From Aquirufa antheringensis (GTDB taxonomy: Bacteria > Bacteroidota > Bacteroidia > Cytophagales > Spirosomataceae), in the NCBI RefSeq assembly GCF_004307425.1, contig NZ_SEWZ01000002.1:4935-68934 (forward strand): 64,000 bases of DNA. Direction: 5' to 3'. Made by a program: the position numbers and the translations under genes. A model generated the notes under the pieces. The model saw only the letters and a program-made list of their open reading frames with translations. It was not told the origin of the DNA and did not search any database. This document shows positions 1 to 64,000 of this stretch, piece by piece. Every line of letters starts with the position of its first letter. Position 1 is the stretch's first letter.

Positions 1-1
1 G

Positions 2-211
2 ATTCGTGGCGACATCAAATACGGATACGATAAACCAAACGTAGATGCGAGCATCAATTTACACGCACGCCGTTTGTATTTCATCCATCCCATTAAGAAA
101 ACACCCATTATCTGCAAAGCGTCGGTTCCGGAGAATCCATTCTGGGAAGAGTTTTTGGAATTAGATAACGATGAGTTCAAGATGAAAAACTTGAATCACT
201 TGTACGAATAA
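2..211 (+). CDS. RluA-family pseudouridine synthase, C-terminal fragment
   Basis: Only the last 69 codons are in the window; the reading frame is open from base 2 and stops at TAA 209-211. The peptide carries the pattern typical of the end of RluA/RluD-type RNA pseudouridine synthases: a GDIKYG strand, then LHARRLYFIHP, then a short C-terminal helix after FWEEF. Enzymes of this family isomerise uridine to pseudouridine in 23S rRNA or tRNA. The catalytic Asp lies upstream and is not visible, so the substrate cannot be named. A terminator hairpin that serves the opposite strand begins five bases after the stop. Confidence 0.75.
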   Translation: MRGDIKYGYDKPNVDASINLHARRLYFIHPIKKTPIICKASVPENPFWEEFLELDNDEFKMKNLNHLYE

Positions 212-215
212 AAAA

Positions 216-235
216 AGGAGCTTACATAAGCTCCT
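216..235 (-). terminator. Rho-independent terminator of the Rrf2 gene
   Basis: A 20-bp inverted repeat (AGGAGCTTA, 2-nt centre, TAAGCTCCT) is followed on the minus strand by a U-run encoded by the A-tract at 209-216. It overlaps the last codons of the Rrf2 gene and sits against the stop of the plus-strand gene, so this intergenic space is minimal. Confidence 0.75.
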
Positions 236-629
236 CTAGTGTCGTATTTTCTAAGACGGATAAGTTCGCGTCCCTCCATTTTGTCAAGACCGTTCTTAAC
301 TGGCACGTTTCCTCGTCAGCGCAGTCATCACATTTGCCGTAGAAGTGAAGTGAGACACAAAGAGCTGGGGCAATAGGGCCATCCACAATCCGAATGATTT
401 TCGCAAAAGTAACTTCCGCAGGAGGAATGCGTAGGTAGTAACCGCCGCCTTTCCCTTTTTGGGACTGTAAAATTCCGTGATTACGTAACTCTAATAAAAT
501 CGCTTCGAGGAATTTCTTCGGTATCTTCTCCGATTCCGCGATATGCGAAATCAATAAGGGGCCTTTCTCATAAGATTGAGCCAATACTTTTAAAGCCTTT
601 AAAGCATATTTTGCCTTCTTCGAAATCAT
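222..629 (-). CDS. Rrf2-family transcriptional regulator
   Basis: This 135-aa protein starts with the classic Rrf2 opening (MISKKAKYALKALKVLA) and has a winged helix with the QKGKGGGYYL wing around residues 57-66. A cysteine cluster at C91, C100, C103 and C109 lies where IscR, NsrR and related proteins bind an Fe-S cluster, although the spacing differs from IscR (C92/C98/C104). It is probably a redox, Fe-S or cysteine-metabolism sensor. The four cysteines are seen directly; cluster binding is inferred from the family. It is a single-gene unit between rpsG and a terminator, with no target gene evident beside it. Confidence 0.85.
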   Translation of the reverse strand: MISKKAKYALKALKVLAQSYEKGPLLISHIAESEKIPKKFLEAILLELRNHGILQSQKGKGGGYYLRIPPAEVTFAKIIRIVDGPIAPALCVSLHFYGKCDDCADEETCQLRTVLTKWRDANLSVLENTTLEELM

Positions 630-723
630 AGTGTTGTTGATTGTGAATCAAAGCTAAACAAAATTCAGGAATACTCCATTAGTCCGCTCGATTAAGTACT
701 AGTTCCAGAGCAAGTTTTCGGGC

Positions 724-753
724 AAAAAAAAAGGCTAACCTTTCGATTAGCCT
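724..753 (-). terminator. Terminator of the rpsL-rpsG operon
   Basis: Stem AGGCTAA (732-738) pairs with TTAGCCT (747-753) and is followed on the minus strand by a run of about nine U encoded at 724-732. It lies 21 bp after the rpsG stop, showing that the operon ends here without fusA. Confidence 0.85.
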
Positions 754-773
754 CTTCATGCAATTCAAATGAA

Positions 774-1241
774 TTAGAAACGGAAGTGAGAGAACGCTTT
801 GTTCGCTTCTGCCATTCTGTGTGTATCATCTTTCTTCTTCACTGCTGCTCCCTCCCCTTTCGATGCTGCAATGATTTCGTTCGCTAAGCGATCCATCATT
901 GTTTTGTCACCACGCTTACGCGCGTAACCAATTAACCACTTCATTCCCAATGAAACTTTACGTTCAGCTCGCACTTCTGTTGGTACTTGGAAGTTTGCTC
1001 CACCTACACGACGGCTCTTAACCTCCACGGATGGCATCACATTATTCAATGCTTTTTTCCAAGTTTCTAAACCGTTTTCTTTTGTACGCTCCTCTACTTT
1101 ATCTAACGCATCATAAAAGATGGTAAATGCAGTAGATTTCTTTCCATCGTACATTAAGTTGTTTACAAACTTAGTTACTAATACATCCTTAAACTTAGGA
1201 TCTGGCAATACGTAGCGCTTTTTTGGTTTCGCCTTTCTCAT
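774..1241 (-). CDS. rpsG: 30S ribosomal protein S7
   Basis: This 155-aa protein matches uS7 throughout: an N-terminal RKAKPKKR basic start, the core [28 protein letters not shown] around residues 73-88, and a C-terminal [15 protein letters not shown]7 nucleates assembly of the 3' domain of 16S rRNA and lines the E site. It is the second gene of an rpsL-rpsG operon read from the promoter near 1811-1841, with a 70-bp spacer after rpsL. No Shine-Dalgarno sequence precedes the ATG, as usual in Bacteroidota. A terminator follows directly. Confidence 0.97.
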
Positions 1242-1311
1242 GTTGTTAGTTTTTTAAAATCGACCCAACCTTCTGCTTTAACGAAGCATACTGGATCTTT
1301 CTGTTAATAAA

Positions 1312-1716
1312 TTATTTCTTCTTACCTGTTGGAGCTGCTTGACCTGGTTTAGGACGTTTAGCACCATACTTCGAACGAGACTGTAAACGACCAGAAACAC
1401 CGGCTGTATCTAAAGCTCCACGAATGATGTGATAACGTACACCTGGTAAGTCTTTTACACGACCACCACGGATCAATACGATCGAGTGCTCTTGTAAGTT
1501 GTGACCTTCACCTGGAATGTAGGCATTCACCTCTTTTTGGTTTGTTAAGCGAACACGAGCTACTTTACGCATCGCTGAGTTTGGTTTTTTAGGAGTAGTC
1601 GTGTATACACGAGTACAAACCCCTCTTCTTTGTGGACAAGAATCCAAAGCTGGTGACTTAGATTTCCAAGTCATTTGCTCACGTCCCTTGCGCACTAATT
1701 GCTGAATAGTTGGCAT
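1312..1716 (-). CDS. rpsL: 30S ribosomal protein S12
   Basis: This 134-aa uS12 contains the decoding-centre loops [10 protein letters not shown] and [14 protein letters not shown] with the lysines whose mutation gives streptomycin resistance both in wild-type form. The C-terminal tail is slightly extended and basic ([12 protein letters not shown]). It is the first gene of the two-gene rpsL-rpsG operon, with a leader of roughly 90 nt after the predicted promoter. The usual partner fusA is not downstream. Identification is secure. Confidence 0.97.
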
Positions 1717-1810
1717 TTTGGAATAATTACCGTTTAAATTTAAAATTCTTTTAATCCCTGCAAGCGCGTTAAACTCAATAAGATAGAGTTATCCCACACT
1801 AATGGGGGTG

Positions 1811-1841
1811 CAAAGTTAGCAATAAGATATAGAAATCAAAA
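1811..1841 (-). promoter_or_regulatory. Bacteroidota-type promoter of rpsL-rpsG
   Basis: Read on the minus strand, TTTTG (1841-1837) is followed by an 18-nt spacer and TAACTTTG (1818-1811), matching the Bacteroidota primary-sigma consensus TTTG...TAnnTTTG. It lies about 95 bp upstream of rpsL and just outside the 3' end of uxuA. Confidence 0.75.
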
Positions 1842-1855
1842 GGGGAAAATGAAAA

Positions 1856-3046
1856 TTATTTCAAAAACCCGCGGATTCCCATTTCCAAACCACGTAACTC
1901 CGCTAAACCGCGTAAACGACCGATGGCCGTGTAGCCTGGATTCGTCTTCTTTCCTTCTTGTAAATCATCCAGCATTCGATGCCCGTGATCTGGGCGGAAT
2001 GGCAAGCGAAAATCTTTGCGTCCAGACATAATGCGTTTGTCCTGCTCATTCACTAAGCCTTTCATCACCCCGAACATATCCACATCCCCATCTAAATGAT
2101 CCGCCTCATGGAAATTCCCGTATTGATCGCGGCGCGTAGCCCGTAGGTGAATGAAATTAATGCGATGACCCAGGCGCTCTACCATCCCCACTAAATCGTT
2201 GTCTTCTCTAACGCCGTAACTTCCGGTACAGAAACACAATCCATTTACGTTGCTTTCGTAAGCATTCAATAGTTGAACGGCATCGCTTTCCGTACTCACC
2301 ACGCGAGGTAAGCCCAAAATCGGATACGGAGGATCATCCGGGTGGATCGATAAATTAACCCCGGCCTCCTCGGCTGCTGGCGTAATCTCCCGAATGAAAT
2401 CGTATAAGTTCTCACGCAATTCCTTCTCCCCTACTTCGGAGTAAGTATCCAAGGCTTCTTGGAAGGATTTCAACGTGAAGCTTTCCTCAGAACCAGGTAA
2501 GCCGGCGATGATATTGCGAATTAATTTCTCTTGTTGTGCTTGAGAAGATGCATCGAACCATTTTTGAGCTCTTGCGATTTGCTCGGCTGTGTAATGCTGC
2601 TCTGCTCCCGGACGTTTTAATAAGAACAATTCAAAGGCACAGAATTCGGCCGCATCGAAGCGCAACCCCGTACTTCCATCTGGAAAACGAAAATCCAAAT
2701 CCGTTCTTGTCCAGTCTAATATGGGCATAAAATTATAACAAACCAGATCTAAACCCGCCTCGCCTACATTACGCAAAGACGTTTTGTAGTTTTCGATATA
2801 CTGCTTGTAGTTACCAGAACGCGTTTTGATATCTTCGTGCACCGGTATACTTTCGATCACAGACCAACTCAATCCAGCCGCCTCAATGATGGCTTTACGT
2901 TCTAAAATATCCTGAAGCTCCCACACTTTTCCATTCGGAATTTGGTGTAGAGCACTCACAATACCTGTTGCGCCTGCTTGACGCACATCGGATAATTTTA
3001 CCGGATCATTGGGGCCAAACCAGCGCCACGTTTGTTCTAAAGCCAT
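1856..3046 (-). CDS. uxuA: Mannonate dehydratase
   Basis: This 396-aa protein has the UxuA signature from its first residues ([12 protein letters not shown]) through [14 protein letters not shown], the metal-site region [10 protein letters not shown] near residue 231 and the C-terminal [12 protein letters not shown]. It dehydrates D-mannonate to 2-keto-3-deoxygluconate (EC 4.2.1.8) in hexuronate breakdown. Length is normal. No other uronate gene (uxaC, uxuB, kdgK) is beside it; it stands alone between rpsL and a DUF4301 gene. I see no clear terminator after it, so some read-through into rpsL is possible. Confidence 0.95.
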
Positions 3047-3112
3047 ATCGTTTTTGTTTACTACCTATTTAAAGGCTTTATACCCTCCATTTTACCTATT
3101 GTAAGGCCAAAT

Positions 3113-3146
3113 AAAAAACCTTGCCTGGAAACCGGGCAAGGTTTTT
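3113..3146 (-). terminator. Terminator after the DUF4301 gene
   Basis: A stem of ACCTTGCC against GGCAAGGT with flanking A and T runs on either side (3113-3118 and 3142-3146) can work in both directions. It lies 85 bp beyond the stop of the DUF4301 gene and separates it from uxuA. Confidence 0.75.
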
Positions 3147-3230
3147 GTAATCAAGCATTTATATACTTCCTTTAAAATCTCTTTCTCAGGGGCCACAAAA
3201 TTAGGGAGTTTTTTACAAACAAAAAAAGTC

Positions 3231-4694
3231 CTAGCCATTTTGGTGGGCAGGCCTCACTAAATCGGTCACCGTTTTCACCGGATTGAATGTTTCCAAAGGA
3301 ACTTCCACAAAAAGCGTGTTCCAATCTGACATCGCTCCGTTCCAAAGTCCCGGCAATTCCATCGCTTTTAATTCCTTCCCGTCTTTGGTCTTATCTGTAA
3401 TAAAACCCGTATTCATATCTCTATAGTTCAATAAGTTCAAACCACGCGTAGCGCACACTAAATCCACTGGATTGAAGTGGGAGGCTTGGTGGAATTTGGC
3501 CTTTTGATCTTCATTCTTCATATCAATCTGAGCTGACTCTACGAGCTGTAGGGTGAAATTTCCTTTCGCATCTTGGCACCAGAATGGGCCTCCTCCCGGT
3601 TCTCCCGTATTTTTCACCACCCCACAAACGCGTGTAGGACGGGCTAAAACTTCGCAGATTGTTGCCACTTTATCTTGTTCGCTTTTACGCGCAAAATCTG
3701 CCGCTGGCACAAAACCTAAATAGGTGGCCATCTCTTGCAGGGCCTCGTTGATTGTTGCCTCTGATGGATTTTCTTGCAGCTGTTGGTTGAGGTGTTCTAT
3801 TCCTTCCAAAATCCACAACAGCAACCCGCCAAGCGCCTTTTTATATTCTATGGTCGGCTGCTTTAAGGCATCAGGCACCACATTATCAATATTTTTAATG
3901 AAGATCACATCAGCTTTCAGGTCATTCAAATTCTCCAATAGCGCTCCATGGCCAGCGGGTCTAAAAAGGAGTGATCCATCGGCCTCACGGAACAAGGTAT
4001 TGTCCGGGTTCACGGCAATGGTATCTGTGGCAGGCTTTTGTTCCGAGAAAGTGATCTCGAATTGGATACCGGTTTTCGCCTCCCACTTGGGAACGAGATT
4101 CTTCACTAAATCCTCGAAACCGCTGCGGTGTTCTGGAGAGACGGTGAAATGCAGGCGGGCTTTTTGACCGTTAGATGCATAAGCCGCTGCCTCCACGATG
4201 TGTTCCTCTAGCGGAGTTCGTGCTCCATCTGGATAGGAATGGAAAGAAAGCAAGCCTTTGGGTTTTTGGCCATAATTCATTCCTGCGGAACCAAGTAGTT
4301 TTTTAAGTATTTCCGCTGAGTCATCATTTGATTCTAGCAACTCTTTCAGCTCTGGATAAAAAGCAAAGTGATCCAGCTCATCAAAAAACTTCGTGCATTC
4401 TTTGTTTTCCTCGCCGGTTGACAAGAATTCGAATAGTGATTTAAACATTCGAGTAGCCGCTCCGGAGGCTGGTACCATCTTCAAAATAGAAAGCGCTGAT
4501 TTTTGCTGATCAAAGCGAGCGATGAATTCTTGCAGTTGTTCGGTAGAAAATTGAAAAATTCCATTTCCGATCGAAGCCGATTTCTCCAAATTCATCCAGG
4601 GGAATCCGGATTTAAAAAAATCAACTTGTTGATTCATTTCCGCAGGAGTGATTCCGCGTTTCGATAATTGGGCTAAATCCTTGTCTGATAACAT
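3231..4694 (-). CDS. DUF4301 family protein
   Basis: This 487-aa protein belongs to the Bacteroidota family DUF4301, whose biochemical role is not established to my knowledge. Visible features are the motif VPASGAATRMFKS near residue 75, which resembles the nucleotide-binding loop (GxGTRM) of sugar-phosphate nucleotidyltransferases, and conserved segments GEPGGGPFW and HFNPVDLVC in the C-terminal half. No signal peptide or membrane segment is evident, so it is probably cytoplasmic. It is a single-gene unit between a terminator and the recQ promoter. A GT-A-like nucleotidyltransferase role is only an inference from the loop. Confidence 0.8.
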   Translation of the reverse strand: MLSDKDLAQLSKRGITPAEMNQQVDFFKSGFPWMNLEKSASIGNGIFQFSTEQLQEFIARFDQQKSALSILKMVPASGAATRMFKSLFEFLSTGEENKECTKFFDELDHFAFYPELKELLESNDDSAEILKKLLGSAGMNYGQKPKGLLSFHSYPDGARTPLEEHIVEAAAYASNGQKARLHFTVSPEHRSGFEDLVKNLVPKWEAKTGIQFEITFSEQKPATDTIAVNPDNTLFREADGSLLFRPAGHGALLENLNDLKADVIFIKNIDNVVPDALKQPTIEYKKALGGLLLWILEGIEHLNQQLQENPSEATINEALQEMATYLGFVPAADFARKSEQDKVATICEVLARPTRVCGVVKNTGEPGGGPFWCQDAKGNFTLQLVESAQIDMKNEDQKAKFHQASHFNPVDLVCATRGLNLLNYRDMNTGFITDKTKDGKELKAMELPGLWNGAMSDWNTLFVEVPLETFNPVKTVTDLVRPAHQNG

Positions 4695-4777
4695 ATGCGC
4701 TTTCTTTTGCTTCTAAAAATAAGCATTTCTTCTCAGGAATTCCCAAAAATCCGTTCGAGGAGTTCATTCTTTTTTGG

Positions 4778-4785
4778 TAGATTTG
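4778..4785 (+). promoter_or_regulatory. -7 element of the recQ promoter
   Basis: TAGATTTG matches the TAnnTTTG consensus and ends 8 nt before the recQ ATG, predicting a leader of only a few nucleotides. A weak -33 candidate (TTCG) sits 20 nt upstream. Confidence 0.55.
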
Positions 4786-4793
4786 TTTAGACG

Positions 4794-6716
4794 ATGGCGG
4801 AAATTCAGGACATATTGCAAAAATACTGGGGGCATTCTGCCTTTAGGCCCCTGCAGGAGGAAATTATTCACTCGGTGCTGGATGGCAAGGATACCCTGGC
4901 CTTATTGCCCACTGGTGGAGGAAAGTCCATTTGTTTTCAGGTACCGGCCCTCGCTTTGCCGGGGATTTGCATCGTCATTACGCCCCTAATTGCCTTGATG
5001 CAAGACCAGGTGGCACAATTAAACCGCCGAGGTATTCCAGCGACCGCCCTTTTTTCCGGCCTCCGCAAACGCCAAATCGACATCTTATTAGACAACTGTA
5101 TTTACGGCAATACAAAGTTCCTCTATGTTTCGCCCGAACGCTTAAAAACAGATTTGTTCATCGAGCGAGCGAAGCAGATGAACATCAGCTTGTTGGTCAT
5201 CGACGAGGCGCACTGTATCTCGCAATGGGGTCACGATTTCAGACCGCCTTATCTCGAGATTGCAGACTTTCGCGCCTTGATTCCGAGTGTTCCCTGCATC
5301 GCTTTGACGGCCTCCGCGAACGAGGAAGTAAAACAGGAAATTCAAGAAAAGCTACAATTCAAGAACGCATCCGTATTCCAAAAAAGTTTCAGCCGCGCTA
5401 ACCTCTCCTACTCCGTCCTCTATGAGGCGGACAAAGAAAAGAAACTATGCTCGATGCTGCAACGCGTTCCGGGTTCTTCGATCGTGTATGTACGAAATAG
5501 AAGACGGACGCAGGAAATCTCCGATATGCTTTCTAAAGCCGGCATTTCCAGCACTTTTTACCACGCCGGTCTTCCAGTTGAGGTAAGAAGCACGCGCCAA
5601 AAAGACTGGATCGAAGGCAAAATTGATTGCATCGTGGCGACCAATGCTTTCGGGATGGGTATTGATAAACCTGATGTTAGACTCGTGGTTCACCTGGATT
5701 TACCCGATACCATCGAGGCCTATTACCAAGAAGCAGGCCGAGCGGGTCGAGACGAGAAAAAGGCCTACGCGGCCATTTTATATGAAGAAAAAGACATATT
5801 GGATTTAACAGCTCAATGGGAAAAGTCATTTCCGACGGCGGAAACAATCAAACGCACCTATCAAGCCGTTTCTAATTATTTACAGGTTGCCGAGGGAAGT
5901 GGCGAATTACAGAGTTACGATTTTGACTGGATGGATTTGTGCAAGCGTTTCAACTTGCCTAGCTCTCAGACCTATTTTGCCTTAAAGACATTAGAAGCAG
6001 AAGGCTTAATTTTGCTAAACGAGGCCTTTCAAAATCCCTCCAAAATCCGCTTCATCGTCAGCTCCACCGAACTATACGACTTTCAAATTCGAAACGAGAA
6101 ATTCGAATCCTTCCTAAAAGGGCTGCTTCGTATCTATGGAGGTAATTTATATACTCAATTCGTCAGCATCTCTGAGGCGGACTTCGCTCACCAGATAAAG
6201 ATTCCTCCCGCAGAGGTGGAACGTAATTTAGCTTTGTTAGAGAAGTTCGAATTAATCGAATACGACAAACAAAATGGCCTACCTAAATTGGTCTTTTTGA
6301 CGCCTCGGGCGAACATCGAAAACCTACCCATCATCTGGGCTGAATACTTGAAGAAGAAGGAGCGGTCGAAGAAAAAGATTGATGCGATGATTCACTATGT
6401 GAAACATCCGGAGGCATGTAGAACGCTATTGATTACCTCGTATTTTGGGGAGTCTTTAAAGACGTCATGCGGGGTATGCGACCATTGTTTGCAACGAAAA
6501 AAAGAGGCCTCCGGGAAAAATATCCCCGAAGGCCTCGAAGCAGAACGTAAATTAATTCTGACGTATTTGAAAAACGGACCTTTATCCGTGCAAGATCTAG
6601 TGGAATGCCTCCGCCCATTGGCTTCTACTGAGGCGCTTCGCATCATTCAATTCAGTCTTGAATTAGGCGAAATTCATTATAATGCTGCGGACGAGCTTGC
6701 TATCGGTTCTGCCTGA
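4794..6716 (+). CDS. recQ: ATP-dependent DNA helicase RecQ
   Basis: This 640-aa superfamily 2 helicase carries Q-motif FRPLQ, Walker A LPTGGGKS, DEAHC box, the TNAFGMGIDKPDVR segment and QEAGRAGRD. The RecQ-specific zinc cysteines are present (CRTLLIT...CGVCDHC near residues 543-567). There is no full HRDC domain; the protein ends in a short winged-helix-like tail, so it is the shorter type of RecQ that many Bacteroidota carry beside a longer one. It unwinds DNA during recombination and fork repair. Its 3' end overlaps the convergent lon gene by 40 bp. Confidence 0.95.
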   Translation: MAEIQDILQKYWGHSAFRPLQEEIIHSVLDGKDTLALLPTGGGKSICFQVPALALPGICIVITPLIALMQDQVAQLNRRGIPATALFSGLRKRQIDILLDNCIYGNTKFLYVSPERLKTDLFIERAKQMNISLLVIDEAHCISQWGHDFRPPYLEIADFRALIPSVPCIALTASANEEVKQEIQEKLQFKNASVFQKSFSRANLSYSVLYEADKEKKLCSMLQRVPGSSIVYVRNRRRTQEISDMLSKAGISSTFYHAGLPVEVRSTRQKDWIEGKIDCIVATNAFGMGIDKPDVRLVVHLDLPDTIEAYYQEAGRAGRDEKKAYAAILYEEKDILDLTAQWEKSFPTAETIKRTYQAVSNYLQVAEGSGELQSYDFDWMDLCKRFNLPSSQTYFALKTLEAEGLILLNEAFQNPSKIRFIVSSTELYDFQIRNEKFESFLKGLLRIYGGNLYTQFVSISEADFAHQIKIPPAEVERNLALLEKFELIEYDKQNGLPKLVFLTPRANIENLPIIWAEYLKKKERSKKKIDAMIHYVKHPEACRTLLITSYFGESLKTSCGVCDHCLQRKKEASGKNIPEGLEAERKLILTYLKNGPLSVQDLVECLRPLASTEALRIIQFSLELGEIHYNAADELAIGSA

Positions 6717-9172
6717 AAAACAAATTTCACCGGATTCTTCACCTGCTCTTTTAATAGCGCTAAAGCTAATACTTCTTTCGCGTCATCTACATAGTGGAAG
6801 CTCAAATCCGAAATATAATGCGCCTCGATTTCTTCCACATCTTTGCGGTTCTTCGAGCACATAATGATCTCTCTTATCCCCGCTCTTTTCGCAGCCAAAA
6901 TTTTCTCCTTGATTCCACCCACCGGCAATACTTTACCACGTAACGTAATCTCGCCGGTCATCGCTAGTTTCGATTTCACCTTGCGCTGGGTTAAAGCCGA
7001 AGCAATCGCCGTTAACATCGTAATACCTGCGGATGGACCATCTTTAGGTACCGCTCCAGCTGGAACGTGGATGTGCAAATTGTATTGGTCAAAAATGCGG
7101 TAATCAATACCGTATTCATCTGAATGTGCCTTTAAGAAACTTAATGCCGCCATCGCTGACTCCTTCATCACATCCCCTAATTGGCCTGAAAGTGTCAAGA
7201 CACCTTTTCCGCGGTTCAATAAGGTTTCAATGAATAAGATGTCTCCTCCAACTGGTGTCCACGCTAAACCTGTTACGACTCCAGCATATTCGTTGTTCTC
7301 GTAGGTATCCTTATCGAAGTGCTCTTGACCCAATAATTTCACGACATCTGTCGCCGTGATTTTGTGTGGATAGTCTTGATCCATCGCAATGGATTTTGTG
7401 ATCTTGCGCACCACGCGACCAATTTCTTGTTCTAATTTACGAACACCTGATTCGCGGGTATAGCCTTCGATGACCTTTTGGATGGCTCCATCATTCATTG
7501 CAAATTCCGCTTTCTCTAAACCGTGTTCTTTCTTTTGCTTAGGCAGCAAGTGCTTTTTCGCGATTTGGACCTTCTCCTCCATCGTGTAGCCACTCACCTC
7601 GATAATCTCCATCCGATCGCGCAAAGCAGGATGAATCGTATCTAAATTATTTGCGGTAGCGATGAACATCACTCGAGATAGATCGTAATCACACTCGAGG
7701 TAATTATCCATAAAGCTGCTGTTTTGTTCCGGATCTAATACCTCTAACAAGGCAGACGACGGATCGCCACGGTGGTCGGAACCTACTTTATCTATCTCAT
7801 CTAAAATGAATACCGGGTTCGAAGAACCGGCTTTTTTAATGCTTTGAATCACCTTGCCCGGCATGGCGCCCACATAGGTTTTTCTATGACCTCTGATTTC
7901 GGCCTCATCCCGCAGACCTCCTAAGGCCATGCGTACGTATTTACGTCCCAAAGCTTTGGCAATCGAACGACCCAAAGACGTCTTACCCACACCCGGAGGG
8001 CCATAAAGGCACAAGATAGGCGCTTTCATGTCTCCTTTCATCTTCAATACCGCTAGGTATTCGATGATCCGTTCTTTTACTTTTTCTAAGCCAAAATGAT
8101 CCGCATCCAACACCTTTTTCGCCTTCACCAGATCGAAATTATCTTTTGTGTATTCACCCCACGGCAAATCCGCAATCAATTCCACATAATTCATCAACAT
8201 CGGATATTCTCCAGACATCGAATTCGTACGTTGTAATTTCGAAAGTTCTTTTTGGAAGAAATCATTCACTTCTTTCGACCACTTCTTCTTCGCTCCTTTC
8301 GCACGCAGGCCGTCCAATTCTTGCTCCGGACTTTCCACGCCTAATTCTTCCTGCAATACTTTAATCTGCTGGCGAATGTAGTAGTCGCGTTGTTGCTGAT
8401 CGATGTCACTCGAAGCTTTGCTTTGAATCTCGCGTTTCAACTCCAGATGCTGGATGTCTTTCAACATGTGTTCCAACAAATGCGTGGCCTGTTCAATTCC
8501 ATCCAAGGTCTCTAACAAAGCCTGCTTTTCTTTCAATTCCGCATTGATATTCGAAGAAAGGAAATGGACTAAAAAAGCAGAGGACTCGATGTTGTCTAAG
8601 GCGATTTGGGCCTCACGAGGAATCTCTGGATTCAGGTTCAATATTTTCAAGGCGCACTCTTTCAGCGTGGAAACGAGTGCCTTATTTTCCTTATTTAATT
8701 TCTTAGGGAACGTGTCCTCGATATAGGAAACACGCGCTAACAGATTAGGTTCGGTTTTGATGTATTCGCTTACTTCAAAACGCTTGCGGCCTTGGACGAT
8801 GATCGTTGTGTTTCCTCCTGGAAGAACGAACATCTTCACGATGTGCGCAACCGTTCCGATTTTGTACAAATCATCTGGTGTAGGCTCGTCTTTGGAATTA
8901 TTCGCTTGTACTAAAACGCCAATCGTGCGATCCCCCTTGTAGGCTTTCTTCACGAGGCGAACGGATTTTTGGCGGGATACAGTAATCGGAATCACCATAC
9001 CCGGAAACAAGACAATATTGCGAATGGGAAGGATAGGCAATTGGTCTGACAAAACGCCCATTTTGTCATCATTGTCCATCCCTTCTGACCCGATCGGGAT
9101 CAATTCTATATTTTCAAAATCAGACATCTCTGAAAGCTGTAAATGCTTAAAAAGGTCATTTGGATTATTCAT
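6677..9172 (-). CDS. lon: ATP-dependent protease Lon
   Basis: This 831-aa protein has the Lon N-terminal substrate domain (LPILPIRNIVLFPGMVIP near residue 45), the AAA+ Walker A GPPGVGKTS and Walker B ILDEIDK, and the C-terminal serine protease domain with catalytic S714 in PKDGPSAG and K757 in GGIKEK. It degrades misfolded and regulatory proteins in the cytoplasm. The length and order match the LonA family. The tail is about 40 residues longer than the protease core needs. The upstream 80 bp show no clear heat-shock site. The 3' end overlaps recQ. Confidence 0.97.
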   Translation of the reverse strand: MNNPNDLFKHLQLSEMSDFENIELIPIGSEGMDNDDKMGVLSDQLPILPIRNIVLFPGMVIPITVSRQKSVRLVKKAYKGDRTIGVLVQANNSKDEPTPDDLYKIGTVAHIVKMFVLPGGNTTIIVQGRKRFEVSEYIKTEPNLLARVSYIEDTFPKKLNKENKALVSTLKECALKILNLNPEIPREAQIALDNIESSAFLVHFLSSNINAELKEKQALLETLDGIEQATHLLEHMLKDIQHLELKREIQSKASSDIDQQQRDYYIRQQIKVLQEELGVESPEQELDGLRAKGAKKKWSKEVNDFFQKELSKLQRTNSMSGEYPMLMNYVELIADLPWGEYTKDNFDLVKAKKVLDADHFGLEKVKERIIEYLAVLKMKGDMKAPILCLYGPPGVGKTSLGRSIAKALGRKYVRMALGGLRDEAEIRGHRKTYVGAMPGKVIQSIKKAGSSNPVFILDEIDKVGSDHRGDPSSALLEVLDPEQNSSFMDNYLECDYDLSRVMFIATANNLDTIHPALRDRMEIIEVSGYTMEEKVQIAKKHLLPKQKKEHGLEKAEFAMNDGAIQKVIEGYTRESGVRKLEQEIGRVVRKITKSIAMDQDYPHKITATDVVKLLGQEHFDKDTYENNEYAGVVTGLAWTPVGGDILFIETLLNRGKGVLTLSGQLGDVMKESAMAALSFLKAHSDEYGIDYRIFDQYNLHIHVPAGAVPKDGPSAGITMLTAIASALTQRKVKSKLAMTGEITLRGKVLPVGGIKEKILAAKRAGIREIIMCSKNRKDVEEIEAHYISDLSFHYVDDAKEVLALALLKEQVKNPVKFVFQAEPIASSSAAL

Positions 9173-9252
9173 ACCACATTTTTAAATTCTGCTCCTCGGT
9201 GAGCGGACGATATTAATCAATTTTTATGCCAAAAGACAAGTTGGCAGAGTGA

Positions 9253-9732
9253 TTATCTTGATAATTGTTGTACCTCTTGGGTTTTTCGAAAAAGGTAGGA
9301 TTTTTTAGCGCCTTGAAATGACCAGGATACGAGGTTCGTTTGGTCTTCGAATTCGTCTAAAAACAGCGAGTTTTCGAGATAAGATCCAGCTAGATCAGCG
9401 GTGGTGGGAATTTCAAGATACACCCAAATGGCATCTTGCTGCGGCTCGGTTCCTAACCAGCGATAGGGGGTGGTCATTTGCTTGCCCGAACGAAAACCAA
9501 AGTGTTTACGCACGTAAGCCTCTACCGTTTTTTCTGCTGCCTCATCCCCCGGAATCATCCGAAATTTCTTACCAGTCGCAGCACTTATCGTTTGCTCTAG
9601 ATCATCTTGAAACAGGCGAATGCTGATTTCCCAGCTTTGGTCCTTCTGATTATAAGTCATTTCCGTCACTGAACTATGAAATGGGTGCAGATCAGGGAAA
9701 AATAGACCCAAAAACAGAACCAGCCCTTTCAA
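9253..9732 (-). CDS. DUF6702 family protein
   Basis: This 159-aa protein has a hydrophobic N-terminus (KGLVLFLGLFFPDLHPFHSS) that can act as a signal peptide, followed by a beta-rich domain resembling the Bacteroidota DUF6702 family, in which the start HPxHxSxTE is typical. Function is unknown. The gene begins one base after the rseP stop codon, so the two are co-transcribed and translation may be coupled. A periplasmic or envelope role linked to the site-2 protease upstream is a guess from the operon. The family assignment is from motif memory. Confidence 0.7.
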   Translation of the reverse strand: MKGLVLFLGLFFPDLHPFHSSVTEMTYNQKDQSWEISIRLFQDDLEQTISAATGKKFRMIPGDEAAEKTVEAYVRKHFGFRSGKQMTTPYRWLGTEPQQDAIWVYLEIPTTADLAGSYLENSLFLDEFEDQTNLVSWSFQGAKKSYLFRKTQEVQQLSR

Positions 9733-11124
9733 CTAGAAAAAGGCTTTGAAAATATCATTCCCAAATGTGTAGGCCATCAAGGCTAGCAAGATCAGCATAC
9801 CTACCTGCTGCGCTTTTTCCAACACCTTCTCCGATGCCGGCTTTCCCGTAATCATCTCATAAAGTAAGAAAATCGCGTGTCCCCCATCCAAAGCTGGAAT
9901 AGGCAAGATATTCATGAAGGCCAAAGCCATCGATAACAAACCAGTCAGCATCCAGAAACGATTCCAATCCCATACTCCTCCGAACATTTGGGCGATACCA
10001 ATAGGTCCGCTCAAGGCTTTCGATGCCGAAACATCACCCGAAGCAATCTTCTTGAATCCTTTGATATTATCCGAAATCACCGAGAAGGCACGACCCGTTC
10101 CGATGCTGGCTGCCTCCGCAAACGAATAATCTTCGTGCGAAACTTGAATCAACATCTCCGGAATAAATCCGATTTGCCCGGAAGCCGTCACCTCCATAGA
10201 CAAGGTATCCGCCACGCCTCCGCGTAAAATACCTAAGCGAATAGACTTACCCGCTTCCTTCGTGATTAATTCTTTCACTTCGTGGTAGAAATGAACCGGG
10301 CTTGCATTCACCGAGGTGATCACATCGCCCTTTTTCAATCCCGCCGCATAGGCTGGCAATAATTCCGCTGGCTTAGAAGCCGAGAACTTATCAAAGAAAC
10401 CTGGCTCTTCCGGAGCGGCCACTTCTGCTACTTTAAATGGAGCAATGGGCTCTATGAATCCCGCTTTCTTATCACTTAATTTTTCAATGAAATTCGATGG
10501 GATTTTGATCTCCAAAGTCTGGTCGCCACGTTGCACCGTGTAACTCGAATTCTCACCCAATAGAACATCTGAAGCACGTAAATCAGATAATTGCTTGTAA
10601 TCAGCGCCGTTCACACGAATGATTTTATCACCCGTCCTCAGGCCGATTTGCTTACCTAAATCCAAGGCTACAATACCGTTCTTATTTAATTCTTCTTTCG
10701 AAATGAAGTTGTTTCCATTCGAATAAGTCAAGCAAACGAAAATCACCACGCCGGTAATGATGTTGACAATCACGCCACCTAGCATGACGATTAGACGCTG
10801 CCATGCGGGTTTTGCGCGGAATTCCCAAGGCTCAGGCTCTTTCGCTAAGGTCGCCGCATCTTGTGTTTCATCAATCATTCCCGCGATGGAAACGTAGCCT
10901 CCTAAGGGGAACCAGCCTAAACCGTATTCGGTATCCCCTACTTTCTTTTTAAACAAAGCGAAGTTTAAAAGCGTCGGAATAGGGAACATAAAGTCGAAGA
11001 AAAGGTAGAACTTTTCGACGCGCATCTTGAACCATTTGGCGGTAATAAAGTGCCCAAACTCGTGCAATGTTACTAAAATTGACAATCCTAAAATCAATTG
11101 CCCTACCATCACTAAACCTTCCAT
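9733..11124 (-). CDS. rseP: RIP metalloprotease RseP (site-2 protease)
   Basis: This 463-aa membrane protease has the zinc-binding HEFGH motif at residues 21-25 inside the first transmembrane helix, the third ligand region NILPIPALDGGH near the C-terminus, and two PDZ-like segments between. It cleaves single-pass membrane proteins within the bilayer, classically anti-sigma factors. An ECF sigma/anti-sigma pair occurs at 63.0-63.9 kb, but a direct link is not shown. The gene follows dxr by 6 bp in a minus-strand operon, an order (dxr then rseP) common in many bacteria. Confidence 0.95.
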   Translation of the reverse strand: MEGLVMVGQLILGLSILVTLHEFGHFITAKWFKMRVEKFYLFFDFMFPIPTLLNFALFKKKVGDTEYGLGWFPLGGYVSIAGMIDETQDAATLAKEPEPWEFRAKPAWQRLIVMLGGVIVNIITGVVIFVCLTYSNGNNFISKEELNKNGIVALDLGKQIGLRTGDKIIRVNGADYKQLSDLRASDVLLGENSSYTVQRGDQTLEIKIPSNFIEKLSDKKAGFIEPIAPFKVAEVAAPEEPGFFDKFSASKPAELLPAYAAGLKKGDVITSVNASPVHFYHEVKELITKEAGKSIRLGILRGGVADTLSMEVTASGQIGFIPEMLIQVSHEDYSFAEAASIGTGRAFSVISDNIKGFKKIASGDVSASKALSGPIGIAQMFGGVWDWNRFWMLTGLLSMALAFMNILPIPALDGGHAIFLLYEMITGKPASEKVLEKAQQVGMLILLALMAYTFGNDIFKAFF

Positions 11125-11130
11125 AATTCG

Positions 11131-12291
11131 CTATTTTCTATTTTTATCAACCCATTCTTGGGCCATAATTCTACTTAATTTATCGCTTTCGATATAATCT
11201 TCTAATGTCGGATTCGCGGTAAAAGTTCCCTGGTTCATACAATATTCGTTCAAATCAGACATCGCTAAAAATCCAATTTGATCTTCCAAAAAGGCCGCTA
11301 CCGCCACCTCATTCGCCGCATTCAATAAACACGCCTGATTTCCTCCTTTTTCCAAGGCCTGAAAAGCAAGCCCTAAATTACGGAAAGTCTGCGTATCTGC
11401 CTGCTCAAAAGTCAAGGACGGATACTGTCTAAAATCAAAACGAGGGAAACTCGCCTTCATCCGATTCGGATACCCTAAGGCAAACTGAATCGGTAATTTC
11501 ATATCTGGCAAACCGAGTTGCGCCTTGATGGATCCATCCTCGAACTGCACTAAAGAGTGAACGATCGACTGAGGATGTACAACCACCTCGATTTCTGAAG
11601 GTTTCACATCAAATAACCAAGCTGCCTCGATCACCTCTAAACCTTTGTTCATCAAACTAGCCGAGTCGATCGTAATCTTCGCACCCATCGACCAATTCGG
11701 GTGTTTCAAGGCTTGTGCCCGCGTTACTTGGGCTAATTGCTCTCGGCTAAAACCTCTAAAGGGTCCACCTGAAGCCGTTAAAATCACCTTTTCAATGGGG
11801 TTGTGTGACTCGCCCATCAAGCATTGAAAAATCGCTGAATGCTCTGAATCAACCGGCAAAATAGGCACACCCATCTCCCGCGCTAAGGGCATAATCAGGG
11901 CTCCCGCCACTACTAAGGTTTCTTTGTTCGCTAAGGCGATTGGCTTGCCTGCCTTTATCGCTTTCACCGTAGGCAATAAACCAGCATAACCCACTAAGGC
12001 CGTTAACACAATGTCGACAGAATCGAGGGTAACCACTTCTTCTAAGGCTTTTACCCCTGCATGCACTTGAATTTGTGTTCCAGCTAAAGCCACTTTCACC
12101 TCCGCATATTTCGCCTCATTCCCGATCACCACGTGAGCCGGTTTCCAGGCTAAGGCTTGGGTAATGAGCAGATCGGCTTGATTTTGGGCGGTTAAGACCT
12201 CAACAGAAAACTCGGAAGGATGCTCCGCAATCACCTCCAAGGCCTGTGTCCCAATGGAACCCGTGCTACCTAAAATCGCTATTCTCTTCAT
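11131..12291 (-). CDS. dxr: 1-deoxy-D-xylulose 5-phosphate reductoisomerase
   Basis: This 386-aa enzyme starts with the NADPH-binding MKRIAILGSTGSIGTQ. The chosen ATG at 12291 overlaps the rhomboid stop codon (ATGA); a TTG 13 codons earlier lies inside the rhomboid gene and is not needed. Other motifs are ALANKETLV, the metal/substrate residues in PVDSEHSAIFQ and SGGPFRG, and MNKGLEVIEA. It converts DXP to 2-C-methylerythritol 4-phosphate, the second MEP-pathway step. The gene is within the rhomboid-dxr-rseP-DUF6702 operon, and dxs and ispH lie elsewhere in this window. Confidence 0.97.
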   Translation of the reverse strand: MKRIAILGSTGSIGTQALEVIAEHPSEFSVEVLTAQNQADLLITQALAWKPAHVVIGNEAKYAEVKVALAGTQIQVHAGVKALEEVVTLDSVDIVLTALVGYAGLLPTVKAIKAGKPIALANKETLVVAGALIMPLAREMGVPILPVDSEHSAIFQCLMGESHNPIEKVILTASGGPFRGFSREQLAQVTRAQALKHPNWSMGAKITIDSASLMNKGLEVIEAAWLFDVKPSEIEVVVHPQSIVHSLVQFEDGSIKAQLGLPDMKLPIQFALGYPNRMKASFPRFDFRQYPSLTFEQADTQTFRNLGLAFQALEKGGNQACLLNAANEVAVAAFLEDQIGFLAMSDLNEYCMNQGTFTANPTLEDYIESDKLSRIMAQEWVDKNRK

Positions 12292-12902
12292 CGCAGCATC
12301 GCCGTTATTTGTTCCACAAAACTGATCCACACTTGTGGATACAACAAGGTCATGGCCACGATTCCAAACAAGGCTCCGTACAAATGCGCACTATGATTCA
12401 CGAAATCACGACTGCGTTTATCCATTTCTACTGAGTACCAGGTAAACAATCCGGCATAGATAAATCCAGGAATTCCGAAGAAGCCAAACAGGTAAATTTT
12501 TTCCGTAGGGAAGAATAAAATTCCTGCAAAAATCACGGCAGAAACAGCTCCTGATGCGCCTAAAGAGTTGTAATTGGGATTATTTTTCTGTTTGAAAAAA
12601 GTAGGCAAATCTGCCACCACAATCGCCAACACATAAAAGAGAATGTATAATTCCGACGCGATCGATGGAAATAATTGATTAAAAATCTGTTCTAATTGAA
12701 CCCCAAAAAAGAAAAAGGAAAACAAGTTAAAAAACAGGTGCGTGAAGTCCGCGTGGATAAATCCCGAGCTAACAAAACGCCAATATTCGTTTCTGTGTTG
12801 AATCCGGTACGGGTTCATGAGCATTTTCCCCATCAAGTCTGGCTTTTGCCAAGCCACCAGGGAAATAATAATCGTTACAGCGATAAGTACAATCGAGACC
12901 AT
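12288..12902 (-). CDS. Rhomboid family intramembrane serine protease
   Basis: This 204-aa membrane protein has the rhomboid catalytic dyad: Ser117 in GASGAV and His173 in NHSAHLYG. The oxyanion-side residues are in HLFFNL near 55-60, and there are about six membrane helices. Rhomboids cut membrane-protein helices inside the bilayer. Its TGA stop overlaps the dxr start by four bases, so dxr translation is probably coupled to it. It differs from the tandem rhomboids at 54.4-55.9 kb in being shorter and lacking a cytoplasmic tail. The substrate is unknown. Confidence 0.85.
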   Translation of the reverse strand: MVSIVLIAVTIIISLVAWQKPDLMGKMLMNPYRIQHRNEYWRFVSSGFIHADFTHLFFNLFSFFFFGVQLEQIFNQLFPSIASELYILFYVLAIVVADLPTFFKQKNNPNYNSLGASGAVSAVIFAGILFFPTEKIYLFGFFGIPGFIYAGLFTWYSVEMDKRSRDFVNHSAHLYGALFGIVAMTLLYPQVWISFVEQITAMLR

Positions 12903-12919
12903 ATAAGAACAAAACTACG

Positions 12920-13897
12920 TTAAACTTCTCGATCAACCAACCCACTCATAAACTTTACCAAGGCTGATTTTTGCTCTTCGGAAATGGCCAGAGATTGAAT
13001 TTCTAGAAAGGCCGTATCGAAATAAGAGGCGATGACCGCTTCCGTTTCTGCTTTTAGACCCAGGGAATCATAGATCGCGGTTACCGCTTGTACTTTTTCA
13101 GAAGCATCGTACTCCGTGGCTGCCACCCATTTTTCCAGCGAAGCGAGCGTAGCACCCGTTGCTTTTTCGAACGCTTTTATCAGTAAATAGGTTTTTTTAT
13201 TCGCTAAAATATCTCCGCCCGGTTGCTTCCCAAATTTCTCAGGGTCGCCATAAACGTCCAATAAATCATCTTTTAATTGAAATCCTAGACCGATGGTTTC
13301 TCCAATACGGTATAAGGAATCAGAAACCTCAGCAGGTGCAGAAGCGAGTAAACCACCCATTTCCATCGAAAATCCAATCAAGACCGACGTTTTCAAGCGA
13401 ATCATTTCGATATATTCTTCCACCGCCACATCGTCACGGCTTTCAAAATTCATATCAAATTGCTGTCCCTCACACACTTCTGCGGCGATTCGGGAAAGAC
13501 GCCCCAACAAATGTTGAAAAGCCTCCAGGCTTAATCCTTTGACCTTATTCAAGTATTGGTAAGCATTCACCAGCATCACGTCGCCGGATAAAATGGCGAT
13601 GTTGTCATTCCATTTTTCGTGGACCGTTTGCTTGCCACGACGTAAGGGCGCTTTGTCCATAATATCGTCGTGCATCAGCGTGAAATTGTGAAAAATTTCC
13701 ACCGATAAAGCGGCAGGAACTTGTTTTTCCCAGTCGGATTTGAACAAGGAATAGGTTAATAAACAAAGGACAGGGCGAATCCGCTTACCTCCTAAACTCA
13801 GGAGGTAATGGATGGGGTCGTAAAGTTCGTTAGGGTTTTGGCCTATATCTAAACGACTGATTTCCTCTTCGAGGGCTGCTAAAAATGCTTTGTTCAT
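12920..13897 (-). CDS. Polyprenyl diphosphate synthase
   Basis: This 325-aa trans-prenyltransferase has GGKRIRP at residues 36-42, the first Asp-rich motif DDIMD at 77-81 followed by APLRRGK, and the second motif QLKDDLLD. It condenses isopentenyl diphosphate with allylic diphosphates to make isoprenoid chains for quinone or cell-wall lipid carriers. The first Asp motif has no two-residue insertion, unlike type II FPP synthases, but chain length cannot be read safely from sequence alone. It lies one base downstream of nuoD and 17 bp upstream of the rhomboid. Confidence 0.92.
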   Translation of the reverse strand: MNKAFLAALEEEISRLDIGQNPNELYDPIHYLLSLGGKRIRPVLCLLTYSLFKSDWEKQVPAALSVEIFHNFTLMHDDIMDKAPLRRGKQTVHEKWNDNIAILSGDVMLVNAYQYLNKVKGLSLEAFQHLLGRLSRIAAEVCEGQQFDMNFESRDDVAVEEYIEMIRLKTSVLIGFSMEMGGLLASAPAEVSDSLYRIGETIGLGFQLKDDLLDVYGDPEKFGKQPGGDILANKKTYLLIKAFEKATGATLASLEKWVAATEYDASEKVQAVTAIYDSLGLKAETEAVIASYFDTAFLEIQSLAISEEQKSALVKFMSGLVDREV

Positions 13898-13898
13898 C

Positions 13899-15113
13899 TT
13901 ATCTATCTACTTCGCCCATCACTAAATCCAAGGATCCGATAATGGCTACTAAATCTGCTAAATACGTTCCTTTGGCCAAATAAGGCAACACGGAAAGGTG
14001 GTGGAAAGAGCAAGCACGCACTTTCAAGCGTTGTGGAATATCCGAGCGGCCATCCGTGCGAATATAGAAACCGAGTTCCCCTTTTGGATTTTCGGCTCTC
14101 ACATAGGCATCCATCGCTTTAGGACGGATTTTTTTAGGGACCAAAGCCTGAGGATCAAACTCCCTGGTCCTTTTCTCATCACCTAGCAAGGCCACGATAC
14201 ATTGTTCAATAATCCGTAGCGATTCCTCGCATTCGCGAATCCTAACGTGATTTCGATCCCAACAATCGCCTACCGCACCCATCGCACCCTCTCCTATCGG
14301 AATGTCAAATTCTAATTCCGGATACACCGAATAAGCATCGATGCGGCGTAGGTCAAAAGGCAAGCCAGAACCCCGCAACACAGGACCCGTACATCCATAA
14401 TTAATTGCCGCATTCAGGGGCAAAACACCCACATTCGCGGTCCTTTTAATGAATATACTATTATCTTCTACTAATTGTTTTACTTCTTTAATCGTGTTCT
14501 TAATGACCGGCACTAATTCCTGCACCTTTTCTTCAAAGCCCAAAGGCAAATCGTAGAACAATCCCCCCACCCATACATAATTGTACAACATCCGGGCACC
14601 CGAAAGCCATTCTAACATCCGTTGAATTTCTTCGCGATCCCGCATTAACCATAAAAAAGGGGTATATGCACCGATATCCAAACCATAGGTCCCGATCGCC
14701 ACAAAGTGCGAGGCAATTCGGTTTAATTCGGCCACTAGGACCCGTATGTACTCGATACGTTTGGGCAATTTTCCTGTCAAATCCAGCATCTTTTCCACCG
14801 CCATCACATAGGCATGCTCCGAGTTCATCGCCGCCATATAGTCCAAACGGTCCACATAAGGGATGATTTGATTAAATGGTAGCGCCTCCGCATGCTTCTC
14901 AAAACAACGGTGTAAATACCCTAGATGCGGAACGACTTCCTTGATCCATTCGCCATCCGAAATCACTTCTAAACGAAGAACCCCGTGGGTCGAAGGGTGT
15001 TGAGGTCCCAAGGAAATGATCATTTCCTCCGATTTCAGATCCTCTACCCGAAATTTATTGGGGTCCGAGTTCTCGAAATTTTCCGGAAGAAATTGGTACT
15101 GGATGGGATTCAT
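13899..15113 (-). CDS. nuoD: NADH-quinone oxidoreductase subunit D
   Basis: This 404-aa protein matches the 49-kDa subunit of complex I: GPQHPSTHGVLRLE near residue 32, HLGYLHRCFEKHAE, RLDYMAAMNSEHAY, and the C-terminal IIGSLDLVMGEVDR typical of NuoD. It is not fused to NuoC. The subunit forms part of the quinone-binding site. No other nuo gene is adjacent; nuoKLMN lie about 23 kb away on the other strand, so complex I genes are dispersed here. It heads a minus-strand operon with a prenyl synthase one base downstream, a pairing that may reflect quinone chemistry. Confidence 0.96.
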   Translation of the reverse strand: MNPIQYQFLPENFENSDPNKFRVEDLKSEEMIISLGPQHPSTHGVLRLEVISDGEWIKEVVPHLGYLHRCFEKHAEALPFNQIIPYVDRLDYMAAMNSEHAYVMAVEKMLDLTGKLPKRIEYIRVLVAELNRIASHFVAIGTYGLDIGAYTPFLWLMRDREEIQRMLEWLSGARMLYNYVWVGGLFYDLPLGFEEKVQELVPVIKNTIKEVKQLVEDNSIFIKRTANVGVLPLNAAINYGCTGPVLRGSGLPFDLRRIDAYSVYPELEFDIPIGEGAMGAVGDCWDRNHVRIRECEESLRIIEQCIVALLGDEKRTREFDPQALVPKKIRPKAMDAYVRAENPKGELGFYIRTDGRSDIPQRLKVRACSFHHLSVLPYLAKGTYLADLVAIIGSLDLVMGEVDR

Positions 15114-15175
15114 TAAGCAAAAATGCTAAATCTAACGGGTAAAAATAAATTTTTCTATCTATTTTTAGCAAAGGC

Positions 15176-15206
15176 TTTGGGAAAAAAAGAAATTCTTCTA
15201 CCTTTG
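15176..15206 (+). promoter_or_regulatory. Promoter of rpmG-DUF4295
   Basis: TTTG (15176-15179), a 19-nt spacer and TACCTTTG (15199-15206) match the Bacteroidota consensus closely. The predicted leader is about 35 nt. It contains a 6-bp hairpin (GATAAA/TTTATC, 15229-15243) ending 4 nt before the rpmG ATG. Confidence 0.75.
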
Positions 15207-15247
15207 CATTCCGTTTCGAGCAGAGGCGGATAAAAGATTTATCTATT

Positions 15248-15430
15248 ATGGCAAAGAAAGGAAATCGCATTCAAGTAATCTTAGAATGCACTGAGCACAA
15301 AGAAACTGGTTTACCAGGCATGTCTCGTTACATCACTACGAAAAATCGTAAAAACACAACAGCACGTATTGAGTTAAGAAAATACAACCCTGTTTTGAAA
15401 AAAGTTACTTTACATAAAGAAATTAAATAG
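15248..15430 (+). CDS. rpmG: 50S ribosomal protein L33
   Basis: This 60-aa protein is bL33: [19 protein letters not shown] at the start, then TTKNRKNT and KKYNP-like ([15 protein letters not shown]) at the end. The zinc-type CxxC pairs are absent (a single C14), so it is the zinc-independent form. It has its own promoter and is followed 8 bp later by the DUF4295 gene. rpmB, often next to rpmG in this phylum, is not upstream; nuoD is divergent. Confidence 0.93.
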
Positions 15431-15438
15431 GTTGACCC

Positions 15439-15591
15439 ATGGCTAAGAAAGTAGTTGCAACTCTGAAGAAAGAAGGCGGCGTTAAGTACGCTAAGATCAT
15501 TAAGGCGGTTAAGAATCCTACCACAGGAGCTTATACCTTCAAAGAAGAAATCATCCTTCAAGATGAAGTTAACGCTGCATTGAAAAACTAA
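15439..15591 (+). CDS. DUF4295 small basic protein, probable ribosomal protein
   Basis: This 50-aa lysine-rich protein (MAKKVVATLKKEGGVKYAK at the start, AYTFKEEII near residue 31) belongs to the Bacteroidota-restricted DUF4295 family. It directly follows rpmG (8-bp gap) and precedes a terminator, so it is co-expressed with a ribosomal protein. From memory, a Bacteroidota-specific 50S protein (bL38) has been described in Flavobacterium, and this family may be the same; I am not certain of that equivalence. The operon context and composition support a ribosomal role. Confidence 0.85.
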   Translation: MAKKVVATLKKEGGVKYAKIIKAVKNPTTGAYTFKEEIILQDEVNAALKN

Positions 15592-15627
15592 TTTTTCAAT
15601 ACCCGTTTACCTATCTTAAAAAAATTG

Positions 15628-15654
15628 AAGTCCCTTCTTGAAGGGACTTTTTTT
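15628..15654 (+). terminator. Terminator of rpmG-DUF4295
   Basis: Stem AGTCCCTT (15629-15636) pairs with AAGGGACT (15641-15648) around a CTTG loop and is followed by seven T. It lies 37 bp after the DUF4295 stop. ftsY starts 36 bp downstream and probably has its own promoter (weak TACCTTCG near 15664). Confidence 0.85.
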
Positions 15655-15690
15655 ATTTTCACTACCTTCGTATCGTATTTTAACACTCCC

Positions 15691-16668
15691 ATGGGATTAT
15701 TCGATTTTTTAAAAAAGAAACCAGAACCGCAACAGCAAGAAGAAATTCAAGCCTTAGAGCAAGGTTTAGAGAAAACATCCACGGGTTTTTTCTCTAAAAT
15801 TGGCCGTGCGGTCGTGGGTAAATCGAAGGTAGATGAGGAGGTTTTAGATGAATTAGAGGAAATTTTATTGACTTCGGACGTGGGCGTAGCGACTACGTTG
15901 AAGATTATTCAACGCATCGAGCAACGCATCGAACGTGATAAATACGTTTCCACAGAAGAGCTAGACATCGTTCTACGCGAGGAAGTGGCGGCCCTTTTAG
16001 AGGAAAACCAATCGTCATCTTTAGTGAATGCTTTCGCTGAACCGAAGCAAAAGCCCTATGTCATCATGGTCGTAGGTGTGAATGGCGTGGGTAAAACTAC
16101 GACTATCGGAAAGTTAGCCTCTCAGTTTCATCAAAATGGCTTGAAGGTCGTATTAGGCGCGGCGGATACGTTTCGTGCGGCGGCGGTAGACCAATTGAAG
16201 CTATGGGGAGAACGCGTAGGCATTCCGGTGATTGATCACGGAATGAACACGGATCCTGCAGCCGTGGCTTTTGATGCCGTAAAACAGGCGGTGGAGATGA
16301 ATGCGGACATCGTGATTATCGATACCGCAGGACGTTTACATACGAAAGTCAACCTGATGACCGAGCTTGGTAAAATCAAGCGCGTGATTCAAAAGTTCAT
16401 CCCAGAAGCGCCACACGAAGTAATGCTCGTGTTAGACGGCTCAACCGGCCAAAACGCCTTCATTCAAGCCCAAGAGTTTACGAAAGTGACAGAGATCACC
16501 TCTTTAGCGATTACAAAGCTAGATGGTACTGCCAAAGGTGGGGTGGTAATCGGTATTTCGGATCAATTCAAGATTCCGGTCAAATACATTGGAGTGGGAG
16601 AAAAAATCTCCGATCTCCAAGTATTCAACAAGACCACATTCGTGGATTCGCTTTTCGCGAAGAAATAA
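15691..16668 (+). CDS. ftsY: Signal recognition particle receptor FtsY
   Basis: I start at the ATG of MGLFDFLKKKPE, which matches the usual amphipathic FtsY start; a longer in-frame reading would run through the upstream terminator. The 325-aa product has a short acidic N-region and the NG GTPase domain with GVNGVGKTTT, DTFRAAAVDQL, DTAGRLHTK and TKLDGTAKGG. It docks SRP-ribosome complexes at the membrane. It ends exactly where the convergent glnS ends (no gap). Confidence 0.96.
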   Translation: MGLFDFLKKKPEPQQQEEIQALEQGLEKTSTGFFSKIGRAVVGKSKVDEEVLDELEEILLTSDVGVATTLKIIQRIEQRIERDKYVSTEELDIVLREEVAALLEENQSSSLVNAFAEPKQKPYVIMVVGVNGVGKTTTIGKLASQFHQNGLKVVLGAADTFRAAAVDQLKLWGERVGIPVIDHGMNTDPAAVAFDAVKQAVEMNADIVIIDTAGRLHTKVNLMTELGKIKRVIQKFIPEAPHEVMLVLDGSTGQNAFIQAQEFTKVTEITSLAITKLDGTAKGGVVIGISDQFKIPVKYIGVGEKISDLQVFNKTTFVDSLFAKK

Positions 16669-18339
16669 TTATTTAGCCTTTTCTTTGGCCCAGGTATCTT
16701 TCAAGGTAACCGTGCGGTTAAATACGAGCTTATCTGGTGTCGAATCTGAATCTAAACTGTAGTAACCTTTACGTATAAACTGTAGCGCTTGACCTACTTC
16801 CGCCTCTTTCAAACCTGGTTCCACATAGACTTTGGGCACAATTTGAAGCGATTCTGGATTGATAAATTTCAAGAAATCATCGCCTAATTCAGACGCATCC
16901 TCCACGATCAATAAGCGATCGAAGTTACGCACCTCGGCTGCCACTGCATGAGCCACGGACACCCAATGAATCGTTCCTTTTACAGAAACACCACTCGTAT
17001 CTTGACCTGACTTGCTTTCTGGGATATATTCCGCGTGCACTTCCGTCACATTACCTTCCGCATCCGTTTTGAAATCTGTACACGTTACAATGTACGCCCC
17101 TTTTAAACGCACCTGTAGTCCTACGCCTAAGCGGAAGAACTTCTTAGGTGGATCGATCATGAAATCATCGCGCTCAATATATAACTCGTTAGAGAAAGGA
17201 ACCGAACGCTTCGTGATTAGCTCCGCTTCTGGATTATTTTCAATCTGCAAATCTTCCGTTTTATCGGCTGGATAGTTCGTGATCACTAATTTAATGGGAT
17301 CCAAAACTGCCATCACGCGGTCCGCGGACTTATTCAAATCCTCGCGAATACAAAATTCCAACAAGCTTAAATCGATCAAATTATCACGCTTCGCTACCCC
17401 GATACGCTCGCAGAAGTTGCGAATCGATGCAGGTGTGAAACCTCGTCTACGTAAACCTGAAATCGTAGGCATGCGCGGATCATCCCAGCCATTCACCACT
17501 TTTTCATTCACTAATTGCAATAGTTTCCGCTTACTCATCACCGTGTGGGATAAGTTCAAACGAGCAAATTCATATTGATGAGACGGGAAAATCCCTAATT
17601 TATCTAAGAACCAATCGTATAAAGGACGGTGAACGTCGAATTCTAAGGTACAGATGGAGTGGGTGATTTCTTCGATGGAATCACTTTGGCCGTGTGCAAA
17701 ATCATACATCGGGTAGATGCACCATTTATCGCCTGAACGGTGGTGTTTCACATGGCGGATGCGGTACATCAAAGGATCGCGCATGTGCATGTTCGGGTGC
17801 GCCATGTCAATTTTTGCTCTTAGCACCTTCTCGCCGTCCGCATATTTTCCCGCGCGCATGTCACGGAATAAGGCCAAATTTTCCTCTACACTGCGGTTTC
17901 TGAAAGGACTGTGCGTACCCGGTGTGGTAGGCGTTCCTTTTTGGGCTGCGATTTCTGCTGCCGTCGAATCGTCTACATAAGCGAAAGAAAGTGTGATTAA
18001 CTTCTCCGCGAATTGGTATAAATCTTCGAAATAATCGGAAGTATACAATTCATTTGCCCAGGTAAATCCTAACCACGAAACATCCTTCTTAATCGACTCC
18101 ACGTACTCTGTCTCCTCCGTCACCGGATTCGTATCGTCAAAACGCAGATTCGTTCCTCCGCCAAAACGCTGAGCCAACCCAAAATTCAAGCAAATACTCT
18201 TCGCGTGACCGATGTGCAAGTAGCCATTCGGCTCAGGTGGAAAACGTGTCAAAATACCTTGTGGGTATTTTCCAGACGCGATGCCTTCCTGAACGATTTC
18301 TTCTAAGAAATTAAGGGATTTGGGTTTTAATTCTTCCAT
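16669..18339 (-). CDS. glnS: Glutaminyl-tRNA synthetase
   Basis: This 556-aa class I synthetase has RFPPEPNGYLHIGHAKS (HIGH motif) at about residues 34-50 and MSKRKL (KMSKS equivalent) near 274, with two C-terminal beta-barrel domains. It charges tRNA-Gln directly, implying that this organism does not rely only on the GatCAB route for glutamine. The start at 18339 (MEELKPKSLNF) is the first ATG and gives the usual length. It ends back-to-back with ftsY; no terminator fits between. Confidence 0.97.
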   Translation of the reverse strand: MEELKPKSLNFLEEIVQEGIASGKYPQGILTRFPPEPNGYLHIGHAKSICLNFGLAQRFGGGTNLRFDDTNPVTEETEYVESIKKDVSWLGFTWANELYTSDYFEDLYQFAEKLITLSFAYVDDSTAAEIAAQKGTPTTPGTHSPFRNRSVEENLALFRDMRAGKYADGEKVLRAKIDMAHPNMHMRDPLMYRIRHVKHHRSGDKWCIYPMYDFAHGQSDSIEEITHSICTLEFDVHRPLYDWFLDKLGIFPSHQYEFARLNLSHTVMSKRKLLQLVNEKVVNGWDDPRMPTISGLRRRGFTPASIRNFCERIGVAKRDNLIDLSLLEFCIREDLNKSADRVMAVLDPIKLVITNYPADKTEDLQIENNPEAELITKRSVPFSNELYIERDDFMIDPPKKFFRLGVGLQVRLKGAYIVTCTDFKTDAEGNVTEVHAEYIPESKSGQDTSGVSVKGTIHWVSVAHAVAAEVRNFDRLLIVEDASELGDDFLKFINPESLQIVPKVYVEPGLKEAEVGQALQFIRKGYYSLDSDSTPDKLVFNRTVTLKDTWAKEKAK

Positions 18340-18433
18340 GTATACTTTTTCGTGCCGACGAATAAATTTGAGCTGTAAGGTTCAAAAATAAACATTATTT
18401 GCCAAAATCCGTAATTTGCAGACCGATATACCT

Positions 18434-19471
18434 ATGAGAAAACACATCCTACTCTTCGCCCTCCTATTTTTAGGCGCTTTCCAAAGCTTCAGCCAATGGA
18501 ATTCCCTCTCCCTAGATACCCAAGCCTCGTTCAGAGCGATTCGATCCTTTGGTTCTCACATCTGGATAGGTGGAACGCGCGGAACCGTGATTCACTCGAG
18601 CGATGGAGGCGAGCACTTTATGGTTTCGCAGGTTCCGGGAGCAGATTCTTTGGACTTCCGAGACCTAGCGATACTCGACGATAAAACCGTTTTACTCATG
18701 AGTGCAGGCCCGGCAGAGCAGGGGGCAGCCAAGATTTTTCGCACAGAGAATGGCGGAAAAAGCTGGGAATTAGCCTTCCAAATCAAGGATAAGGGCTATT
18801 TCTTTGATGCCATTCTTTGGGAGGGCAAACAAGGATTGGTTTTATCCGACCCTGCGGGCCCATTCTATGGCTTGATTCGCATCAGCGATAAAGGACGTTC
18901 CTACGAATTATTGAACCCGATAAATCATCCGGACTTACAAAAAGGAGAAGCTGCATTCGCAGCCAGTGGCTCTAGTTTACAGAAGACAAAAAAGGGCTAT
19001 TACATCGTGACCGGAGGTGGCGAAAAGGCGCGGGTTTTGCACGGTAAAGATGCGCTACATTGGGAAAGCATTTTTGCCGAAATTCCCGGCGGCGAAGGAA
19101 CCGGATTTTTTAGTCTAGGCGTTCGCGATGCGAAAAATCTATGGATTGCCGGAGGAAATTATTCCCGCATCAAAGAGGGGCCCGTACCGGTTTTAGAAAG
19201 CAAGGATGGGGGCACGACTTGGGCTCCAGTCGCTGGTGCACCGGGGTATTATGTCGAAAAAATACTGTGGGCAGCGCCGTATTGGATTTTATCCGGGCCG
19301 GCGGAGAGCTCAGCTTTTGACCCGAAAACGAAGCGTTGGATTAGCTTAGGCAAAAGTCCCTACCACAACATCTGTCAGGTGGGAGATCGGATTTATGGTG
19401 TAGGTGGAAGAGGCCAAATCGGTTTCATCAGCCTCTCCCAAATACAGCAACTATTTCTTTCTAAAGAATAG
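18434..19471 (+). CDS. Exported YCF48/BNR-repeat-like protein
   Basis: I start at ATG 18434 (MRKHILLFALLFLGAFQSFSQ), a clean signal peptide cleaved after FSQ; a TTG six codons upstream overlaps a likely -7 promoter element (TAATTTG). The 345-aa product has repeated Asp-box/YCF48-type turns such as HSSDGGEHF, RTENGGKSWEL and ESKDGGTTWAP, indicating a beta-propeller. Bacteroidota homologues are often called oxidoreductases without evidence. It is periplasmic or exported; the function is unknown. The 3' end overlaps der by 21 bp. There is no T9SS C-terminal domain. Confidence 0.7.
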   Translation: MRKHILLFALLFLGAFQSFSQWNSLSLDTQASFRAIRSFGSHIWIGGTRGTVIHSSDGGEHFMVSQVPGADSLDFRDLAILDDKTVLLMSAGPAEQGAAKIFRTENGGKSWELAFQIKDKGYFFDAILWEGKQGLVLSDPAGPFYGLIRISDKGRSYELLNPINHPDLQKGEAAFAASGSSLQKTKKGYYIVTGGGEKARVLHGKDALHWESIFAEIPGGEGTGFFSLGVRDAKNLWIAGGNYSRIKEGPVPVLESKDGGTTWAPVAGAPGYYVEKILWAAPYWILSGPAESSAFDPKTKRWISLGKSPYHNICQVGDRIYGVGGRGQIGFISLSQIQQLFLSKE

Positions 19472-20773
19472 AGAAATAGGCGTTCCTTCTAAATTAAACG
19501 CTTTACGCATCTGATTCTCTAAGTAACGCTCGTAACTTTCCTTGATGTACTGCGGTAAATTGCAGAAGAAAATGAACGTAGGATACGGTGTCGAAACCTG
19601 CGTACAGTATTTAATCTTGATATATTTACCTTTCCAAGCGGGAGGCGGATAACTCGCAATCACATCTAACATCACATCGTTTAATTTCGAGGTAGAAATC
19701 TTCTGTGTACGGTTTTCGTATACCTTTAGCATTAACTCCAAAGCTTGGAAGATACGCTTCTTCTCCATGACCGAAGTAAAGATCACTGGCATGTAATTCA
19801 ACGGTGCCATACGTTCTTTAATCGCTTTCTCTAATTGAATGGCGGTATTCGTGTCTTTCGCCACTAAATCCCACTTATTAATCATCAATACAATTCCTTT
19901 CTTCGCCTTGTCCGCCATGCTGACAATATTCATATCCTGCGCCTCTAATCCGGTTAATGGATCGATTGTCGTCGCATCGATAATGATAATCGCCACATCG
20001 CATTCCTCTAAAGCCTTCATCGAACGCAAAACAGAGTAATACTCGATGTTATCGTCGATACGCGCTTTTCGGCGAATACCGGCCGTGTCCGTGATGATGA
20101 AATCCTTCCCAAACATCGTATAGTGATTTTGAATCGCATCACGCGTAGTTCCCGCCTCATCAGTCACGATGGAACGATCCTTTCCTAAAATCGCATTTAA
20201 GAAAGAGGATTTCCCTACGTTAGGACGACCTAAGATCGCCACGCGTGGAATGCCTAATTCTGGATTTTCGATTCCTTCATCCTTAAAATGAGAAACCATC
20301 GCATCGAGCATATCACCTGTACCACTTCCACTTTCAGCCGCAATCGCATAGGGATCGCCTAAACCTAATTCATAAAATTCCGCTGCAGCATAAGCCTTCT
20401 CGTGTGTATCGGCTTTGTTCGCGATCAAAATAACGGGTTTCTTAGAACGACGTAAAACGTTCGCAAAATCCTTATCTAAATCCGTTAAACCCGTAGAACA
20501 ATCTACCACGAACAATAATACCGCCGATTCTTCAATGGCTAATTCTACCTGCTCGCGTATTGCTCCTTCAAATTTATCTTCGGATCCATGCACGTATCCT
20601 CCCGTATCAATCACGGTGAAGAAACGTCCTGTCCATTGACCGTAACCATAATGGCGGTCGCGCGTCACCCCGGACAAATTGTCCATGATAGCTTTCTTTT
20701 GTTCGATCAAGCGATTGAACAAAGTAGATTTCCCTACATTGGGACGCCCCACAATTGCAATAATATTTGACAT
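19451..20773 (-). CDS. der: Ribosome biogenesis GTPase Der
   Basis: This 440-aa protein has two tandem G domains, each with a P-loop (GRPNVGKSTLFN near residue 8; GRPNVGKSSFLN near 183), NKAD and NKWD specificity motifs, and a C-terminal KH-like domain (PPAWKGKYIKIKY). Der (EngA) acts in 50S subunit maturation. It lies 11 bp downstream of era in a two-GTPase operon, so related assembly factors are co-expressed. It converges on the exported YCF48-like gene with a 21-bp overlap. Confidence 0.97.
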   Translation of the reverse strand: MSNIIAIVGRPNVGKSTLFNRLIEQKKAIMDNLSGVTRDRHYGYGQWTGRFFTVIDTGGYVHGSEDKFEGAIREQVELAIEESAVLLFVVDCSTGLTDLDKDFANVLRRSKKPVILIANKADTHEKAYAAAEFYELGLGDPYAIAAESGSGTGDMLDAMVSHFKDEGIENPELGIPRVAILGRPNVGKSSFLNAILGKDRSIVTDEAGTTRDAIQNHYTMFGKDFIITDTAGIRRKARIDDNIEYYSVLRSMKALEECDVAIIIIDATTIDPLTGLEAQDMNIVSMADKAKKGIVLMINKWDLVAKDTNTAIQLEKAIKERMAPLNYMPVIFTSVMEKKRIFQALELMLKVYENRTQKISTSKLNDVMLDVIASYPPPAWKGKYIKIKYCTQVSTPYPTFIFFCNLPQYIKESYERYLENQMRKAFNLEGTPISLFFRKK

Positions 20774-20784
20774 TCGTTGTTAAA

Positions 20785-21687
20785 TTAATCGAGTGAATAC
20801 CCGAATGAACGCAGCTTGTCCGTCTTCGCACGCCAATCTGGCTCCACTTTGACAAACTGCTCTAAAAATACTTTTTTACCAAAAAACTTCTCTAAATCCT
20901 CTCTTGCCTGAATTCCCACTTTCTTGATATTTTCCCCCTTATGCCCAATGATAATCGCACGCTGCGATACCCTTTCGACATAAATCTCTGTAGCGATACG
21001 CAAAATGGTAGGCTCCTCTTTAAAAGAAGTCACCACTACTTCGCAGGAATAGGGGATCTCTTTTTTATAATTCAAGAAAATCTTCTCCCGAACAATCTCG
21101 GAGGCAAAGAACTTTTCTGGCTTATCCGTCAGCTCCTCCTTATCAAAAAAGGGCGGATGAACGGGTAAATGCTCCATGAGGTGGCTAAAAATTTGGTCCA
21201 AATGAACCGATTCCAACGCCGAAATAGGGATAATCGGCTTGCCAGGAAAAATCCCCTGCCAATACGCGACCTTCTCCTCTAACTTTTCCATAGAGACTAA
21301 ATCGATCTTGTTTAATAAAACAAGAATAGGCGTGTCTGTGAAATCTTTCCAATTGGTCAAAAAGTCCAAATCTTCAAATTCATCAAACACATCCGTCACA
21401 TACAACACCACATCCGCATCCTCTAAAGAACTTTTCACAAACTGCATCATGGACTTATGCAGTTCATATTTAGGCAACAAAACCCCAGGTGTGTCTGAGT
21501 AAACAATCTGGTATTCAGTACCCTTATGCTCTCCGTTCAGCATCCCCAAAATCCGGTGACGCGTCGTCTGCGCCTTCGAGCTCACAATCGAAAGTCGCTC
21601 CCCCACTAATGCATTCATCAGCGTACTCTTACCCACGTTGGGTTTTCCAATAATACTGATAAATCCTGCTTTGTGTTCTGGGGTCAT
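20785..21687 (-). CDS. era: GTPase Era
   Basis: The 300-aa product has a G domain (IGKPNVGKSTLMN, NKIDLV) and a C-terminal KH domain (IIGHKGENIKKVG near residue 247) that binds the 3' end of 16S rRNA. I start at the ATG of MTPEHKAGF; the open frame runs about 50 codons further upstream, but through the tRNA gene on the other strand, so it is not coding. Era helps 30S maturation and is the first gene of an era-der operon. Its promoter must lie in the 100 bp shared with the divergent tRNA. Confidence 0.96.
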   Translation of the reverse strand: MTPEHKAGFISIIGKPNVGKSTLMNALVGERLSIVSSKAQTTRHRILGMLNGEHKGTEYQIVYSDTPGVLLPKYELHKSMMQFVKSSLEDADVVLYVTDVFDEFEDLDFLTNWKDFTDTPILVLLNKIDLVSMEKLEEKVAYWQGIFPGKPIIPISALESVHLDQIFSHLMEHLPVHPPFFDKEELTDKPEKFFASEIVREKIFLNYKKEIPYSCEVVVTSFKEEPTILRIATEIYVERVSQRAIIIGHKGENIKKVGIQAREDLEKFFGKKVFLEQFVKVEPDWRAKTDKLRSFGYSLD

Positions 21688-21748
21688 AGAAATGTAACGT
21701 AAAATCTGCCTAAAAAAGGATCGGCAAGAATAATTTCTACAAAGATAC

Positions 21749-21779
21749 TTGTTTTTTCTGAAAGAAACGTGCATCTTTG
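21749..21779 (+). promoter_or_regulatory. Promoter of the initiator tRNA gene
   Basis: TTG (21749-21751), a 20-nt spacer and CATCTTTG (21772-21779) fit the Bacteroidota pattern with one mismatch in the -7 element. The tRNA starts 15 nt downstream. Confidence 0.6.
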
Positions 21780-21794
21780 CACTCCCAATTATAT

Positions 21795-21867
<73 letters not shown>

Positions 21868-21872
21868 CATCG

Positions 21873-21903
21873 AAAAGAGGTCTTGCAAAAGACCTCTTTT
21901 TTT
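21873..21903 (+). terminator. Terminator of the initiator tRNA gene
   Basis: Hairpin AAAGAGGTC / GACCTCTTT around TTGCAAAA, followed by a T-tract, starts six bases after the mature tRNA end. The A-tract on the 5' side could let it act in the other direction too. Confidence 0.85.
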
Positions 21904-21928
21904 ATGCCCTTAGTTCAAGCACATGCTG

Positions 21929-21960
21929 ACCGCTAAATAAATACACTAACCGCTAAATAA
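21929..21960. repeat. Direct repeats upstream of the LytTR gene
   Basis: ACCGCTAAATAA occurs at 21929-21940 and again at 21949-21960, exactly 20 bp apart. A second element, AAATACACTA, occurs at 21939-21948 and 21983-21992. Paired ACCGnT-like direct repeats about two helical turns apart are typical of LytTR protein binding sites, and the gene 60 bp downstream encodes one, so autoregulation is a reasonable inference. Confidence 0.5.
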
Positions 21961-22018
21961 TTCTTTCTTATAGGTTCAGTTCAAATACACTAGGTTTACA
22001 TTTAGTAAATACGTGCTA

Positions 22019-22333
22019 ATGAGAAAACACCTGAAAATTCCTGGAATAGACCAATGCCCCGTAGACGACATCGTGAGCATTGAAGGCAAAGGGAATTACA
22101 CCACGATTTTTTTGAAGAACGGTCAAACCATCTTGATGGCGAAGACACTCAAGAAGTTCGAGTCACAATTGCGCCTAGGCACCTTCCTTCGTATCCACAA
22201 GTCCTATCTTGTCAACAAGGTGAATGTGCTAAGCCACGATTTAAATGAGACTAAGACGGTCAAAACAATACTCAACCAATCCCTCCCTGTTTCCAGAAGA
22301 AAACTAGATCTAGTCCGTGGGCAATTAGCCTAA
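22019..22333 (+). CDS. Stand-alone LytTR DNA-binding protein
   Basis: This 104-aa protein consists of a single LytTR domain: VDDIVSIEGKGNYTTIFL near the start, LRIHKSYLVNKVNV in the middle and LPVSRRKLDLVRGQL at the end, the usual DNA-contacting layout. There is no receiver domain and no adjacent histidine kinase. I prefer ATG 22019 over a GTG two codons upstream. It lies between the initiator tRNA terminator and a bidirectional terminator, so it is monocistronic. Direct repeats upstream may be its own operator. Targets are unknown. Confidence 0.88.
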   Translation: MRKHLKIPGIDQCPVDDIVSIEGKGNYTTIFLKNGQTILMAKTLKKFESQLRLGTFLRIHKSYLVNKVNVLSHDLNETKTVKTILNQSLPVSRRKLDLVRGQLA

Positions 22334-22344
22334 TGAATCCCATA

Positions 22345-22380
22345 AAAAAAGGGCCTCGATTTTCATCGAGGCCCTTTTCT
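22345..22380. terminator. Bidirectional terminator between the LytTR and OmpA-like genes
   Basis: A perfect 10-bp stem, GGGCCTCGAT (22351-22360) with ATCGAGGCCC (22365-22374), has an A-run before and T-rich sequence after it. It serves both convergent genes. Confidence 0.9.
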
Positions 22381-22395
22381 TTTATCTATAAAAGC

Positions 22396-23295
22396 TTATT
22401 TCGCTTGTGGCGTCATTAAGCTGAAGAACTGATCTAATTTAGGCGTTACAATAATCTCCGTACGGCGATTTTGCTTACGTCCCTTAGATGTTTTGTTAGC
22501 TGATGCTGGCTCGTACTCGCCACGTCCACCTGCTGTTAAGCGCTCAGGATCCACATCAAATTTAGTTTGCAATACACGAACCACAGAAGTAGCACGCTTA
22601 GCAGATAAATCCCAGTTATCTTGAATACAATCCGTAGAGATAGGCACCGTATCTGTGTGACCTTCTACTAATACATCAAGCTCTTTGTGATCGTTTAACA
22701 CTTTCGCTACTTTCGCTAACACAGCTACCGCTTTCGCGTTTACTACTGCACTACCCGAAGCAAACATTAAGTTATCAGAGATCGAGATATAAACCACCCC
22801 TTTCTTCACTTCTACAGTTACATCTTCATCATTCACGTCAGCTAATGAACGCTTCAAGTTCATCACTAATGACAAATTCATTGAATCTTTACGTTGGATT
22901 GAAGAGTTCAAGTCTTTGATGTATTTTCCTTGTTCGTTCAAGGCATCTAATGACTTGCGGATACTTTCAGCACCTGATTTGTTAATCACTGAAAGATCAG
23001 ATAAACGATCTAATAAGTTCGTATTCGTCTTTTTGAAGTAATCTAATTGCTCTTGCAAAGCTTTCAATTGACCATTTTTCGCTTCTAAATCCGTATCTCT
23101 CTTTTTTAATTCACCTTGAAGGCTAGCTGTTAGAGATTGGCAATCAGACAAGTCCGCTTTTGATTTAGATAAAGCTGAACTACTAGATGCTTGTAATTGA
23201 GTTAATTGTGATTCCAAATCCGCTAATTTCTTCTTTCCTACACAAGAGGTAAATAAGAAGGGCATCATTGCGAATACCAAGAGTAGTTTTTTCAT
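22396..23295 (-). CDS. OmpA-family lipoprotein
   Basis: This 299-aa protein has a lipoprotein signal (LFTSC, Cys18), a long coiled-coil-rich region (about residues 20-125, with repeated Leu/Gln/Lys heptads), and a C-terminal OmpA/MotB peptidoglycan-binding domain with EGHTDTVPI, WDLSAKRA and GRKQNRRTEII. It probably tethers the outer membrane to peptidoglycan or spans the periplasm. It is monocistronic, with a -7 element (TATTTTTG) at 23329-23322. The coil-plus-OmpA layout is widespread in Bacteroidota; the exact partner is unknown. Confidence 0.88.
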   Translation of the reverse strand: MKKLLLVFAMMPFLFTSCVGKKKLADLESQLTQLQASSSSALSKSKADLSDCQSLTASLQGELKKRDTDLEAKNGQLKALQEQLDYFKKTNTNLLDRLSDLSVINKSGAESIRKSLDALNEQGKYIKDLNSSIQRKDSMNLSLVMNLKRSLADVNDEDVTVEVKKGVVYISISDNLMFASGSAVVNAKAVAVLAKVAKVLNDHKELDVLVEGHTDTVPISTDCIQDNWDLSAKRATSVVRVLQTKFDVDPERLTAGGRGEYEPASANKTSKGRKQNRRTEIIVTPKLDQFFSLMTPQAK

Positions 23296-23321
23296 AACGC
23301 AGTTTTTGTTTAATTATCGAG

Positions 23322-23329
23322 CAAAAATA
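23322..23329 (-). promoter_or_regulatory. -7 element of the OmpA-like lipoprotein gene
   Basis: On the minus strand TATTTTTG fits TAnnTTTG, 27 nt before the start codon. I see no convincing -33 element at the right distance. Confidence 0.45.
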
Positions 23330-23370
23330 AGGATCTCCTTTAATATCCGTATCCCGAAATACGTTTTTTT

Positions 23371-23817
23371 CTAGATTGTTTTTAAAATTTCTCCTGCATC
23401 CTCCTCCATTACTTGATTAACGGTAGACATCACTTCAAAAAATACGGCTAATTTTTCCGGCTCCACGCGGTCGTAGATTAACTTATTAAAGGCAATCACT
23501 CCCTTTCGAGCCTGATCACGTTTCTTTTTCCCAATTTCCGTCAAAAAAATCTTCACCACCCGCTTATCTTCATAATTCGCAGAACGCTGAATCCACTTCT
23601 TATCCTCTAGGGTCCTTAACATACGGGTCAAAGACCTCGCCTCTAAGCCCAGCGCCGGTGCAATCTTCGTTGCAGGTGTTCCATCTTTATCAATATGCAA
23701 CAATACATAGCCGATGGCCATCGTCATATCAAACTGAGCAGAATAGGTGTTGTACATCCGGCTGATGGCGTACCAACCGGTCTTAATATGAAAATCTATT
23801 GTTTCTTCTGCTTTCAT
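23371..23817 (-). CDS. MarR-family transcriptional regulator
   Basis: This 148-aa protein has the MarR winged helix-turn-helix: ATKIAPALGLEARSLTRMLRTLEDKKWIQR (helices) then DKRVVKIFLTEIGKK (wing). The flanking helices form the dimer interface. MarR proteins typically respond to small aromatic or lipophilic ligands and repress nearby genes. No obvious target such as a pump or degradative operon is adjacent. The upstream 25 bp contain an imperfect inverted repeat around GCATACCTTATTTCGCATAC (about 23836-23855) that may be an operator. Confidence 0.87.
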   Translation of the reverse strand: MKAEETIDFHIKTGWYAISRMYNTYSAQFDMTMAIGYVLLHIDKDGTPATKIAPALGLEARSLTRMLRTLEDKKWIQRSANYEDKRVVKIFLTEIGKKKRDQARKGVIAFNKLIYDRVEPEKLAVFFEVMSTVNQVMEEDAGEILKTI

Positions 23818-23880
23818 TGGAACCCTACATTTGTATGCGAAATAAGGTATGCTACCCTACCTTTGGACAAAAATGAACTA

Positions 23881-23910
23881 AAAAAAAATAGGATGCAAGC
23901 ATCCTATTTT
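23881..23910 (-). terminator. Terminator after the atpD-atpC-lipoprotein operon
   Basis: AAAATAGGATGC and GCATCCTATTTT form a near-perfect 12-bp stem, with a U-run on the minus strand from the A-tract at 23881-23888. It is 24 bp beyond the lipoprotein stop codon. Confidence 0.85.
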
Positions 23911-23933
23911 CAAATTCCAATAAAAGCAATCGA

Positions 23934-24506
23934 TTATTGAACCCGATTACCCTTCATTCTTTTCGAATTCACTTTCAAGCCATTCAAGGAAGACTTCATG
24001 ATCATTAGACGAACGCGAGGCGTTTTGGTCACTGACTTCGTCAAACCTTCGTATTTCTCATTGTAGACCAAATACTTGCTACCTTCGAAGTTCAAACGAG
24101 AAATAGTAGAATTTCCTGTTTCATCCACTAACTGGTAGAAATACTCTCCGCGTTCCCCTAAAACAGGCGCAAAGATTAAGCTATTCGACTCCTTCGCAGG
24201 ATTGTCAAAAGAAACATACAATTTATCTCCTTCTTCCTTCAATAAAGCACCCGGAGTTTGTTTCTCTAAACTCACGCGATTAATCGACTTGCCGTTTTTG
24301 AAGACCAAGGCTCCCGCCTTCACGTTCGCGTCCGTTGAACTCATCTCTCTTTCTAAAATCAAGCCATTATCATTATAGAACTGAATCTTATTCAAAGGAA
24401 TATTACTTTCCTTTACAGTTGCTAGAATAGATCCTGTTAAAAAGGCCTTCTCTGAACAAGAACTAAATAAGACCGTAGCAAATACTAAAATGGCAAGTTT
24501 TTTCAT
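23934..24506 (-). CDS. Uncharacterised lipoprotein in the atpDC operon
   Basis: This 190-aa protein has a lipobox (LFSSC, Cys17). The rest is predicted beta-rich with several polar turns and a basic C-terminus (KVNSKRMKGNRVQ); I recognise no domain. It starts 7 bp after the atpC stop and is followed by the operon terminator, so it is co-transcribed with the ATP synthase beta and epsilon genes. Nothing in the sequence shows a role in ATP synthesis; it may simply exploit strong expression. Confidence 0.75.
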   Translation of the reverse strand: MKKLAILVFATVLFSSCSEKAFLTGSILATVKESNIPLNKIQFYNDNGLILEREMSSTDANVKAGALVFKNGKSINRVSLEKQTPGALLKEEGDKLYVSFDNPAKESNSLIFAPVLGERGEYFYQLVDETGNSTISRLNFEGSKYLVYNEKYEGLTKSVTKTPRVRLMIMKSSLNGLKVNSKRMKGNRVQ

Positions 24507-24513
24507 GAGAATG

Positions 24514-24744
24514 TTAGTTAACGCCTTCGGCTAAAACAAGTACTCGATTATTCAAAACTTCAACAACTCCTCCTTCGATTTGGAAGACCTCTTTATCAGC
24601 CGTTAATTCTCCTTTTGCTAAAGTAGAAACGATCGCTGCGTGGTCATTTAAAATTTGGAAGGAACCATTAACGCCAGGCAAAGTCACTACAGATGCTTCT
24701 GCAGAGAAAACTTTACGATCCGGTGTAATAATTTCTACAAACAT
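24514..24744 (-). CDS. atpC: ATP synthase epsilon subunit (short form)
   Basis: This 76-aa protein is the N-terminal beta-sandwich of F1 epsilon: ITPDRKVFSAEASVVTLPGVNG then LNDHAAIVS and IEGGVVEVLNNRVLVLAE. The C-terminal two-helix domain of the usual 130-140-aa subunit, which inhibits ATP hydrolysis, is absent. The short form is known in Bacteroidota, so this is probably a lineage trait rather than damage. The gene follows atpD by 8 bp. Confidence 0.94.
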   Translation of the reverse strand: MFVEIITPDRKVFSAEASVVTLPGVNGSFQILNDHAAIVSTLAKGELTADKEVFQIEGGVVEVLNNRVLVLAEGVN

Positions 24745-24752
24745 AATTTTCT

Positions 24753-26285
<1,533 letters not shown>

Positions 26286-26341
26286 TTAGCTAAAAAACTA
26301 CGATTTTGTATTAGTTCACGAATGCTAATACATTCGGACTG

Positions 26342-26374
26342 CAAAATTAGCCTGATAATTCGAATTTACCAAAA
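26342..26374 (-). promoter_or_regulatory. Promoter of the atpD operon
   Basis: On the minus strand TTTTG (26374-26370), a 20-nt spacer and TAATTTTG (26349-26342) fit the Bacteroidota consensus. The leader would be about 65 nt. Confidence 0.7.
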
Positions 26375-26477
26375 CACAAATTAGTATTTTTCAACTATTT
26401 TTTGCCAAAATCAGGCAATTTCTTTGAATGAATCGTAGTTTGTGTGAAATTTAGGAATTCAATTTTTGGACCAAAAT

Positions 26478-28580
26478 ATGCGCTTGACTCGCCCCTCTTT
26501 TTCAAAAAGCCTTTTTTACGCGATTGCTGTGGTGTTCGTGGCGATTGGCGTGCTGTGGTTAGCAGGAGGTATGGCGACTTTTACATGGGTCGAAGTCTCT
26601 GAAATGATTCCTTTAAACAAGGTCGTGGACATGCAAGCCGGCCAGGATTTGCATACGAACGTCTATTTCATTCGTCAAAACTTCCAAATACACGCGGCAT
26701 CACTTAGCGCAACAGCAGAAATGATTGGATTCGTCCTTGCTTTGCTCGGTTTAGGGGTGGCACTTTTTTCGTTTTTACCCGTCTGGCAAACTATTTTAGG
26801 GGCCGCCCTCTGGCTTGGAATCGTAGCCTTTACGTTGTCTGACGCCTCTTTTCCAGCTTTATCGCAGATCATCAGTGGACAAATTTTCAACTTGAGCTTG
26901 ATGGCTTTAGCTGGATTATCCGTGTTAAGTGCCGCGGCTATTCCTTCCTTTTTAATCGGTTTATCGCACGGTTCGAATGTGGCCAGTTCGAAAAAAAATC
27001 GCAGCATTTTAGGCTTGGTCTGGGGAATCAATTTGCTTTTAACCTTTAGCAATCAGCGCTTTGACGTAGGAATACGAACGGCGATTCCCGCTTTTATTTG
27101 GGTGATTTTGGCAGTAGGTCTCTATGTATACCAAAACAAGGACAACAAAGCTCTATTGGGAATAAGTCTTCTGGGACTTTCTTCACTCATTCCACTTTTA
27201 TGGCACGCAAACACGCCAGGCATTCAGGCGATTGAAAGTTGGAGTTTAATTAACCAGGTAGTGATGGGGCTTCTTTTTCCGTTGTTTATTTACCGGAATT
27301 TTGGCCCACTTCTGACTAAAAACCTTCCCATTCACAAAGTCATTCACAAAGCCGCTTTACTTCCACTGCACTTGATTCAAATCGGAGTGCTTATTTTAAG
27401 TGTGGGCGCCGTATTTGCGTTTAATTCAGGCGCCTACCATCAAGGAATGGCGGCGAAAGAAAATTATGCGGGTGATGTGTCTGTTTTCGTGGGCGACACA
27501 CAAATGGCTGAAATCCATTACAAGAATGCCACGTTGCATAGCCGACTAAATAGTAAAAGCAACCTCAGTCTAGCCGCCCTCGCGCAGCAAGCGGGTGACA
27601 CGGAGGCCTTCGCTTATTATGTAGCAGCGAGCCAAAGTATCAATCGCGATCCCGCTCTATCGGTAGCGCTTGCGAATGTATTCGCCACAGAAAACCGTCC
27701 TTTTGATGCTTTATTTACTTTGCAAAAAAGTGATCTTGCTAATCCGCGCATTGCTACGCAGCTGGCCTTGCAATACGAAAGACTGGCTCTGCCAGATTCG
27801 GCGGTCTATTTTTACGATCGCGCTTTTTTTTTAGAGCCTGAGAATCCTCTTTATAAAGCCAATAAATTATATTCTGACGTCGTATACCGCAAACAAAAAC
27901 CGGAATTCGATCCAGCTGAGGACCTAGCCATCCAAGCGAACTTACTAGCAGCTGGAGTTCCTACCGCACCGATGAATCCTGCTTTTATTCCAACCGCGGA
28001 TTTGCGTGATTTGGTCTACTTATATAATGGCCTGGTATTTTGGAAGGGGAAAGCCCCTATGTATGACCTGACAGGCTGGCAACGAACGCTAGGTGAAATG
28101 TTCCCAGAACTAGAACTATTGAAATCTTGGCAGTCCTTTTATCATGCCAAACCTTTAGTCGCCTTAAACCAACTGAATCTTTCCATCGCGGCGGACACAA
28201 CGCAGGGTTCGGGAATGACGGGCATTTTGGCTTTTTGGAAATATGCGACGGCTTTTCCATCGAAGACGCCTGTGATTTCACGAGCGAATGCACTTGCGAT
28301 GTTAGAAAAATTTCCTTTTCAAATTCCGGTTTTACAACAGGCGCTTCCGCTAGTACCTGCGAAAAAAGGGTATGAGGCAGCGCTGGCCGCCTTACAATGG
28401 AACGAACAGAACCCGGCTTTTTATCCTATCTATGCTTTGCAGGCACTCAAAATGGGCGAAATAAGCTATGCAGATGAGGCGAGGGAAAAACTACGGAAAT
28501 TAAATCCCGCCCTTTACCAAGCCACGCAGGCGGGCTATTTAGCTGAAAAACAAGGTGCTCTAGAAAAAACTAGATTTTAG
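26478..28580 (+). CDS. Multi-pass membrane protein with periplasmic TPR-like region
   Basis: I start at ATG 26478 (MRLTRPSFSK); a TTG four codons upstream lies within a possible -7 element (AATTTTTG). The 700-aa protein has about nine predicted membrane helices in residues 10-320, then a roughly 380-residue Ala/Leu-rich helical region with TPR-like repeats (for example RPFDALFTLQKS and LPDSAVYFYDRAFFLEPENPLYKANK). I do not recognise the membrane part. It is divergent from atpD and upstream of rpsJ. It may be an envelope-assembly or glycan-handling protein, but that is speculation. Confidence 0.75.
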   Translation: MRLTRPSFSKSLFYAIAVVFVAIGVLWLAGGMATFTWVEVSEMIPLNKVVDMQAGQDLHTNVYFIRQNFQIHAASLSATAEMIGFVLALLGLGVALFSFLPVWQTILGAALWLGIVAFTLSDASFPALSQIISGQIFNLSLMALAGLSVLSAAAIPSFLIGLSHGSNVASSKKNRSILGLVWGINLLLTFSNQRFDVGIRTAIPAFIWVILAVGLYVYQNKDNKALLGISLLGLSSLIPLLWHANTPGIQAIESWSLINQVVMGLLFPLFIYRNFGPLLTKNLPIHKVIHKAALLPLHLIQIGVLILSVGAVFAFNSGAYHQGMAAKENYAGDVSVFVGDTQMAEIHYKNATLHSRLNSKSNLSLAALAQQAGDTEAFAYYVAASQSINRDPALSVALANVFATENRPFDALFTLQKSDLANPRIATQLALQYERLALPDSAVYFYDRAFFLEPENPLYKANKLYSDVVYRKQKPEFDPAEDLAIQANLLAAGVPTAPMNPAFIPTADLRDLVYLYNGLVFWKGKAPMYDLTGWQRTLGEMFPELELLKSWQSFYHAKPLVALNQLNLSIAADTTQGSGMTGILAFWKYATAFPSKTPVISRANALAMLEKFPFQIPVLQQALPLVPAKKGYEAALAALQWNEQNPAFYPIYALQALKMGEISYADEAREKLRKLNPALYQATQAGYLAEKQGALEKTRF

Positions 28581-28583
28581 GGC

Positions 28584-28614
28584 TTGTATAATTAAGTGAC
28601 ATTCTGTACTTTTG
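28584..28614 (+). promoter_or_regulatory. Promoter of rpsJ
   Basis: TTG (28584-28586), a 20-nt spacer and TACTTTTG (28607-28614) match the consensus. The start lies directly after the TPR gene and predicts a leader of about 65 nt that contains a strong hairpin. Confidence 0.65.
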
Positions 28615-28644
28615 CAGTCCTAATTAATTTAAGTAGCGGAGTAA

Positions 28645-28680
28645 ATGGTTCTTTCGCTGCTTAATCATTTAAAGAACCAT
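28645..28680 (+). promoter_or_regulatory. Leader hairpin before rpsJ
   Basis: ATGGTTCTTT (28645-28654) and AAAGAACCAT (28671-28680) are perfect 10-bp complements around a 16-nt loop, ending 5 nt before the rpsJ ATG. No T-run follows, so it is not a terminator. Its position would cover the ribosome landing site, suggesting translational control; this is inferred from structure only. Confidence 0.55.
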
Positions 28681-28685
28681 CTTAT

Positions 28686-28991
28686 ATGAATCAAAAAATT
28701 CGCATTAAGCTGAAGTCATTTGACCACTCATTGGTAGACAAATCAGCAGAGAAAATCGTTAAAGCGGTAAAAGCTACAGGAGCAGTTGTTTCTGGACCTA
28801 TCCCTCTTCCAACAAAAATTGAGAAATTCACTGTTTTACGTTCACCACACGTTAACAAGAAAGCACGTGAGCAATTTCAATTATGTACTTACAAGCGTCT
28901 AATCGACATCTTCTCTTCTTCTGCTAAAACAGTAGATGCTTTGATGAAATTAGAATTGCCTTCAGGAGTAGACGTAGAAATCAAGGTTTAA
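28686..28991 (+). CDS. rpsJ: 30S ribosomal protein S10
   Basis: This 101-aa uS10 shows [21 protein letters not shown] at the start, [28 protein letters not shown] in the long loop, and [16 protein letters not shown] at the end. S10 also serves as NusE in antitermination. It stands alone here, without rplC/rplD downstream; rpmH has its own promoter 60 bp later. A strong leader hairpin precedes it. Confidence 0.97.
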
Positions 28992-29026
28992 GGACCTGTC
29001 AGGTGAAGGCCCACAAGCTATGAACC

Positions 29027-29056
29027 TTGATGAATAAATATTTTGTTTTACCTTTG
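29027..29056 (+). promoter_or_regulatory. Promoter of rpmH-rnpA
   Basis: TTG (29027-29029), a 19-nt spacer and TACCTTTG (29049-29056) match the consensus well. The predicted leader is about 38 nt. Confidence 0.7.
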
Positions 29057-29099
29057 CAAGCCCCAATCGAAATGATGGGCTGCTTTAACAAATAAAGAA

Positions 29100-29255
29100 A
29101 TGAAAAGAACTTTTCAACCCTCTGTACGTAAGAGAAAAAACAAACACGGATTCCGTGAGCGTATGTCTACGGCAAACGGTCGTCGCGTATTGACAAACCG
29201 TCGTGCTAAAGGACGTCACAAGTTGACTGTTTCAGACGAAAAAAGAGGCAAATAA
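29100..29255 (+). CDS. rpmH: 50S ribosomal protein L34
   Basis: This 51-aa, strongly basic protein starts [22 protein letters not shown] and continues [21 protein letters not shown], the complete bL34 signature. It has its own promoter and lies 62 bp upstream of rnpA, the nearly universal rpmH-rnpA order. yidD and yidC do not follow here. Confidence 0.97.
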
Positions 29256-29317
29256 GCCATAGATCTTAGAAAAGAAGATTTCTGGTTTGCTATTGTTGTT
29301 CACTTAGTATTCCTGCT

Positions 29318-29722
29318 TTGAAATTTACATTTTCTAAATCGGAGCGTCTAACGCACATTAAGATTATTGATTCCTTATTCGAGAAGGATAGTCGAGTCGT
29401 TGAAGAACGGTTTGTCTATCCTTTTCGTGTTTTATACATTAGAGAGAATACATTCGAGCCCGGACTCGAGCAACCTCAGATTTTGATTTCGGTTCCCAAG
29501 CGTCGATTTAATAAAGCCGTGGATCGAAATACCCTCAAGCGTCGCATCCGCGAGGCATACCGCCTGAATAAACCTCATTTTCAAGTAGAAGGAAAAGCAA
29601 AACTTCCAGATGTATTGGCTTTTGTCTATATTGGTTCTACGATTGAACCCTCAGACAAAATTCACAAGAAAATGGCCGCCATTTTAGACAAATTCACCCA
29701 AGCGAATGAAGCAGCTAGTTAA
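29318..29722 (+). CDS. rnpA: Ribonuclease P protein component
   Basis: This 134-aa protein has the RnpA opening KFTFSKSERLTHIKIIDSLF and the RNA-binding signature around residue 75 (KAVDRNTLKRRIREAYRLNK). It assists the RNase P RNA in tRNA 5' maturation. No ATG is available at the right place; the start is TTG 29318, giving the family's normal N-terminus. The last 17 bases overlap the start of ctpA in another frame, so translation may be coupled. Confidence 0.94.
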   Translation: MKFTFSKSERLTHIKIIDSLFEKDSRVVEERFVYPFRVLYIRENTFEPGLEQPQILISVPKRRFNKAVDRNTLKRRIREAYRLNKPHFQVEGKAKLPDVLAFVYIGSTIEPSDKIHKKMAAILDKFTQANEAAS

Positions 29723-31283
29723 AATAAGCCTTTTCGTGTTTTTGGGTATGGGCTTATGGGCCTTTAGTCGAGCGGACCAATTATTTGACTTGGCTAAAAA
29801 CCTGGATATCTACGCCAGCGTCATCAAAGAACTCAATCAATTCTACGTGGATCCCATCGACCCTAACAAGGTCGTACAGAACTCCATCGACGGAATGCTG
29901 GGTGAATTAGACCCTTACACGGTCTATTATCCAGAAGAAGATTTGGACGAATTCACCAACCTTACCACGGGAAAGTACGAAGGCATCGGTATTCGCGCCT
30001 CGTGGGTGAACAAAGGCTATTACATTACGTATGTAGACGAAGCTAGTCCTGCCTTGCAAGCGGGATTGCAAATAGGTGATCAACTCCTTTCCATCAATGG
30101 AAATCAGATCACTGAAGAATCAGACCCGGGTCTATTAATCAAAGGCCCTAAAGACAGTAAATTAGTCGCAGAAATAAAACGGGGGGATGCTTCCATCTCT
30201 TTAACCATCAACCGCTCAACTGTTCAAATCAAGAATGTGGGCTATGCAGGCATCATTCGTCCGGGCATCGGGTACATCGAATTAGAAGAATTTAATCAAT
30301 CAGCTACCAAAGAAATGAAGGCGGCACTCTTTCAATTGAAGAAAGAGGGGATGAAGAAGTTGATATTGGATTTACGCAATAATCCAGGTGGTTTATTGAC
30401 CCAAGCAGTAGATATTTGCAATCTCTTCTTAGACAAAGAAACGCCCATCGTGAGTACGAAGGGCAAATTACAAGAGTGGAATGCAACTTACAAGGCCTTG
30501 AATCCGAGCTGGGATACGTCGATGCCCATCGTCGTTTTAATCAATCAAAACTCTGCATCAGCTGCCGAAATTGTGGCGGGCGTTTTACAGGATTATGATC
30601 GGGCGACGATTGTGGGGCAGCGGAGTTTTGGGAAAGGTCTGGTTCAGGTAACGCGCGAGTTACCTTATCGAGCGAAAATCAAAATCACCACCGCGAAATA
30701 CTACATTCCAAGCGGCCGCTGCATTCAAGCCATCGATTACTCTGAAAAGAAGGACACGACGAAGCGTGAATTTAAAACGCGTAACGGACGGAAAGTCAAT
30801 GCGGGTGGTGGAATCGAACCCGATGTTTTAGTGGGCAGACCTCAGGCGAACAGCATTACACAGCAATTATTAAAAGAGAAAATCTTCTTCCAATATGCCC
30901 GCCTATACAGAATAAAGCACGCTTCTATAGCGGCGGCAGCTAACTTCCATTTAACGGAAGCTGAATTCGAGGAATTCGTGCAATGGGTAAAAGCGAGCCA
31001 ATTCAAATTCGAGAGTCCGTTAGAGAAACAGATGCGCGATGTGCTGAAAGAAACACAAAAAGATCCTTTGTACGCGAACTTGACGGCGACGCTCGAGAAA
31101 ATCAAGCCGGAATGGGATTCTTCGATCTCGAAAGAGCTACAGGCAAACAAAAAAGTGATTTCGGCGTTATTAGAACAAGAAATAGTGCACCATTATTACC
31201 TGAAAAAAGGAATTAATGAATGGTCTTTTGAACACGATCCTAGCCTTTTGAAAGGTGTGGAATTAATTAGCGCTTTGAAATGA
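29706..31283 (+). CDS. ctpA: C-terminal processing peptidase, S41 family
   Basis: This 525-aa protein has an N-terminal signal/anchor (LVKISLFVFLGMGLWAFS), a PDZ domain (GIGIRASWVNKGYYITYV, ASPALQAGLQIGDQLLSING) and the S41 core with the serine-lysine dyad, Ser285 in NSASAAE and Lys310 in RSFGKG. Such proteases cut periplasmic proteins near their C-termini. About 160 residues follow the core, longer than minimal CtpA. It overlaps rnpA by 17 bp and tsaB by 4 bp, forming a tight operon. Confidence 0.92.
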   Translation: MKQLVKISLFVFLGMGLWAFSRADQLFDLAKNLDIYASVIKELNQFYVDPIDPNKVVQNSIDGMLGELDPYTVYYPEEDLDEFTNLTTGKYEGIGIRASWVNKGYYITYVDEASPALQAGLQIGDQLLSINGNQITEESDPGLLIKGPKDSKLVAEIKRGDASISLTINRSTVQIKNVGYAGIIRPGIGYIELEEFNQSATKEMKAALFQLKKEGMKKLILDLRNNPGGLLTQAVDICNLFLDKETPIVSTKGKLQEWNATYKALNPSWDTSMPIVVLINQNSASAAEIVAGVLQDYDRATIVGQRSFGKGLVQVTRELPYRAKIKITTAKYYIPSGRCIQAIDYSEKKDTTKREFKTRNGRKVNAGGGIEPDVLVGRPQANSITQQLLKEKIFFQYARLYRIKHASIAAAANFHLTEAEFEEFVQWVKASQFKFESPLEKQMRDVLKETQKDPLYANLTATLEKIKPEWDSSISKELQANKKVISALLEQEIVHHYYLKKGINEWSFEHDPSLLKGVELISALK

Positions 31284-31954
31284 GTTTTATCCTAAGTCTA
31301 GATACATCAACCCAAAACTGTTCCGTTGCCCTCCACGAAAATGGGCAATTGATTACGCAGGAATTAGTGGATGAGGAGGGTTCTCATTCCAAATCGCTGA
31401 CTCTTTTGATTGAAAAAGTAATGAAGACAGCGGGTCGCACGCTAGCTGAACTATCCGCCGTGGCCGTTTCAAACGGACCCGGATCTTATACTGGCTTACG
31501 CATCGGTTTAGCGACGGCGAAAGGAATTTGCTTCGCTTTGGACAAGCCTTTGATCTGTTTGCCCACTCTACGAGTCTTGGCCTCCGCAGTCGATGCACCC
31601 GCCGGATCGCTACTTTTACCCATGTTAGATGCGCGCAGAATGGAAGTGTATGCAGCCGTTTATACAGCAGCACTAGAAGAAGTGTCTCCACAAGAAGCGC
31701 ATATTCTAAACCAGGAGTCATTTCAAACTTTTGCGCCTGTTGTGGCTTTTGGGAATGGGTCCGCGAAATGGCAAGAAAGCTGTACGCATTCCTCTATCAC
31801 ATTTCTCGATGGGCCTTTATTACCTGAGGCTCAATATATGGGAAACTTAGCCCACGAGGCTTTTTTGAACCAAAAATTCGAAAACCTCGTTACCAAAGAG
31901 CCCGATTATTTAAAAGAGTATATGGGCACTAAACCGAAACTTAAATCCTTGTAA
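31280..31954 (+). CDS. tsaB: tRNA t6A37 biosynthesis protein TsaB
   Basis: This 224-aa ASKHA-fold protein has LSLDTSTQNCSVAL at the start and SNGPGSYTGLRIGLATAKG near residue 64, the TsaB signature. It scaffolds TsaD and TsaE in making threonylcarbamoyl-adenosine in ANN-decoding tRNAs. The zinc-binding histidines of TsaD are absent, as expected for TsaB. Its ATG overlaps the ctpA stop (ATGA) and DUF2480 follows one base after its stop. Confidence 0.93.
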   Translation: MSFILSLDTSTQNCSVALHENGQLITQELVDEEGSHSKSLTLLIEKVMKTAGRTLAELSAVAVSNGPGSYTGLRIGLATAKGICFALDKPLICLPTLRVLASAVDAPAGSLLLPMLDARRMEVYAAVYTAALEEVSPQEAHILNQESFQTFAPVVAFGNGSAKWQESCTHSSITFLDGPLLPEAQYMGNLAHEAFLNQKFENLVTKEPDYLKEYMGTKPKLKSL

Positions 31955-31955
31955 G

Positions 31956-32462
31956 ATGGCAGAGGAAATCATTAACCGAGTTAACCAAAGTGGACTGACG
32001 CAAATCGACCTAGAAGATCTGCGCGTTCCGGGTGAGCGTGTTTTCATCGACATCAAGGAGCAATTATTCCAAGGCATCGCCTTACGCGAGAAAGATTTTA
32101 GAGAGTTCATCGCTGGCCAAGATTGGTCGACCTATACCGGCAAACACGTGGCGGTAGGTTGTAGTGAAGATGCGATTATCCCCACCTGGGCCTATATGTT
32201 ATTGGGGGTTCAATTGACTCCTTTTGCAAAGACACTCGTATTCGGGAATCTGGCAGATTTAGAAAAGACTTTGTTTGAGCAGGCTTTGGCGAAGATAAAA
32301 CCTACAGATTTTCAGGATGCCAAAATCGTCATCAAAGGTTGCTCAAAAGAATCCGTTCCTACCGAGGCCTATTTGAAAATCACGCAATTACTGCAACCGG
32401 TGGCGAAGAGCCTGTTTTTTGGAGAACCCTGCAGCACGGTTCCGCTTTTTAAAAGAAAATAA
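31956..32462 (+). CDS. DUF2480 family protein
   Basis: This 168-aa protein belongs to the Bacteroidota family DUF2480, with DLEDLRVPGERVFIDIKEQLFQGIALREKDFRE at about 19-51 and repeated GCSxxxxxP segments (VGCSEDAIIPTWAY and IKGCSKESVPTEAYL) suggesting an internal duplication. It lacks a signal peptide and membrane helices. The function is unknown to me. It is in the ctpA-tsaB operon, and a promoter-like element precedes the next gene. Confidence 0.82.
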   Translation: MAEEIINRVNQSGLTQIDLEDLRVPGERVFIDIKEQLFQGIALREKDFREFIAGQDWSTYTGKHVAVGCSEDAIIPTWAYMLLGVQLTPFAKTLVFGNLADLEKTLFEQALAKIKPTDFQDAKIVIKGCSKESVPTEAYLKITQLLQPVAKSLFFGEPCSTVPLFKRK

Positions 32463-32464
32463 GG

Positions 32465-32472
32465 TAATTTTG
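32465..32472 (+). promoter_or_regulatory. -7 element 4 nt before the fructosamine-kinase-like gene
   Basis: TAATTTTG fits TAnnTTTG exactly and ends four bases before ATG 32477. If used, the transcript would be essentially leaderless. The -33 region is T-rich but not distinctive. Confidence 0.45.
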
Positions 32473-32476
32473 TCCT

Positions 32477-33364
32477 ATGTCCACTGAAACGCAAGCACAA
32501 TACCAGTTTATTGATAAAATTATCCAGCATCATGTAGGTGAAAATACCGAGGTGAAGGACTTAGAATTTTTCTACGGGGGAAATTTCAACTTGGCGGTGC
32601 GTGTACAATTGAAAAATGCGGACGAATACTTCATCAAATGGAACCAAGGAGATCACCAAGGTTTGTTTGATGCGGAGGCGAAAAACCTAGATTTAATCGG
32701 AAAAACTTCTTCTATTTCAGTGCCCAGCGTTATGGGCACGGGAACGATGGAGGAAAAAGAATACTTGATGATGGAATGTATTCCATCGGGAGAAAAGGCC
32801 GCTAATTACTGGGTGGATTTTGGGGAGAAGCTAGCTTTATTGCATAAAAATACGTCTGAAAGCGGGCACGGACTCGATTACACGAACTTCATCGGAGCTG
32901 CTCCGCAAATCAATACGTGGAATCAGGATGGTATCGCCTTTTTCATCGAACATCGCTTGCGCAACCAATTAGCGAGAGCGATCTATGATCGTAAAATCGA
33001 TGCTGAATTAGAGGCTAAATTTGAAACCCTATTCGAAAAATTGCCTTCCCTCCTACCAAACGAAAAATCTGCTTTAATTCACGGGGACCTTTGGTCTGGA
33101 AATGCCATGACAAATCCGCAAGGATTAATTACGCTCGTGGATCCGGCCTGCTATTATGGTTTCAGGGAAGCAGAATTAGCCTTTACGACCATGTTTGGAG
33201 GATTTGACGAGTCGTTTTATGAGGCATACCATGCGAATTTTCCGATTGAAAAAGGATTCCATGAACGCATACCTTTGTATAATCTATACCCACTTTTAGT
33301 GCACGTCAATCTATTCGGAGAGGGTTATTTGCCTGCCGTTAAGAAGATTGTAGATTCGTATTAA
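32477..33364 (+). CDS. Fructosamine kinase family protein
   Basis: This 295-aa protein has the aminoglycoside-phosphotransferase fold of fructosamine-3-kinases: FFYGGNFNLAVRV (nucleotide loop), FIKWN lysine, catalytic HGDLWSGNAM near residue 201 and LVDPACYYGFREAELA. It probably phosphorylates ketosamines on glycated proteins or amino acids, repairing glycation damage. It is cytoplasmic. It converges on ispH with a 26-bp overlap. Substrate assignment is by family only. Confidence 0.88.
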   Translation: MSTETQAQYQFIDKIIQHHVGENTEVKDLEFFYGGNFNLAVRVQLKNADEYFIKWNQGDHQGLFDAEAKNLDLIGKTSSISVPSVMGTGTMEEKEYLMMECIPSGEKAANYWVDFGEKLALLHKNTSESGHGLDYTNFIGAAPQINTWNQDGIAFFIEHRLRNQLARAIYDRKIDAELEAKFETLFEKLPSLLPNEKSALIHGDLWSGNAMTNPQGLITLVDPACYYGFREAELAFTTMFGGFDESFYEAYHANFPIEKGFHERIPLYNLYPLLVHVNLFGEGYLPAVKKIVDSY

Positions 33365-34640
33365 CCACTTCGTCTACGTCCTTGGCTCCTGGGAAAAAGG
33401 ATACGAGTTTACGTAAGATTTCTTCCATCACCGCATCTGGGCAAGAAGCTCCACAGGTCAACAAAATGCGTGTTTTCTCTTTCGTAGGAATGAAGAAAGT
33501 GGTCAGCCGCTCCTCTTTGGCCCTATTATCAAAATGCAGAACCTGGTCCCCAGAAATCAATTTCTCCGCGTTCTTGATAAAATAAGTGGGCAATTTCTCC
33601 ACACATAGATCCACCAAGTGCGCCGTATTCGAGGAATTATAACCACCGGCAACAATGGCAAAATCAGCCTCTTCAGCTAATAAGCCATAGGTAGCACTCT
33701 GGTTATCATTTGTGGCGTAACAAAGCGTATCACGTGTATCTGCGAAATAATCTTTGATATTTTCAGGGGCTAATTGAAAATGCAGACGAATGATTTGACG
33801 TAAATAATCCACGATTTCCTGTGTGTCCGTCGCTAACATCGTCGTTTGATTGACCACACCAATGCGTTTTAAATCTTTCACCGGATTAAAACCCTCAGAA
33901 TATTGTCCATCAAACTCTGCAAAAAACTCCTCTGCTGATTTTTCTTCCTTGATATAGGCCGCTAGAGCAATCGCCTGCTTGATATCCTTGATAATCAAGG
34001 TGGGTGTCACAGATTGTGAATGCGAGAAAGTAGCCTTCGTCTCCTCATGACTCGGTTTCCCGTGCACAATCACGGTATAGTCTTTTTTACCTATTGCGTC
34101 CGCCCGATTCCATACCTTCTCCACAAAAGGGCAAGTCGTATCGTAGGCATAGGGGTCAATTCCGCGGGATTGTAAGATGGCTTGGGTCTCTAAAGTCGTT
34201 CCAAATGCAGGTACAATCACCACATCATTCGAGCTTAACTCCGACCACTCTACTAATTGATTCCCATGCGTATCTTGAATAAAACGCACTCCGCGATCAG
34301 CCAAATCCGCATTCACAGCAGGGTTATGAATCATTTCTGACAATAAGAAAATACGTTTATCCGGATTTTCATCGATAATCTGATAGGCTGTTTCCACCGC
34401 ATTTTCTACTCCGTAGCAGAAACCAAAATGTCGAGAAAGCAACACCTCCACCGGACCGAAATCCAAGTGTGTAGGCGTGAAATCTTTTTTTAATTTATCT
34501 TGTACTCGACGAGCCTCTTTAATCCGACCAATCAAATTACTCTTGAACAAAGAGGGGATAGAGAAGGATTTCATTTTTTTAAAGGTCCGTTTAAGAGGGG
34601 TATGAGTGGAGAATGTACGCTTTTGTGCAATTGAATGCAT
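33339..34640 (-). CDS. ispH: 4-hydroxy-3-methylbut-2-enyl diphosphate reductase
   Basis: This 433-aa protein carries the three IspH Fe-S cysteines: Cys75 (HFGFCYGV), Cys170 (YDTTCPFVEKV) and Cys307 (DTLCYATNDNQ), plus GASCPD near 398-402. It makes IPP and DMAPP in the last MEP step. It is over 100 residues longer than E. coli IspH, with an N-terminal extension of about 60 residues and internal insertions such as 231-257; long forms are typical of this phylum. It is monocistronic, with a -7 element at 34672-34679. Confidence 0.95.
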   Translation of the reverse strand: MHSIAQKRTFSTHTPLKRTFKKMKSFSIPSLFKSNLIGRIKEARRVQDKLKKDFTPTHLDFGPVEVLLSRHFGFCYGVENAVETAYQIIDENPDKRIFLLSEMIHNPAVNADLADRGVRFIQDTHGNQLVEWSELSSNDVVIVPAFGTTLETQAILQSRGIDPYAYDTTCPFVEKVWNRADAIGKKDYTVIVHGKPSHEETKATFSHSQSVTPTLIIKDIKQAIALAAYIKEEKSAEEFFAEFDGQYSEGFNPVKDLKRIGVVNQTTMLATDTQEIVDYLRQIIRLHFQLAPENIKDYFADTRDTLCYATNDNQSATYGLLAEEADFAIVAGGYNSSNTAHLVDLCVEKLPTYFIKNAEKLISGDQVLHFDNRAKEERLTTFFIPTKEKTRILLTCGASCPDAVMEEILRKLVSFFPGAKDVDEVVNTNLQSS

Positions 34641-34671
34641 TTTATAAACTGATTTTTTGGTTATTGGTTTT

Positions 34672-34679
34672 CAAAATTA
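34672..34679 (-). promoter_or_regulatory. -7 element of the ispH promoter
   Basis: On the minus strand TAATTTTG lies 31 nt before the ispH start codon. The -33 element is not clear. Confidence 0.5.
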
Positions 34680-34743
34680 CGACATCTACGGCAATTAATC
34701 ATTTTTTGTGGCTAATTTGCACCTTATTTAATCAGCAATCTGT

Positions 34744-35109
34744 ATGGAATTCGAGCCAGCAATAGTGATAGAAGATTGGGAGATGATTCTCGATTTTTTC
34801 GAAAACTCGTTTGGCAAACGCCCCACTGAAATGGAACCGATCTTGTTATTGATCGGTGTCCAAGAATTAGGTCAGGGTCACGCACACTTTACGAAAGAAC
34901 AAAAGCAAGATCTCCTCCACATCGCCACTTGTAAGGTGCTGAGCTATAGCGATTTTTACCGTTTAGAGGGCTTGGATGAGGAAGGTTGGCCGCATTGGGA
35001 AAATGTCCAAGGAATTCCTTCACTGCCGCTGAAAGAGCAAGAAATCCTATTAAAAGCACACATCATTCATTATTTCAAAACCGAGGTATTCCCGAATGAA
35101 AATAATTAG
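34744..35109 (+). CDS. Conserved hypothetical protein
   Basis: This 121-aa acidic protein is predicted mostly alpha-helical (for example MILDFFENSFGKRPTEMEPILLLIGVQEL). It has no signal peptide or membrane helix. I recognise it only as a type of small protein often found in Bacteroidota, with motif GVQELGQGHAHFTKEQKQDL. The last 14 bases overlap the start of xth, so the two are translationally linked. Function unknown. Confidence 0.75.
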   Translation: MEFEPAIVIEDWEMILDFFENSFGKRPTEMEPILLLIGVQELGQGHAHFTKEQKQDLLHIATCKVLSYSDFYRLEGLDEEGWPHWENVQGIPSLPLKEQEILLKAHIIHYFKTEVFPNENN

Positions 35110-35860
35110 CTATAACGTGAACGGCATTCGTGCCGCGATAACAAAAGGTTTCGTTTCTTGGCTTCAAGAAGAAAATCCAGATATCGTCTGTATTCAAGAA
35201 TTGAAGGCGGAAGTAGAACAAGTGGACTTGAGCGAAATTTTCGCTTTGGGCTATGAGGTTTATTGGCATTCGGCTCAGAAAAAAGGCTATTCTGGTGTAG
35301 CGATTTTTAGTAAAATTAGGCCAAATAACGTGTCAGTGGGTTGCGGTATCGATAAGTACGACTCCGAAGGTCGCGTTTTGCGTGCTGATTACGACGGATT
35401 TTCGGTGATGAGCGTCTACATGCCCTCCGGCTCCAGCGGCGATGAAAGACAAGCCTTCAAAATGAACTGGTTAGGCGATTTTCAAAACTACATTAACGCC
35501 CTCAAGATTGAATTTCCGAATTTAGTCATTGCCGGCGATTACAATATTTGCCACAAAGCGATTGACATTCATAACCCGAAAGGCAACGCGAACAGCTCTG
35601 GTTTCTTGCCGGAAGAACGCGAATGGATGGACGGATTCGTGAGCCGCGGATTTGTGGACTCCTTTAGAGCTATTAACACAGAACCTCACCACTACAGCTG
35701 GTGGTCCTACCGCGCGGGAGCTCGTGGCAAAAACTTGGGCTGGCGAATTGATTACCAGATGGTATCTGAGGCTTTGGCAGAAAAAATCCAACACGCCTCT
35801 ATCCTACCGGATGTCAAACATTCCGACCATTGCCCCATCGTTTTAATTCTTAATTGCTAA
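35096..35860 (+). CDS. xth: Exodeoxyribonuclease III (AP endonuclease)
   Basis: This 254-aa EEP-fold nuclease begins KIISYNVNGIRAA, with metal-binding Glu in CIQELKAE, YSGVAIFSK, the GDYNICHKAIDIHNPK catalytic segment, GWRIDYQM and the terminal SDHCPIV. It nicks at abasic sites and trims 3' ends during base-excision repair. It overlaps the upstream hypothetical gene by 14 bp and is followed 4 bp later by a [2Fe-2S] protein gene. Confidence 0.94.
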   Translation: MKIISYNVNGIRAAITKGFVSWLQEENPDIVCIQELKAEVEQVDLSEIFALGYEVYWHSAQKKGYSGVAIFSKIRPNNVSVGCGIDKYDSEGRVLRADYDGFSVMSVYMPSGSSGDERQAFKMNWLGDFQNYINALKIEFPNLVIAGDYNICHKAIDIHNPKGNANSSGFLPEEREWMDGFVSRGFVDSFRAINTEPHHYSWWSYRAGARGKNLGWRIDYQMVSEALAEKIQHASILPDVKHSDHCPIVLILNC

Positions 35861-35864
35861 TTAT

Positions 35865-36167
35865 ATGCACTTCGAAAAACACGTATTTATCTGCGCTAAC
35901 GACAAAGATGCCCCTAAAAAATGTTGCGGTTCAGGCCACGGAATGGAATTAGTAGACGCTTTCCGCGCGAGCTATGCAGCCCAAGGTGGAACGGCTAAAA
36001 TCCGCGTCCAGAAATCAGGATGCCTTGATTTCTGTGGCAAAGGACCTACGATGGTCGTGTATCCAGAAGGCGTATTCTACGGCAATGTGCAAGTAGCAGA
36101 TGTAGCAGAGATCACAAAATCGCATTTAATCGAAGACGAAATTGTGACTCGCCTCCAAATTCAATAA
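35865..36167 (+). CDS. (2Fe-2S) thioredoxin-like ferredoxin
   Basis: This 100-aa protein has the thioredoxin-like ferredoxin pattern: FICANDKDAPKKCC near residues 8-21 and GCLDFCGKGPTMVVYPEG at 52-69, supplying four cluster cysteines. It resembles the peripheral NuoE-like or sucrase/ferredoxin fold. The electron partner is unknown. The gene sits 4 bp after xth and 8 bp before a RecB-like nuclease in an apparent operon. Confidence 0.86.
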   Translation: MHFEKHVFICANDKDAPKKCCGSGHGMELVDAFRASYAAQGGTAKIRVQKSGCLDFCGKGPTMVVYPEGVFYGNVQVADVAEITKSHLIEDEIVTRLQIQ

Positions 36168-36175
36168 ATTGCAGC

Positions 36176-36799
36176 ATGATTTACCGCTTATATCCCACGC
36201 TTTTAAATTCCTTTAACCTCTATGTGAGCCAATCCCGGGATGGAAATGGCAAAATCATCGTGGATGAAATCGAACTAATCGATCGCATCAACCGCGTGCG
36301 TAAACCTACGACGAATGCACAGCAAAAAGGGATTGATTTTGAGCGAGCGGTGACTTTGGGTGAAAACGAAGAAGCATTTGCGGAGGGAATCATCGATCAA
36401 GCGCGCGAATTATTACCCGCCAAATACAAAACCCAGTTTTACGTAGAATCGCGCTATAAGAACGCGCAAATCTACGGCTACATTGATGGCGTAGGTGATT
36501 CGGTGGCTTTTGACTTAAAAAGTACGGCCTATTACGAGCCGAATCGCTTTTTGACTAACCACCAAAACCTGTATTTATTAGGTCTACAGAAATACGGTAT
36601 TGAGCGCCTAGACTACGTTATTACGGACTTCAAACAGGTGTATGTGGAATCTTACGATGTAAAAAATATCGATTTCAGTTTCCAATACGACCAGATCGAA
36701 AAGTTCATCTTGTTCTTAGAAGAGAACAAGAAATTCATTCGAGACAAGAAGATTTTTGACCGTAAATCGAGCGATAATCAATTATCGATTTTTGAGTAA
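36176..36799 (+). CDS. PD-(D/E)XK (RecB-like) nuclease with C-terminal clamp-type motif
   Basis: This 207-aa protein shows the RecB-like nuclease core: Glu56 in GIDFER, Asp104 in GYIDGV, the D-x-K pair Asp113/Lys115 in AFDLKS, and the QxxxY-like HQNLYLLG starting at residue 129. It ends in NQLSIFE, where QLSIF (202-206) resembles the sliding-clamp-binding consensus QL(S/D)LF. The nuclease fold is inferred from motifs. Genes around it (xth, DEDDh exonuclease, nucleotidase) suggest DNA repair. The 3' end overlaps the convergent HAD gene by 18 bp, including the clamp-like tail. Confidence 0.72.
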   Translation: MIYRLYPTLLNSFNLYVSQSRDGNGKIIVDEIELIDRINRVRKPTTNAQQKGIDFERAVTLGENEEAFAEGIIDQARELLPAKYKTQFYVESRYKNAQIYGYIDGVGDSVAFDLKSTAYYEPNRFLTNHQNLYLLGLQKYGIERLDYVITDFKQVYVESYDVKNIDFSFQYDQIEKFILFLEENKKFIRDKKIFDRKSSDNQLSIFE

Positions 36800-37465
36800 A
36801 CTCCTCAATTCGTCTAAATGCTGGATTTCGTGAGGTAAATCCGTTTCTATCGAAAACGGATTATAATGAATCGCTGGAATTCCCGCGTTCAACGCTCCCC
36901 TGACATCAGCCTCAATGTGATCGCCGATCATTAACGCCTCTCCAGGCTGAATACCTGCGCGTTCTAAAGCATATTCATAAAATAACGGATTCGGTTTCTT
37001 CGTGCCAACTTGCTGCGATGTGATAATCTCCTGAAAAAAGGAGCGCATCCCCGCGCCTTCAATCTTCACGTATTGAATGTCATCGAAGCCATTCGTCAAA
37101 ATATATAAGGGAAAATGGGCTGCTAAATCTTGTATGACTTCAAAGGCGCCAGGCATCAAATTCGTCTTTCGCGGTGCACGTTCGAGGTATTTATCTCCGA
37201 ATTCTCCCGCAGGACCTTCAACACGCAGTTCTTGAAAAAAACGCACAAAGCGCGTTTCCCTTAGTTCCGCCTGCGAGATTTCGCCTGCTGCGTATTGGTC
37301 CCACAAACCATTATTGATTTTTTCAAAGGTCGCCCAGTAGCTTAAGGGCTCAATGGCCAGCTCGTATTCAACGGCTAAATCAAGTAAAACTTCTTTGGCA
37401 TTTAAGTCGTGATCCCACAGCGTGTGATCCCAGTCAAAAAAAAGTGCTTTCGGGCTAAAATTCAT
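36782..37465 (-). CDS. HAD-superfamily phosphatase, YjjG type
   Basis: This 227-aa HAD hydrolase has motif I FFDWDHTLWDHD (residues 9-20), motif II YILTNGF, the lysine motif KKPNPLFYEYAL and motif IV MIGDHIEADVRGA. The DHTLWD start and length point to the YjjG nucleotidase subgroup, which removes non-canonical nucleoside monophosphates. Its ATG is only four bases after a -7 promoter element, so the mRNA is likely leaderless. It converges on the RecB-like nuclease gene. Confidence 0.88.
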   Translation of the reverse strand: MNFSPKALFFDWDHTLWDHDLNAKEVLLDLAVEYELAIEPLSYWATFEKINNGLWDQYAAGEISQAELRETRFVRFFQELRVEGPAGEFGDKYLERAPRKTNLMPGAFEVIQDLAAHFPLYILTNGFDDIQYVKIEGAGMRSFFQEIITSQQVGTKKPNPLFYEYALERAGIQPGEALMIGDHIEADVRGALNAGIPAIHYNPFSIETDLPHEIQHLDELRSLLKNR

Positions 37466-37469
37466 GTAA

Positions 37470-37494
37470 CAAAGGTAATAATAACTTACCTTTG
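37470..37494. promoter_or_regulatory. Divergent -7 elements forming an inverted repeat
   Basis: CAAAGGTAA (37470-37478) and TTACCTTTG (37486-37494) are perfect inverted copies 7 bp apart: a TACCTTTG -7 element for the HAD gene on the minus strand and another for the exonuclease gene on the plus strand. The two polymerases would occupy overlapping DNA, so the genes may compete. Confidence 0.6.
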
Positions 37495-37518
37495 CTTTAG
37501 CCCATTTTAAAATATCCT

Positions 37519-38328
37519 ATGGAACATCAATTACAGCTAAAGAGACCTCTCGCATTTTTCGATTTAGAGACGACGGGGATACAGATTAACCGCGATCGCA
37601 TTGTGGAAATTTCCATTGCCAAAGCGAATCTAGACGGAACCGTGGAGGTTAAAACGCGCCGCGTGAATCCAGGTATTCCGATTCCTTTAGAAGCTTCTTT
37701 AGTACACGGGATCTACGATGAAGATGTGAAAGACGAACCAACTTTTCGAATGGTGGCTCGCTCCCTATCTACTTTTTTAGACGGCTGTGACCTCGCTGGC
37801 TTTAACTCCAATCGTTTCGATGTGCCTATGCTGGTAGAGGAAATGCTACGTGCTGAGGTAGATTTCGATATGAAAAACAGAAAATTAGTGGATGCGCAAC
37901 GCATTTTCCATTTAATGGAGCCGCGTAATTTAACCGCTGCCTACCAATTTTACTGTGGCAAAGAATTAATCGGAGCACACGGAGCTGAGGCGGATGTGTT
38001 AGCGACTTTAGAAGTACTGAACGCGCAGGTGAAACACTATGCGAACAAGGCCATCAAGGATGCGGAGGGAAAAGAAGTATTCCCGATCCAAAACGACATG
38101 GATAAGTTGCACGAACTAAGTGCCTCGAATTCAATTGACTACGCAAACCGAATGGCCTACAATAAAGAGCGAGTGGCTTGCTTTAATTTTGGCAAACACA
38201 TCGGTAGACCTGTACTCGATGTATTGAAGTCTGATCCGTCTTATTACGACTGGATGATGAAGGGTGATTTCCCGATGGACACCAAGCGCAAACTGACCGA
38301 AATAAAATTGCAAGGTTTTCAGCGTTAA
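37519..38328 (+). CDS. DEDDh 3'-5' exonuclease (DnaQ-like)
   Basis: This 269-aa protein has the exonuclease motifs ExoI LAFFDLETTG (about 11-20), ExoII AGFNSNRFDVPM (about 93-104) and ExoIII HGAEADV (about 154-160), the DEDDh set. The C-terminal 80 residues carry NFGKHIGRPVLDVL...DPSYYDWMM, a small module often attached to Bacteroidota DnaQ-like exonucleases. It may be a proofreading or repair exonuclease; it is not fused to a polymerase. It is transcribed from the divergent promoter at 37487-37494. Confidence 0.88.
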   Translation: MEHQLQLKRPLAFFDLETTGIQINRDRIVEISIAKANLDGTVEVKTRRVNPGIPIPLEASLVHGIYDEDVKDEPTFRMVARSLSTFLDGCDLAGFNSNRFDVPMLVEEMLRAEVDFDMKNRKLVDAQRIFHLMEPRNLTAAYQFYCGKELIGAHGAEADVLATLEVLNAQVKHYANKAIKDAEGKEVFPIQNDMDKLHELSASNSIDYANRMAYNKERVACFNFGKHIGRPVLDVLKSDPSYYDWMMKGDFPMDTKRKLTEIKLQGFQR

Positions 38329-38433
38329 GGCATTTTTGATGTCGAGGCTATCAGATATTTTCGTATTTTTGCCTCGCATAAATGCATTTTTTGGACAGGC
38401 TTTTGCCTGAAGCCTTTGTTATTATTTAAGACT

Positions 38434-38763
38434 ATGCAATCAATACCAGAAATTATCCGTACGATTCCATTAACCCATTACATTATGCTGAGCTCAGCTT
38501 TGTTTTGCATTGGTATTTTGGGCGTATTAACACGTAGAAATGCGATCATCGTATTTATGGCGATCGAATTAATGTTAAATGCCGTTAACTTATTGTTAGC
38601 TGCCTTTTCTTCCTACTATTCTGACCCAGCCGGTCAAATTTTCGTTTTCTTCATTATGGCCGTGGCCGCAGCAGAAGTGGCTGTTGGTTTAGCGATTATC
38701 GTGATGATTTACCGAAATATCCAAAGCATCGATATCGGTGTTCTTAACAAATTGAAAAACTAA
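38434..38763 (+). CDS. nuoK: NADH-quinone oxidoreductase subunit K
   Basis: This 109-aa, three-helix protein has the NuoK pattern: [24 protein letters not shown], then the membrane glutamates in [13 protein letters not shown] and [12 protein letters not shown] start at ATG 38434; an upstream TTG adds six residues without family support. A -7-like TATTTTTG lies at 38364-38371. It begins a nuoK-L-M-N-gtrA operon; nuoJ and earlier genes are not upstream. Confidence 0.95.
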
Positions 38764-38789
38764 TTAAGCGCAAATTCCGCCCAATTAAT

Positions 38790-40673
38790 ATGTCTTTACT
38801 ATTCCTCATTCCACTATTACCCTTAGTAGGCTTTGCTATTAATGGGTTAGCGTACCCGAAATTACCGAAGCAAATCGCGGGAATCATTGGAACCATTCCT
38901 CCCTTGGTTGCCTTCGCTTTATCACTTCAGTTATTCTTGAATTTTGACGGTCAGGCACAAATTCTTCCCATCGCGGATTGGATTAAGGTAGGTTCTCTCG
39001 AGATTCCTTTTGCCTTCCAAATCGATCAATTATCGATCTTAATGCTCCTCGTCATCACGGGAGTGGGCACCTTGATTCACGTGTATTCGATTGGGTATAT
39101 GTCCCACGATGCGGGTTTTGGTAAGTTTTTTGCCTTCTTGAACCTGTTCGTGTTCTTTATGTTAATCCTCGTTTTAGGGGCCAACTTCACAGTCTTGTTC
39201 ATCGGTTGGGAGGGCGTAGGTTTATGCTCTTATCTACTGATCGGGTTTTGGAACCAGAAGAATTCTTACGGAGATGCAGCGCGTAAGGCCTTTATTATGA
39301 ACCGTATTGGTGATTTAGGGTTCTTAGTAGGGATCTTTTTATTGATCCAGGATTTCGGAACAACCGATTACCAGACGATTTTCACTGCCATCCAAAGTGG
39401 CGATTATACGACAGATTTAAGCATCATCGCTTTCTGTTTATTCATCGGTGCGATGGGTAAATCAGCACAAATTCCTTTGTTTACTTGGCTTCCAGATGCG
39501 ATGGCGGGTCCTACGCCAGTTTCGGCTTTGATTCACGCGGCGACGATGGTGACGGCGGGTATTTACATGGTGATTCGTGCGAATGCCTTGTTTGAATTAA
39601 GCCCAGAAGTATTGCATTTTGTGGGTTGGATTGGTTTAGCAACGGCCTTATTAGGCGCTGCGATTGGTCTTTTCCAAAACGATATCAAAAAAGTCCTTGC
39701 TTATTCTACGGTATCCCAGTTAGGCTACATGTTTATGGGCTTAGGCGCTTCAGCGTATACGGCGTCGTTCTTCCACGTGATGACACACGCGTTCTTTAAG
39801 GCCCTTCTTTTCTTAGGCGCTGGTTCTGTGATTCACGCGATGTCAGACGAACAAGATATTCGCCGTATGGGTGGATTGAAATCGAAGATGCCTATCACGT
39901 TCATTACGTTTATGTTAGGAACGATTGCGATTGCGGGTATTCCTCCTTTCGCGGGTTTCTTCTCGAAAGATGAAATCTTAGCGAGCCTATACCACCACGA
40001 TCCAGTGATGTGGGGTTTAGCGATTGTGGGGGCTGCTTTGACCTCTTTCTATATGTTCCGTGTATTCATTTTGACTTTCTACGGAGAGTTCAGAGGAACG
40101 GAAAAACAAGCGCATCATTTACATGAATCGCCTATCACGATGACCTTACCGTTGATTATTTTAGCGGTATTTTCTGTGGGTGGCGGTTTAATCAACTTAC
40201 CTCACTTCGCGGGAGGAAATGAATTCTTAGCGCATTGGTTAGCGCCCTTATTGCCAGAAGCTGGAGAAGCGGGAGAAGTCAACTTCTTGAGTTTAGAAGG
40301 TGGTGCCCCATTATTAGCAGCCTTCTTGCCAGCCTTCTTAGCGATCTACGTTTTTGGGATGCAGAAATCAGTACCATCAGAAGACACGGAGATTTCAGGT
40401 ATCCAAAAGGTCATCTACCACAAATTCTACATCGACGAATTATACGATATGCTGTTTGTTAAGCCTATCGCTTTCTTATCGAACTTCTTCTTCCAAGTGA
40501 TCGACTTCTTAGTGATCGACTTGTTTGTGGAGGGCTTAGGACGTTTTGTAAAATACGCTTCGAGCGAGTTCCGCAGAGCCCAAACAGGAAACGTAGGCAT
40601 CTACCTATTCTGCATGGTCGCGGCCATCGTTGTCATCTTATTTGTTAGTTTAAAAAGTACGATCCTTCCATAA
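38790..40673 (+). CDS. nuoL: NADH-quinone oxidoreductase subunit L
   Basis: This 627-aa antiporter-like complex I subunit has about 16 membrane helices, the QLSILMLLVITGVGTLIHVYS region, GWEGVGLCSYLLIGFW, MGKSAQIPLFTWLPDAMAGPTPVSALIHAATMVTAG and FLGAGSVIHAM. It pumps protons and ends in the long lateral helix region. It lies 26 bp after nuoK and 18 bp before nuoM. Confidence 0.97.
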   Translation: MSLLFLIPLLPLVGFAINGLAYPKLPKQIAGIIGTIPPLVAFALSLQLFLNFDGQAQILPIADWIKVGSLEIPFAFQIDQLSILMLLVITGVGTLIHVYSIGYMSHDAGFGKFFAFLNLFVFFMLILVLGANFTVLFIGWEGVGLCSYLLIGFWNQKNSYGDAARKAFIMNRIGDLGFLVGIFLLIQDFGTTDYQTIFTAIQSGDYTTDLSIIAFCLFIGAMGKSAQIPLFTWLPDAMAGPTPVSALIHAATMVTAGIYMVIRANALFELSPEVLHFVGWIGLATALLGAAIGLFQNDIKKVLAYSTVSQLGYMFMGLGASAYTASFFHVMTHAFFKALLFLGAGSVIHAMSDEQDIRRMGGLKSKMPITFITFMLGTIAIAGIPPFAGFFSKDEILASLYHHDPVMWGLAIVGAALTSFYMFRVFILTFYGEFRGTEKQAHHLHESPITMTLPLIILAVFSVGGGLINLPHFAGGNEFLAHWLAPLLPEAGEAGEVNFLSLEGGAPLLAAFLPAFLAIYVFGMQKSVPSEDTEISGIQKVIYHKFYIDELYDMLFVKPIAFLSNFFFQVIDFLVIDLFVEGLGRFVKYASSEFRRAQTGNVGIYLFCMVAAIVVILFVSLKSTILP

Positions 40674-40691
40674 TCCGATCGCAACATAGCT

Positions 40692-42137
40692 ATGTATCTA
40701 CTATTTATACTTTTATTTCCGCTTTTGATTGGGTCAGCTTTGTTGATCTTCAAGCCAAAGAACGCGTTCGCTATTTCTCTAGCGGCCTCCATTATTGAAT
40801 TAGCGGCCACCGCCTTTGTTCTACAAGAAGCTAGCCTTAACCCTGTTTCCTTTTCTGCTCCTTGGGTAGCGGAAGCGGGTTTATCCTTTTCCCTGTATGT
40901 GGATGGAATCAGCGGCGTTTTAATCGGACTTTGTGCCTTGTTAGTTCCGTTCATCGTAGCAACAACAGCGAATACGGATCGTGCAAACAACTCCCAATTC
41001 CAGGGTTTGATGTTAGCGATGCAAACGGCTTTAATGGGAGCGTTCTTAGCGAAAGATGCGTTCTTGTTTTACTTCTTCTTCGAAGCGTCGTTATTACCGA
41101 TCTATTTCTTAGCAGCGATTTATGGCGGCGAGAACAAGAATGCGATTACGTTTAAGTTCTTTGTATATACCTTGTTTGGGTCTTTATTCTTCTTAATCGC
41201 TTTAGTATATGTGTATTTACAAACACCTGGCGAGTTTCACTCAGCGGATATGGAGGTATTGTATCAAACAGCAAAAGGCTTAAGCGCTGACCAACAAGGG
41301 TATTTATTTGCGGCCTTCTTCTTGGCATTTGCCATCAAGATGCCTGTTTTCCCGTTCCACACGTGGCAACCGGATACCTATACCGTGGCTCCTGCACAAG
41401 GAACAATGTTATTATCGGGTATCATGTTGAAGATGGGTACGTACGGAGTAATTCGTTTGGTCTTACCAATGTTCCCATTAGGAGTAGCGACATGGGGCTT
41501 AACGGCATCCATCTTATCAGTAATCGGCGTGATTTACGGTTCGATTATCGCTATCCAACAAAAAGACGCGAAACGCTTATTAGCCTATTCTTCCTTTGCG
41601 CACGTGGGCTTGATGTCTGCCGGTATTTTATCGGGAAGCATTGAAGGTATTCAAGGCGCCTTGTACCAAATGTTATCGCACGGTATCAACATCATCGGTT
41701 TATTCTTCGTGATTGAGATTATTGAGCGCAGAACAAAATCCAGAGAAATCGCTCAGTTAGGCGGTATCACGCAATTCTCGTATCCTTTGACGGTCACTTT
41801 TGTGATCTTGAGTTTAGGTTCGGTGGCGTTACCATTAACGAATGGTTTCATCGGGGAATTCTTGTTATTAAAGAGTGTATTTGACCAAAACTTGACCCTA
41901 GGCATCATCGCTGGGATCACCATCATCTTAGGTGCGGTGTATACGTTGCGTTTGATTCAGAAATCGATGTTCGGAAATGTGTCACGCATCACGGCTGATT
42001 TTGCAGACTTAACGTTTGCAGAGAAAGCGGTGTTAATTCCGTTGAGCGCCTTGGTTATTCTAGGCGGAATTTTCCCATCGACAGTTTTAGGTTTTAGTGA
42101 GCCAGCGGTTCAGCAATTAATCCAATGGTTCAAATAA
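40692..42137 (+). CDS. nuoM: NADH-quinone oxidoreductase subunit M
   Basis: This 481-aa proton-pumping subunit has FYFFFEASLLPIYFLAAIYGG, FAIKMPVFPFHTWQPDTYTVAPAQGTMLLSGIMLKMGTYG and the SFAHVGLMSAGI segment, with about 14 helices. The membrane Glu (FEAS) and Lys (IKMP) of the channel are present. It follows nuoL by 18 bp. Confidence 0.97.
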   Translation: MYLLFILLFPLLIGSALLIFKPKNAFAISLAASIIELAATAFVLQEASLNPVSFSAPWVAEAGLSFSLYVDGISGVLIGLCALLVPFIVATTANTDRANNSQFQGLMLAMQTALMGAFLAKDAFLFYFFFEASLLPIYFLAAIYGGENKNAITFKFFVYTLFGSLFFLIALVYVYLQTPGEFHSADMEVLYQTAKGLSADQQGYLFAAFFLAFAIKMPVFPFHTWQPDTYTVAPAQGTMLLSGIMLKMGTYGVIRLVLPMFPLGVATWGLTASILSVIGVIYGSIIAIQQKDAKRLLAYSSFAHVGLMSAGILSGSIEGIQGALYQMLSHGINIIGLFFVIEIIERRTKSREIAQLGGITQFSYPLTVTFVILSLGSVALPLTNGFIGEFLLLKSVFDQNLTLGIIAGITIILGAVYTLRLIQKSMFGNVSRITADFADLTFAEKAVLIPLSALVILGGIFPSTVLGFSEPAVQQLIQWFK

Positions 42138-42156
42138 AATAGTATTAAAAAGCATT

Positions 42157-43554
42157 ATGACGGCTATCATTGCATTATCACTTCTAGGTATTTTAAATTT
42201 ATTTTTGGGCTTTTGGCTTTCGAGAAAAACCATCCAAGCGGCAACGCTTTTGTTCTTAGCGGGCAGTATGGCTTTGACGGCTATGGATTGGAACCACGAA
42301 ATGTTATGGTATGGACATATGTTCCACACCACGAATACTTCCATCAGCTTCAGCTTAATCATTCAATTAGCAGCCTTTATGGTGGTTAGTTTTTCCAAAG
42401 GCTTTGGCATCGACGAAGAGCACACGCATCCAGCAGAATACTACGCGATTCTATTGTTCTCGGTTGTGGGAGCTATTTTAATGGTTTCATTCGACCACTT
42501 GATTATGTTCTTTGTGGGTTTAGAAATCCTTTCCGTTGCGATGTATGTGTTAACAGGTTCAGACAAGCGTAATTTGCGTTCGAACGAGGCGGCCTTGAAA
42601 TACTTCTTAATGGGTTCTTTCGCAACAGGTATTTTACTGTTCGGAATTACCTTAGTATACGGTGCAACGCGCTCATTCTACCTGGTTAATATCGCTCAAG
42701 CCATCGCGAATACACCACCAGAATCAACCCCAGTGTTTTTATCAATTGGGGTATTATTGATTTTAGTCGGTTTCTTATTTAAGATTTCAGCAGCACCATT
42801 CCACTTCTGGACTCCAGATGTGTACGAAGGAGCGCCTACTATCTTTACGATGTTTATGTCGACGGTAGTAAAAGCAGCCAGTTTTGCGGCCTTGTACCAA
42901 TTACTTTCGGGGCCGTTTGGCACCATGTACGGAACGTGGGTATACCCTATATACTACATCAGCATGTTGACGCTTTTAGTCGGAAACATCACAGCGGTGT
43001 ACCAACAATCAGCGAAGCGTATGTTAGCTTATTCGAGTATTTCACACGCGGGGTATATGTTGTTAACGGTGAGCGCGAATCAAGCGAGTACGCCATCTAC
43101 CATCTTGTATTATTCATTATCCTATACCTTAGCGACCATCGTGGCCTTCGGTGTGGTAATGTTAGTCGCGGAATACCAAACAGGGCGCACCGAGAAACCA
43201 GAGAACTTCAGTTCGTTTGAAGGTTTAGCCAAACAAAATCCAGGTTTAGCCTTCTGCTTTACCATCGCCTTATTGTCTTTAGCGGGGATTCCGTTGACGG
43301 CAGGTTTTTGGGGTAAATTCTTCGTCTTCTCTGACATCTTTAATCGCCACGTATACTATCCTGTGATCTTAGCGATTGTGATGTCTGCAGTAGGGGTTTA
43401 TTATTATTTCAAAGGAATCATTGCGATCTACTTTAAAGAAGGAGATATCGAGCGTATCGAGTTACCTGGTTTAGTGAAGTTTGCGATGTGGGCTTGTACG
43501 CTAGGTACCTTGTTATTAGGCGTATATCCAAGCATCGTTAAAAACCTCTTTTAA
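42157..43554 (+). CDS. nuoN: NADH-quinone oxidoreductase subunit N
   Basis: This 465-aa subunit has FFVGLEILSVAMYVLTG, SNEAALKYFLMGSFATG, FKISAAPFHFWTPDVYEGAPT and the AGIPLTAGFWGKFFVF C-terminal segment, all standard for NuoN. It completes the three antiporter-like subunits of complex I. The gtrA-like gene follows 9 bp later in the same operon. Confidence 0.97.
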   Translation: MTAIIALSLLGILNLFLGFWLSRKTIQAATLLFLAGSMALTAMDWNHEMLWYGHMFHTTNTSISFSLIIQLAAFMVVSFSKGFGIDEEHTHPAEYYAILLFSVVGAILMVSFDHLIMFFVGLEILSVAMYVLTGSDKRNLRSNEAALKYFLMGSFATGILLFGITLVYGATRSFYLVNIAQAIANTPPESTPVFLSIGVLLILVGFLFKISAAPFHFWTPDVYEGAPTIFTMFMSTVVKAASFAALYQLLSGPFGTMYGTWVYPIYYISMLTLLVGNITAVYQQSAKRMLAYSSISHAGYMLLTVSANQASTPSTILYYSLSYTLATIVAFGVVMLVAEYQTGRTEKPENFSSFEGLAKQNPGLAFCFTIALLSLAGIPLTAGFWGKFFVFSDIFNRHVYYPVILAIVMSAVGVYYYFKGIIAIYFKEGDIERIELPGLVKFAMWACTLGTLLLGVYPSIVKNLF

Positions 43555-43563
43555 TTCAGGCCT

Positions 43564-44058
43564 TTGAGCGACAAGAAAGCCCCCCTCTTTAATCAGAAAG
43601 ACTTATTCGCCTACTTCGTAGTGGCTGGATTAGGGGCTTGTGTTCAATTACTCGCTGGTGGATTAATTAAGGATTGGTTCCGCGTTTCCTACGAGGATTC
43701 CATTCTTCCTGCTTATTTCATCGCCTTAGTGGTAGGTTTTTTCCTAACGAAATTATTTGCCTTCAATGCGCGCCAAAGCCAGCAAACCAGACGCGAGATG
43801 TTCAAGTATGTCTTGGTTGCCAGCTTTTCAGGCATCATTACTTGGCTGTTCAGTACCATTCCTTACGATTTCATTCACGCGCATCACCCGGATATCTTTT
43901 TTGCCATTCCTTATTCGGTGAAAAAGTTAAATATCACCCAGATAGCGACGACCCTTCACGGAATGGGCTATAGTTTTGTGTCGAATTACATCTTGCACAA
44001 GACCTTTACCTTCAAATCAAGCGGCTTTTACGATCGCTTCAAGGACCTATTAAAATAG
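43564..44058 (+). CDS. GtrA-like membrane protein
   Basis: This 164-aa protein has four predicted membrane helices (about 15-36, 48-65, 75-95, 125-150) and a GtrA-like C-terminus (YSFVSNYILHKTFTFKSSGF). GtrA proteins flip or help move polyprenyl-linked sugars. The only good start is TTG 43564, nine bases after nuoN; no ATG exists until residue 79. It is probably co-transcribed with nuoKLMN. A weak hairpin without a U-run (GACCTT/AAGGTC, 44074-44089) follows. Confidence 0.75.
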   Translation: MSDKKAPLFNQKDLFAYFVVAGLGACVQLLAGGLIKDWFRVSYEDSILPAYFIALVVGFFLTKLFAFNARQSQQTRREMFKYVLVASFSGIITWLFSTIPYDFIHAHHPDIFFAIPYSVKKLNITQIATTLHGMGYSFVSNYILHKTFTFKSSGFYDRFKDLLK

Positions 44059-44191
44059 GACTTATCTAATTTAGACCTTTTCTAAGGTCGCAATTCTTAA
44101 GAATTCCTAAGCCGATTAAAGCTCATAGGGGCCTATTTTGAAAAAAACGAGACCATTCCTTAAAAAAATCTTAAAAATTTATTTGCATTTA

Positions 44192-44222
44192 TTTGTACTT
44201 ATAAAATAATGCCGTAGATTTG
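44192..44222 (+). promoter_or_regulatory. Strong promoter of the Ala-rich lipoprotein gene
   Basis: TTTG (44192-44195), a 19-nt spacer and TAGATTTG (44215-44222) fit the consensus at both elements. The region upstream is A/T-rich. The predicted leader is about 22 nt. This is one of the best promoter matches in the window. Confidence 0.75.
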
Positions 44223-44249
44223 TAGCTCAAACCTTAAACAAAATAAGAA

Positions 44250-44426
44250 ATGAAAAAAGTATTCGCTCTAGCTTTCGTTGCTGCAATGGTAACTTTAGCA
44301 TCTTGTGGTGAGAAGAAAGCAGAAGCTTCTGCTGACACTGTTGCTGTTGATTCTGCTGCTGCTGCTGCTCCAGCTGATTCTGCTGCTGCTGACACTGCTG
44401 CTGCTGACACTGCTGCTGCTAAATAA
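44250..44426 (+). CDS. Small alanine-rich lipoprotein
   Basis: This 58-aa protein, too short for a usual ORF cut-off, has a clear lipoprotein signal (MKKVFALAFVAAMVTLASC, Cys19) followed by a low-complexity tail built of Ala-Asp-Thr/Ser units (ADTAAADTAAAK at the end). The gene is rich in GCT codons and near-repeats of a 12-bp unit. A strong promoter and perfect terminator frame it, suggesting high expression as a lone transcript. The function is unknown; a structural Lpp-like role is only a guess. Confidence 0.85.
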   Translation: MKKVFALAFVAAMVTLASCGEKKAEASADTVAVDSAAAAAPADSAAADTAAADTAAAK

Positions 44427-44445
44427 TTTTAGCACAACGATCAGA

Positions 44446-44477
44446 AAAAAGTCCTTCGCATGCGAAGGACTTTTTTT
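44446..44477 (+). terminator. Terminator of the Ala-rich lipoprotein gene
   Basis: GTCCTTCGCA and TGCGAAGGAC form a perfect 20-bp palindrome (44451-44470), preceded by A and followed by seven T. The next gene's ATG comes directly after the T-run. Confidence 0.92.
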
Positions 44478-45107
44478 ATGGCTAAAAACCGGATGAAGAA
44501 TAAAAAGATTGATTCCTTTTTTGATCACTTCCCCCCCAAAGTAGCGGAATATTGCTTTCAACTTTGGCATGATTATTCTTTTGACTTTATTGTCAGCAAA
44601 TCGCGCGATTCTAAATTAGGCGATTACCGTTTCAGCCCAGCGAAAGGACACCAAGTGACGGTTAACCATAATTTGAATCCCTACGCATTCCTCGTGACCT
44701 ACATTCACGAAGTTGCTCACTTAACCACTTATCTGGCTCACAAAAACAAAGTTCTTCCACACGGGCAAGAATGGAAGACGGAATTCTATCAATTATTCGA
44801 GCCCATTTTAGACGAAGACTTACTCCCCGCTGAGTTAGTCAAGGTTCTGAAAGCCTATCTTCAAAATCCAGCGGCTTCCTCTAACGGCTACCAACCTCTC
44901 GTCGACATTCTCAAAAGCTTCGATGCTGAACCGCCTGCTGGAACACCCTTAATTGAATTAGCCGAAGGCGCACACTTTGCCTTAAAAAACCTACGCTTCA
45001 TCAAAGGGAAACTTCGCCGAACCCGTTACATTTGCAAAGAAATAAATTCAGGCAGAAACTACCTGGTGGCAAAACATGCGTACGTCTTACCGTTTGAGAA
45101 TTCTTAG
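44478..45107 (+). CDS. SprT-like zinc metallopeptidase-type protein
   Basis: This 209-aa protein has the SprT-type HEVAH motif (His77, Glu78, His81) and the third ligand region LPHGQEWKTEF. I start at ATG 44478, directly after the terminator T-run; an in-frame ATG at 44460 lies in the hairpin and ATG 44493 is an alternative. SprT-like proteins are related to DNA-protein crosslink proteases (SPRTN), but bacterial roles are unclear. The C-terminal part is basic (KGKLRRTRYI). It overlaps porU by 32 bp. Confidence 0.82.
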   Translation: MAKNRMKNKKIDSFFDHFPPKVAEYCFQLWHDYSFDFIVSKSRDSKLGDYRFSPAKGHQVTVNHNLNPYAFLVTYIHEVAHLTTYLAHKNKVLPHGQEWKTEFYQLFEPILDEDLLPAELVKVLKAYLQNPAASSNGYQPLVDILKSFDAEPPAGTPLIELAEGAHFALKNLRFIKGKLRRTRYICKEINSGRNYLVAKHAYVLPFENS

Positions 45108-48100
45108 CATTGTAGTAGGCTTACTGACGGTAGCATCAGCGGCACTTGCCCAAAATTCTATCCTATCCAGTGGCCAATGGCTCAAAGTAGGCATCACCCA
45201 ATCTGGTATCTACCAAATCACCCCAGCCTGGCTTTCCTCCCTCGGGTTAAAAGCAAGTTCGATCGGAGTCTACGGACACGAAATAGGTGAATTGCCCCAA
45301 GCCAACTCCGCAACTAGACCCATCGATTTACAGCCGATTTCCTTCCTGAAACAAGGAGATAAAATCTTGTTTTATGGAGAGAAATTTACCCATCACTACA
45401 GCGATACTACTTTCTATTTCATCCGTTTAAATGATCCAGCGCCTAAAGCCATAACAGACCTTCCGTCAGCTACCGCTAATACAACGGCTTTAGATTATGG
45501 CTATAGTCGTTTTCACTATGAGCCAGAAACGTACAATCTATTACAATCAGGTCGAGAATGGCTGGGTGATGGATTTTTTGGCAATGTAAACCGAACGATT
45601 CAATATCCTTTAGCAGATTACAAAATAGGGATTCCAAGCTTACTATCTGGCAGGTTAGCCTCCTCCTCCATTGCTCCAGGGACTTTCACCTTCAGCATTC
45701 CGGGAAATAGCCTTCCTCCCCTTACCTTTCCAGCGACCACCGGCGGACGTTATGACCAAAAAGCCTTTTTACAGACCTTCTCCGCTTCTGTAAAACCAGA
45801 GATTAAGGACCAAAGCTGGACCTGGAATCTAGCCTATAGCAATACTACCGGCTCTGGCTACATCGATTACATTGACCTTCATTATCCTCGAAAATTCAAT
45901 GCGACGAACGAGAATCCGCATTATTTTTTACCCAACAAAACCGATTCTACTTTCAGCATCAGCATTCAAAACCGCCAAGCCAATCACCTCGTTTGGGTCA
46001 AGTTCACAGGCAAGAGCTGGCAAAATGTAAATTCCCTCGTATTTAACAAGGTCACTCCAGGGGCTGAGCTGTTGATTTTTGATTCGGCAAAAGCGGCGGA
46101 TCCGAAAACGGGAGAAGTCATAGCAAACCAAAACATTCGAGCAGACACTCCCGCCGATTTACTCATCCTTTCTAGCCCTTCGATCCTTCCTGCTGCAAAA
46201 CTGCTAGCGTCCTATAAAGGTGCGAAGGGAATTGCTGCAAAAGCCTATTCCACAAAAGAAATCTACCACGAATTCTCAGCCGGGAAACAAGATGTGACGG
46301 CGATACGCGATTTCATCCGCCTAAAAAAACCTCGCTATGTATTATTTTTAGGCGATGCGACAGTGGATTACAAAGGAATCAACAAGGTGGCTTCGGCCGT
46401 CGAAAGACAGAATTATGTCCCGAGTTATGAAAGTCGCGAGTCCTTGCAACCTTTGCAGACCTATGTGTCTGATGATTATTTTGGGCTAATCGCAGATAAC
46501 CAAGGCGAATGGCTAGAGGGAAATGAGGCGGTGAATGAACCGCTGGCGGTAGGCATCGGACGTATCCCAGCAAAGTCAATCGAAGAGGCAAATACGGTGG
46601 TTAATAAACTAATCAGTTACGAGACGCGCACTCAGCAGCAACCCTACCGCTTCGCTTGGTTTGCGGATGACGGCGATGCAAATATCCACGTGCAAGATGC
46701 AGAAGATTTCGCGCGCTTGGTTCCGGAGGCGTATCAAGTCCAAAAAACCTACCTCGACCAATTTCCTCAAGAAGTGGCGAATGGATTTTATACCTCAGCC
46801 GCCGCCCAAAAAGCCAGTTTAGCCCTATTTAACCGGGAAGCCGATTTTATCCATTTTCTAGGTCACGGATCTGAATCCGCCTGGACGGATGAGAAGGTAA
46901 TCACGACTAACGAGCTACAAACACTGAAAAATAGTCGAAATTTACCCCTCTTGTTAACGGCGACATGCCAGTTTGGTCGTTTTGACGACCCGAATCAGCT
47001 ATCTGGAGCAGAAATAAGCCTTTTATCCAACCAGGGCGGTGCCATGGGTCTCATCTCGACGACGCGACCCGTGTTCCAGAGTAGTAATTACTTGTTTGGC
47101 CAAGCATTTTATAGACAGTTAGCTAATCATCTAACAGATAAAAATTACCGACTTGGTGATTTGTTTAAAGACGCGAAGAATGATAGCCAATCTGGAGTGA
47201 TTAATCGCAACATCACCCTGCTAGGCGATCCCACCTTAGCGTTACTTTGGAATCAACAGGCTCTTACAATCCGACTAGATACCTTGACTTCCGGAATCAT
47301 TCAAGGACAAACGACTCCCAGTATTGATGGAGAAATTCGTTTGTATTATTTTGGAGAAGACAAGCCTATGCAGACTTTGGGGACAAAAACAGATAAATTC
47401 AGCTATGTAAAATCCGGTGATTTAGAGGCCATCAACAGCGCTAAGGTCGAAAAAGGCAAATTCACTTTGGCGAACTTACCAGCCGCGAGATTAAAATGGA
47501 CCGCGCGAACAACGACGGAAACGTATGGCGGAGGAATGAAGAGCGTGGTGAAATCTACCTCAGAGGAAAAAGAAGTGAACGCCCCTATACTAACAGCGAG
47601 CCTATTAAATGAGTCTGACCCGCTAGCTAGCTCCGCTAATCCGATCTTACAAATTAAAATCAGCGACGCGAGTTCTTTACGACTTGTGGGACCTAAGGGC
47701 GAAAAAGCCCAAATTTCCATCAACGACACCTTGGAAATTCCCTTCTCTGATGTATTTACCCCCGAGCCAGGAAACAGTAGAAAAGGCAGCATTACCTTCC
47801 CTTTTGAATCACTCGCTCCGGGACTCTATAAAATCAAGGCAAATGTGTTCGACGTACATACGAATCAAGGATTTTGTTCGTTTGAATTCCGAGTTTCAGA
47901 AAACACAAAAGAGTCAGGTTCGCTCCGAATTTATCCGAATCCAATGACCGAGCGAACCAGCTTTTCGTTTTTACAAGAGAAACGCTGGACGAGCTATCGT
48001 TACAAGCTAAAAATTTATAGTAACTTAGGGATACGATTGCTCGAAAGGACGGGAGTGATTCCGGGAAGCGATTCGGTGAATCAGACTTTCTCGATCGATT

Positions 48101-48216
48101 GGAGTGCAGCAGAGAAAAGCCAATTAGATTTCATCAACTATTACCAATTAGACATAACCTACGACAACGAAACTCCGTTTAGAAGCTTCAGCGGCCGTAT
48201 TGGACATATTAAATAA
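45076..48216 (+). CDS. porU: Type IX secretion system sortase PorU
   Basis: This 1046-aa protein has a signal peptide (residues 1-25, ending ALAQ), an N-terminal beta region, and a gingipain-like C25 peptidase domain with catalytic His597 (FLGHGSESAW) and Cys631 (LTATCQFGRF), spaced as in Porphyromonas PorU. A C-terminal immunoglobulin-like domain ends with YPNPMTERTSF-type T9SS sorting motifs. PorU removes the C-terminal signal of T9SS cargo and attaches it to A-LPS or similar. It overlaps sprT and precedes porV by 3 bp. Confidence 0.95.
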   Translation: MRTSYRLRILSIVVGLLTVASAALAQNSILSSGQWLKVGITQSGIYQITPAWLSSLGLKASSIGVYGHEIGELPQANSATRPIDLQPISFLKQGDKILFYGEKFTHHYSDTTFYFIRLNDPAPKAITDLPSATANTTALDYGYSRFHYEPETYNLLQSGREWLGDGFFGNVNRTIQYPLADYKIGIPSLLSGRLASSSIAPGTFTFSIPGNSLPPLTFPATTGGRYDQKAFLQTFSASVKPEIKDQSWTWNLAYSNTTGSGYIDYIDLHYPRKFNATNENPHYFLPNKTDSTFSISIQNRQANHLVWVKFTGKSWQNVNSLVFNKVTPGAELLIFDSAKAADPKTGEVIANQNIRADTPADLLILSSPSILPAAKLLASYKGAKGIAAKAYSTKEIYHEFSAGKQDVTAIRDFIRLKKPRYVLFLGDATVDYKGINKVASAVERQNYVPSYESRESLQPLQTYVSDDYFGLIADNQGEWLEGNEAVNEPLAVGIGRIPAKSIEEANTVVNKLISYETRTQQQPYRFAWFADDGDANIHVQDAEDFARLVPEAYQVQKTYLDQFPQEVANGFYTSAAAQKASLALFNREADFIHFLGHGSESAWTDEKVITTNELQTLKNSRNLPLLLTATCQFGRFDDPNQLSGAEISLLSNQGGAMGLISTTRPVFQSSNYLFGQAFYRQLANHLTDKNYRLGDLFKDAKNDSQSGVINRNITLLGDPTLALLWNQQALTIRLDTLTSGIIQGQTTPSIDGEIRLYYFGEDKPMQTLGTKTDKFSYVKSGDLEAINSAKVEKGKFTLANLPAARLKWTARTTTETYGGGMKSVVKSTSEEKEVNAPILTASLLNESDPLASSANPILQIKISDASSLRLVGPKGEKAQISINDTLEIPFSDVFTPEPGNSRKGSITFPFESLAPGLYKIKANVFDVHTNQGFCSFEFRVSENTKESGSLRIYPNPMTERTSFSFLQEKRWTSYRYKLKIYSNLGIRLLERTGVIPGSDSVNQTFSIDWSAAEKSQLDFINYYQLDITYDNETPFRSFSGRIGHIK

Positions 48217-48219
48217 CCC

Positions 48220-49371
48220 ATGAAAAGAGTCCTAACCCTACTATTAGTGACCATCGGAATCACATCCTATGCACAAACAACCTTAGTTTCAGGCCAAATC
48301 AATGCCGGGCGTATTCCTACCCCTACCCTCTTATTTCTGAACGTTGCGCCAGATGCTCGTTCTGCTGCGATGGGCGATGCGGGTGTAGCGTTATCGGTGG
48401 ACGCGAATGCGATTCACTGGAATACAGCGAAATTAGCCACTACGGAAAAGAAAATGGGTTTTTCCCTTTCGTATACCCCTTGGTTACGCAACCTGGTGAA
48501 TGATATGGCGCTTTACAATGTGGCGGGCTATACGGTGACGAAGAAGAACTTGGTTTTCGGGTTCTCTGTTGATTATTTCGATCAAGGCATGTTCCAAGCC
48601 ACTTTGGATAATGGAACTAGCGCAGGTAATTTTAACTCGAAAGAATTTGCCATAGGCATCTCACACGCGAGAAAATTATCGCCTGCCTTGTCATTAGGCA
48701 TGAATTTGAAATACATTAACTCGAACTTATTAGGAAGCTACCAGGGGAGCGGGGGATTGAGTAATTCCTTAAAACCTGCCGAAACGGTAGCCGCAGACAT
48801 CTCTGTTTTTTATGCTAAACCAACGGTGGGTCCTTGGAAATACAGCTATGGCTTGACTCTTTCAAACATTTCGGGTAAAGTGACCTACGGTGGAACGGAG
48901 AAAAACTTCATTCCTACGAATTTACGTATCGGAATGGCAGCGACGCATGAAATCGATGACCTGAACAAATTGACCTTTACGGTTGATTTCAATAAACTGA
49001 TGGTTCCTACGCCGCCGGCCTACGAGAATGGGAAGATGATTGGGACAGATCCTGCGACGGTTTCGGCGATCGGTGGAATTTTCGGTTCTTTGGGGGATGC
49101 CCCAGATGGCATTAGTGAAGAGATCAAAGAGGTGACCACGTCTGTGGGTGCAGAATACCTATTCAACAATGCCTTTGCATTAAGAACGGGTTATTTTCAC
49201 GAGAGTGAAATGAAGGGAAATCGGAAGTACTTTACCTTTGGTTTAGGCTTTAAGATGGACCAAAAATACGGCTTGGACTTCGCCTACCTCGTTCCGAGTG
49301 GACAAGGAAGTCCCTTAGCTAACACCTTACGTTTAACGCTCATCGCGGGCATTAATCAGTCTGAAAGATAA
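48220..49371 (+). CDS. porV: Type IX secretion system outer-membrane protein PorV
   Basis: This 383-aa protein has a signal peptide (MKRVLTLLLVTIGITSYAQ) and a FadL-like beta-barrel with the typical AGRIPTPTLLFLNVAPDARSAAMGDAGVALS start. PorV is the shuttle that takes cargo from the translocon to PorU. The gene follows porU directly (3 bp) and is 2 bp before an M16-like gene. Length is standard for the family. Confidence 0.95.
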   Translation: MKRVLTLLLVTIGITSYAQTTLVSGQINAGRIPTPTLLFLNVAPDARSAAMGDAGVALSVDANAIHWNTAKLATTEKKMGFSLSYTPWLRNLVNDMALYNVAGYTVTKKNLVFGFSVDYFDQGMFQATLDNGTSAGNFNSKEFAIGISHARKLSPALSLGMNLKYINSNLLGSYQGSGGLSNSLKPAETVAADISVFYAKPTVGPWKYSYGLTLSNISGKVTYGGTEKNFIPTNLRIGMAATHEIDDLNKLTFTVDFNKLMVPTPPAYENGKMIGTDPATVSAIGGIFGSLGDAPDGISEEIKEVTTSVGAEYLFNNAFALRTGYFHESEMKGNRKYFTFGLGFKMDQKYGLDFAYLVPSGQGSPLANTLRLTLIAGINQSER

Positions 49372-49373
49372 TT

Positions 49374-50639
49374 ATGTTAGATCGCCGCGTCGCACCTACC
49401 GCCTTTCCGGTGGAAAAAGTTTTATTCCCTACGCCTGCCCAATACACTTTAGCTAATGGCATCGAAGTGTGGGTCGTTTCAGCAGGAGAACAAGAGGTTT
49501 TTAAATTTGAGTTAAGTACGAAGGCGGGAGCAATCCATAGTCCCGTGGCTGGATTAGCTGGCATGACGGCATCGCTAATGAAGCGTGGTACTGCGGTACG
49601 ATCAGCTCAAGAAATTCATCAGGCATTTGATTTTTTTGGGGCCTTCTGGGATATCCAAGCCAGTTTAGATCACGGCACCTTTACGGTGTACGGATTAACA
49701 AAGCACTTTCATTCGTTGATTCCGCTTGTTTGTGAAATACTACAAGAAGCTACCTTCCCGGCAGAGGAAGTAGAAAAAGAGATCGAGATTGAGCGCCAAA
49801 AAACGAAACTGAATTGGGAAAAAACGTCCTACGCAGCCAGCCAAAAATTCCGTGCTCAAGTTTTCCCGAACGACCCCTATGGTCGTTTTACGGTGGCAGA
49901 GGATTTTGACAAATTAGACCGCGCAGCGCTTGTGCAACAGTATTCGACTACGTGGGCTTCCCAAAAACCAGTCATTTTCCTTTCTGGAAAGATCTCCGAA
50001 GAGCAGATTGCTTATTTAGACCAAACACTCGGTCAAATCAAGTATACTAGCTCAGAACTATCTATTCCTCCGGTTTCATTCGCTTCGAATCCGGTAAAAA
50101 TTCGGGAAGAAAAAGAAGGTTCCGTGCAGTGTTCCATCCGATTTGGATTGCCTGCCATTTCCAGAACGCATCCTGATTATTTTAAATTTAGCCTGATGAA
50201 TACCGTCTTGGGCGGTTATTTCGGCTCGAGATTACAGAAAAACATTCGAGAAGATAAAGGTTTCACCTATGGCATTTCGTCCAGCTTAGCGCCCTATCCA
50301 CGCGGTGGCTATTGGGTGGTGGGTACGGATGTGAATGGAGAGAATGTGGACGCGACTTTGGCAGAAATTAAGAAGGAAATTACGATCCTTCAAACGGAGC
50401 TAATCCCTCAAGACGAACTCGAAATCGTCCAAAACTACTTGATGGGCAGCTTCACTGGAGAATTGACGCAGGCTTTTGATATCGCAGAAAAGGTACGCGT
50501 AATTCAATTAAACGGATTAGCGCCTGATTTTTACGATCAATTCCAGGACCAAATACTAGAAATCCAGGCCCAGGATATTAGAGACATGGCTGCTAAATAC
50601 CTGAACCTGGATTTGATGCACGAGGTAATCGTGGGATAA
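49374..50639 (+). CDS. M16-family peptidase homologue lacking the zinc motif
   Basis: This 421-aa protein has two M16 domains. In the N-domain, where active members have HxxEH, it reads VAGLAGMTASLMKRGT, so the zinc ligands are absent. The C-domain keeps GGYFGSRLQKNIREDKGFTYG, with the Arg/Tyr pair of M16B. It matches the non-catalytic partner of a two-gene M16B peptidase; the HxxEH partner is not in this window. No signal peptide is visible. It sits 2 bp after porV and abuts the convergent PfkB gene. Confidence 0.88.
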   Translation: MLDRRVAPTAFPVEKVLFPTPAQYTLANGIEVWVVSAGEQEVFKFELSTKAGAIHSPVAGLAGMTASLMKRGTAVRSAQEIHQAFDFFGAFWDIQASLDHGTFTVYGLTKHFHSLIPLVCEILQEATFPAEEVEKEIEIERQKTKLNWEKTSYAASQKFRAQVFPNDPYGRFTVAEDFDKLDRAALVQQYSTTWASQKPVIFLSGKISEEQIAYLDQTLGQIKYTSSELSIPPVSFASNPVKIREEKEGSVQCSIRFGLPAISRTHPDYFKFSLMNTVLGGYFGSRLQKNIREDKGFTYGISSSLAPYPRGGYWVVGTDVNGENVDATLAEIKKEITILQTELIPQDELEIVQNYLMGSFTGELTQAFDIAEKVRVIQLNGLAPDFYDQFQDQILEIQAQDIRDMAAKYLNLDLMHEVIVG

Positions 50640-51548
50640 CTAGAACGAAGCTAGCTCTCTAAATTCATTCACACGGCCTGCTAAATCAGCTTCCGTGATT
50701 TCGAATAAACGCTCTGTACCGAATTTCTCTACGCAGAAAGAAGCCATCGCAGATCCATGAACGATTGCGCGACGCATGTTTTCAAAAGAGATATCATCCG
50801 TCTTCGCTAGGTAACCGATGAATCCTCCTACGAAGGTATCACCCGCACCGGTTGGATCGAAAACGTCTTCTAAAGGAAGTGCAGGGCAATAGAACATGCG
50901 ATCTCCTTGGAATAGCAAGGCACCGTGCTCCCCTTTCTTAATAATCAAGGTCTTAGGTCCCATCGCCATAATCAGCTTAGCAGCTGTGCGAAGTGAGTAT
51001 TGATCCGATAATTGACGAGCCTCCTCATCATTAATGCAAAGCACATCCACCATCGTCAACACACGCTTCAAATCGTCCATCGCCACATCCATCCAGAAAT
51101 TCATGGTGTCCATTACGACTAATTTAGGGCGTTTGTTCAAGCCTTGAATCGCTTCGATTTGTACTTGTGGTGTTAGATTACCTAACATCAAATAATCACA
51201 ATCTTGGTAAGATGCTGGGATCACCGGCTTGAAATCAGCTAACACGTTCAATTCCGTCACTAACGTGTCACGTGAATTCATGTTGTTGTGGTATTTACCA
51301 GCCCAAAAGAACGATTTCTCCCCTTTCTTGATTTGTAAACCATCCAAATTAATGCCACGAGACTTCAAGGTGTCCATGTATTCTTGTGGAAAATCATCCC
51401 CTACTACAGCCACTACGTTTACTTTTGGTAGAAAGAAGCCAGCAGATAAGGCGATGTACGTACAAGATCCACCGATGATTTTATCGGTCTTTCCGTAAGG
51501 GGTCTCTAAAGCGTCGAACGCAACGCTTCCAATTGTTAATAAGCTCAT
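50640..51548 (-). CDS. PfkB-family carbohydrate/nucleoside kinase
   Basis: This 302-aa ribokinase-fold kinase has IGGSCTYIALSAGF near the N-terminus and the catalytic DPTGAGDTFVGGFIGYL near residue 230. Asp in the GAGD motif is the base. The N-terminal lid region lacks features that would name the substrate; adenosine- or sugar-kinase activity is possible. It converges back-to-back with the M16 gene without spacer and follows the GNAT-like gene by 10 bp. Confidence 0.9.
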   Translation of the reverse strand: MSLLTIGSVAFDALETPYGKTDKIIGGSCTYIALSAGFFLPKVNVVAVVGDDFPQEYMDTLKSRGINLDGLQIKKGEKSFFWAGKYHNNMNSRDTLVTELNVLADFKPVIPASYQDCDYLMLGNLTPQVQIEAIQGLNKRPKLVVMDTMNFWMDVAMDDLKRVLTMVDVLCINDEEARQLSDQYSLRTAAKLIMAMGPKTLIIKKGEHGALLFQGDRMFYCPALPLEDVFDPTGAGDTFVGGFIGYLAKTDDISFENMRRAIVHGSAMASFCVEKFGTERLFEITEADLAGRVNEFRELASF

Positions 51549-51558
51549 AATTAATAAT

Positions 51559-52734
51559 TTAACCTACTTTAGGACAGCGACTAAAGGGTTGGTTTGGATT
51601 GAAAAATATACGGTATGTAATAAAAGTTTTATCGTTCGTGGCTCCTAGCTGGGAGACAAAGCGAAGCATTTTAGGATTAAAGTCCCCCACCCAGTTCATG
51701 TCCATGGTGGAATACGGATAAAATGGATTTGTGCGAGCGACTTCGCGGAAACGAAGGGCGATCGCAGATTCGACTCCTTTGCCTTGGTGATCTGGAGTTA
51801 CCCCAAAAATCACCCCGCAGGTACGAGTCAAGGTTCCTTTTAATTTCAATAAAAGGAATTTAATCATGCCCCACCAGTTCAATTTACCATTCAGGTGTTT
51901 CACGATTTGGTTCAAATCGGGGATCACAATGAAGAAAGCAACCGGCGTTCCATCCGTTGTATAGGCAAACCACAGCAATTGCTCATCGATGATGGGCTTC
52001 ATGGTTTTCACCAGTTTTTGAGCGGACTCACTACTCATCTCCTTAACACCAGGGAATTTCGCCCAAGCGGCATTAAAAATAAAGCGAAAATCTTCTGCAT
52101 ATTTCGAGAGATTACTCTTCTCAATGTGTTGGAAAACGTAATCAGGATTCTCAAAAATGCGTTGTGCTTTTTCTTCGATTCCCTGCGTCACATTCGCGCC
52201 TGCAATGGGTGATACGAATACGTATTGTTGGAAATAGTCTTGAAAACCATAGTTTTCGAAGAACGGAATGTAATAGGGCTTTGTCCAAGGCATCTTATAG
52301 GTAGGCTCAAACTCCCAACCTTTGACCATCAACCCCCAGAAACTATCACGCTCTCCAAAATTAATCGGGCCATCCATCCCCTCCATTCCTCGCTCCGCTA
52401 GCCAATTTTTGCAGGCATCAAACAGCATAAAGGCTGCATTTTCGTCTTCGATACACTCAAAGAAACCCATTCCACCTACGGGAACTTCGCCCTCTTTTGT
52501 ATTTCGCTCATAGAAAGCGGCCACGCGACCGATGGCTTCCCCTGATTCCGAAAATAAAATCCAACGGATCGCCTCCCCTTGTTTAAAATGGGGGTTCTTG
52601 CGCGGATCGAACACCGATGAAATATCGTTATCTAAGGGACGAATCCAATTAGGATCGCTGGCATAGAGCTGAACCGGGAATTCCAAAAAAGTCTTTTTTA
52701 GTCGAGCGTCGTCTCCTACTTCTCTCAAAAACAT
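51559..52734 (-). CDS. GNAT-like acyltransferase-domain protein
   Basis: I start at ATG 52734 (MFLREVGDDARLKK), because an in-frame TTG at 52767 lies inside the -7 promoter element. The 391-aa product has an N-terminal GNAT-type half beginning FLEFPVQLYASDPNWIRPLD and a C-terminal acyl-CoA-type loop GVTPDHQGKGVESAI near residue 330. It probably acylates an unknown substrate and is cytoplasmic. It is upstream of the PfkB kinase (10-bp gap), so the two form an operon. Confidence 0.8.
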   Translation of the reverse strand: MFLREVGDDARLKKTFLEFPVQLYASDPNWIRPLDNDISSVFDPRKNPHFKQGEAIRWILFSESGEAIGRVAAFYERNTKEGEVPVGGMGFFECIEDENAAFMLFDACKNWLAERGMEGMDGPINFGERDSFWGLMVKGWEFEPTYKMPWTKPYYIPFFENYGFQDYFQQYVFVSPIAGANVTQGIEEKAQRIFENPDYVFQHIEKSNLSKYAEDFRFIFNAAWAKFPGVKEMSSESAQKLVKTMKPIIDEQLLWFAYTTDGTPVAFFIVIPDLNQIVKHLNGKLNWWGMIKFLLLKLKGTLTRTCGVIFGVTPDHQGKGVESAIALRFREVARTNPFYPYSTMDMNWVGDFNPKMLRFVSQLGATNDKTFITYRIFFNPNQPFSRCPKVG

Positions 52735-52764
52735 GCGAATAACGTTAGAATGCGAAAAAACATA

Positions 52765-52772
52765 CAAAGGTA
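52765..52772 (-). promoter_or_regulatory. -7 element of the GNAT-PfkB operon
   Basis: TACCTTTG on the minus strand lies 30 nt before ATG 52734 and fixes the start of that gene. No matching -33 element is evident. Confidence 0.55.
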
Positions 52773-52862
52773 ATGAATTGCGTTTGGGTTTGGTGAATTA
52801 AAAGAATCCAATTAATTTTAATTCCTTATTATCCCCATTCGATCAGAAACGATCCGCTTACC

Positions 52863-54353
52863 ATGCAGCCCTTAAAAATATACAATACCCTGAGTCGTGA
52901 AAAAGAACTTTTCACCCCCATACACGAAAATCACGTGGGACTTTATGTCTGCGGACCCACGGTATACAATTATGTTCACCTAGGGAATCTACGTACGTTT
53001 ACGTCTTTTGACATCTTGAACCGCTATTTACTGCACATCGGTTACAAGGTGCGTTATGTGCGTAACATTACGGACGTAGGACACTTAGTAGGCGACGGCG
53101 ATGAGGGGGAAGACAAGATTGGGAAGATGGCCAAATTGGAAAAATTAGAGCCCATGGAGATCGTTCATCGCTTTACCCAAGATTTCCACCAAGTATTAGA
53201 AAAATTCAATGTCTTACCACCAAGCATCGAGCCTACGGCGACCGGGCATATCGTGGAGCAAATAGAAACAACTAAGTCATTGATTGAAAAAGGCTTAGCG
53301 TACGAATCGAATGGCTCGGTGTATTTTGACATCGAGACTTACAATAAAAATGGCGGCAATTATGGACATCTGTCCGGCCGCGTGATTGAAGACTTATTAA
53401 CTGAAACCCGGGACTTAGACGGGGTGGGCGAGAAGCGGAATCCCTTAGATTTTGCCCTTTGGAAAAAAGCCGCTCCAGAACATATCATGCGCTGGCCATC
53501 TCCTTGGGGAGAGGGTTTTCCAGGCTGGCACTTAGAGTGTACCTGCATGAGTCACAAATACTTAGGGAACACTTTTGATATTCACGGCGGTGGAATGGAC
53601 TTGAAATTCCCGCATCACGAATGTGAAATCGCGCAGGCAAAAGCAGCCTATGACCGCGCTCCAGTCCGTTATTGGATGCACACGAATATGTTAACGGTGA
53701 ATGGCCAAAAGATGAGTAAATCCCTCGGAAACTCGTTCCTTCCATCCGAATTGTTCGCAGGCAGCCATGCCCTTTTAGAGCAAGCTTACAGCCCCATGAC
53801 CGTGCGTTTCTTTATGTTGCAGTCACAATACCGCAGCACTTTGGACTTTTCGAACGACGCCCTGAAAGCGGCCCAAAAAGGGTACAAGAAGATCGCAAAC
53901 GGTTTACGCATCATAAAGAAACTTGTTTACCCTACGGATATCATCGCAAATCCAGATGCAGCCCAGGAAAAGGAAATCAGTGACGCCATTCAAGGCTGTT
54001 ATGACGGGATGAACGATGATTTAAACACGGCGGTGGCGATTGCCCACTTGTTTACCTTGTTAAAAAAAATCAATTCACTCTACACGGGTGGATTAGCTTT
54101 CGAATCCATTTCTGCTGAAACATTTTCGAATTTACAGCGTTCTTATACTAGCATTTTAGAAGATGTTTTAGGGATCAAAGAAGAGGTCCCTGCTGAAATG
54201 AATGGCTTGACGGATGAACTTCTTCAGCTCTACAAGGGTTTCAAGGAAAGTAGACAATACGACAAAGTAGATGAAATTCGTGGCGCCTTCAAATCTGCCG
54301 GATTATTGATTAAAGATATGAAAAACGCCATTGACTGGGGTTACGAAGAATAA
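52863..54353 (+). CDS. cysS: Cysteinyl-tRNA synthetase
   Basis: This 496-aa class I synthetase has VCGPTVYNYVHLGNLR (HIGH motif), the zinc ligands in WHLECTCMSHKYLG with HHECEIAQ, and the KMSKSLGN motif near residue 280. It charges tRNA-Cys. A possible promoter (TTTG 52789-52792, TAATTTTA 52813-52820) precedes it. It is followed 3 bp later by a rhomboid gene, so at least three genes are co-transcribed. Confidence 0.97.
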   Translation: MQPLKIYNTLSREKELFTPIHENHVGLYVCGPTVYNYVHLGNLRTFTSFDILNRYLLHIGYKVRYVRNITDVGHLVGDGDEGEDKIGKMAKLEKLEPMEIVHRFTQDFHQVLEKFNVLPPSIEPTATGHIVEQIETTKSLIEKGLAYESNGSVYFDIETYNKNGGNYGHLSGRVIEDLLTETRDLDGVGEKRNPLDFALWKKAAPEHIMRWPSPWGEGFPGWHLECTCMSHKYLGNTFDIHGGGMDLKFPHHECEIAQAKAAYDRAPVRYWMHTNMLTVNGQKMSKSLGNSFLPSELFAGSHALLEQAYSPMTVRFFMLQSQYRSTLDFSNDALKAAQKGYKKIANGLRIIKKLVYPTDIIANPDAAQEKEISDAIQGCYDGMNDDLNTAVAIAHLFTLLKKINSLYTGGLAFESISAETFSNLQRSYTSILEDVLGIKEEVPAEMNGLTDELLQLYKGFKESRQYDKVDEIRGAFKSAGLLIKDMKNAIDWGYEE

Positions 54354-54356
54354 GAT

Positions 54357-55097
54357 ATGCTAAGAAATTTAACACCTACCGTACGGAATTTAATTTTCGT
54401 GAATGTCGCTATCTTCTTAGGATCAGCCTTCATTCCGGATGAGTTATTTGCTTTGTACTTTTTCCAATCGAGCAAATTCCACTATTTCCAAATCATCAGC
54501 TATATGTTCGTGCACGCGAATTTTATGCACTTGTTGATGAATATGTTTGGCCTTTACATGTTCGGATCCATTTTGGAAAAAATATGGGGCGGACAGCGTT
54601 TCTTGTTTTTCTATTTATTCTGTGGCATAGGAGCTGGTTTGCTGCACGAAGCCATTCAGTATTTCCATGACTACGCGAGCATTCGCAAGGCCTTAGAATT
54701 AGCCCTTTCTAATCCAAATTCAGACTTTCTGATGGATTATTTTAACCGTTTTGACGGTAGCACCTCGATTAACGAGGGCCGTTTAAATGCCTTAGGTGCC
54801 ATTGATCATTTCAAAGAATACACGACACAAAACCCAGTTGTGGGAGCTTCTGGTGGCGTTTTCGGCATCTTGATGGCCTATGGGTATTTGTTCCCGAACT
54901 CAGAGATGTTCGTCTTCCCTATTCCCATTCCCGTGAAAGCGAAATACCTCGTGATGGGTTTTGCCTTTTATGAATTATGGGCAGGTAAAGCAGCAGCCGA
55001 AGGGGATAATGTGGCACACTTTGCCCATTTAGGGGGAATGCTTTTTGCGGTGATTTTATTATTGATTTGGAGACAAAAACGCGATAGCTTTTATTAG
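54357..55097 (+). CDS. Rhomboid family intramembrane protease (first of two)
   Basis: This 246-aa protein has Ser165 in VVGASGGVFG and His224 in NVAHFAHLGG, with HANFMHLLMN forming the oxyanion region. A roughly 60-residue loop (about 102-158) separates helices before the catalytic one, typical of Bacteroidota rhomboids. It lies 3 bp after cysS and 1 bp before a second rhomboid. Substrates are unknown. Confidence 0.88.
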   Translation: MLRNLTPTVRNLIFVNVAIFLGSAFIPDELFALYFFQSSKFHYFQIISYMFVHANFMHLLMNMFGLYMFGSILEKIWGGQRFLFFYLFCGIGAGLLHEAIQYFHDYASIRKALELALSNPNSDFLMDYFNRFDGSTSINEGRLNALGAIDHFKEYTTQNPVVGASGGVFGILMAYGYLFPNSEMFVFPIPIPVKAKYLVMGFAFYELWAGKAAAEGDNVAHFAHLGGMLFAVILLLIWRQKRDSFY

Positions 55098-55098
55098 G

Positions 55099-55953
55099 AT
55101 GCGCAGCATTTGGACCGATATAAAAAACATCATTCAACAACCTGGACAAGGATTGTTGAAGATTATTATAGCTAATGGTGCCATTTTTGTGGCTTTAATG
55201 CTAGCTCGTGTCACGCTGCTGATCGCTGGAAAATCGGAATTATTCGATGCCTTTTTTACGCAAGTTTCCCTGCCTTCCTCACTCGATTTACTGATTCAAA
55301 GACCCTGGAGCTTAATTAGCTACTTTTTCTTACACATTGAGGTTTTCCACCTGGTGTTTAATATGCTATTCTTGTACTGGTTTGGCATCATTATTCAGGA
55401 TTTCATCGGGAATAAGCGGCTCGTTCAACTCTATTTTTATGGTGGCTTGGCGGGTGCGACAGCCTTTCTTTTAGCGATGAACACGGTGAGTTTTTTCATG
55501 GCCAAAGGGCCTACTTTCCTTAATGGCGCCTCCGCTGGTGTCTTTGCGGTAGTGGTGGCGGCGGCGACGATTCGACCGAATTACCAGGTGCATCTGCTAT
55601 TATTAGGTCAAGTTCGAATCAAATACATTTCCGCTTTTTACGTGCTTTGGTCCTTCATCGAAACAACTGGGGCGAACGCGGGAGGCAACATCGCCCATTT
55701 AGGGGGAGCTATTTTAGGTTTCGTATTTGCTAAAAATTTCTTAGCTGCCTCTCGACCACAAGCGATTTTTGAAATAAAAATTAAAGAGTTTGCACAGGCC
55801 GTACATCAAAAAGTGCAACCTCGAAAAGAACTCGAAACCGTACCTGAGGAGGAGCTGAATGCGATTTTAGATAAAATATCCCAATCCGGTTACGACAGTC
55901 TAACGGACTTCGAACAAAAAAGATTATTCAAAGCGAGTCAAAAAAATGACTAA
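55099..55953 (+). CDS. Rhomboid family intramembrane protease (second of two)
   Basis: This 284-aa protein has Ser145 in NGASAGVFA and His200 in NIAHLGGA, so the dyad is intact although the serine motif reads GASA rather than GASG. A roughly 70-residue cytoplasmic tail ends with EEELNAILDKISQSGYDSLTDFEQKRLF, a module conserved in Bacteroidota rhomboids. It begins one base after the previous rhomboid, and dxs follows with its own promoter. The two rhomboids are not close copies. Confidence 0.88.
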   Translation: MRSIWTDIKNIIQQPGQGLLKIIIANGAIFVALMLARVTLLIAGKSELFDAFFTQVSLPSSLDLLIQRPWSLISYFFLHIEVFHLVFNMLFLYWFGIIIQDFIGNKRLVQLYFYGGLAGATAFLLAMNTVSFFMAKGPTFLNGASAGVFAVVVAAATIRPNYQVHLLLLGQVRIKYISAFYVLWSFIETTGANAGGNIAHLGGAILGFVFAKNFLAASRPQAIFEIKIKEFAQAVHQKVQPRKELETVPEEELNAILDKISQSGYDSLTDFEQKRLFKASQKND

Positions 55954-55969
55954 GGCTTAAAAACATTTT

Positions 55970-55977
55970 TACCTTTG
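55970..55977 (+). promoter_or_regulatory. -7 element of the dxs promoter
   Basis: TACCTTTG lies 38 nt before the dxs ATG. The -33 region is not distinctive. Confidence 0.5.
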
Positions 55978-56015
55978 TAAGGTTAATCTCTCACTATCCA
56001 TCATCACAAGCGTCT

Positions 56016-57968
56016 ATGCAATTTGAAGCCGGTCCTTTACTTAGCCAAATCACCACACCGGAGGATTTGCGCAAGTTGCCGAAATCAGACTTACCTCAAG
56101 TTTGTGACGAATTGCGTCAATTTATCATAGATAATGTATCGGTGAATGGGGGTCACTTTGGGGCTTCCTTAGGCGTAACCGAGTTAACCGTGGCCTTGCA
56201 TTATGTGTTTAATACACCTGATGACCAGTTAGTCTGGGATGTAGGACACCAAGCATACGGGCATAAAATCCTAACCGGACGCAGAGAAAATTTCCATACG
56301 AATCGCTTAATGGGAGGTATTTCGGGCTTTCCGAAACGTTCCGAAAGTCCTTTTGACACGTTTGGCGTAGGGCACTCCTCTACTTCCATCTCAGCAGCGC
56401 TGGGGATGGCCGTAGCTTCTGGTTACAAAAAAGAAACAGACAGACAACACATCGCGGTGATCGGCGATGGATCGATGACGGCGGGAATGGCTTTCGAAGC
56501 CATGAACCACGCAGGTGATATCCCGAATAACATGTTGATTATCCTGAACGATAACTGCATGGCGATCGACCCGAATGTGGGTGCCTTAAAAGAATACTTA
56601 ACGGACATCACGACATCGCACACCTACAACAAGGTAAAAGACGACGTGTGGAACCTATTAGGCAAGATGTCCAAATTCGGCAAAACGGCTCAAGAAATCG
56701 TTTCCAAGATCGAGAATGGGCTGAAAGCGACCTTATTAAACCAAAGCAACCTGTTTGAATCCTTGAATTTGCGGTATTTTGGCCCTATCGACGGACACGA
56801 TATCGATAATTTAACGACGGTTCTAAACGACTTAAAAGATATTCCTGGCCCTAAGATATTGCATTGCATTACGACTAAAGGCAAAGGATACTCACTGGCA
56901 GAAAAGGATCAAACCTTGTGGCATGCTCCCGGTAAATTCGATAAGACGACCGGAGAAATCCACAAAAAGACCTACGATGACCCTCAGCCTCCTAAATACC
57001 AGGAGGTTTTTGGCCATACCCTTTTAGAATTAGCGGAGAAGAATCGCAAAATCATGGGTATCACCCCAGCGATGCCATCAGGATCTTCCTTGAATATCAT
57101 GATGCGTGCGATGCCAGATCGCGCTTTTGACGTAGGAATCGCAGAACAACATGCGGTCACTTTCTCTGCGGGATTAGCGACACAGGGATTAACCGTTTTC
57201 TGTAATATCTATAGCTCGTTCATGCAACGTGGTTATGACCAAGTCGTGCACGATGTTTGCTTGCAAAAATTACCCGTTATTTTCTGTTTAGACCGCGCTG
57301 GTTTAGCGGGAGCTGATGGCCCTACACACCATGGATTACTAGATTTAGCGTTCATGCGTTGTGTGCCAAACATGATTGTAGCCGCTCCTCGCAATGAACA
57401 AGAACTGCGAAACATCATGTACACGGCGTCTTTAGACTCTTTCAAAAACCACGAAAAAGCGATGACTATTCGCTATCCGCGTGGTGAGGGTGTGATGCCG
57501 GCGTGGAGAACGAACTTTGAAGAAATCGAAATCGGGAAAGGAGTTCAATTGGTAGAGGGCGAAGAAATCGCGATTTTATCTATTGGACACATCGGTAATG
57601 AAGCGATAGCAGCCTGCGAAATGGCGCGTGAACAGGGACTGAAACCAGCCTTATTCGATATGCGTTTTGTGAAGCCATTAGACGAGGAATTATTGCACCG
57701 CGTTTTTACGCAATTCAAGAAGGTGATCACGGTAGAAGACGCAGCGATTCAAGGTGGATTTGGATCTGCGATTGCGGAATTTATGGTAGATAACCACTAC
57801 ACTTCACAACTTATTCGCCTTGGAATTGCAGATGAAATCGTCGAGCACGGAGAGCAAAAAGAATTGTATGCCCTATGCGGAATCGACGCAAACGGCATTT
57901 TAGCAAAAATCCAAGTGAACGTATCATCGCAAACGGCGAAAAATAATCCGAAAGCGCTTGTTTCTTAA
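56016..57968 (+). CDS. dxs: 1-deoxy-D-xylulose-5-phosphate synthase
   Basis: This 650-aa thiamine-diphosphate enzyme has WDVGHQAYGHKILTGR, the ThDP motif GDGSMTAGMAFEAMNHAG...ILNDNCMAID, GPIDGHDI and the C-terminal transketolase part (DRAGLAGADGPTHHG, AAIQGGFGSAIAEF). It makes DXP from pyruvate and glyceraldehyde 3-phosphate, the first and rate-setting MEP step. It follows the two rhomboids but has its own promoter element. Confidence 0.97.
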   Translation: MQFEAGPLLSQITTPEDLRKLPKSDLPQVCDELRQFIIDNVSVNGGHFGASLGVTELTVALHYVFNTPDDQLVWDVGHQAYGHKILTGRRENFHTNRLMGGISGFPKRSESPFDTFGVGHSSTSISAALGMAVASGYKKETDRQHIAVIGDGSMTAGMAFEAMNHAGDIPNNMLIILNDNCMAIDPNVGALKEYLTDITTSHTYNKVKDDVWNLLGKMSKFGKTAQEIVSKIENGLKATLLNQSNLFESLNLRYFGPIDGHDIDNLTTVLNDLKDIPGPKILHCITTKGKGYSLAEKDQTLWHAPGKFDKTTGEIHKKTYDDPQPPKYQEVFGHTLLELAEKNRKIMGITPAMPSGSSLNIMMRAMPDRAFDVGIAEQHAVTFSAGLATQGLTVFCNIYSSFMQRGYDQVVHDVCLQKLPVIFCLDRAGLAGADGPTHHGLLDLAFMRCVPNMIVAAPRNEQELRNIMYTASLDSFKNHEKAMTIRYPRGEGVMPAWRTNFEEIEIGKGVQLVEGEEIAILSIGHIGNEAIAACEMAREQGLKPALFDMRFVKPLDEELLHRVFTQFKKVITVEDAAIQGGFGSAIAEFMVDNHYTSQLIRLGIADEIVEHGEQKELYALCGIDANGILAKIQVNVSSQTAKNNPKALVS

Positions 57969-58001
57969 TGCGTTAATAGTACTTTTCAAAGAAATAATCC
58001 C

Positions 58002-58009
58002 TACCTTTG
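58002..58009 (+). promoter_or_regulatory. -7 element of the typA promoter
   Basis: TACCTTTG fits the consensus and lies 54 nt before ATG 58064. A -33 TTTG is not clearly present. Confidence 0.55.
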
Positions 58010-58063
58010 CACCTTGAATTTCCCAATTAAAGGAATTTCGTTTCATTCAACGAATACATTTTT

Positions 58064-59872
58064 ATGCAAAGCATTCGCAACATTGCCATTATTGCCCACG
58101 TTGACCACGGTAAAACGACCCTAGTTGACAAAATCATTCATGCATCCAAGATTTTTAGAGAAAATCAAGAATTTGGAGATTTGATCCTTGATAATAACGA
58201 CTTAGAGAGAGAAAGAGGAATTACGATTACGTCTAAAAACGTATCTGTTCGTTACAACGGAGTAAAAATCAACATTATCGATACACCTGGTCACGCCGAC
58301 TTTGGCGGTGAGGTAGAACGCGTTCTACGTATGGCGGATGGCGTTATCTTGTTAGTGGATGCTTTTGAAGGCCCGATGCCTCAAACACGTTTCGTACTTT
58401 CAAAAGCGATTGCGTTAGGATTAAAGCCTATCGTTATTGTAAACAAAGTAGATAAAGAGAACTGTCGTCCAGACGAAGTACACGAAAGTGTTTTCGACTT
58501 GATGTTTAACTTAGAAGCAACTGAAGATCAATTAGACTTCCCTTGCATCTATGGTTCATCTAAGCAAGGATGGATGAGTACGGATTGGAAACAACCTACG
58601 GATAACATCATTCCCTTGTTAGATGCGATCATCGAGCACATTCCAGCTTCTAAAGTACAAGAGGGTACTCCCCAAATGCAGATCACGTCATTAGACTACT
58701 CTTCTTTCGTAGGTCGTATCGCGATTGGACGTTTAGAGCGTGGTACTTTGACAGAAGGGATGCAAATCTCCCTTTGCAAAGCGGATGGTACAACAAAGAA
58801 AATGCGTATCAAAGAACTTCAGGTTTTCGAAGGTCTAGGAAAAGTAAAAGTAGAGAAAGTAGAGTGTGGTGAGATTTGCGCGGTAACAGGTATCGAAGAT
58901 TTCGAAATCGGTGACACGATTGCAGATGCAGAAAATCCAGAGGCATTAGCGCGTATCGCGATTGATGAGCCTACGATGAATATGTTATTCACGATTAACA
59001 ACTCCCCATTCTTTGGAAAAGAAGGTAAATTAGTTACGTCTCGTCACTTACGTGATCGTCTTTTCAAAGAGACAGAGAAAAACTTAGCCTTGAAAGTAGT
59101 TACAACGGAAAGTGAAGATAAATTCTTAGTATTTGGTCGTGGTATACTTCACTTGTCAGTATTGATCGAAACGATGCGTCGTGAGGGTTATGAGTTACAA
59201 GTAGGTCAACCTCAGGTTATCTTCAAAGAAGGAGAAAACGGCGAGCGTTTAGAACCAGTAGAATCATTAGTAGTAGACGTTCCAGCAGAAGTAGCAGGTA
59301 AAGTAATCGAATTAGCGACTCAAGGTAAAGGGGAGTTGTTGATTATGGAACCTAAAGGTGACTTACAACACTTAGAATTCAACATTCCATCTCGTGGTTT
59401 GATTGGTTTACGTTCTAAAGTATTGACTGCAACTTTCGGAGAGGCAATTATGGCTCACCGTTTCATCGCTTACGAACCATTCAAAGGAGCGATTCCTGGC
59501 CGTATCAACGGATCATTGATCTCAATGAACACAGGTCCTGCGATTCCTTACGCGATTGATAAATTACAAGATAGAGGGGTGTTCTTCATCGATCCAGGTG
59601 AAGAAGTATACACAGGGATGGTAGTAGGAGAGCACAATCGCCAAAACGACATCGAAGTGAACCTTCAAGCTGCGAAGCAATTAACGAATATGCGTGCGTC
59701 AGGTACGGATTCGAATACCAAAATTGCTCCTAAATTAAACTTCTCATTAGAAGAGTGTATGGAATTTATCCAAAAGGATGAATACTTAGAAATCACTCCT
59801 AAGTCTTTACGTATGCGTAAAATTTGGTTAGATCCAAGTGAGCGTAAGCGTAACGAAAAGAAGCCAAGCTAA
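58064..59872 (+). CDS. typA: Translational GTPase TypA/BipA
   Basis: This 602-aa protein starts with IAIIAHVDHGKTTLVDKI (P-loop), has RGITITSKN and DTPGHADFGGEVER, NKVDKE, and the TypA-specific C-terminal domain (GRLERGTLTEGM, ASGTDSNTKIAP, TPKSLRMRKIWL). It acts on ribosome assembly and stress translation. It is monocistronic between its promoter and a terminator. Confidence 0.96.
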   Translation: MQSIRNIAIIAHVDHGKTTLVDKIIHASKIFRENQEFGDLILDNNDLERERGITITSKNVSVRYNGVKINIIDTPGHADFGGEVERVLRMADGVILLVDAFEGPMPQTRFVLSKAIALGLKPIVIVNKVDKENCRPDEVHESVFDLMFNLEATEDQLDFPCIYGSSKQGWMSTDWKQPTDNIIPLLDAIIEHIPASKVQEGTPQMQITSLDYSSFVGRIAIGRLERGTLTEGMQISLCKADGTTKKMRIKELQVFEGLGKVKVEKVECGEICAVTGIEDFEIGDTIADAENPEALARIAIDEPTMNMLFTINNSPFFGKEGKLVTSRHLRDRLFKETEKNLALKVVTTESEDKFLVFGRGILHLSVLIETMRREGYELQVGQPQVIFKEGENGERLEPVESLVVDVPAEVAGKVIELATQGKGELLIMEPKGDLQHLEFNIPSRGLIGLRSKVLTATFGEAIMAHRFIAYEPFKGAIPGRINGSLISMNTGPAIPYAIDKLQDRGVFFIDPGEEVYTGMVVGEHNRQNDIEVNLQAAKQLTNMRASGTDSNTKIAPKLNFSLEECMEFIQKDEYLEITPKSLRMRKIWLDPSERKRNEKKPS

Positions 59873-59877
59873 TCCTG

Positions 59878-59908
59878 AAAAGGCTGCCCTCACCGGCAGC
59901 CTTTTTTT
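59878..59908. terminator. Terminator between typA and comEC
   Basis: GGCTGCC (59882-59888) pairs with GGCAGCC (59895-59901), followed by seven T; an A-run precedes it. It serves typA strongly and may serve comEC on the other strand, where the U-run is shorter. It overlaps the last comEC codon. Confidence 0.88.
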
Positions 59909-61850
59909 ATGGTCTAATCGCGGGTTGCTCATCTAAAAAATAATACCGCGAAGGCAAGTAAGGCTTCAGCTCACCCATCCAATAGGCCGATGGTCGCTTC
60001 AGAAAATACCACGTGGCCTCTTGCCAGCTTTTCAGCCATTCTTTATCGCGGTATTTTACGTCTTTCCCTAAAATCAAATGCTGCTGCCCCCGAGCTACCG
60101 TGGGGATGCGCACATAAGCATACGTTTCACTTCGGTATTTCCATTGTAAATTACCCTTCACAGGCCACCTACGCGTCAGCGTATCCTTCACCCCACAATT
60201 CGCCCACATGGGACTAAGGTGCGCCTGAATCCAAGCCGGATCCGCACTCGCAGGCAATGAAGCGATTGATTTCTCCCCTTCATTCTCCACCCAAACGGCT
60301 TCTCCTTTAAAAGCACTCAAATAGGCCTGAGGTTTTGTTTCCGGACTTTGCCAAAACAATAACAAGAGGCATGCCCCCATTTTCCATCGACGCGGTGCCC
60401 AAACCAGTAAGGCAATCGCAAAGAAATAAATAGACATTTCAAGTATCGTAATCTGCAAAAAGGGGATTACCGAGGTGACGCGTTCCACCCAGCTAAACAT
60501 CAGACCATGCAGCAGTTGAAAGCTTGTTTTCAATAAATAAGCCAATGGCTGAAAAGCCCATTCGGGTAAAAAGGAACCAATCGCTAACAGTAAAAAACCT
60601 AGAAATAAGGCGATGGAGGAGAATAAAATCAAAAAAGGATTCAATAGAAAGAACGAAAGTGGATGTGGCAATTGATGAAAATAATAGACGATCAAGGGCC
60701 AAGTGAGTACTTGAGCTGCTAAGGCGACACAGGTTAATTCCCAAATTTGGGTCAACGGCCAACGAAGCCAACCTCTAAACTGAAAAACAGATGCCCAGCG
60801 CTGTTGAAACACCATTAATCCCCAAACGGCCAAATAAGATAACTGAAACCCCGCATCAAATAAGGACGCCGGATGCAGAAACAACAAGACGAAGGCGCTA
60901 AAAGCCAAGGTATTCAAGCTCTGCTGACTATGAAGAAAAGTTTTAGCAAACAGTATCACCGAAAACATCCAGGCGGACCTCAGCACCGGCAAAGAAAAAC
61001 CGCTAATCCCGGCATAGCACCATAGCAAGGCCATCATCAATCCGAAAAAAACATAGGGCCCAGCTGGCCGACGTTTAAGTAAAAAACCCAATATAAGGCT
61101 TAATCCCATATACAATAGCCCGACATGAAGACCCGAAACAGACAAAATGTGAATAGCTCCTAAAGCCGAGTAAGCAGATAAAGTTTCGAAATCAATCTTC
61201 GTCTTCACTCCTAACAGCATTGCTTCGGCCACATCACGATCTCGCCCCGGCTCGAAAGCCCGTTCAAGTAAGCCCACAAAATGCGCCTGAGCCTTTTCAA
61301 AAAAAGTCCGATCTACACCTCCTTTTTCAATGAGCCGAATTCGATCGAGCGAAACAAAGGCAGATCCGCCTATTCCCTTTTGGAAAAAATAGGCACCCCA
61401 ATCTTTTTCAAAAGGAAAAAGAGGCAATGGGAAGGGCTTGACGGCTTGACGCACGGCATACACATCGGCAGCCTGGGGTTTGGGCAATGTTTTAGCGAGA
61501 TAAAGCCTGTATAATCCAGAGGAAGAAGACCATACCTGTGCGGAATCTCGTGAGCCCATACATCGTGCTAAGACAGACCAAGATTTCGGCTTCTCCTCTA
61601 CAGATCCCTCTACTCGAACCACAAATCCATCGCGCGGTAGCACTGGCAAAACGGGCATCAAGTAAGCAGTCCAGGCCATCGCAAAAACAACAATCAAGGA
61701 GGAGATACCGGCACTTCTACTAACTCTCCCCGGCAAAAGAAAACCCAAAACACCTAAAAGAGGCCAATAAGCAAATCCCGAAAGCAGAATACCTAGCATC
61801 CAAAACAGCAAAATTCGGACAAAAGGAAAACGAGAAAAATAGGAGATCAT
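59907..61850 (-). CDS. comEC: ComEC/Rec2-like DNA uptake channel protein
   Basis: This 647-aa protein has several N-terminal helices, an OB-like region, and the ComEC competence domain near residues 210-480 (ALGAIHILSVSGLHVGLLY is the diagnostic segment). The C-terminal metallo-beta-lactamase nuclease domain (HxHxDH) is absent, as in many Bacteroidota members. In competent bacteria ComEC passes single-stranded DNA through the inner membrane. Whether this organism is transformable is unknown. nadD follows the start upstream by 17 bp. Confidence 0.9.
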   Translation of the reverse strand: MISYFSRFPFVRILLFWMLGILLSGFAYWPLLGVLGFLLPGRVSRSAGISSLIVVFAMAWTAYLMPVLPVLPRDGFVVRVEGSVEEKPKSWSVLARCMGSRDSAQVWSSSSGLYRLYLAKTLPKPQAADVYAVRQAVKPFPLPLFPFEKDWGAYFFQKGIGGSAFVSLDRIRLIEKGGVDRTFFEKAQAHFVGLLERAFEPGRDRDVAEAMLLGVKTKIDFETLSAYSALGAIHILSVSGLHVGLLYMGLSLILGFLLKRRPAGPYVFFGLMMALLWCYAGISGFSLPVLRSAWMFSVILFAKTFLHSQQSLNTLAFSAFVLLFLHPASLFDAGFQLSYLAVWGLMVFQQRWASVFQFRGWLRWPLTQIWELTCVALAAQVLTWPLIVYYFHQLPHPLSFFLLNPFLILFSSIALFLGFLLLAIGSFLPEWAFQPLAYLLKTSFQLLHGLMFSWVERVTSVIPFLQITILEMSIYFFAIALLVWAPRRWKMGACLLLLFWQSPETKPQAYLSAFKGEAVWVENEGEKSIASLPASADPAWIQAHLSPMWANCGVKDTLTRRWPVKGNLQWKYRSETYAYVRIPTVARGQQHLILGKDVKYRDKEWLKSWQEATWYFLKRPSAYWMGELKPYLPSRYYFLDEQPAIRP

Positions 61851-61867
61851 CGATTAGGCGGAAAGGC

Positions 61868-62440
61868 CTAAAGGTAGAATTTTTTGGAGGAGATTAAGGC
61901 CTCCACCTCATCAGGAACTAGATATTTTACCGACTGACCTTGTTGGATACAGGCCCTGATATAAGTCGCTGAAATGTGTAAAATAGGTGCTTCAATGCGT
62001 TGAACGTTCTTATGTGCCCATAAATCCGATGCCGGTTCTTCGCCCCGCGGATACACGTAGAGACCATAATAATCAAGTATTTGGTGATAGTTTTTCCAAC
62101 TCTTGAACTGCTCTAAATTATCCCCACCTATGATCAGTTTGAATTCTGTTTCGGGATGACGCTCTGCTAAATGCACGAGCGTATCAATCGTATAGGAAGG
62201 GCGAGGTAAATTAAACTCGATATCCGATGATTTAAACGAATAATTATCTGCGATAGCCCGATCTACGAGATCCAAACGATCAAATTCATGCAATAAAGAT
62301 TTACTTTTCTTGTGGGGATTTTGAGGAGAAACGACGAACCAGATTTGGTCTACCTCCGTTTGATTCAACACCGCCTGCGCAATGATCAAATGACCCTGAT
62401 GTATCGGGTTAAACGAACCAAAAAACAGGCCTACCTTCAT
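61868..62440 (-). CDS. nadD: Nicotinate-nucleotide adenylyltransferase
   Basis: This 190-aa nucleotidyltransferase has GLFFGSFNPIHQGHLIIAQ at the start, the SPQNPHKK substrate loop and ISATYIRACIQQG near the C-terminus, the NadD pattern. It adenylates nicotinate mononucleotide in NAD synthesis. Its ATG overlaps the gmk stop by one base (TAATG), so the two genes are coupled. Confidence 0.93.
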   Translation of the reverse strand: MKVGLFFGSFNPIHQGHLIIAQAVLNQTEVDQIWFVVSPQNPHKKSKSLLHEFDRLDLVDRAIADNYSFKSSDIEFNLPRPSYTIDTLVHLAERHPETEFKLIIGGDNLEQFKSWKNYHQILDYYGLYVYPRGEEPASDLWAHKNVQRIEAPILHISATYIRACIQQGQSVKYLVPDEVEALISSKKFYL

Positions 62441-63006
62441 TATTTCGTTAATTTATCAAACAAGGCTTGTGCTTCCGCCACTGCATCTTCGAGCTTATCA
62501 TTTACTAAAATCACATCAAATTGTTCCTGGAAAGACCATTCAAATTTCATCTTGAAAATACGCTTAGACAAAGCCTCCTCATCTTCCGTACCCCGTGAAC
62601 GCAAACGCTCCTCGAGAATTTCCAACGTAGGCACTTTCACAAAAACCGCAAGGGCGCGATCCCCATAATACTTCTTTAAGGCCAAACCTCCGCGCACATC
62701 CACGTCAAAAATCACATGTTTCCCAGAAGCCCAAATCCGCTCAATCTCCGACTTTAAGGTTCCATAATAAGCCCCAGCATATACCTCTTCCCATTCTACA
62801 AATTCATCATTTGCGATTCTAGCCCGAAAATCATCTGGCGTTAAAAAGTAATAATCTTTCCCGTGCTCCTCATGGCGGCCTCGCTTATCGCGGGTACAAG
62901 CTGAGATCGAGAAGCCCAAATTTGCATTGCGCGCCAATAATTCTTTAACGATGGTGGTTTTACCAGAGCCCGATGGGGCCGAAAATATGATGAGTTTGCC
63001 TTCCAA
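62440..63006 (-). CDS. gmk: Guanylate kinase
   Basis: This 188-aa P-loop kinase has [17 protein letters not shown] at the start, [22 protein letters not shown] for GMP binding, and [15 protein letters not shown] near the end. It phosphorylates GMP to GDP. It overlaps nadD by one base and starts 12 bp after the anti-sigma gene, forming an operon gmk-nadD-comEC downstream of the sigma pair. Confidence 0.95.
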
Positions 63007-63018
63007 AAATTTCGATGA

Positions 63019-63300
63019 TTAAATGAACCAACAAAATAAGGGAATTAAGAGCAATATAAGGAGTACAATCGACGATATTTTTAAACGAATGCTTTCGAGT
63101 AAAGTGGACGGGCAAGTAGAGGTGCATTTCGATTTTAAGGCTTTCCGAAGTGCTACTTCTAGTTCATGTCCCTCCTGACAAGGCAAACATTGGTCTTTAT
63201 TGGCTAAAAAACGGGCTTCCTCCTCCGCCGTCGCTTCCTTATCTAGGATGCGCTGGATCAAATGCAGGCAATCGGGTTGATGGGAACAATGCGTCTTCAT
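63019..63300 (-). CDS. Membrane-anchored anti-sigma-like protein
   Basis: This 93-aa protein has the zinc-finger anti-sigma arrangement ATAEEEARFLANKDQCLPCQEGHE (Cys38, Cys41), then a linker with Cys59 and Cys63, and one membrane helix at 75-93. The histidine that usually precedes the CxxC pair (HxxxCxxC) reads Asn34, so zinc binding may use other residues. Its position directly after an ECF sigma gene (38-bp gap) supports an anti-sigma role. Confidence 0.78.
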   Translation of the reverse strand: MKTHCSHQPDCLHLIQRILDKEATAEEEARFLANKDQCLPCQEGHELEVALRKALKSKCTSTCPSTLLESIRLKISSIVLLILLLIPLFCWFI

Positions 63301-63338
63301 AATTTTTTTAACATCGATGGCAAAAAAAAAGTTCCGGG

Positions 63339-63944
63339 CTAGGCTGACAACATGTCAGTTTTATAGCCTTTCTTAGCGGCATAAGAAGCCAAGGTTTCTT
63401 TCAATAAGGTTCGCGCACGGTGAAGTCGTGAACGCACGGTTCCGATTGGGATGTTCAAAATTTTAGCCATCTCTTCGTAGCTAAACTCCTCTAAATCACA
63501 TAGAATGATAATCATTCTAAAATCAACCGGCAAAGCTTGAATCGCGGAGGTAATTTCATCCCCCAGCATCTCATTCACCGTTTCCGCCTGCAAATCAGCT
63601 TGAAAAGCTGGTTCTGGATCGTCGTCTCCGGCAAAGGATTGCTCCACCCATTCGAATTCTACCTTGGACGGGCCACGGGATTTCTTGCGGTAATCGTTGA
63701 TGAAATTATTCTTGAGAATACGGAACAACCAGGCTTTGGCATAAGTCCCAGGCTCAAATGACCCGATAAATCGAAAAGCACGCATACAGGTGTCCTGCAC
63801 TAAATCGTTTGCATCGTCCTCGTCATTCGTCAGTCGAAGGGCAAAATTATACATCGCATCCATATGCGGCACAAACTCCTTTTCGAAGAGTGCTCTGGCT
63901 TGCGATTCAGTCAGCGCAACGGCTGAACTCGTTTCTGTACTCAT
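63339..63944 (-). CDS. ECF-type RNA polymerase sigma factor
   Basis: This 201-aa protein has sigma region 2 (MYNFALRLTNDEDDANDLVQDTCMRAFRF near 33-61, then AKAWLFRILKNNFINDYRKKSR) and region 4 (DLEEFSYEEMAKILNIPIGTVRSRLHRARTLLKE). Region 3 is absent, which marks the ECF class. It is followed by its probable anti-sigma gene and gmk, nadD, comEC. The 56 bp upstream to the window end show no confident promoter. Confidence 0.92.
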   Translation of the reverse strand: MSTETSSAVALTESQARALFEKEFVPHMDAMYNFALRLTNDEDDANDLVQDTCMRAFRFIGSFEPGTYAKAWLFRILKNNFINDYRKKSRGPSKVEFEWVEQSFAGDDDPEPAFQADLQAETVNEMLGDEITSAIQALPVDFRMIIILCDLEEFSYEEMAKILNIPIGTVRSRLHRARTLLKETLASYAAKKGYKTDMLSA

Positions 63945-64000
63945 GGCGGTTTATCAATAAGATACTAGCATGCCTACAATTTAAACGCCAAAAAGAAAAG

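Follow-up and report, generated by a model that had tools for sequence, protein, structure and literature searches.

A predicted single-domain PD-(D/E)XK nuclease with a clamp-binding-type C-terminal tail and phage relatives in one family of Bacteroidota

The window, by which we mean the whole stretch of 64,000 nucleotides that was analysed, comes from a genome of 2.5 Mb that belongs with Aquirufa, a genus placed by the NCBI taxonomy in Flectobacillaceae (Cytophagales, Bacteroidota). A tightly packed run of genes in the same orientation contains the nuclease considered here: the xth-type gene at its head is separated by 4 nt from a gene for a small [2Fe-2S]-type protein, and this gene by 8 nt from the nuclease gene. 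The features needed for what follows are given below, with residue counts taken from alignment A1 (35 cellular rows) and alignment A2 (23 viral rows).

35096 to 35860, plus strand: xth-type exonuclease/AP endonuclease family gene (PF03372, 9.8e-28), at the head of the gene run
35865 to 36167, plus strand: small [2Fe-2S]-type protein directly upstream of the nuclease, all Pfam matches under the curated cut-offs
36176 to 36799, plus strand: PD-(D/E)XK nuclease gene, 207 aa, stop codon at 36797-36799 included, assigned from homologues and predicted fold
36341 to 36343, plus strand: Glu56, the helix glutamate of the active-site set, in 35/35 cellular rows and replaced by Asn in 22/23 viral rows
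36485 to 36487, plus strand: Asp104, in 35/35 cellular and 23/23 viral rows
36512 to 36520, plus strand: Asp113-x-Lys115, core of the PD-(D/E)XK site, in 35/35 cellular and 23/23 viral rows
36563 to 36574, plus strand: Gln130-x-x-Tyr133, which we take to be a RecB-family-like Gln/Tyr motif; in 35/35 cellular and 23/23 viral rows
36770 to 36796, plus strand: predicted disordered C-terminal tail, residues 199-207, the only residues with pLDDT below 50
36779 to 36793, plus strand: Q202-L-S-I-F206, clamp-binding-type motif, recognised from sequence and conservation in orthologues
36782 to 37465, minus strand: HAD hydrolase gene (open reading frame list and Pfam), convergent with the nuclease gene and overlapping its 3' end by 18 nt

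An initial annotation had described this open reading frame, and when it was re-read its coordinates, length and C-terminus (QLSIF-E) were all as given there; the protein ends in DNQLSIFE (Q202 to E207). The neighbours named at that time need some adjustment. The xth gene and a DEDDh/ExoX-like exonuclease are present as described, the [2Fe-2S] protein is identified by sub-cut-off Pfam matches only, and what was called a nucleotidase can be described more generally as a HAD-type hydrolase. The xth gene keeps its upstream order in 7 of the 22 loci compared, and this order is not conserved beyond the nearest genera; the [2Fe-2S] gene adjoins the nuclease in 10 of the 22. The upstream xth gene fits a repair setting. 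Genes judged by eye to encode NADH dehydrogenase-type subunits lie downstream of the nuclease region (38434-43554 of the window). Most of the gene order in this region, with the [2Fe-2S], HAD and exonuclease neighbours, is kept in Pseudarcicella (L168) and is not kept in Arcicella and Flectobacillus.

The active-site residues proposed earlier (Glu56, Asp104, Asp113/Lys115 and Gln130) are identical in all 35 cellular rows, and 21 of the 23 viral rows have a glutamate one column after the position of Glu56. A nuclease fold, the absence of which would have spoken against the initial annotation, was obtained in an AlphaFold2 model built from a 58-row alignment (mean pLDDT 93.0, pTM 0.85, most of the protein above 90): the predicted fold is PD-(D/E)XK of the RecB/RecE-like kind. 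Human MGME1 is the best structural match among PDB entries (Z 12.0, 3.3 Å over 165 residues), with E. coli RecE (Z 11.7, 3.6 Å over 167), Cas4 in Cas4/Cas1/Cas2 and the putative phage-type exonuclease 3l0a (both Z 11.5), AdnA (Z 10.7), LHK-Exo (Z 9.7), Dna2 (Z 9.1) and lambda exonuclease (Z 8.7) also matching. Rai1/DXO enzymes, which have the same class of fold, are among the matches as well. Foldseek searches of solved structures gave E-values from 2e-4 with modest TM-scores of about 0.35-0.5, and the top row from a viral structure library was 'Exodeoxyribonuclease 8' (1.5e-8). Residues 1-190 of the model superpose on single nuclease domains, and there is no separate N-terminal DNA-binding domain. 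With a D...DxK core and a Gln/Tyr helix, the predicted structure assigns the 207-aa protein to the PD-(D/E)XK RecB/RecE/Cas4-like superfamily.

Among the sequences of solved structures, a single-sequence search returned one irrelevant weak match (a TRAP transporter subunit, E 0.012) and a profile search none. NCBIfam and PADLOC searches with the nuclease gave no match, and Pfam gave none over 1 save PF17633 (DUF5514), whose score of 19 bits is under the cut-off of 27. Cysteine is absent from the window protein and from the invariant columns; hence the protein is not an Fe-S Cas4. Also present in the cell are two PDDEXK_1 loci (one strong, the other weak), which probably represent an AddAB-type enzyme, so the nuclease would add to such an enzyme and not replace it.

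By single-sequence search the nuclease occurs in 132 of the 150 family genomes and in 31 of 36 genera, nearly always in one copy. The other 18 genomes gave no match by single sequence or by profile; 11 of these are the sampled members of one genus (g48), all of which are without the nuclease by both methods. The profile made from the 35 rows of A1 matched 22 of 192 genomes in a sample of the order (21 from the same family and one fragment with three stops) and four of 296 in a sample of the phylum, three of them again from the same family. The fourth, G569, has two copies of the nuclease and will be met again below.

The initial annotation placed a clamp-type motif on a free C-terminal tail, and the motif does lie on the predicted disordered residues 199-207. 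Conservation of QL(S/D)xF, proposed there as a check, is found in the nearest clade (48/48). Tail-less homologues, named there as counter-evidence, do exist in part of the family: they are 29 deduplicated rows from Dyadobacter, Runella and others and all the viral and prophage rows (40/40). Eighty loci were kept from the genome_contigs set, and every complete orthologue among them with at least 54% identity (48/48) ends in Q[LM]S[LIM]F followed by no residue or by one. Loci L133-L181 make up this identity class; the 49th, L177, ends at a contig edge and is not counted. The 48 come from Aquirufa, Sandaracinomonas, Arcicella, Pseudarcicella, Flectobacillus and metagenome-assembled genomes (MAGs), with one record titled Cellulophaga. 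The tail motif is absent from the 31 loci with at most 48% identity (Dyadobacter, Persicitalea, Telluribacter, Rhabdobacter, Arundinibacter, Runella and a MAG). The pattern Q[LM][SDN][LIM]F(x) was used to select the 48 loci; it takes in all complete loci with at least 54% identity, and because of this selection the variants at motif positions 2 and 4 are limited. Position 3 is serine in 48/48 though the pattern allows S, D and N. Isoleucine at position 4, as in the window protein, is found in nine of the 48. The seven linker positions ahead of the motif vary.

How often such an end arises by chance can be judged from two backgrounds. At the orthologue loci, 47 of 927 distinct open reading frames (starting with ATG, at least 100 aa, spurious frames and the nucleases included) end in Q-hydrophobic-x-hydrophobic-F(x), and 46 of these are the nucleases themselves, which as orthologues are not independent. 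In the cell's own genome there are 90 distinct DNA matches to Q-hydrophobic-x-hydrophobic-F-(0/1 residue)-stop, and only four have at least 60 open codons upstream. Two of the four are real genes, namely that of the nuclease and that of a gyrase/topoisomerase IV A subunit with EQLGLF at its C-terminus; the remaining two (76 and 77 open codons) are probably spurious.

Farther out in the family the C-termini are more varied. Among 103 complete cellular rows, 50 have an end of the QLSLF type, nine Q-x-[S/D]-L-F, nine other LF ends and 35 none; the underlying 104 rows are a chosen set of nearest relatives and family genus representatives, so that the tally is no frequency. Two of the 35 deserve mention: L089, which ends in GLFENF, was relabelled as LF for the tree, and L077 is a second copy linked to a Sak4 gene. 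Seven rows from other genera end in QTSLF. Twelve rows that form a divergent branch (median pairwise identity 0.52) have LF within the last six residues, as QPDLFG (twice), GGLFG/A, LNLFD and others, compared with a background of 15 in 632 open reading frames of at least 150 aa. LF alone is reported to be able to bind the clamp (PMC11139829), and for this reason such ends could act as weak clamp motifs, although we offer this as a guess from sequence.

A quick tree, built without the tails from 65 deduplicated cellular and 31 viral or prophage rows and supported by SH-aLRT only, sorts these types into groups. All 18 QLSLF rows fall together (99) and are joined with the QTSLF rows (98); the 29 tail-less cellular rows form another (97), and the 12-row LF branch has a support of 85. 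Presence and absence of the tail need two changes on this tree, which can be read as a single gain in the cellular ancestor with a single loss, or as two separate gains. L077 and the viral L213 pair on the cellular side on long branches (84), and this join may be false.

The genome has one DnaN (PF02767, 374 aa), identical to that of E. coli K-12 at 110 of 354 aligned residues. The review PMC11139829 lists 18 residues of the clamp pocket, and ten are the same here (R152, T172, G174, H175, R176, L177, P242, N320, M362 and P363); L155M, V360L and M364V are mild changes, and R246N, V247A, Y323L, V344N and R365M are not. The same review gives the motif rule as Q-aliphatic-x-[L/M]-[F/L] and notes that the Gln is missing from the delta subunit. 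Orthologues with QLSLF, QMSLF or QLSMF obey the rule so stated, and QLSIF of the window departs from it at position 4 (Ile instead of L/M). Similar motifs are known in UmuC (QLNLF) and at the end of E. coli Pol II (QLGLF), according to PMC3716654; both proteins are polymerases, which the present protein is not. The cell's own DinB has EQLNLFDD after its little-finger domain. Since the tail is conserved, DinB of the same cell has QLNLF and 10/18 of the DnaN pocket is kept, the nuclease tail is very likely, as far as sequence can tell, of the beta-clamp-binding type.

Two of these genes call for a remark in their own right. The dinB gene with the internal QLNLF (L352, G000:C5 around 46190-46513) adjoins an S24/LexA-like and a DnaE-like open reading frame, by eye, and together they are likely a damage-response cassette. 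The gyrase/topoisomerase IV A subunit (PF00521, 906 aa; L364:1353-4070, minus strand, on G000:C4) ends in GEQLGLF, like the motif of E. coli Pol II, and given this end the possibility of a topoisomerase that binds the clamp deserves attention.

Beyond its bacterial family the relatives of the nuclease are phage nucleases. It matches PHROG 35319, a family listed without function, with E 1.2e-12 over residues 87-195; five viral nucleases tested against the same family gave 1e-71 to 1e-96, except L213 with 6.6e-16. A profile search of IMG/VR gave 37 viral loci (L213-L249), of which 36 hold a relative of Sak4 in the stretch covered, three of the 36 being the loci from which the Sak4 queries were taken and some contigs being near-copies. 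The gene directly upstream of the viral nuclease matches phrog_124, 'Sak4-like ssDNA annealing protein', in nine of ten cases scanned, with SSB and NinB families coming next at some loci. Bacteroides phage BS-TP2 and Faecalibacterium phage Taranis have the same order of Sak4 and nuclease by deposited annotation. The BS-TP2 protein (L250, 7983-8813) is annotated as an HNH endonuclease, yet it aligns with the PD-(D/E)XK family. In G569 each of the two nuclease copies has Sak4 next door, and none of the 80 cellular nuclease loci has a Sak4 relative, some of the flanks being short. The clamp tail, in turn, is found in 0/40 viral and prophage rows; L251, from a Faecalibacterium phage, was excluded from these as too distant and is also tail-less. 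PHROG 35319 is thus a family of PD-(D/E)XK nucleases, and likely the nuclease half of a recombination pair with Sak4.

The phage nucleases are homologous to the cellular one (D104, D113, K115, Q130 and Y133 are identical) and differ from it in being mostly 240-290 aa with an insert, in having Sak4 as a neighbour and in ending straight after an ITDKKIF-like stretch without a clamp tail. One genome, G135, has beside its cellular copy a second nuclease that is short (193 aa), tail-less and Sak4-linked (L361:4823-5401, plus strand); this copy and the viral L213 may be close to the donor form. We infer a direction from phage to cell because the cellular spread is narrow and the viral spread wide, and judging by sequence it seems that a recombination nuclease of phage origin has settled as a permanent gene in one bacterial family. 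The genome of the window contains, unlinked to the nuclease and near a contig end, an AAA_24 ATPase that matches phrog_124 (E 7.9e-13; G000:C4:466677-467258, L355) and is missed by all three Sak4 queries at 1e-4. It is perhaps from an integrated element, and its presence leaves it doubtful whether the cell has lost a partner of the Sak4 type.

Other systems provide partial parallels. To our knowledge no clamp tail exists in RecE, lambda exonuclease or LHK-Exo, which resemble the nuclease in fold and in the recombination-module setting of its phage relatives; they are without a significant sequence match to it among solved structures. MGME1 and Dna2 are likewise similar in structure, but they are eukaryotic, show 12-14% identity in the structural alignments and are recruited by other means. 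In mtDNA maintenance MGME1 trims single-stranded DNA and flaps (PMC9460513). The initial annotation knew of no small clamp-recruited repair nuclease, and here a precedent exists. NucS/EndoMS of Archaea and Actinobacteria is a small nuclease with RecB-like active-site motifs that in Actinobacteria has a clamp motif, [E/K]-[L/Y]-[T/R]-L-F, at its extreme C-terminus, the clamp being the bacterial DnaN (PMC8228993). We regard it as the closest known analogue, of a different family. NucS consists of an N-terminal DNA-binding and dimerisation domain and a C-terminal catalytic domain, whereas the nuclease here has a single domain, is found in one Bacteroidota family and has phage relatives. NucS_C (PF01939) has no match in the whole genome of the window, while 7/14 control genomes were positive; profile and domain plan together rule out membership in NucS. 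In the open-access literature we found NucS papers and clamp reviews only, and no clamp-bound nuclease of the present kind.

Several other explanations may be considered. The last 18 nt of the gene are shared with the convergent HAD gene, and some relatives have an overlap of 4 to 22 nt, so that QLSIF-E might be a by-product of the overlap or mere chance. This is extremely improbable. In relatives the distance from the nuclease to the next open reading frame lies anywhere between -22 and +267 nt without any loss of the tail; QLSLF is also retained in L173 and L176, where unrelated genes lie downstream. The codons, moreover, vary where the residue does not: across the 48 orthologues the tail serine is encoded by TCG, TCC, TCT, TCA and AGT, from both serine boxes, and the leucine at position 2 by five of its six codons. 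Antisense overlap as the cause of the tail is ruled out by its persistence across these gaps. A tail that is real might bind something other than DnaN. Free C-terminal hydrophobic tips serve other partners too, those of SSB being an example, and a pocket of the SSB type or of a recombination mediator could be imagined. We think this improbable: the sequence fits the type of the clamp rule quoted above, the cell's own DinB has QLNLF, and the nuclease has no acidic-PF tip of the kind seen in NDYPPF of a phage SSB (PMC5928155).

Nor does it seem at all probable that the protein acts as a mismatch endonuclease in the manner of NucS/EndoMS. Small size, RecB-like motifs and a C-terminal clamp-type motif are common to both (PMC8228993), but the genome gives no PF01939 match, the 207-aa model is without a separate N-terminal DNA-binding domain, and the relatives are phage recombination nucleases. 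Less remote, although we still consider it unlikely, is a clamp motif that is genuine and serves regulation or competition. The nuclease would then be an SOS-like accessory that is tethered when there is damage and not otherwise, and its main job would lie elsewhere, for example in degrading foreign or broken linear DNA. In the 29-row sister clade the nuclease persists although the tail is absent, so that whatever retains the gene does not depend on recruitment by the clamp, and the phage form taken as ancestral acts next to an annealase. Against such a limited role is the strict conservation of the motif within the clade that bears it.

The explanation that we favour, and hold to be probable, is a clamp-tethered, single-domain PD-(D/E)XK nuclease of phage descent that processes ends or flaps. 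The gene product would be a Mg-type DNA nuclease, similar to RecE, MGME1 and Cas4, and most likely one that attacks DNA ends or single-stranded flaps as an exonuclease. With the last nine residues flexible, QLSIF would dock into the DnaN pocket and bring the nuclease to clamps that stay on the DNA at replication forks or in their wake. Phage recombination nucleases with a Sak4-type annealase gene next to them would be the ancestors of the family; the cellular lineage would have lost its Sak4 neighbour, and two of its three branches would carry the clamp motif or an LF remnant. The nuclease activity and clamp binding that we infer would serve an end or flap job in replication-linked repair. By analogy, since the fold is nearest to MGME1, RecE and Dna2, we think that the enzyme trims DNA ends or flaps at sites that clamps mark as newly synthesised.

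A more ambitious and tentative suggestion, to which we give somewhat less than even credence, is that the ancestor of this Bacteroidota family took up a phage recombination exonuclease once, freed it from Sak4 and rewired it to the clamp by adding a tail. The result would be a clamp-activated end and flap nuclease of the replication fork, a counterpart in its job of MGME1, Dna2 and FEN1 and unrelated to NucS, and some descendants would have lost the tail later.

If correct, this would describe a route by which a cell can make a viral recombination enzyme replication-linked, a tail of five residues exchanging the phage annealase for the host clamp. It would also add to the bacterial clamp clients a second, independent RecB-like nuclease besides NucS, and would provide a likely function for PHROG 35319, which is listed as unknown. 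The tail-bearing and tail-less sister clades would amount to a natural experiment on what clamp recruitment adds.
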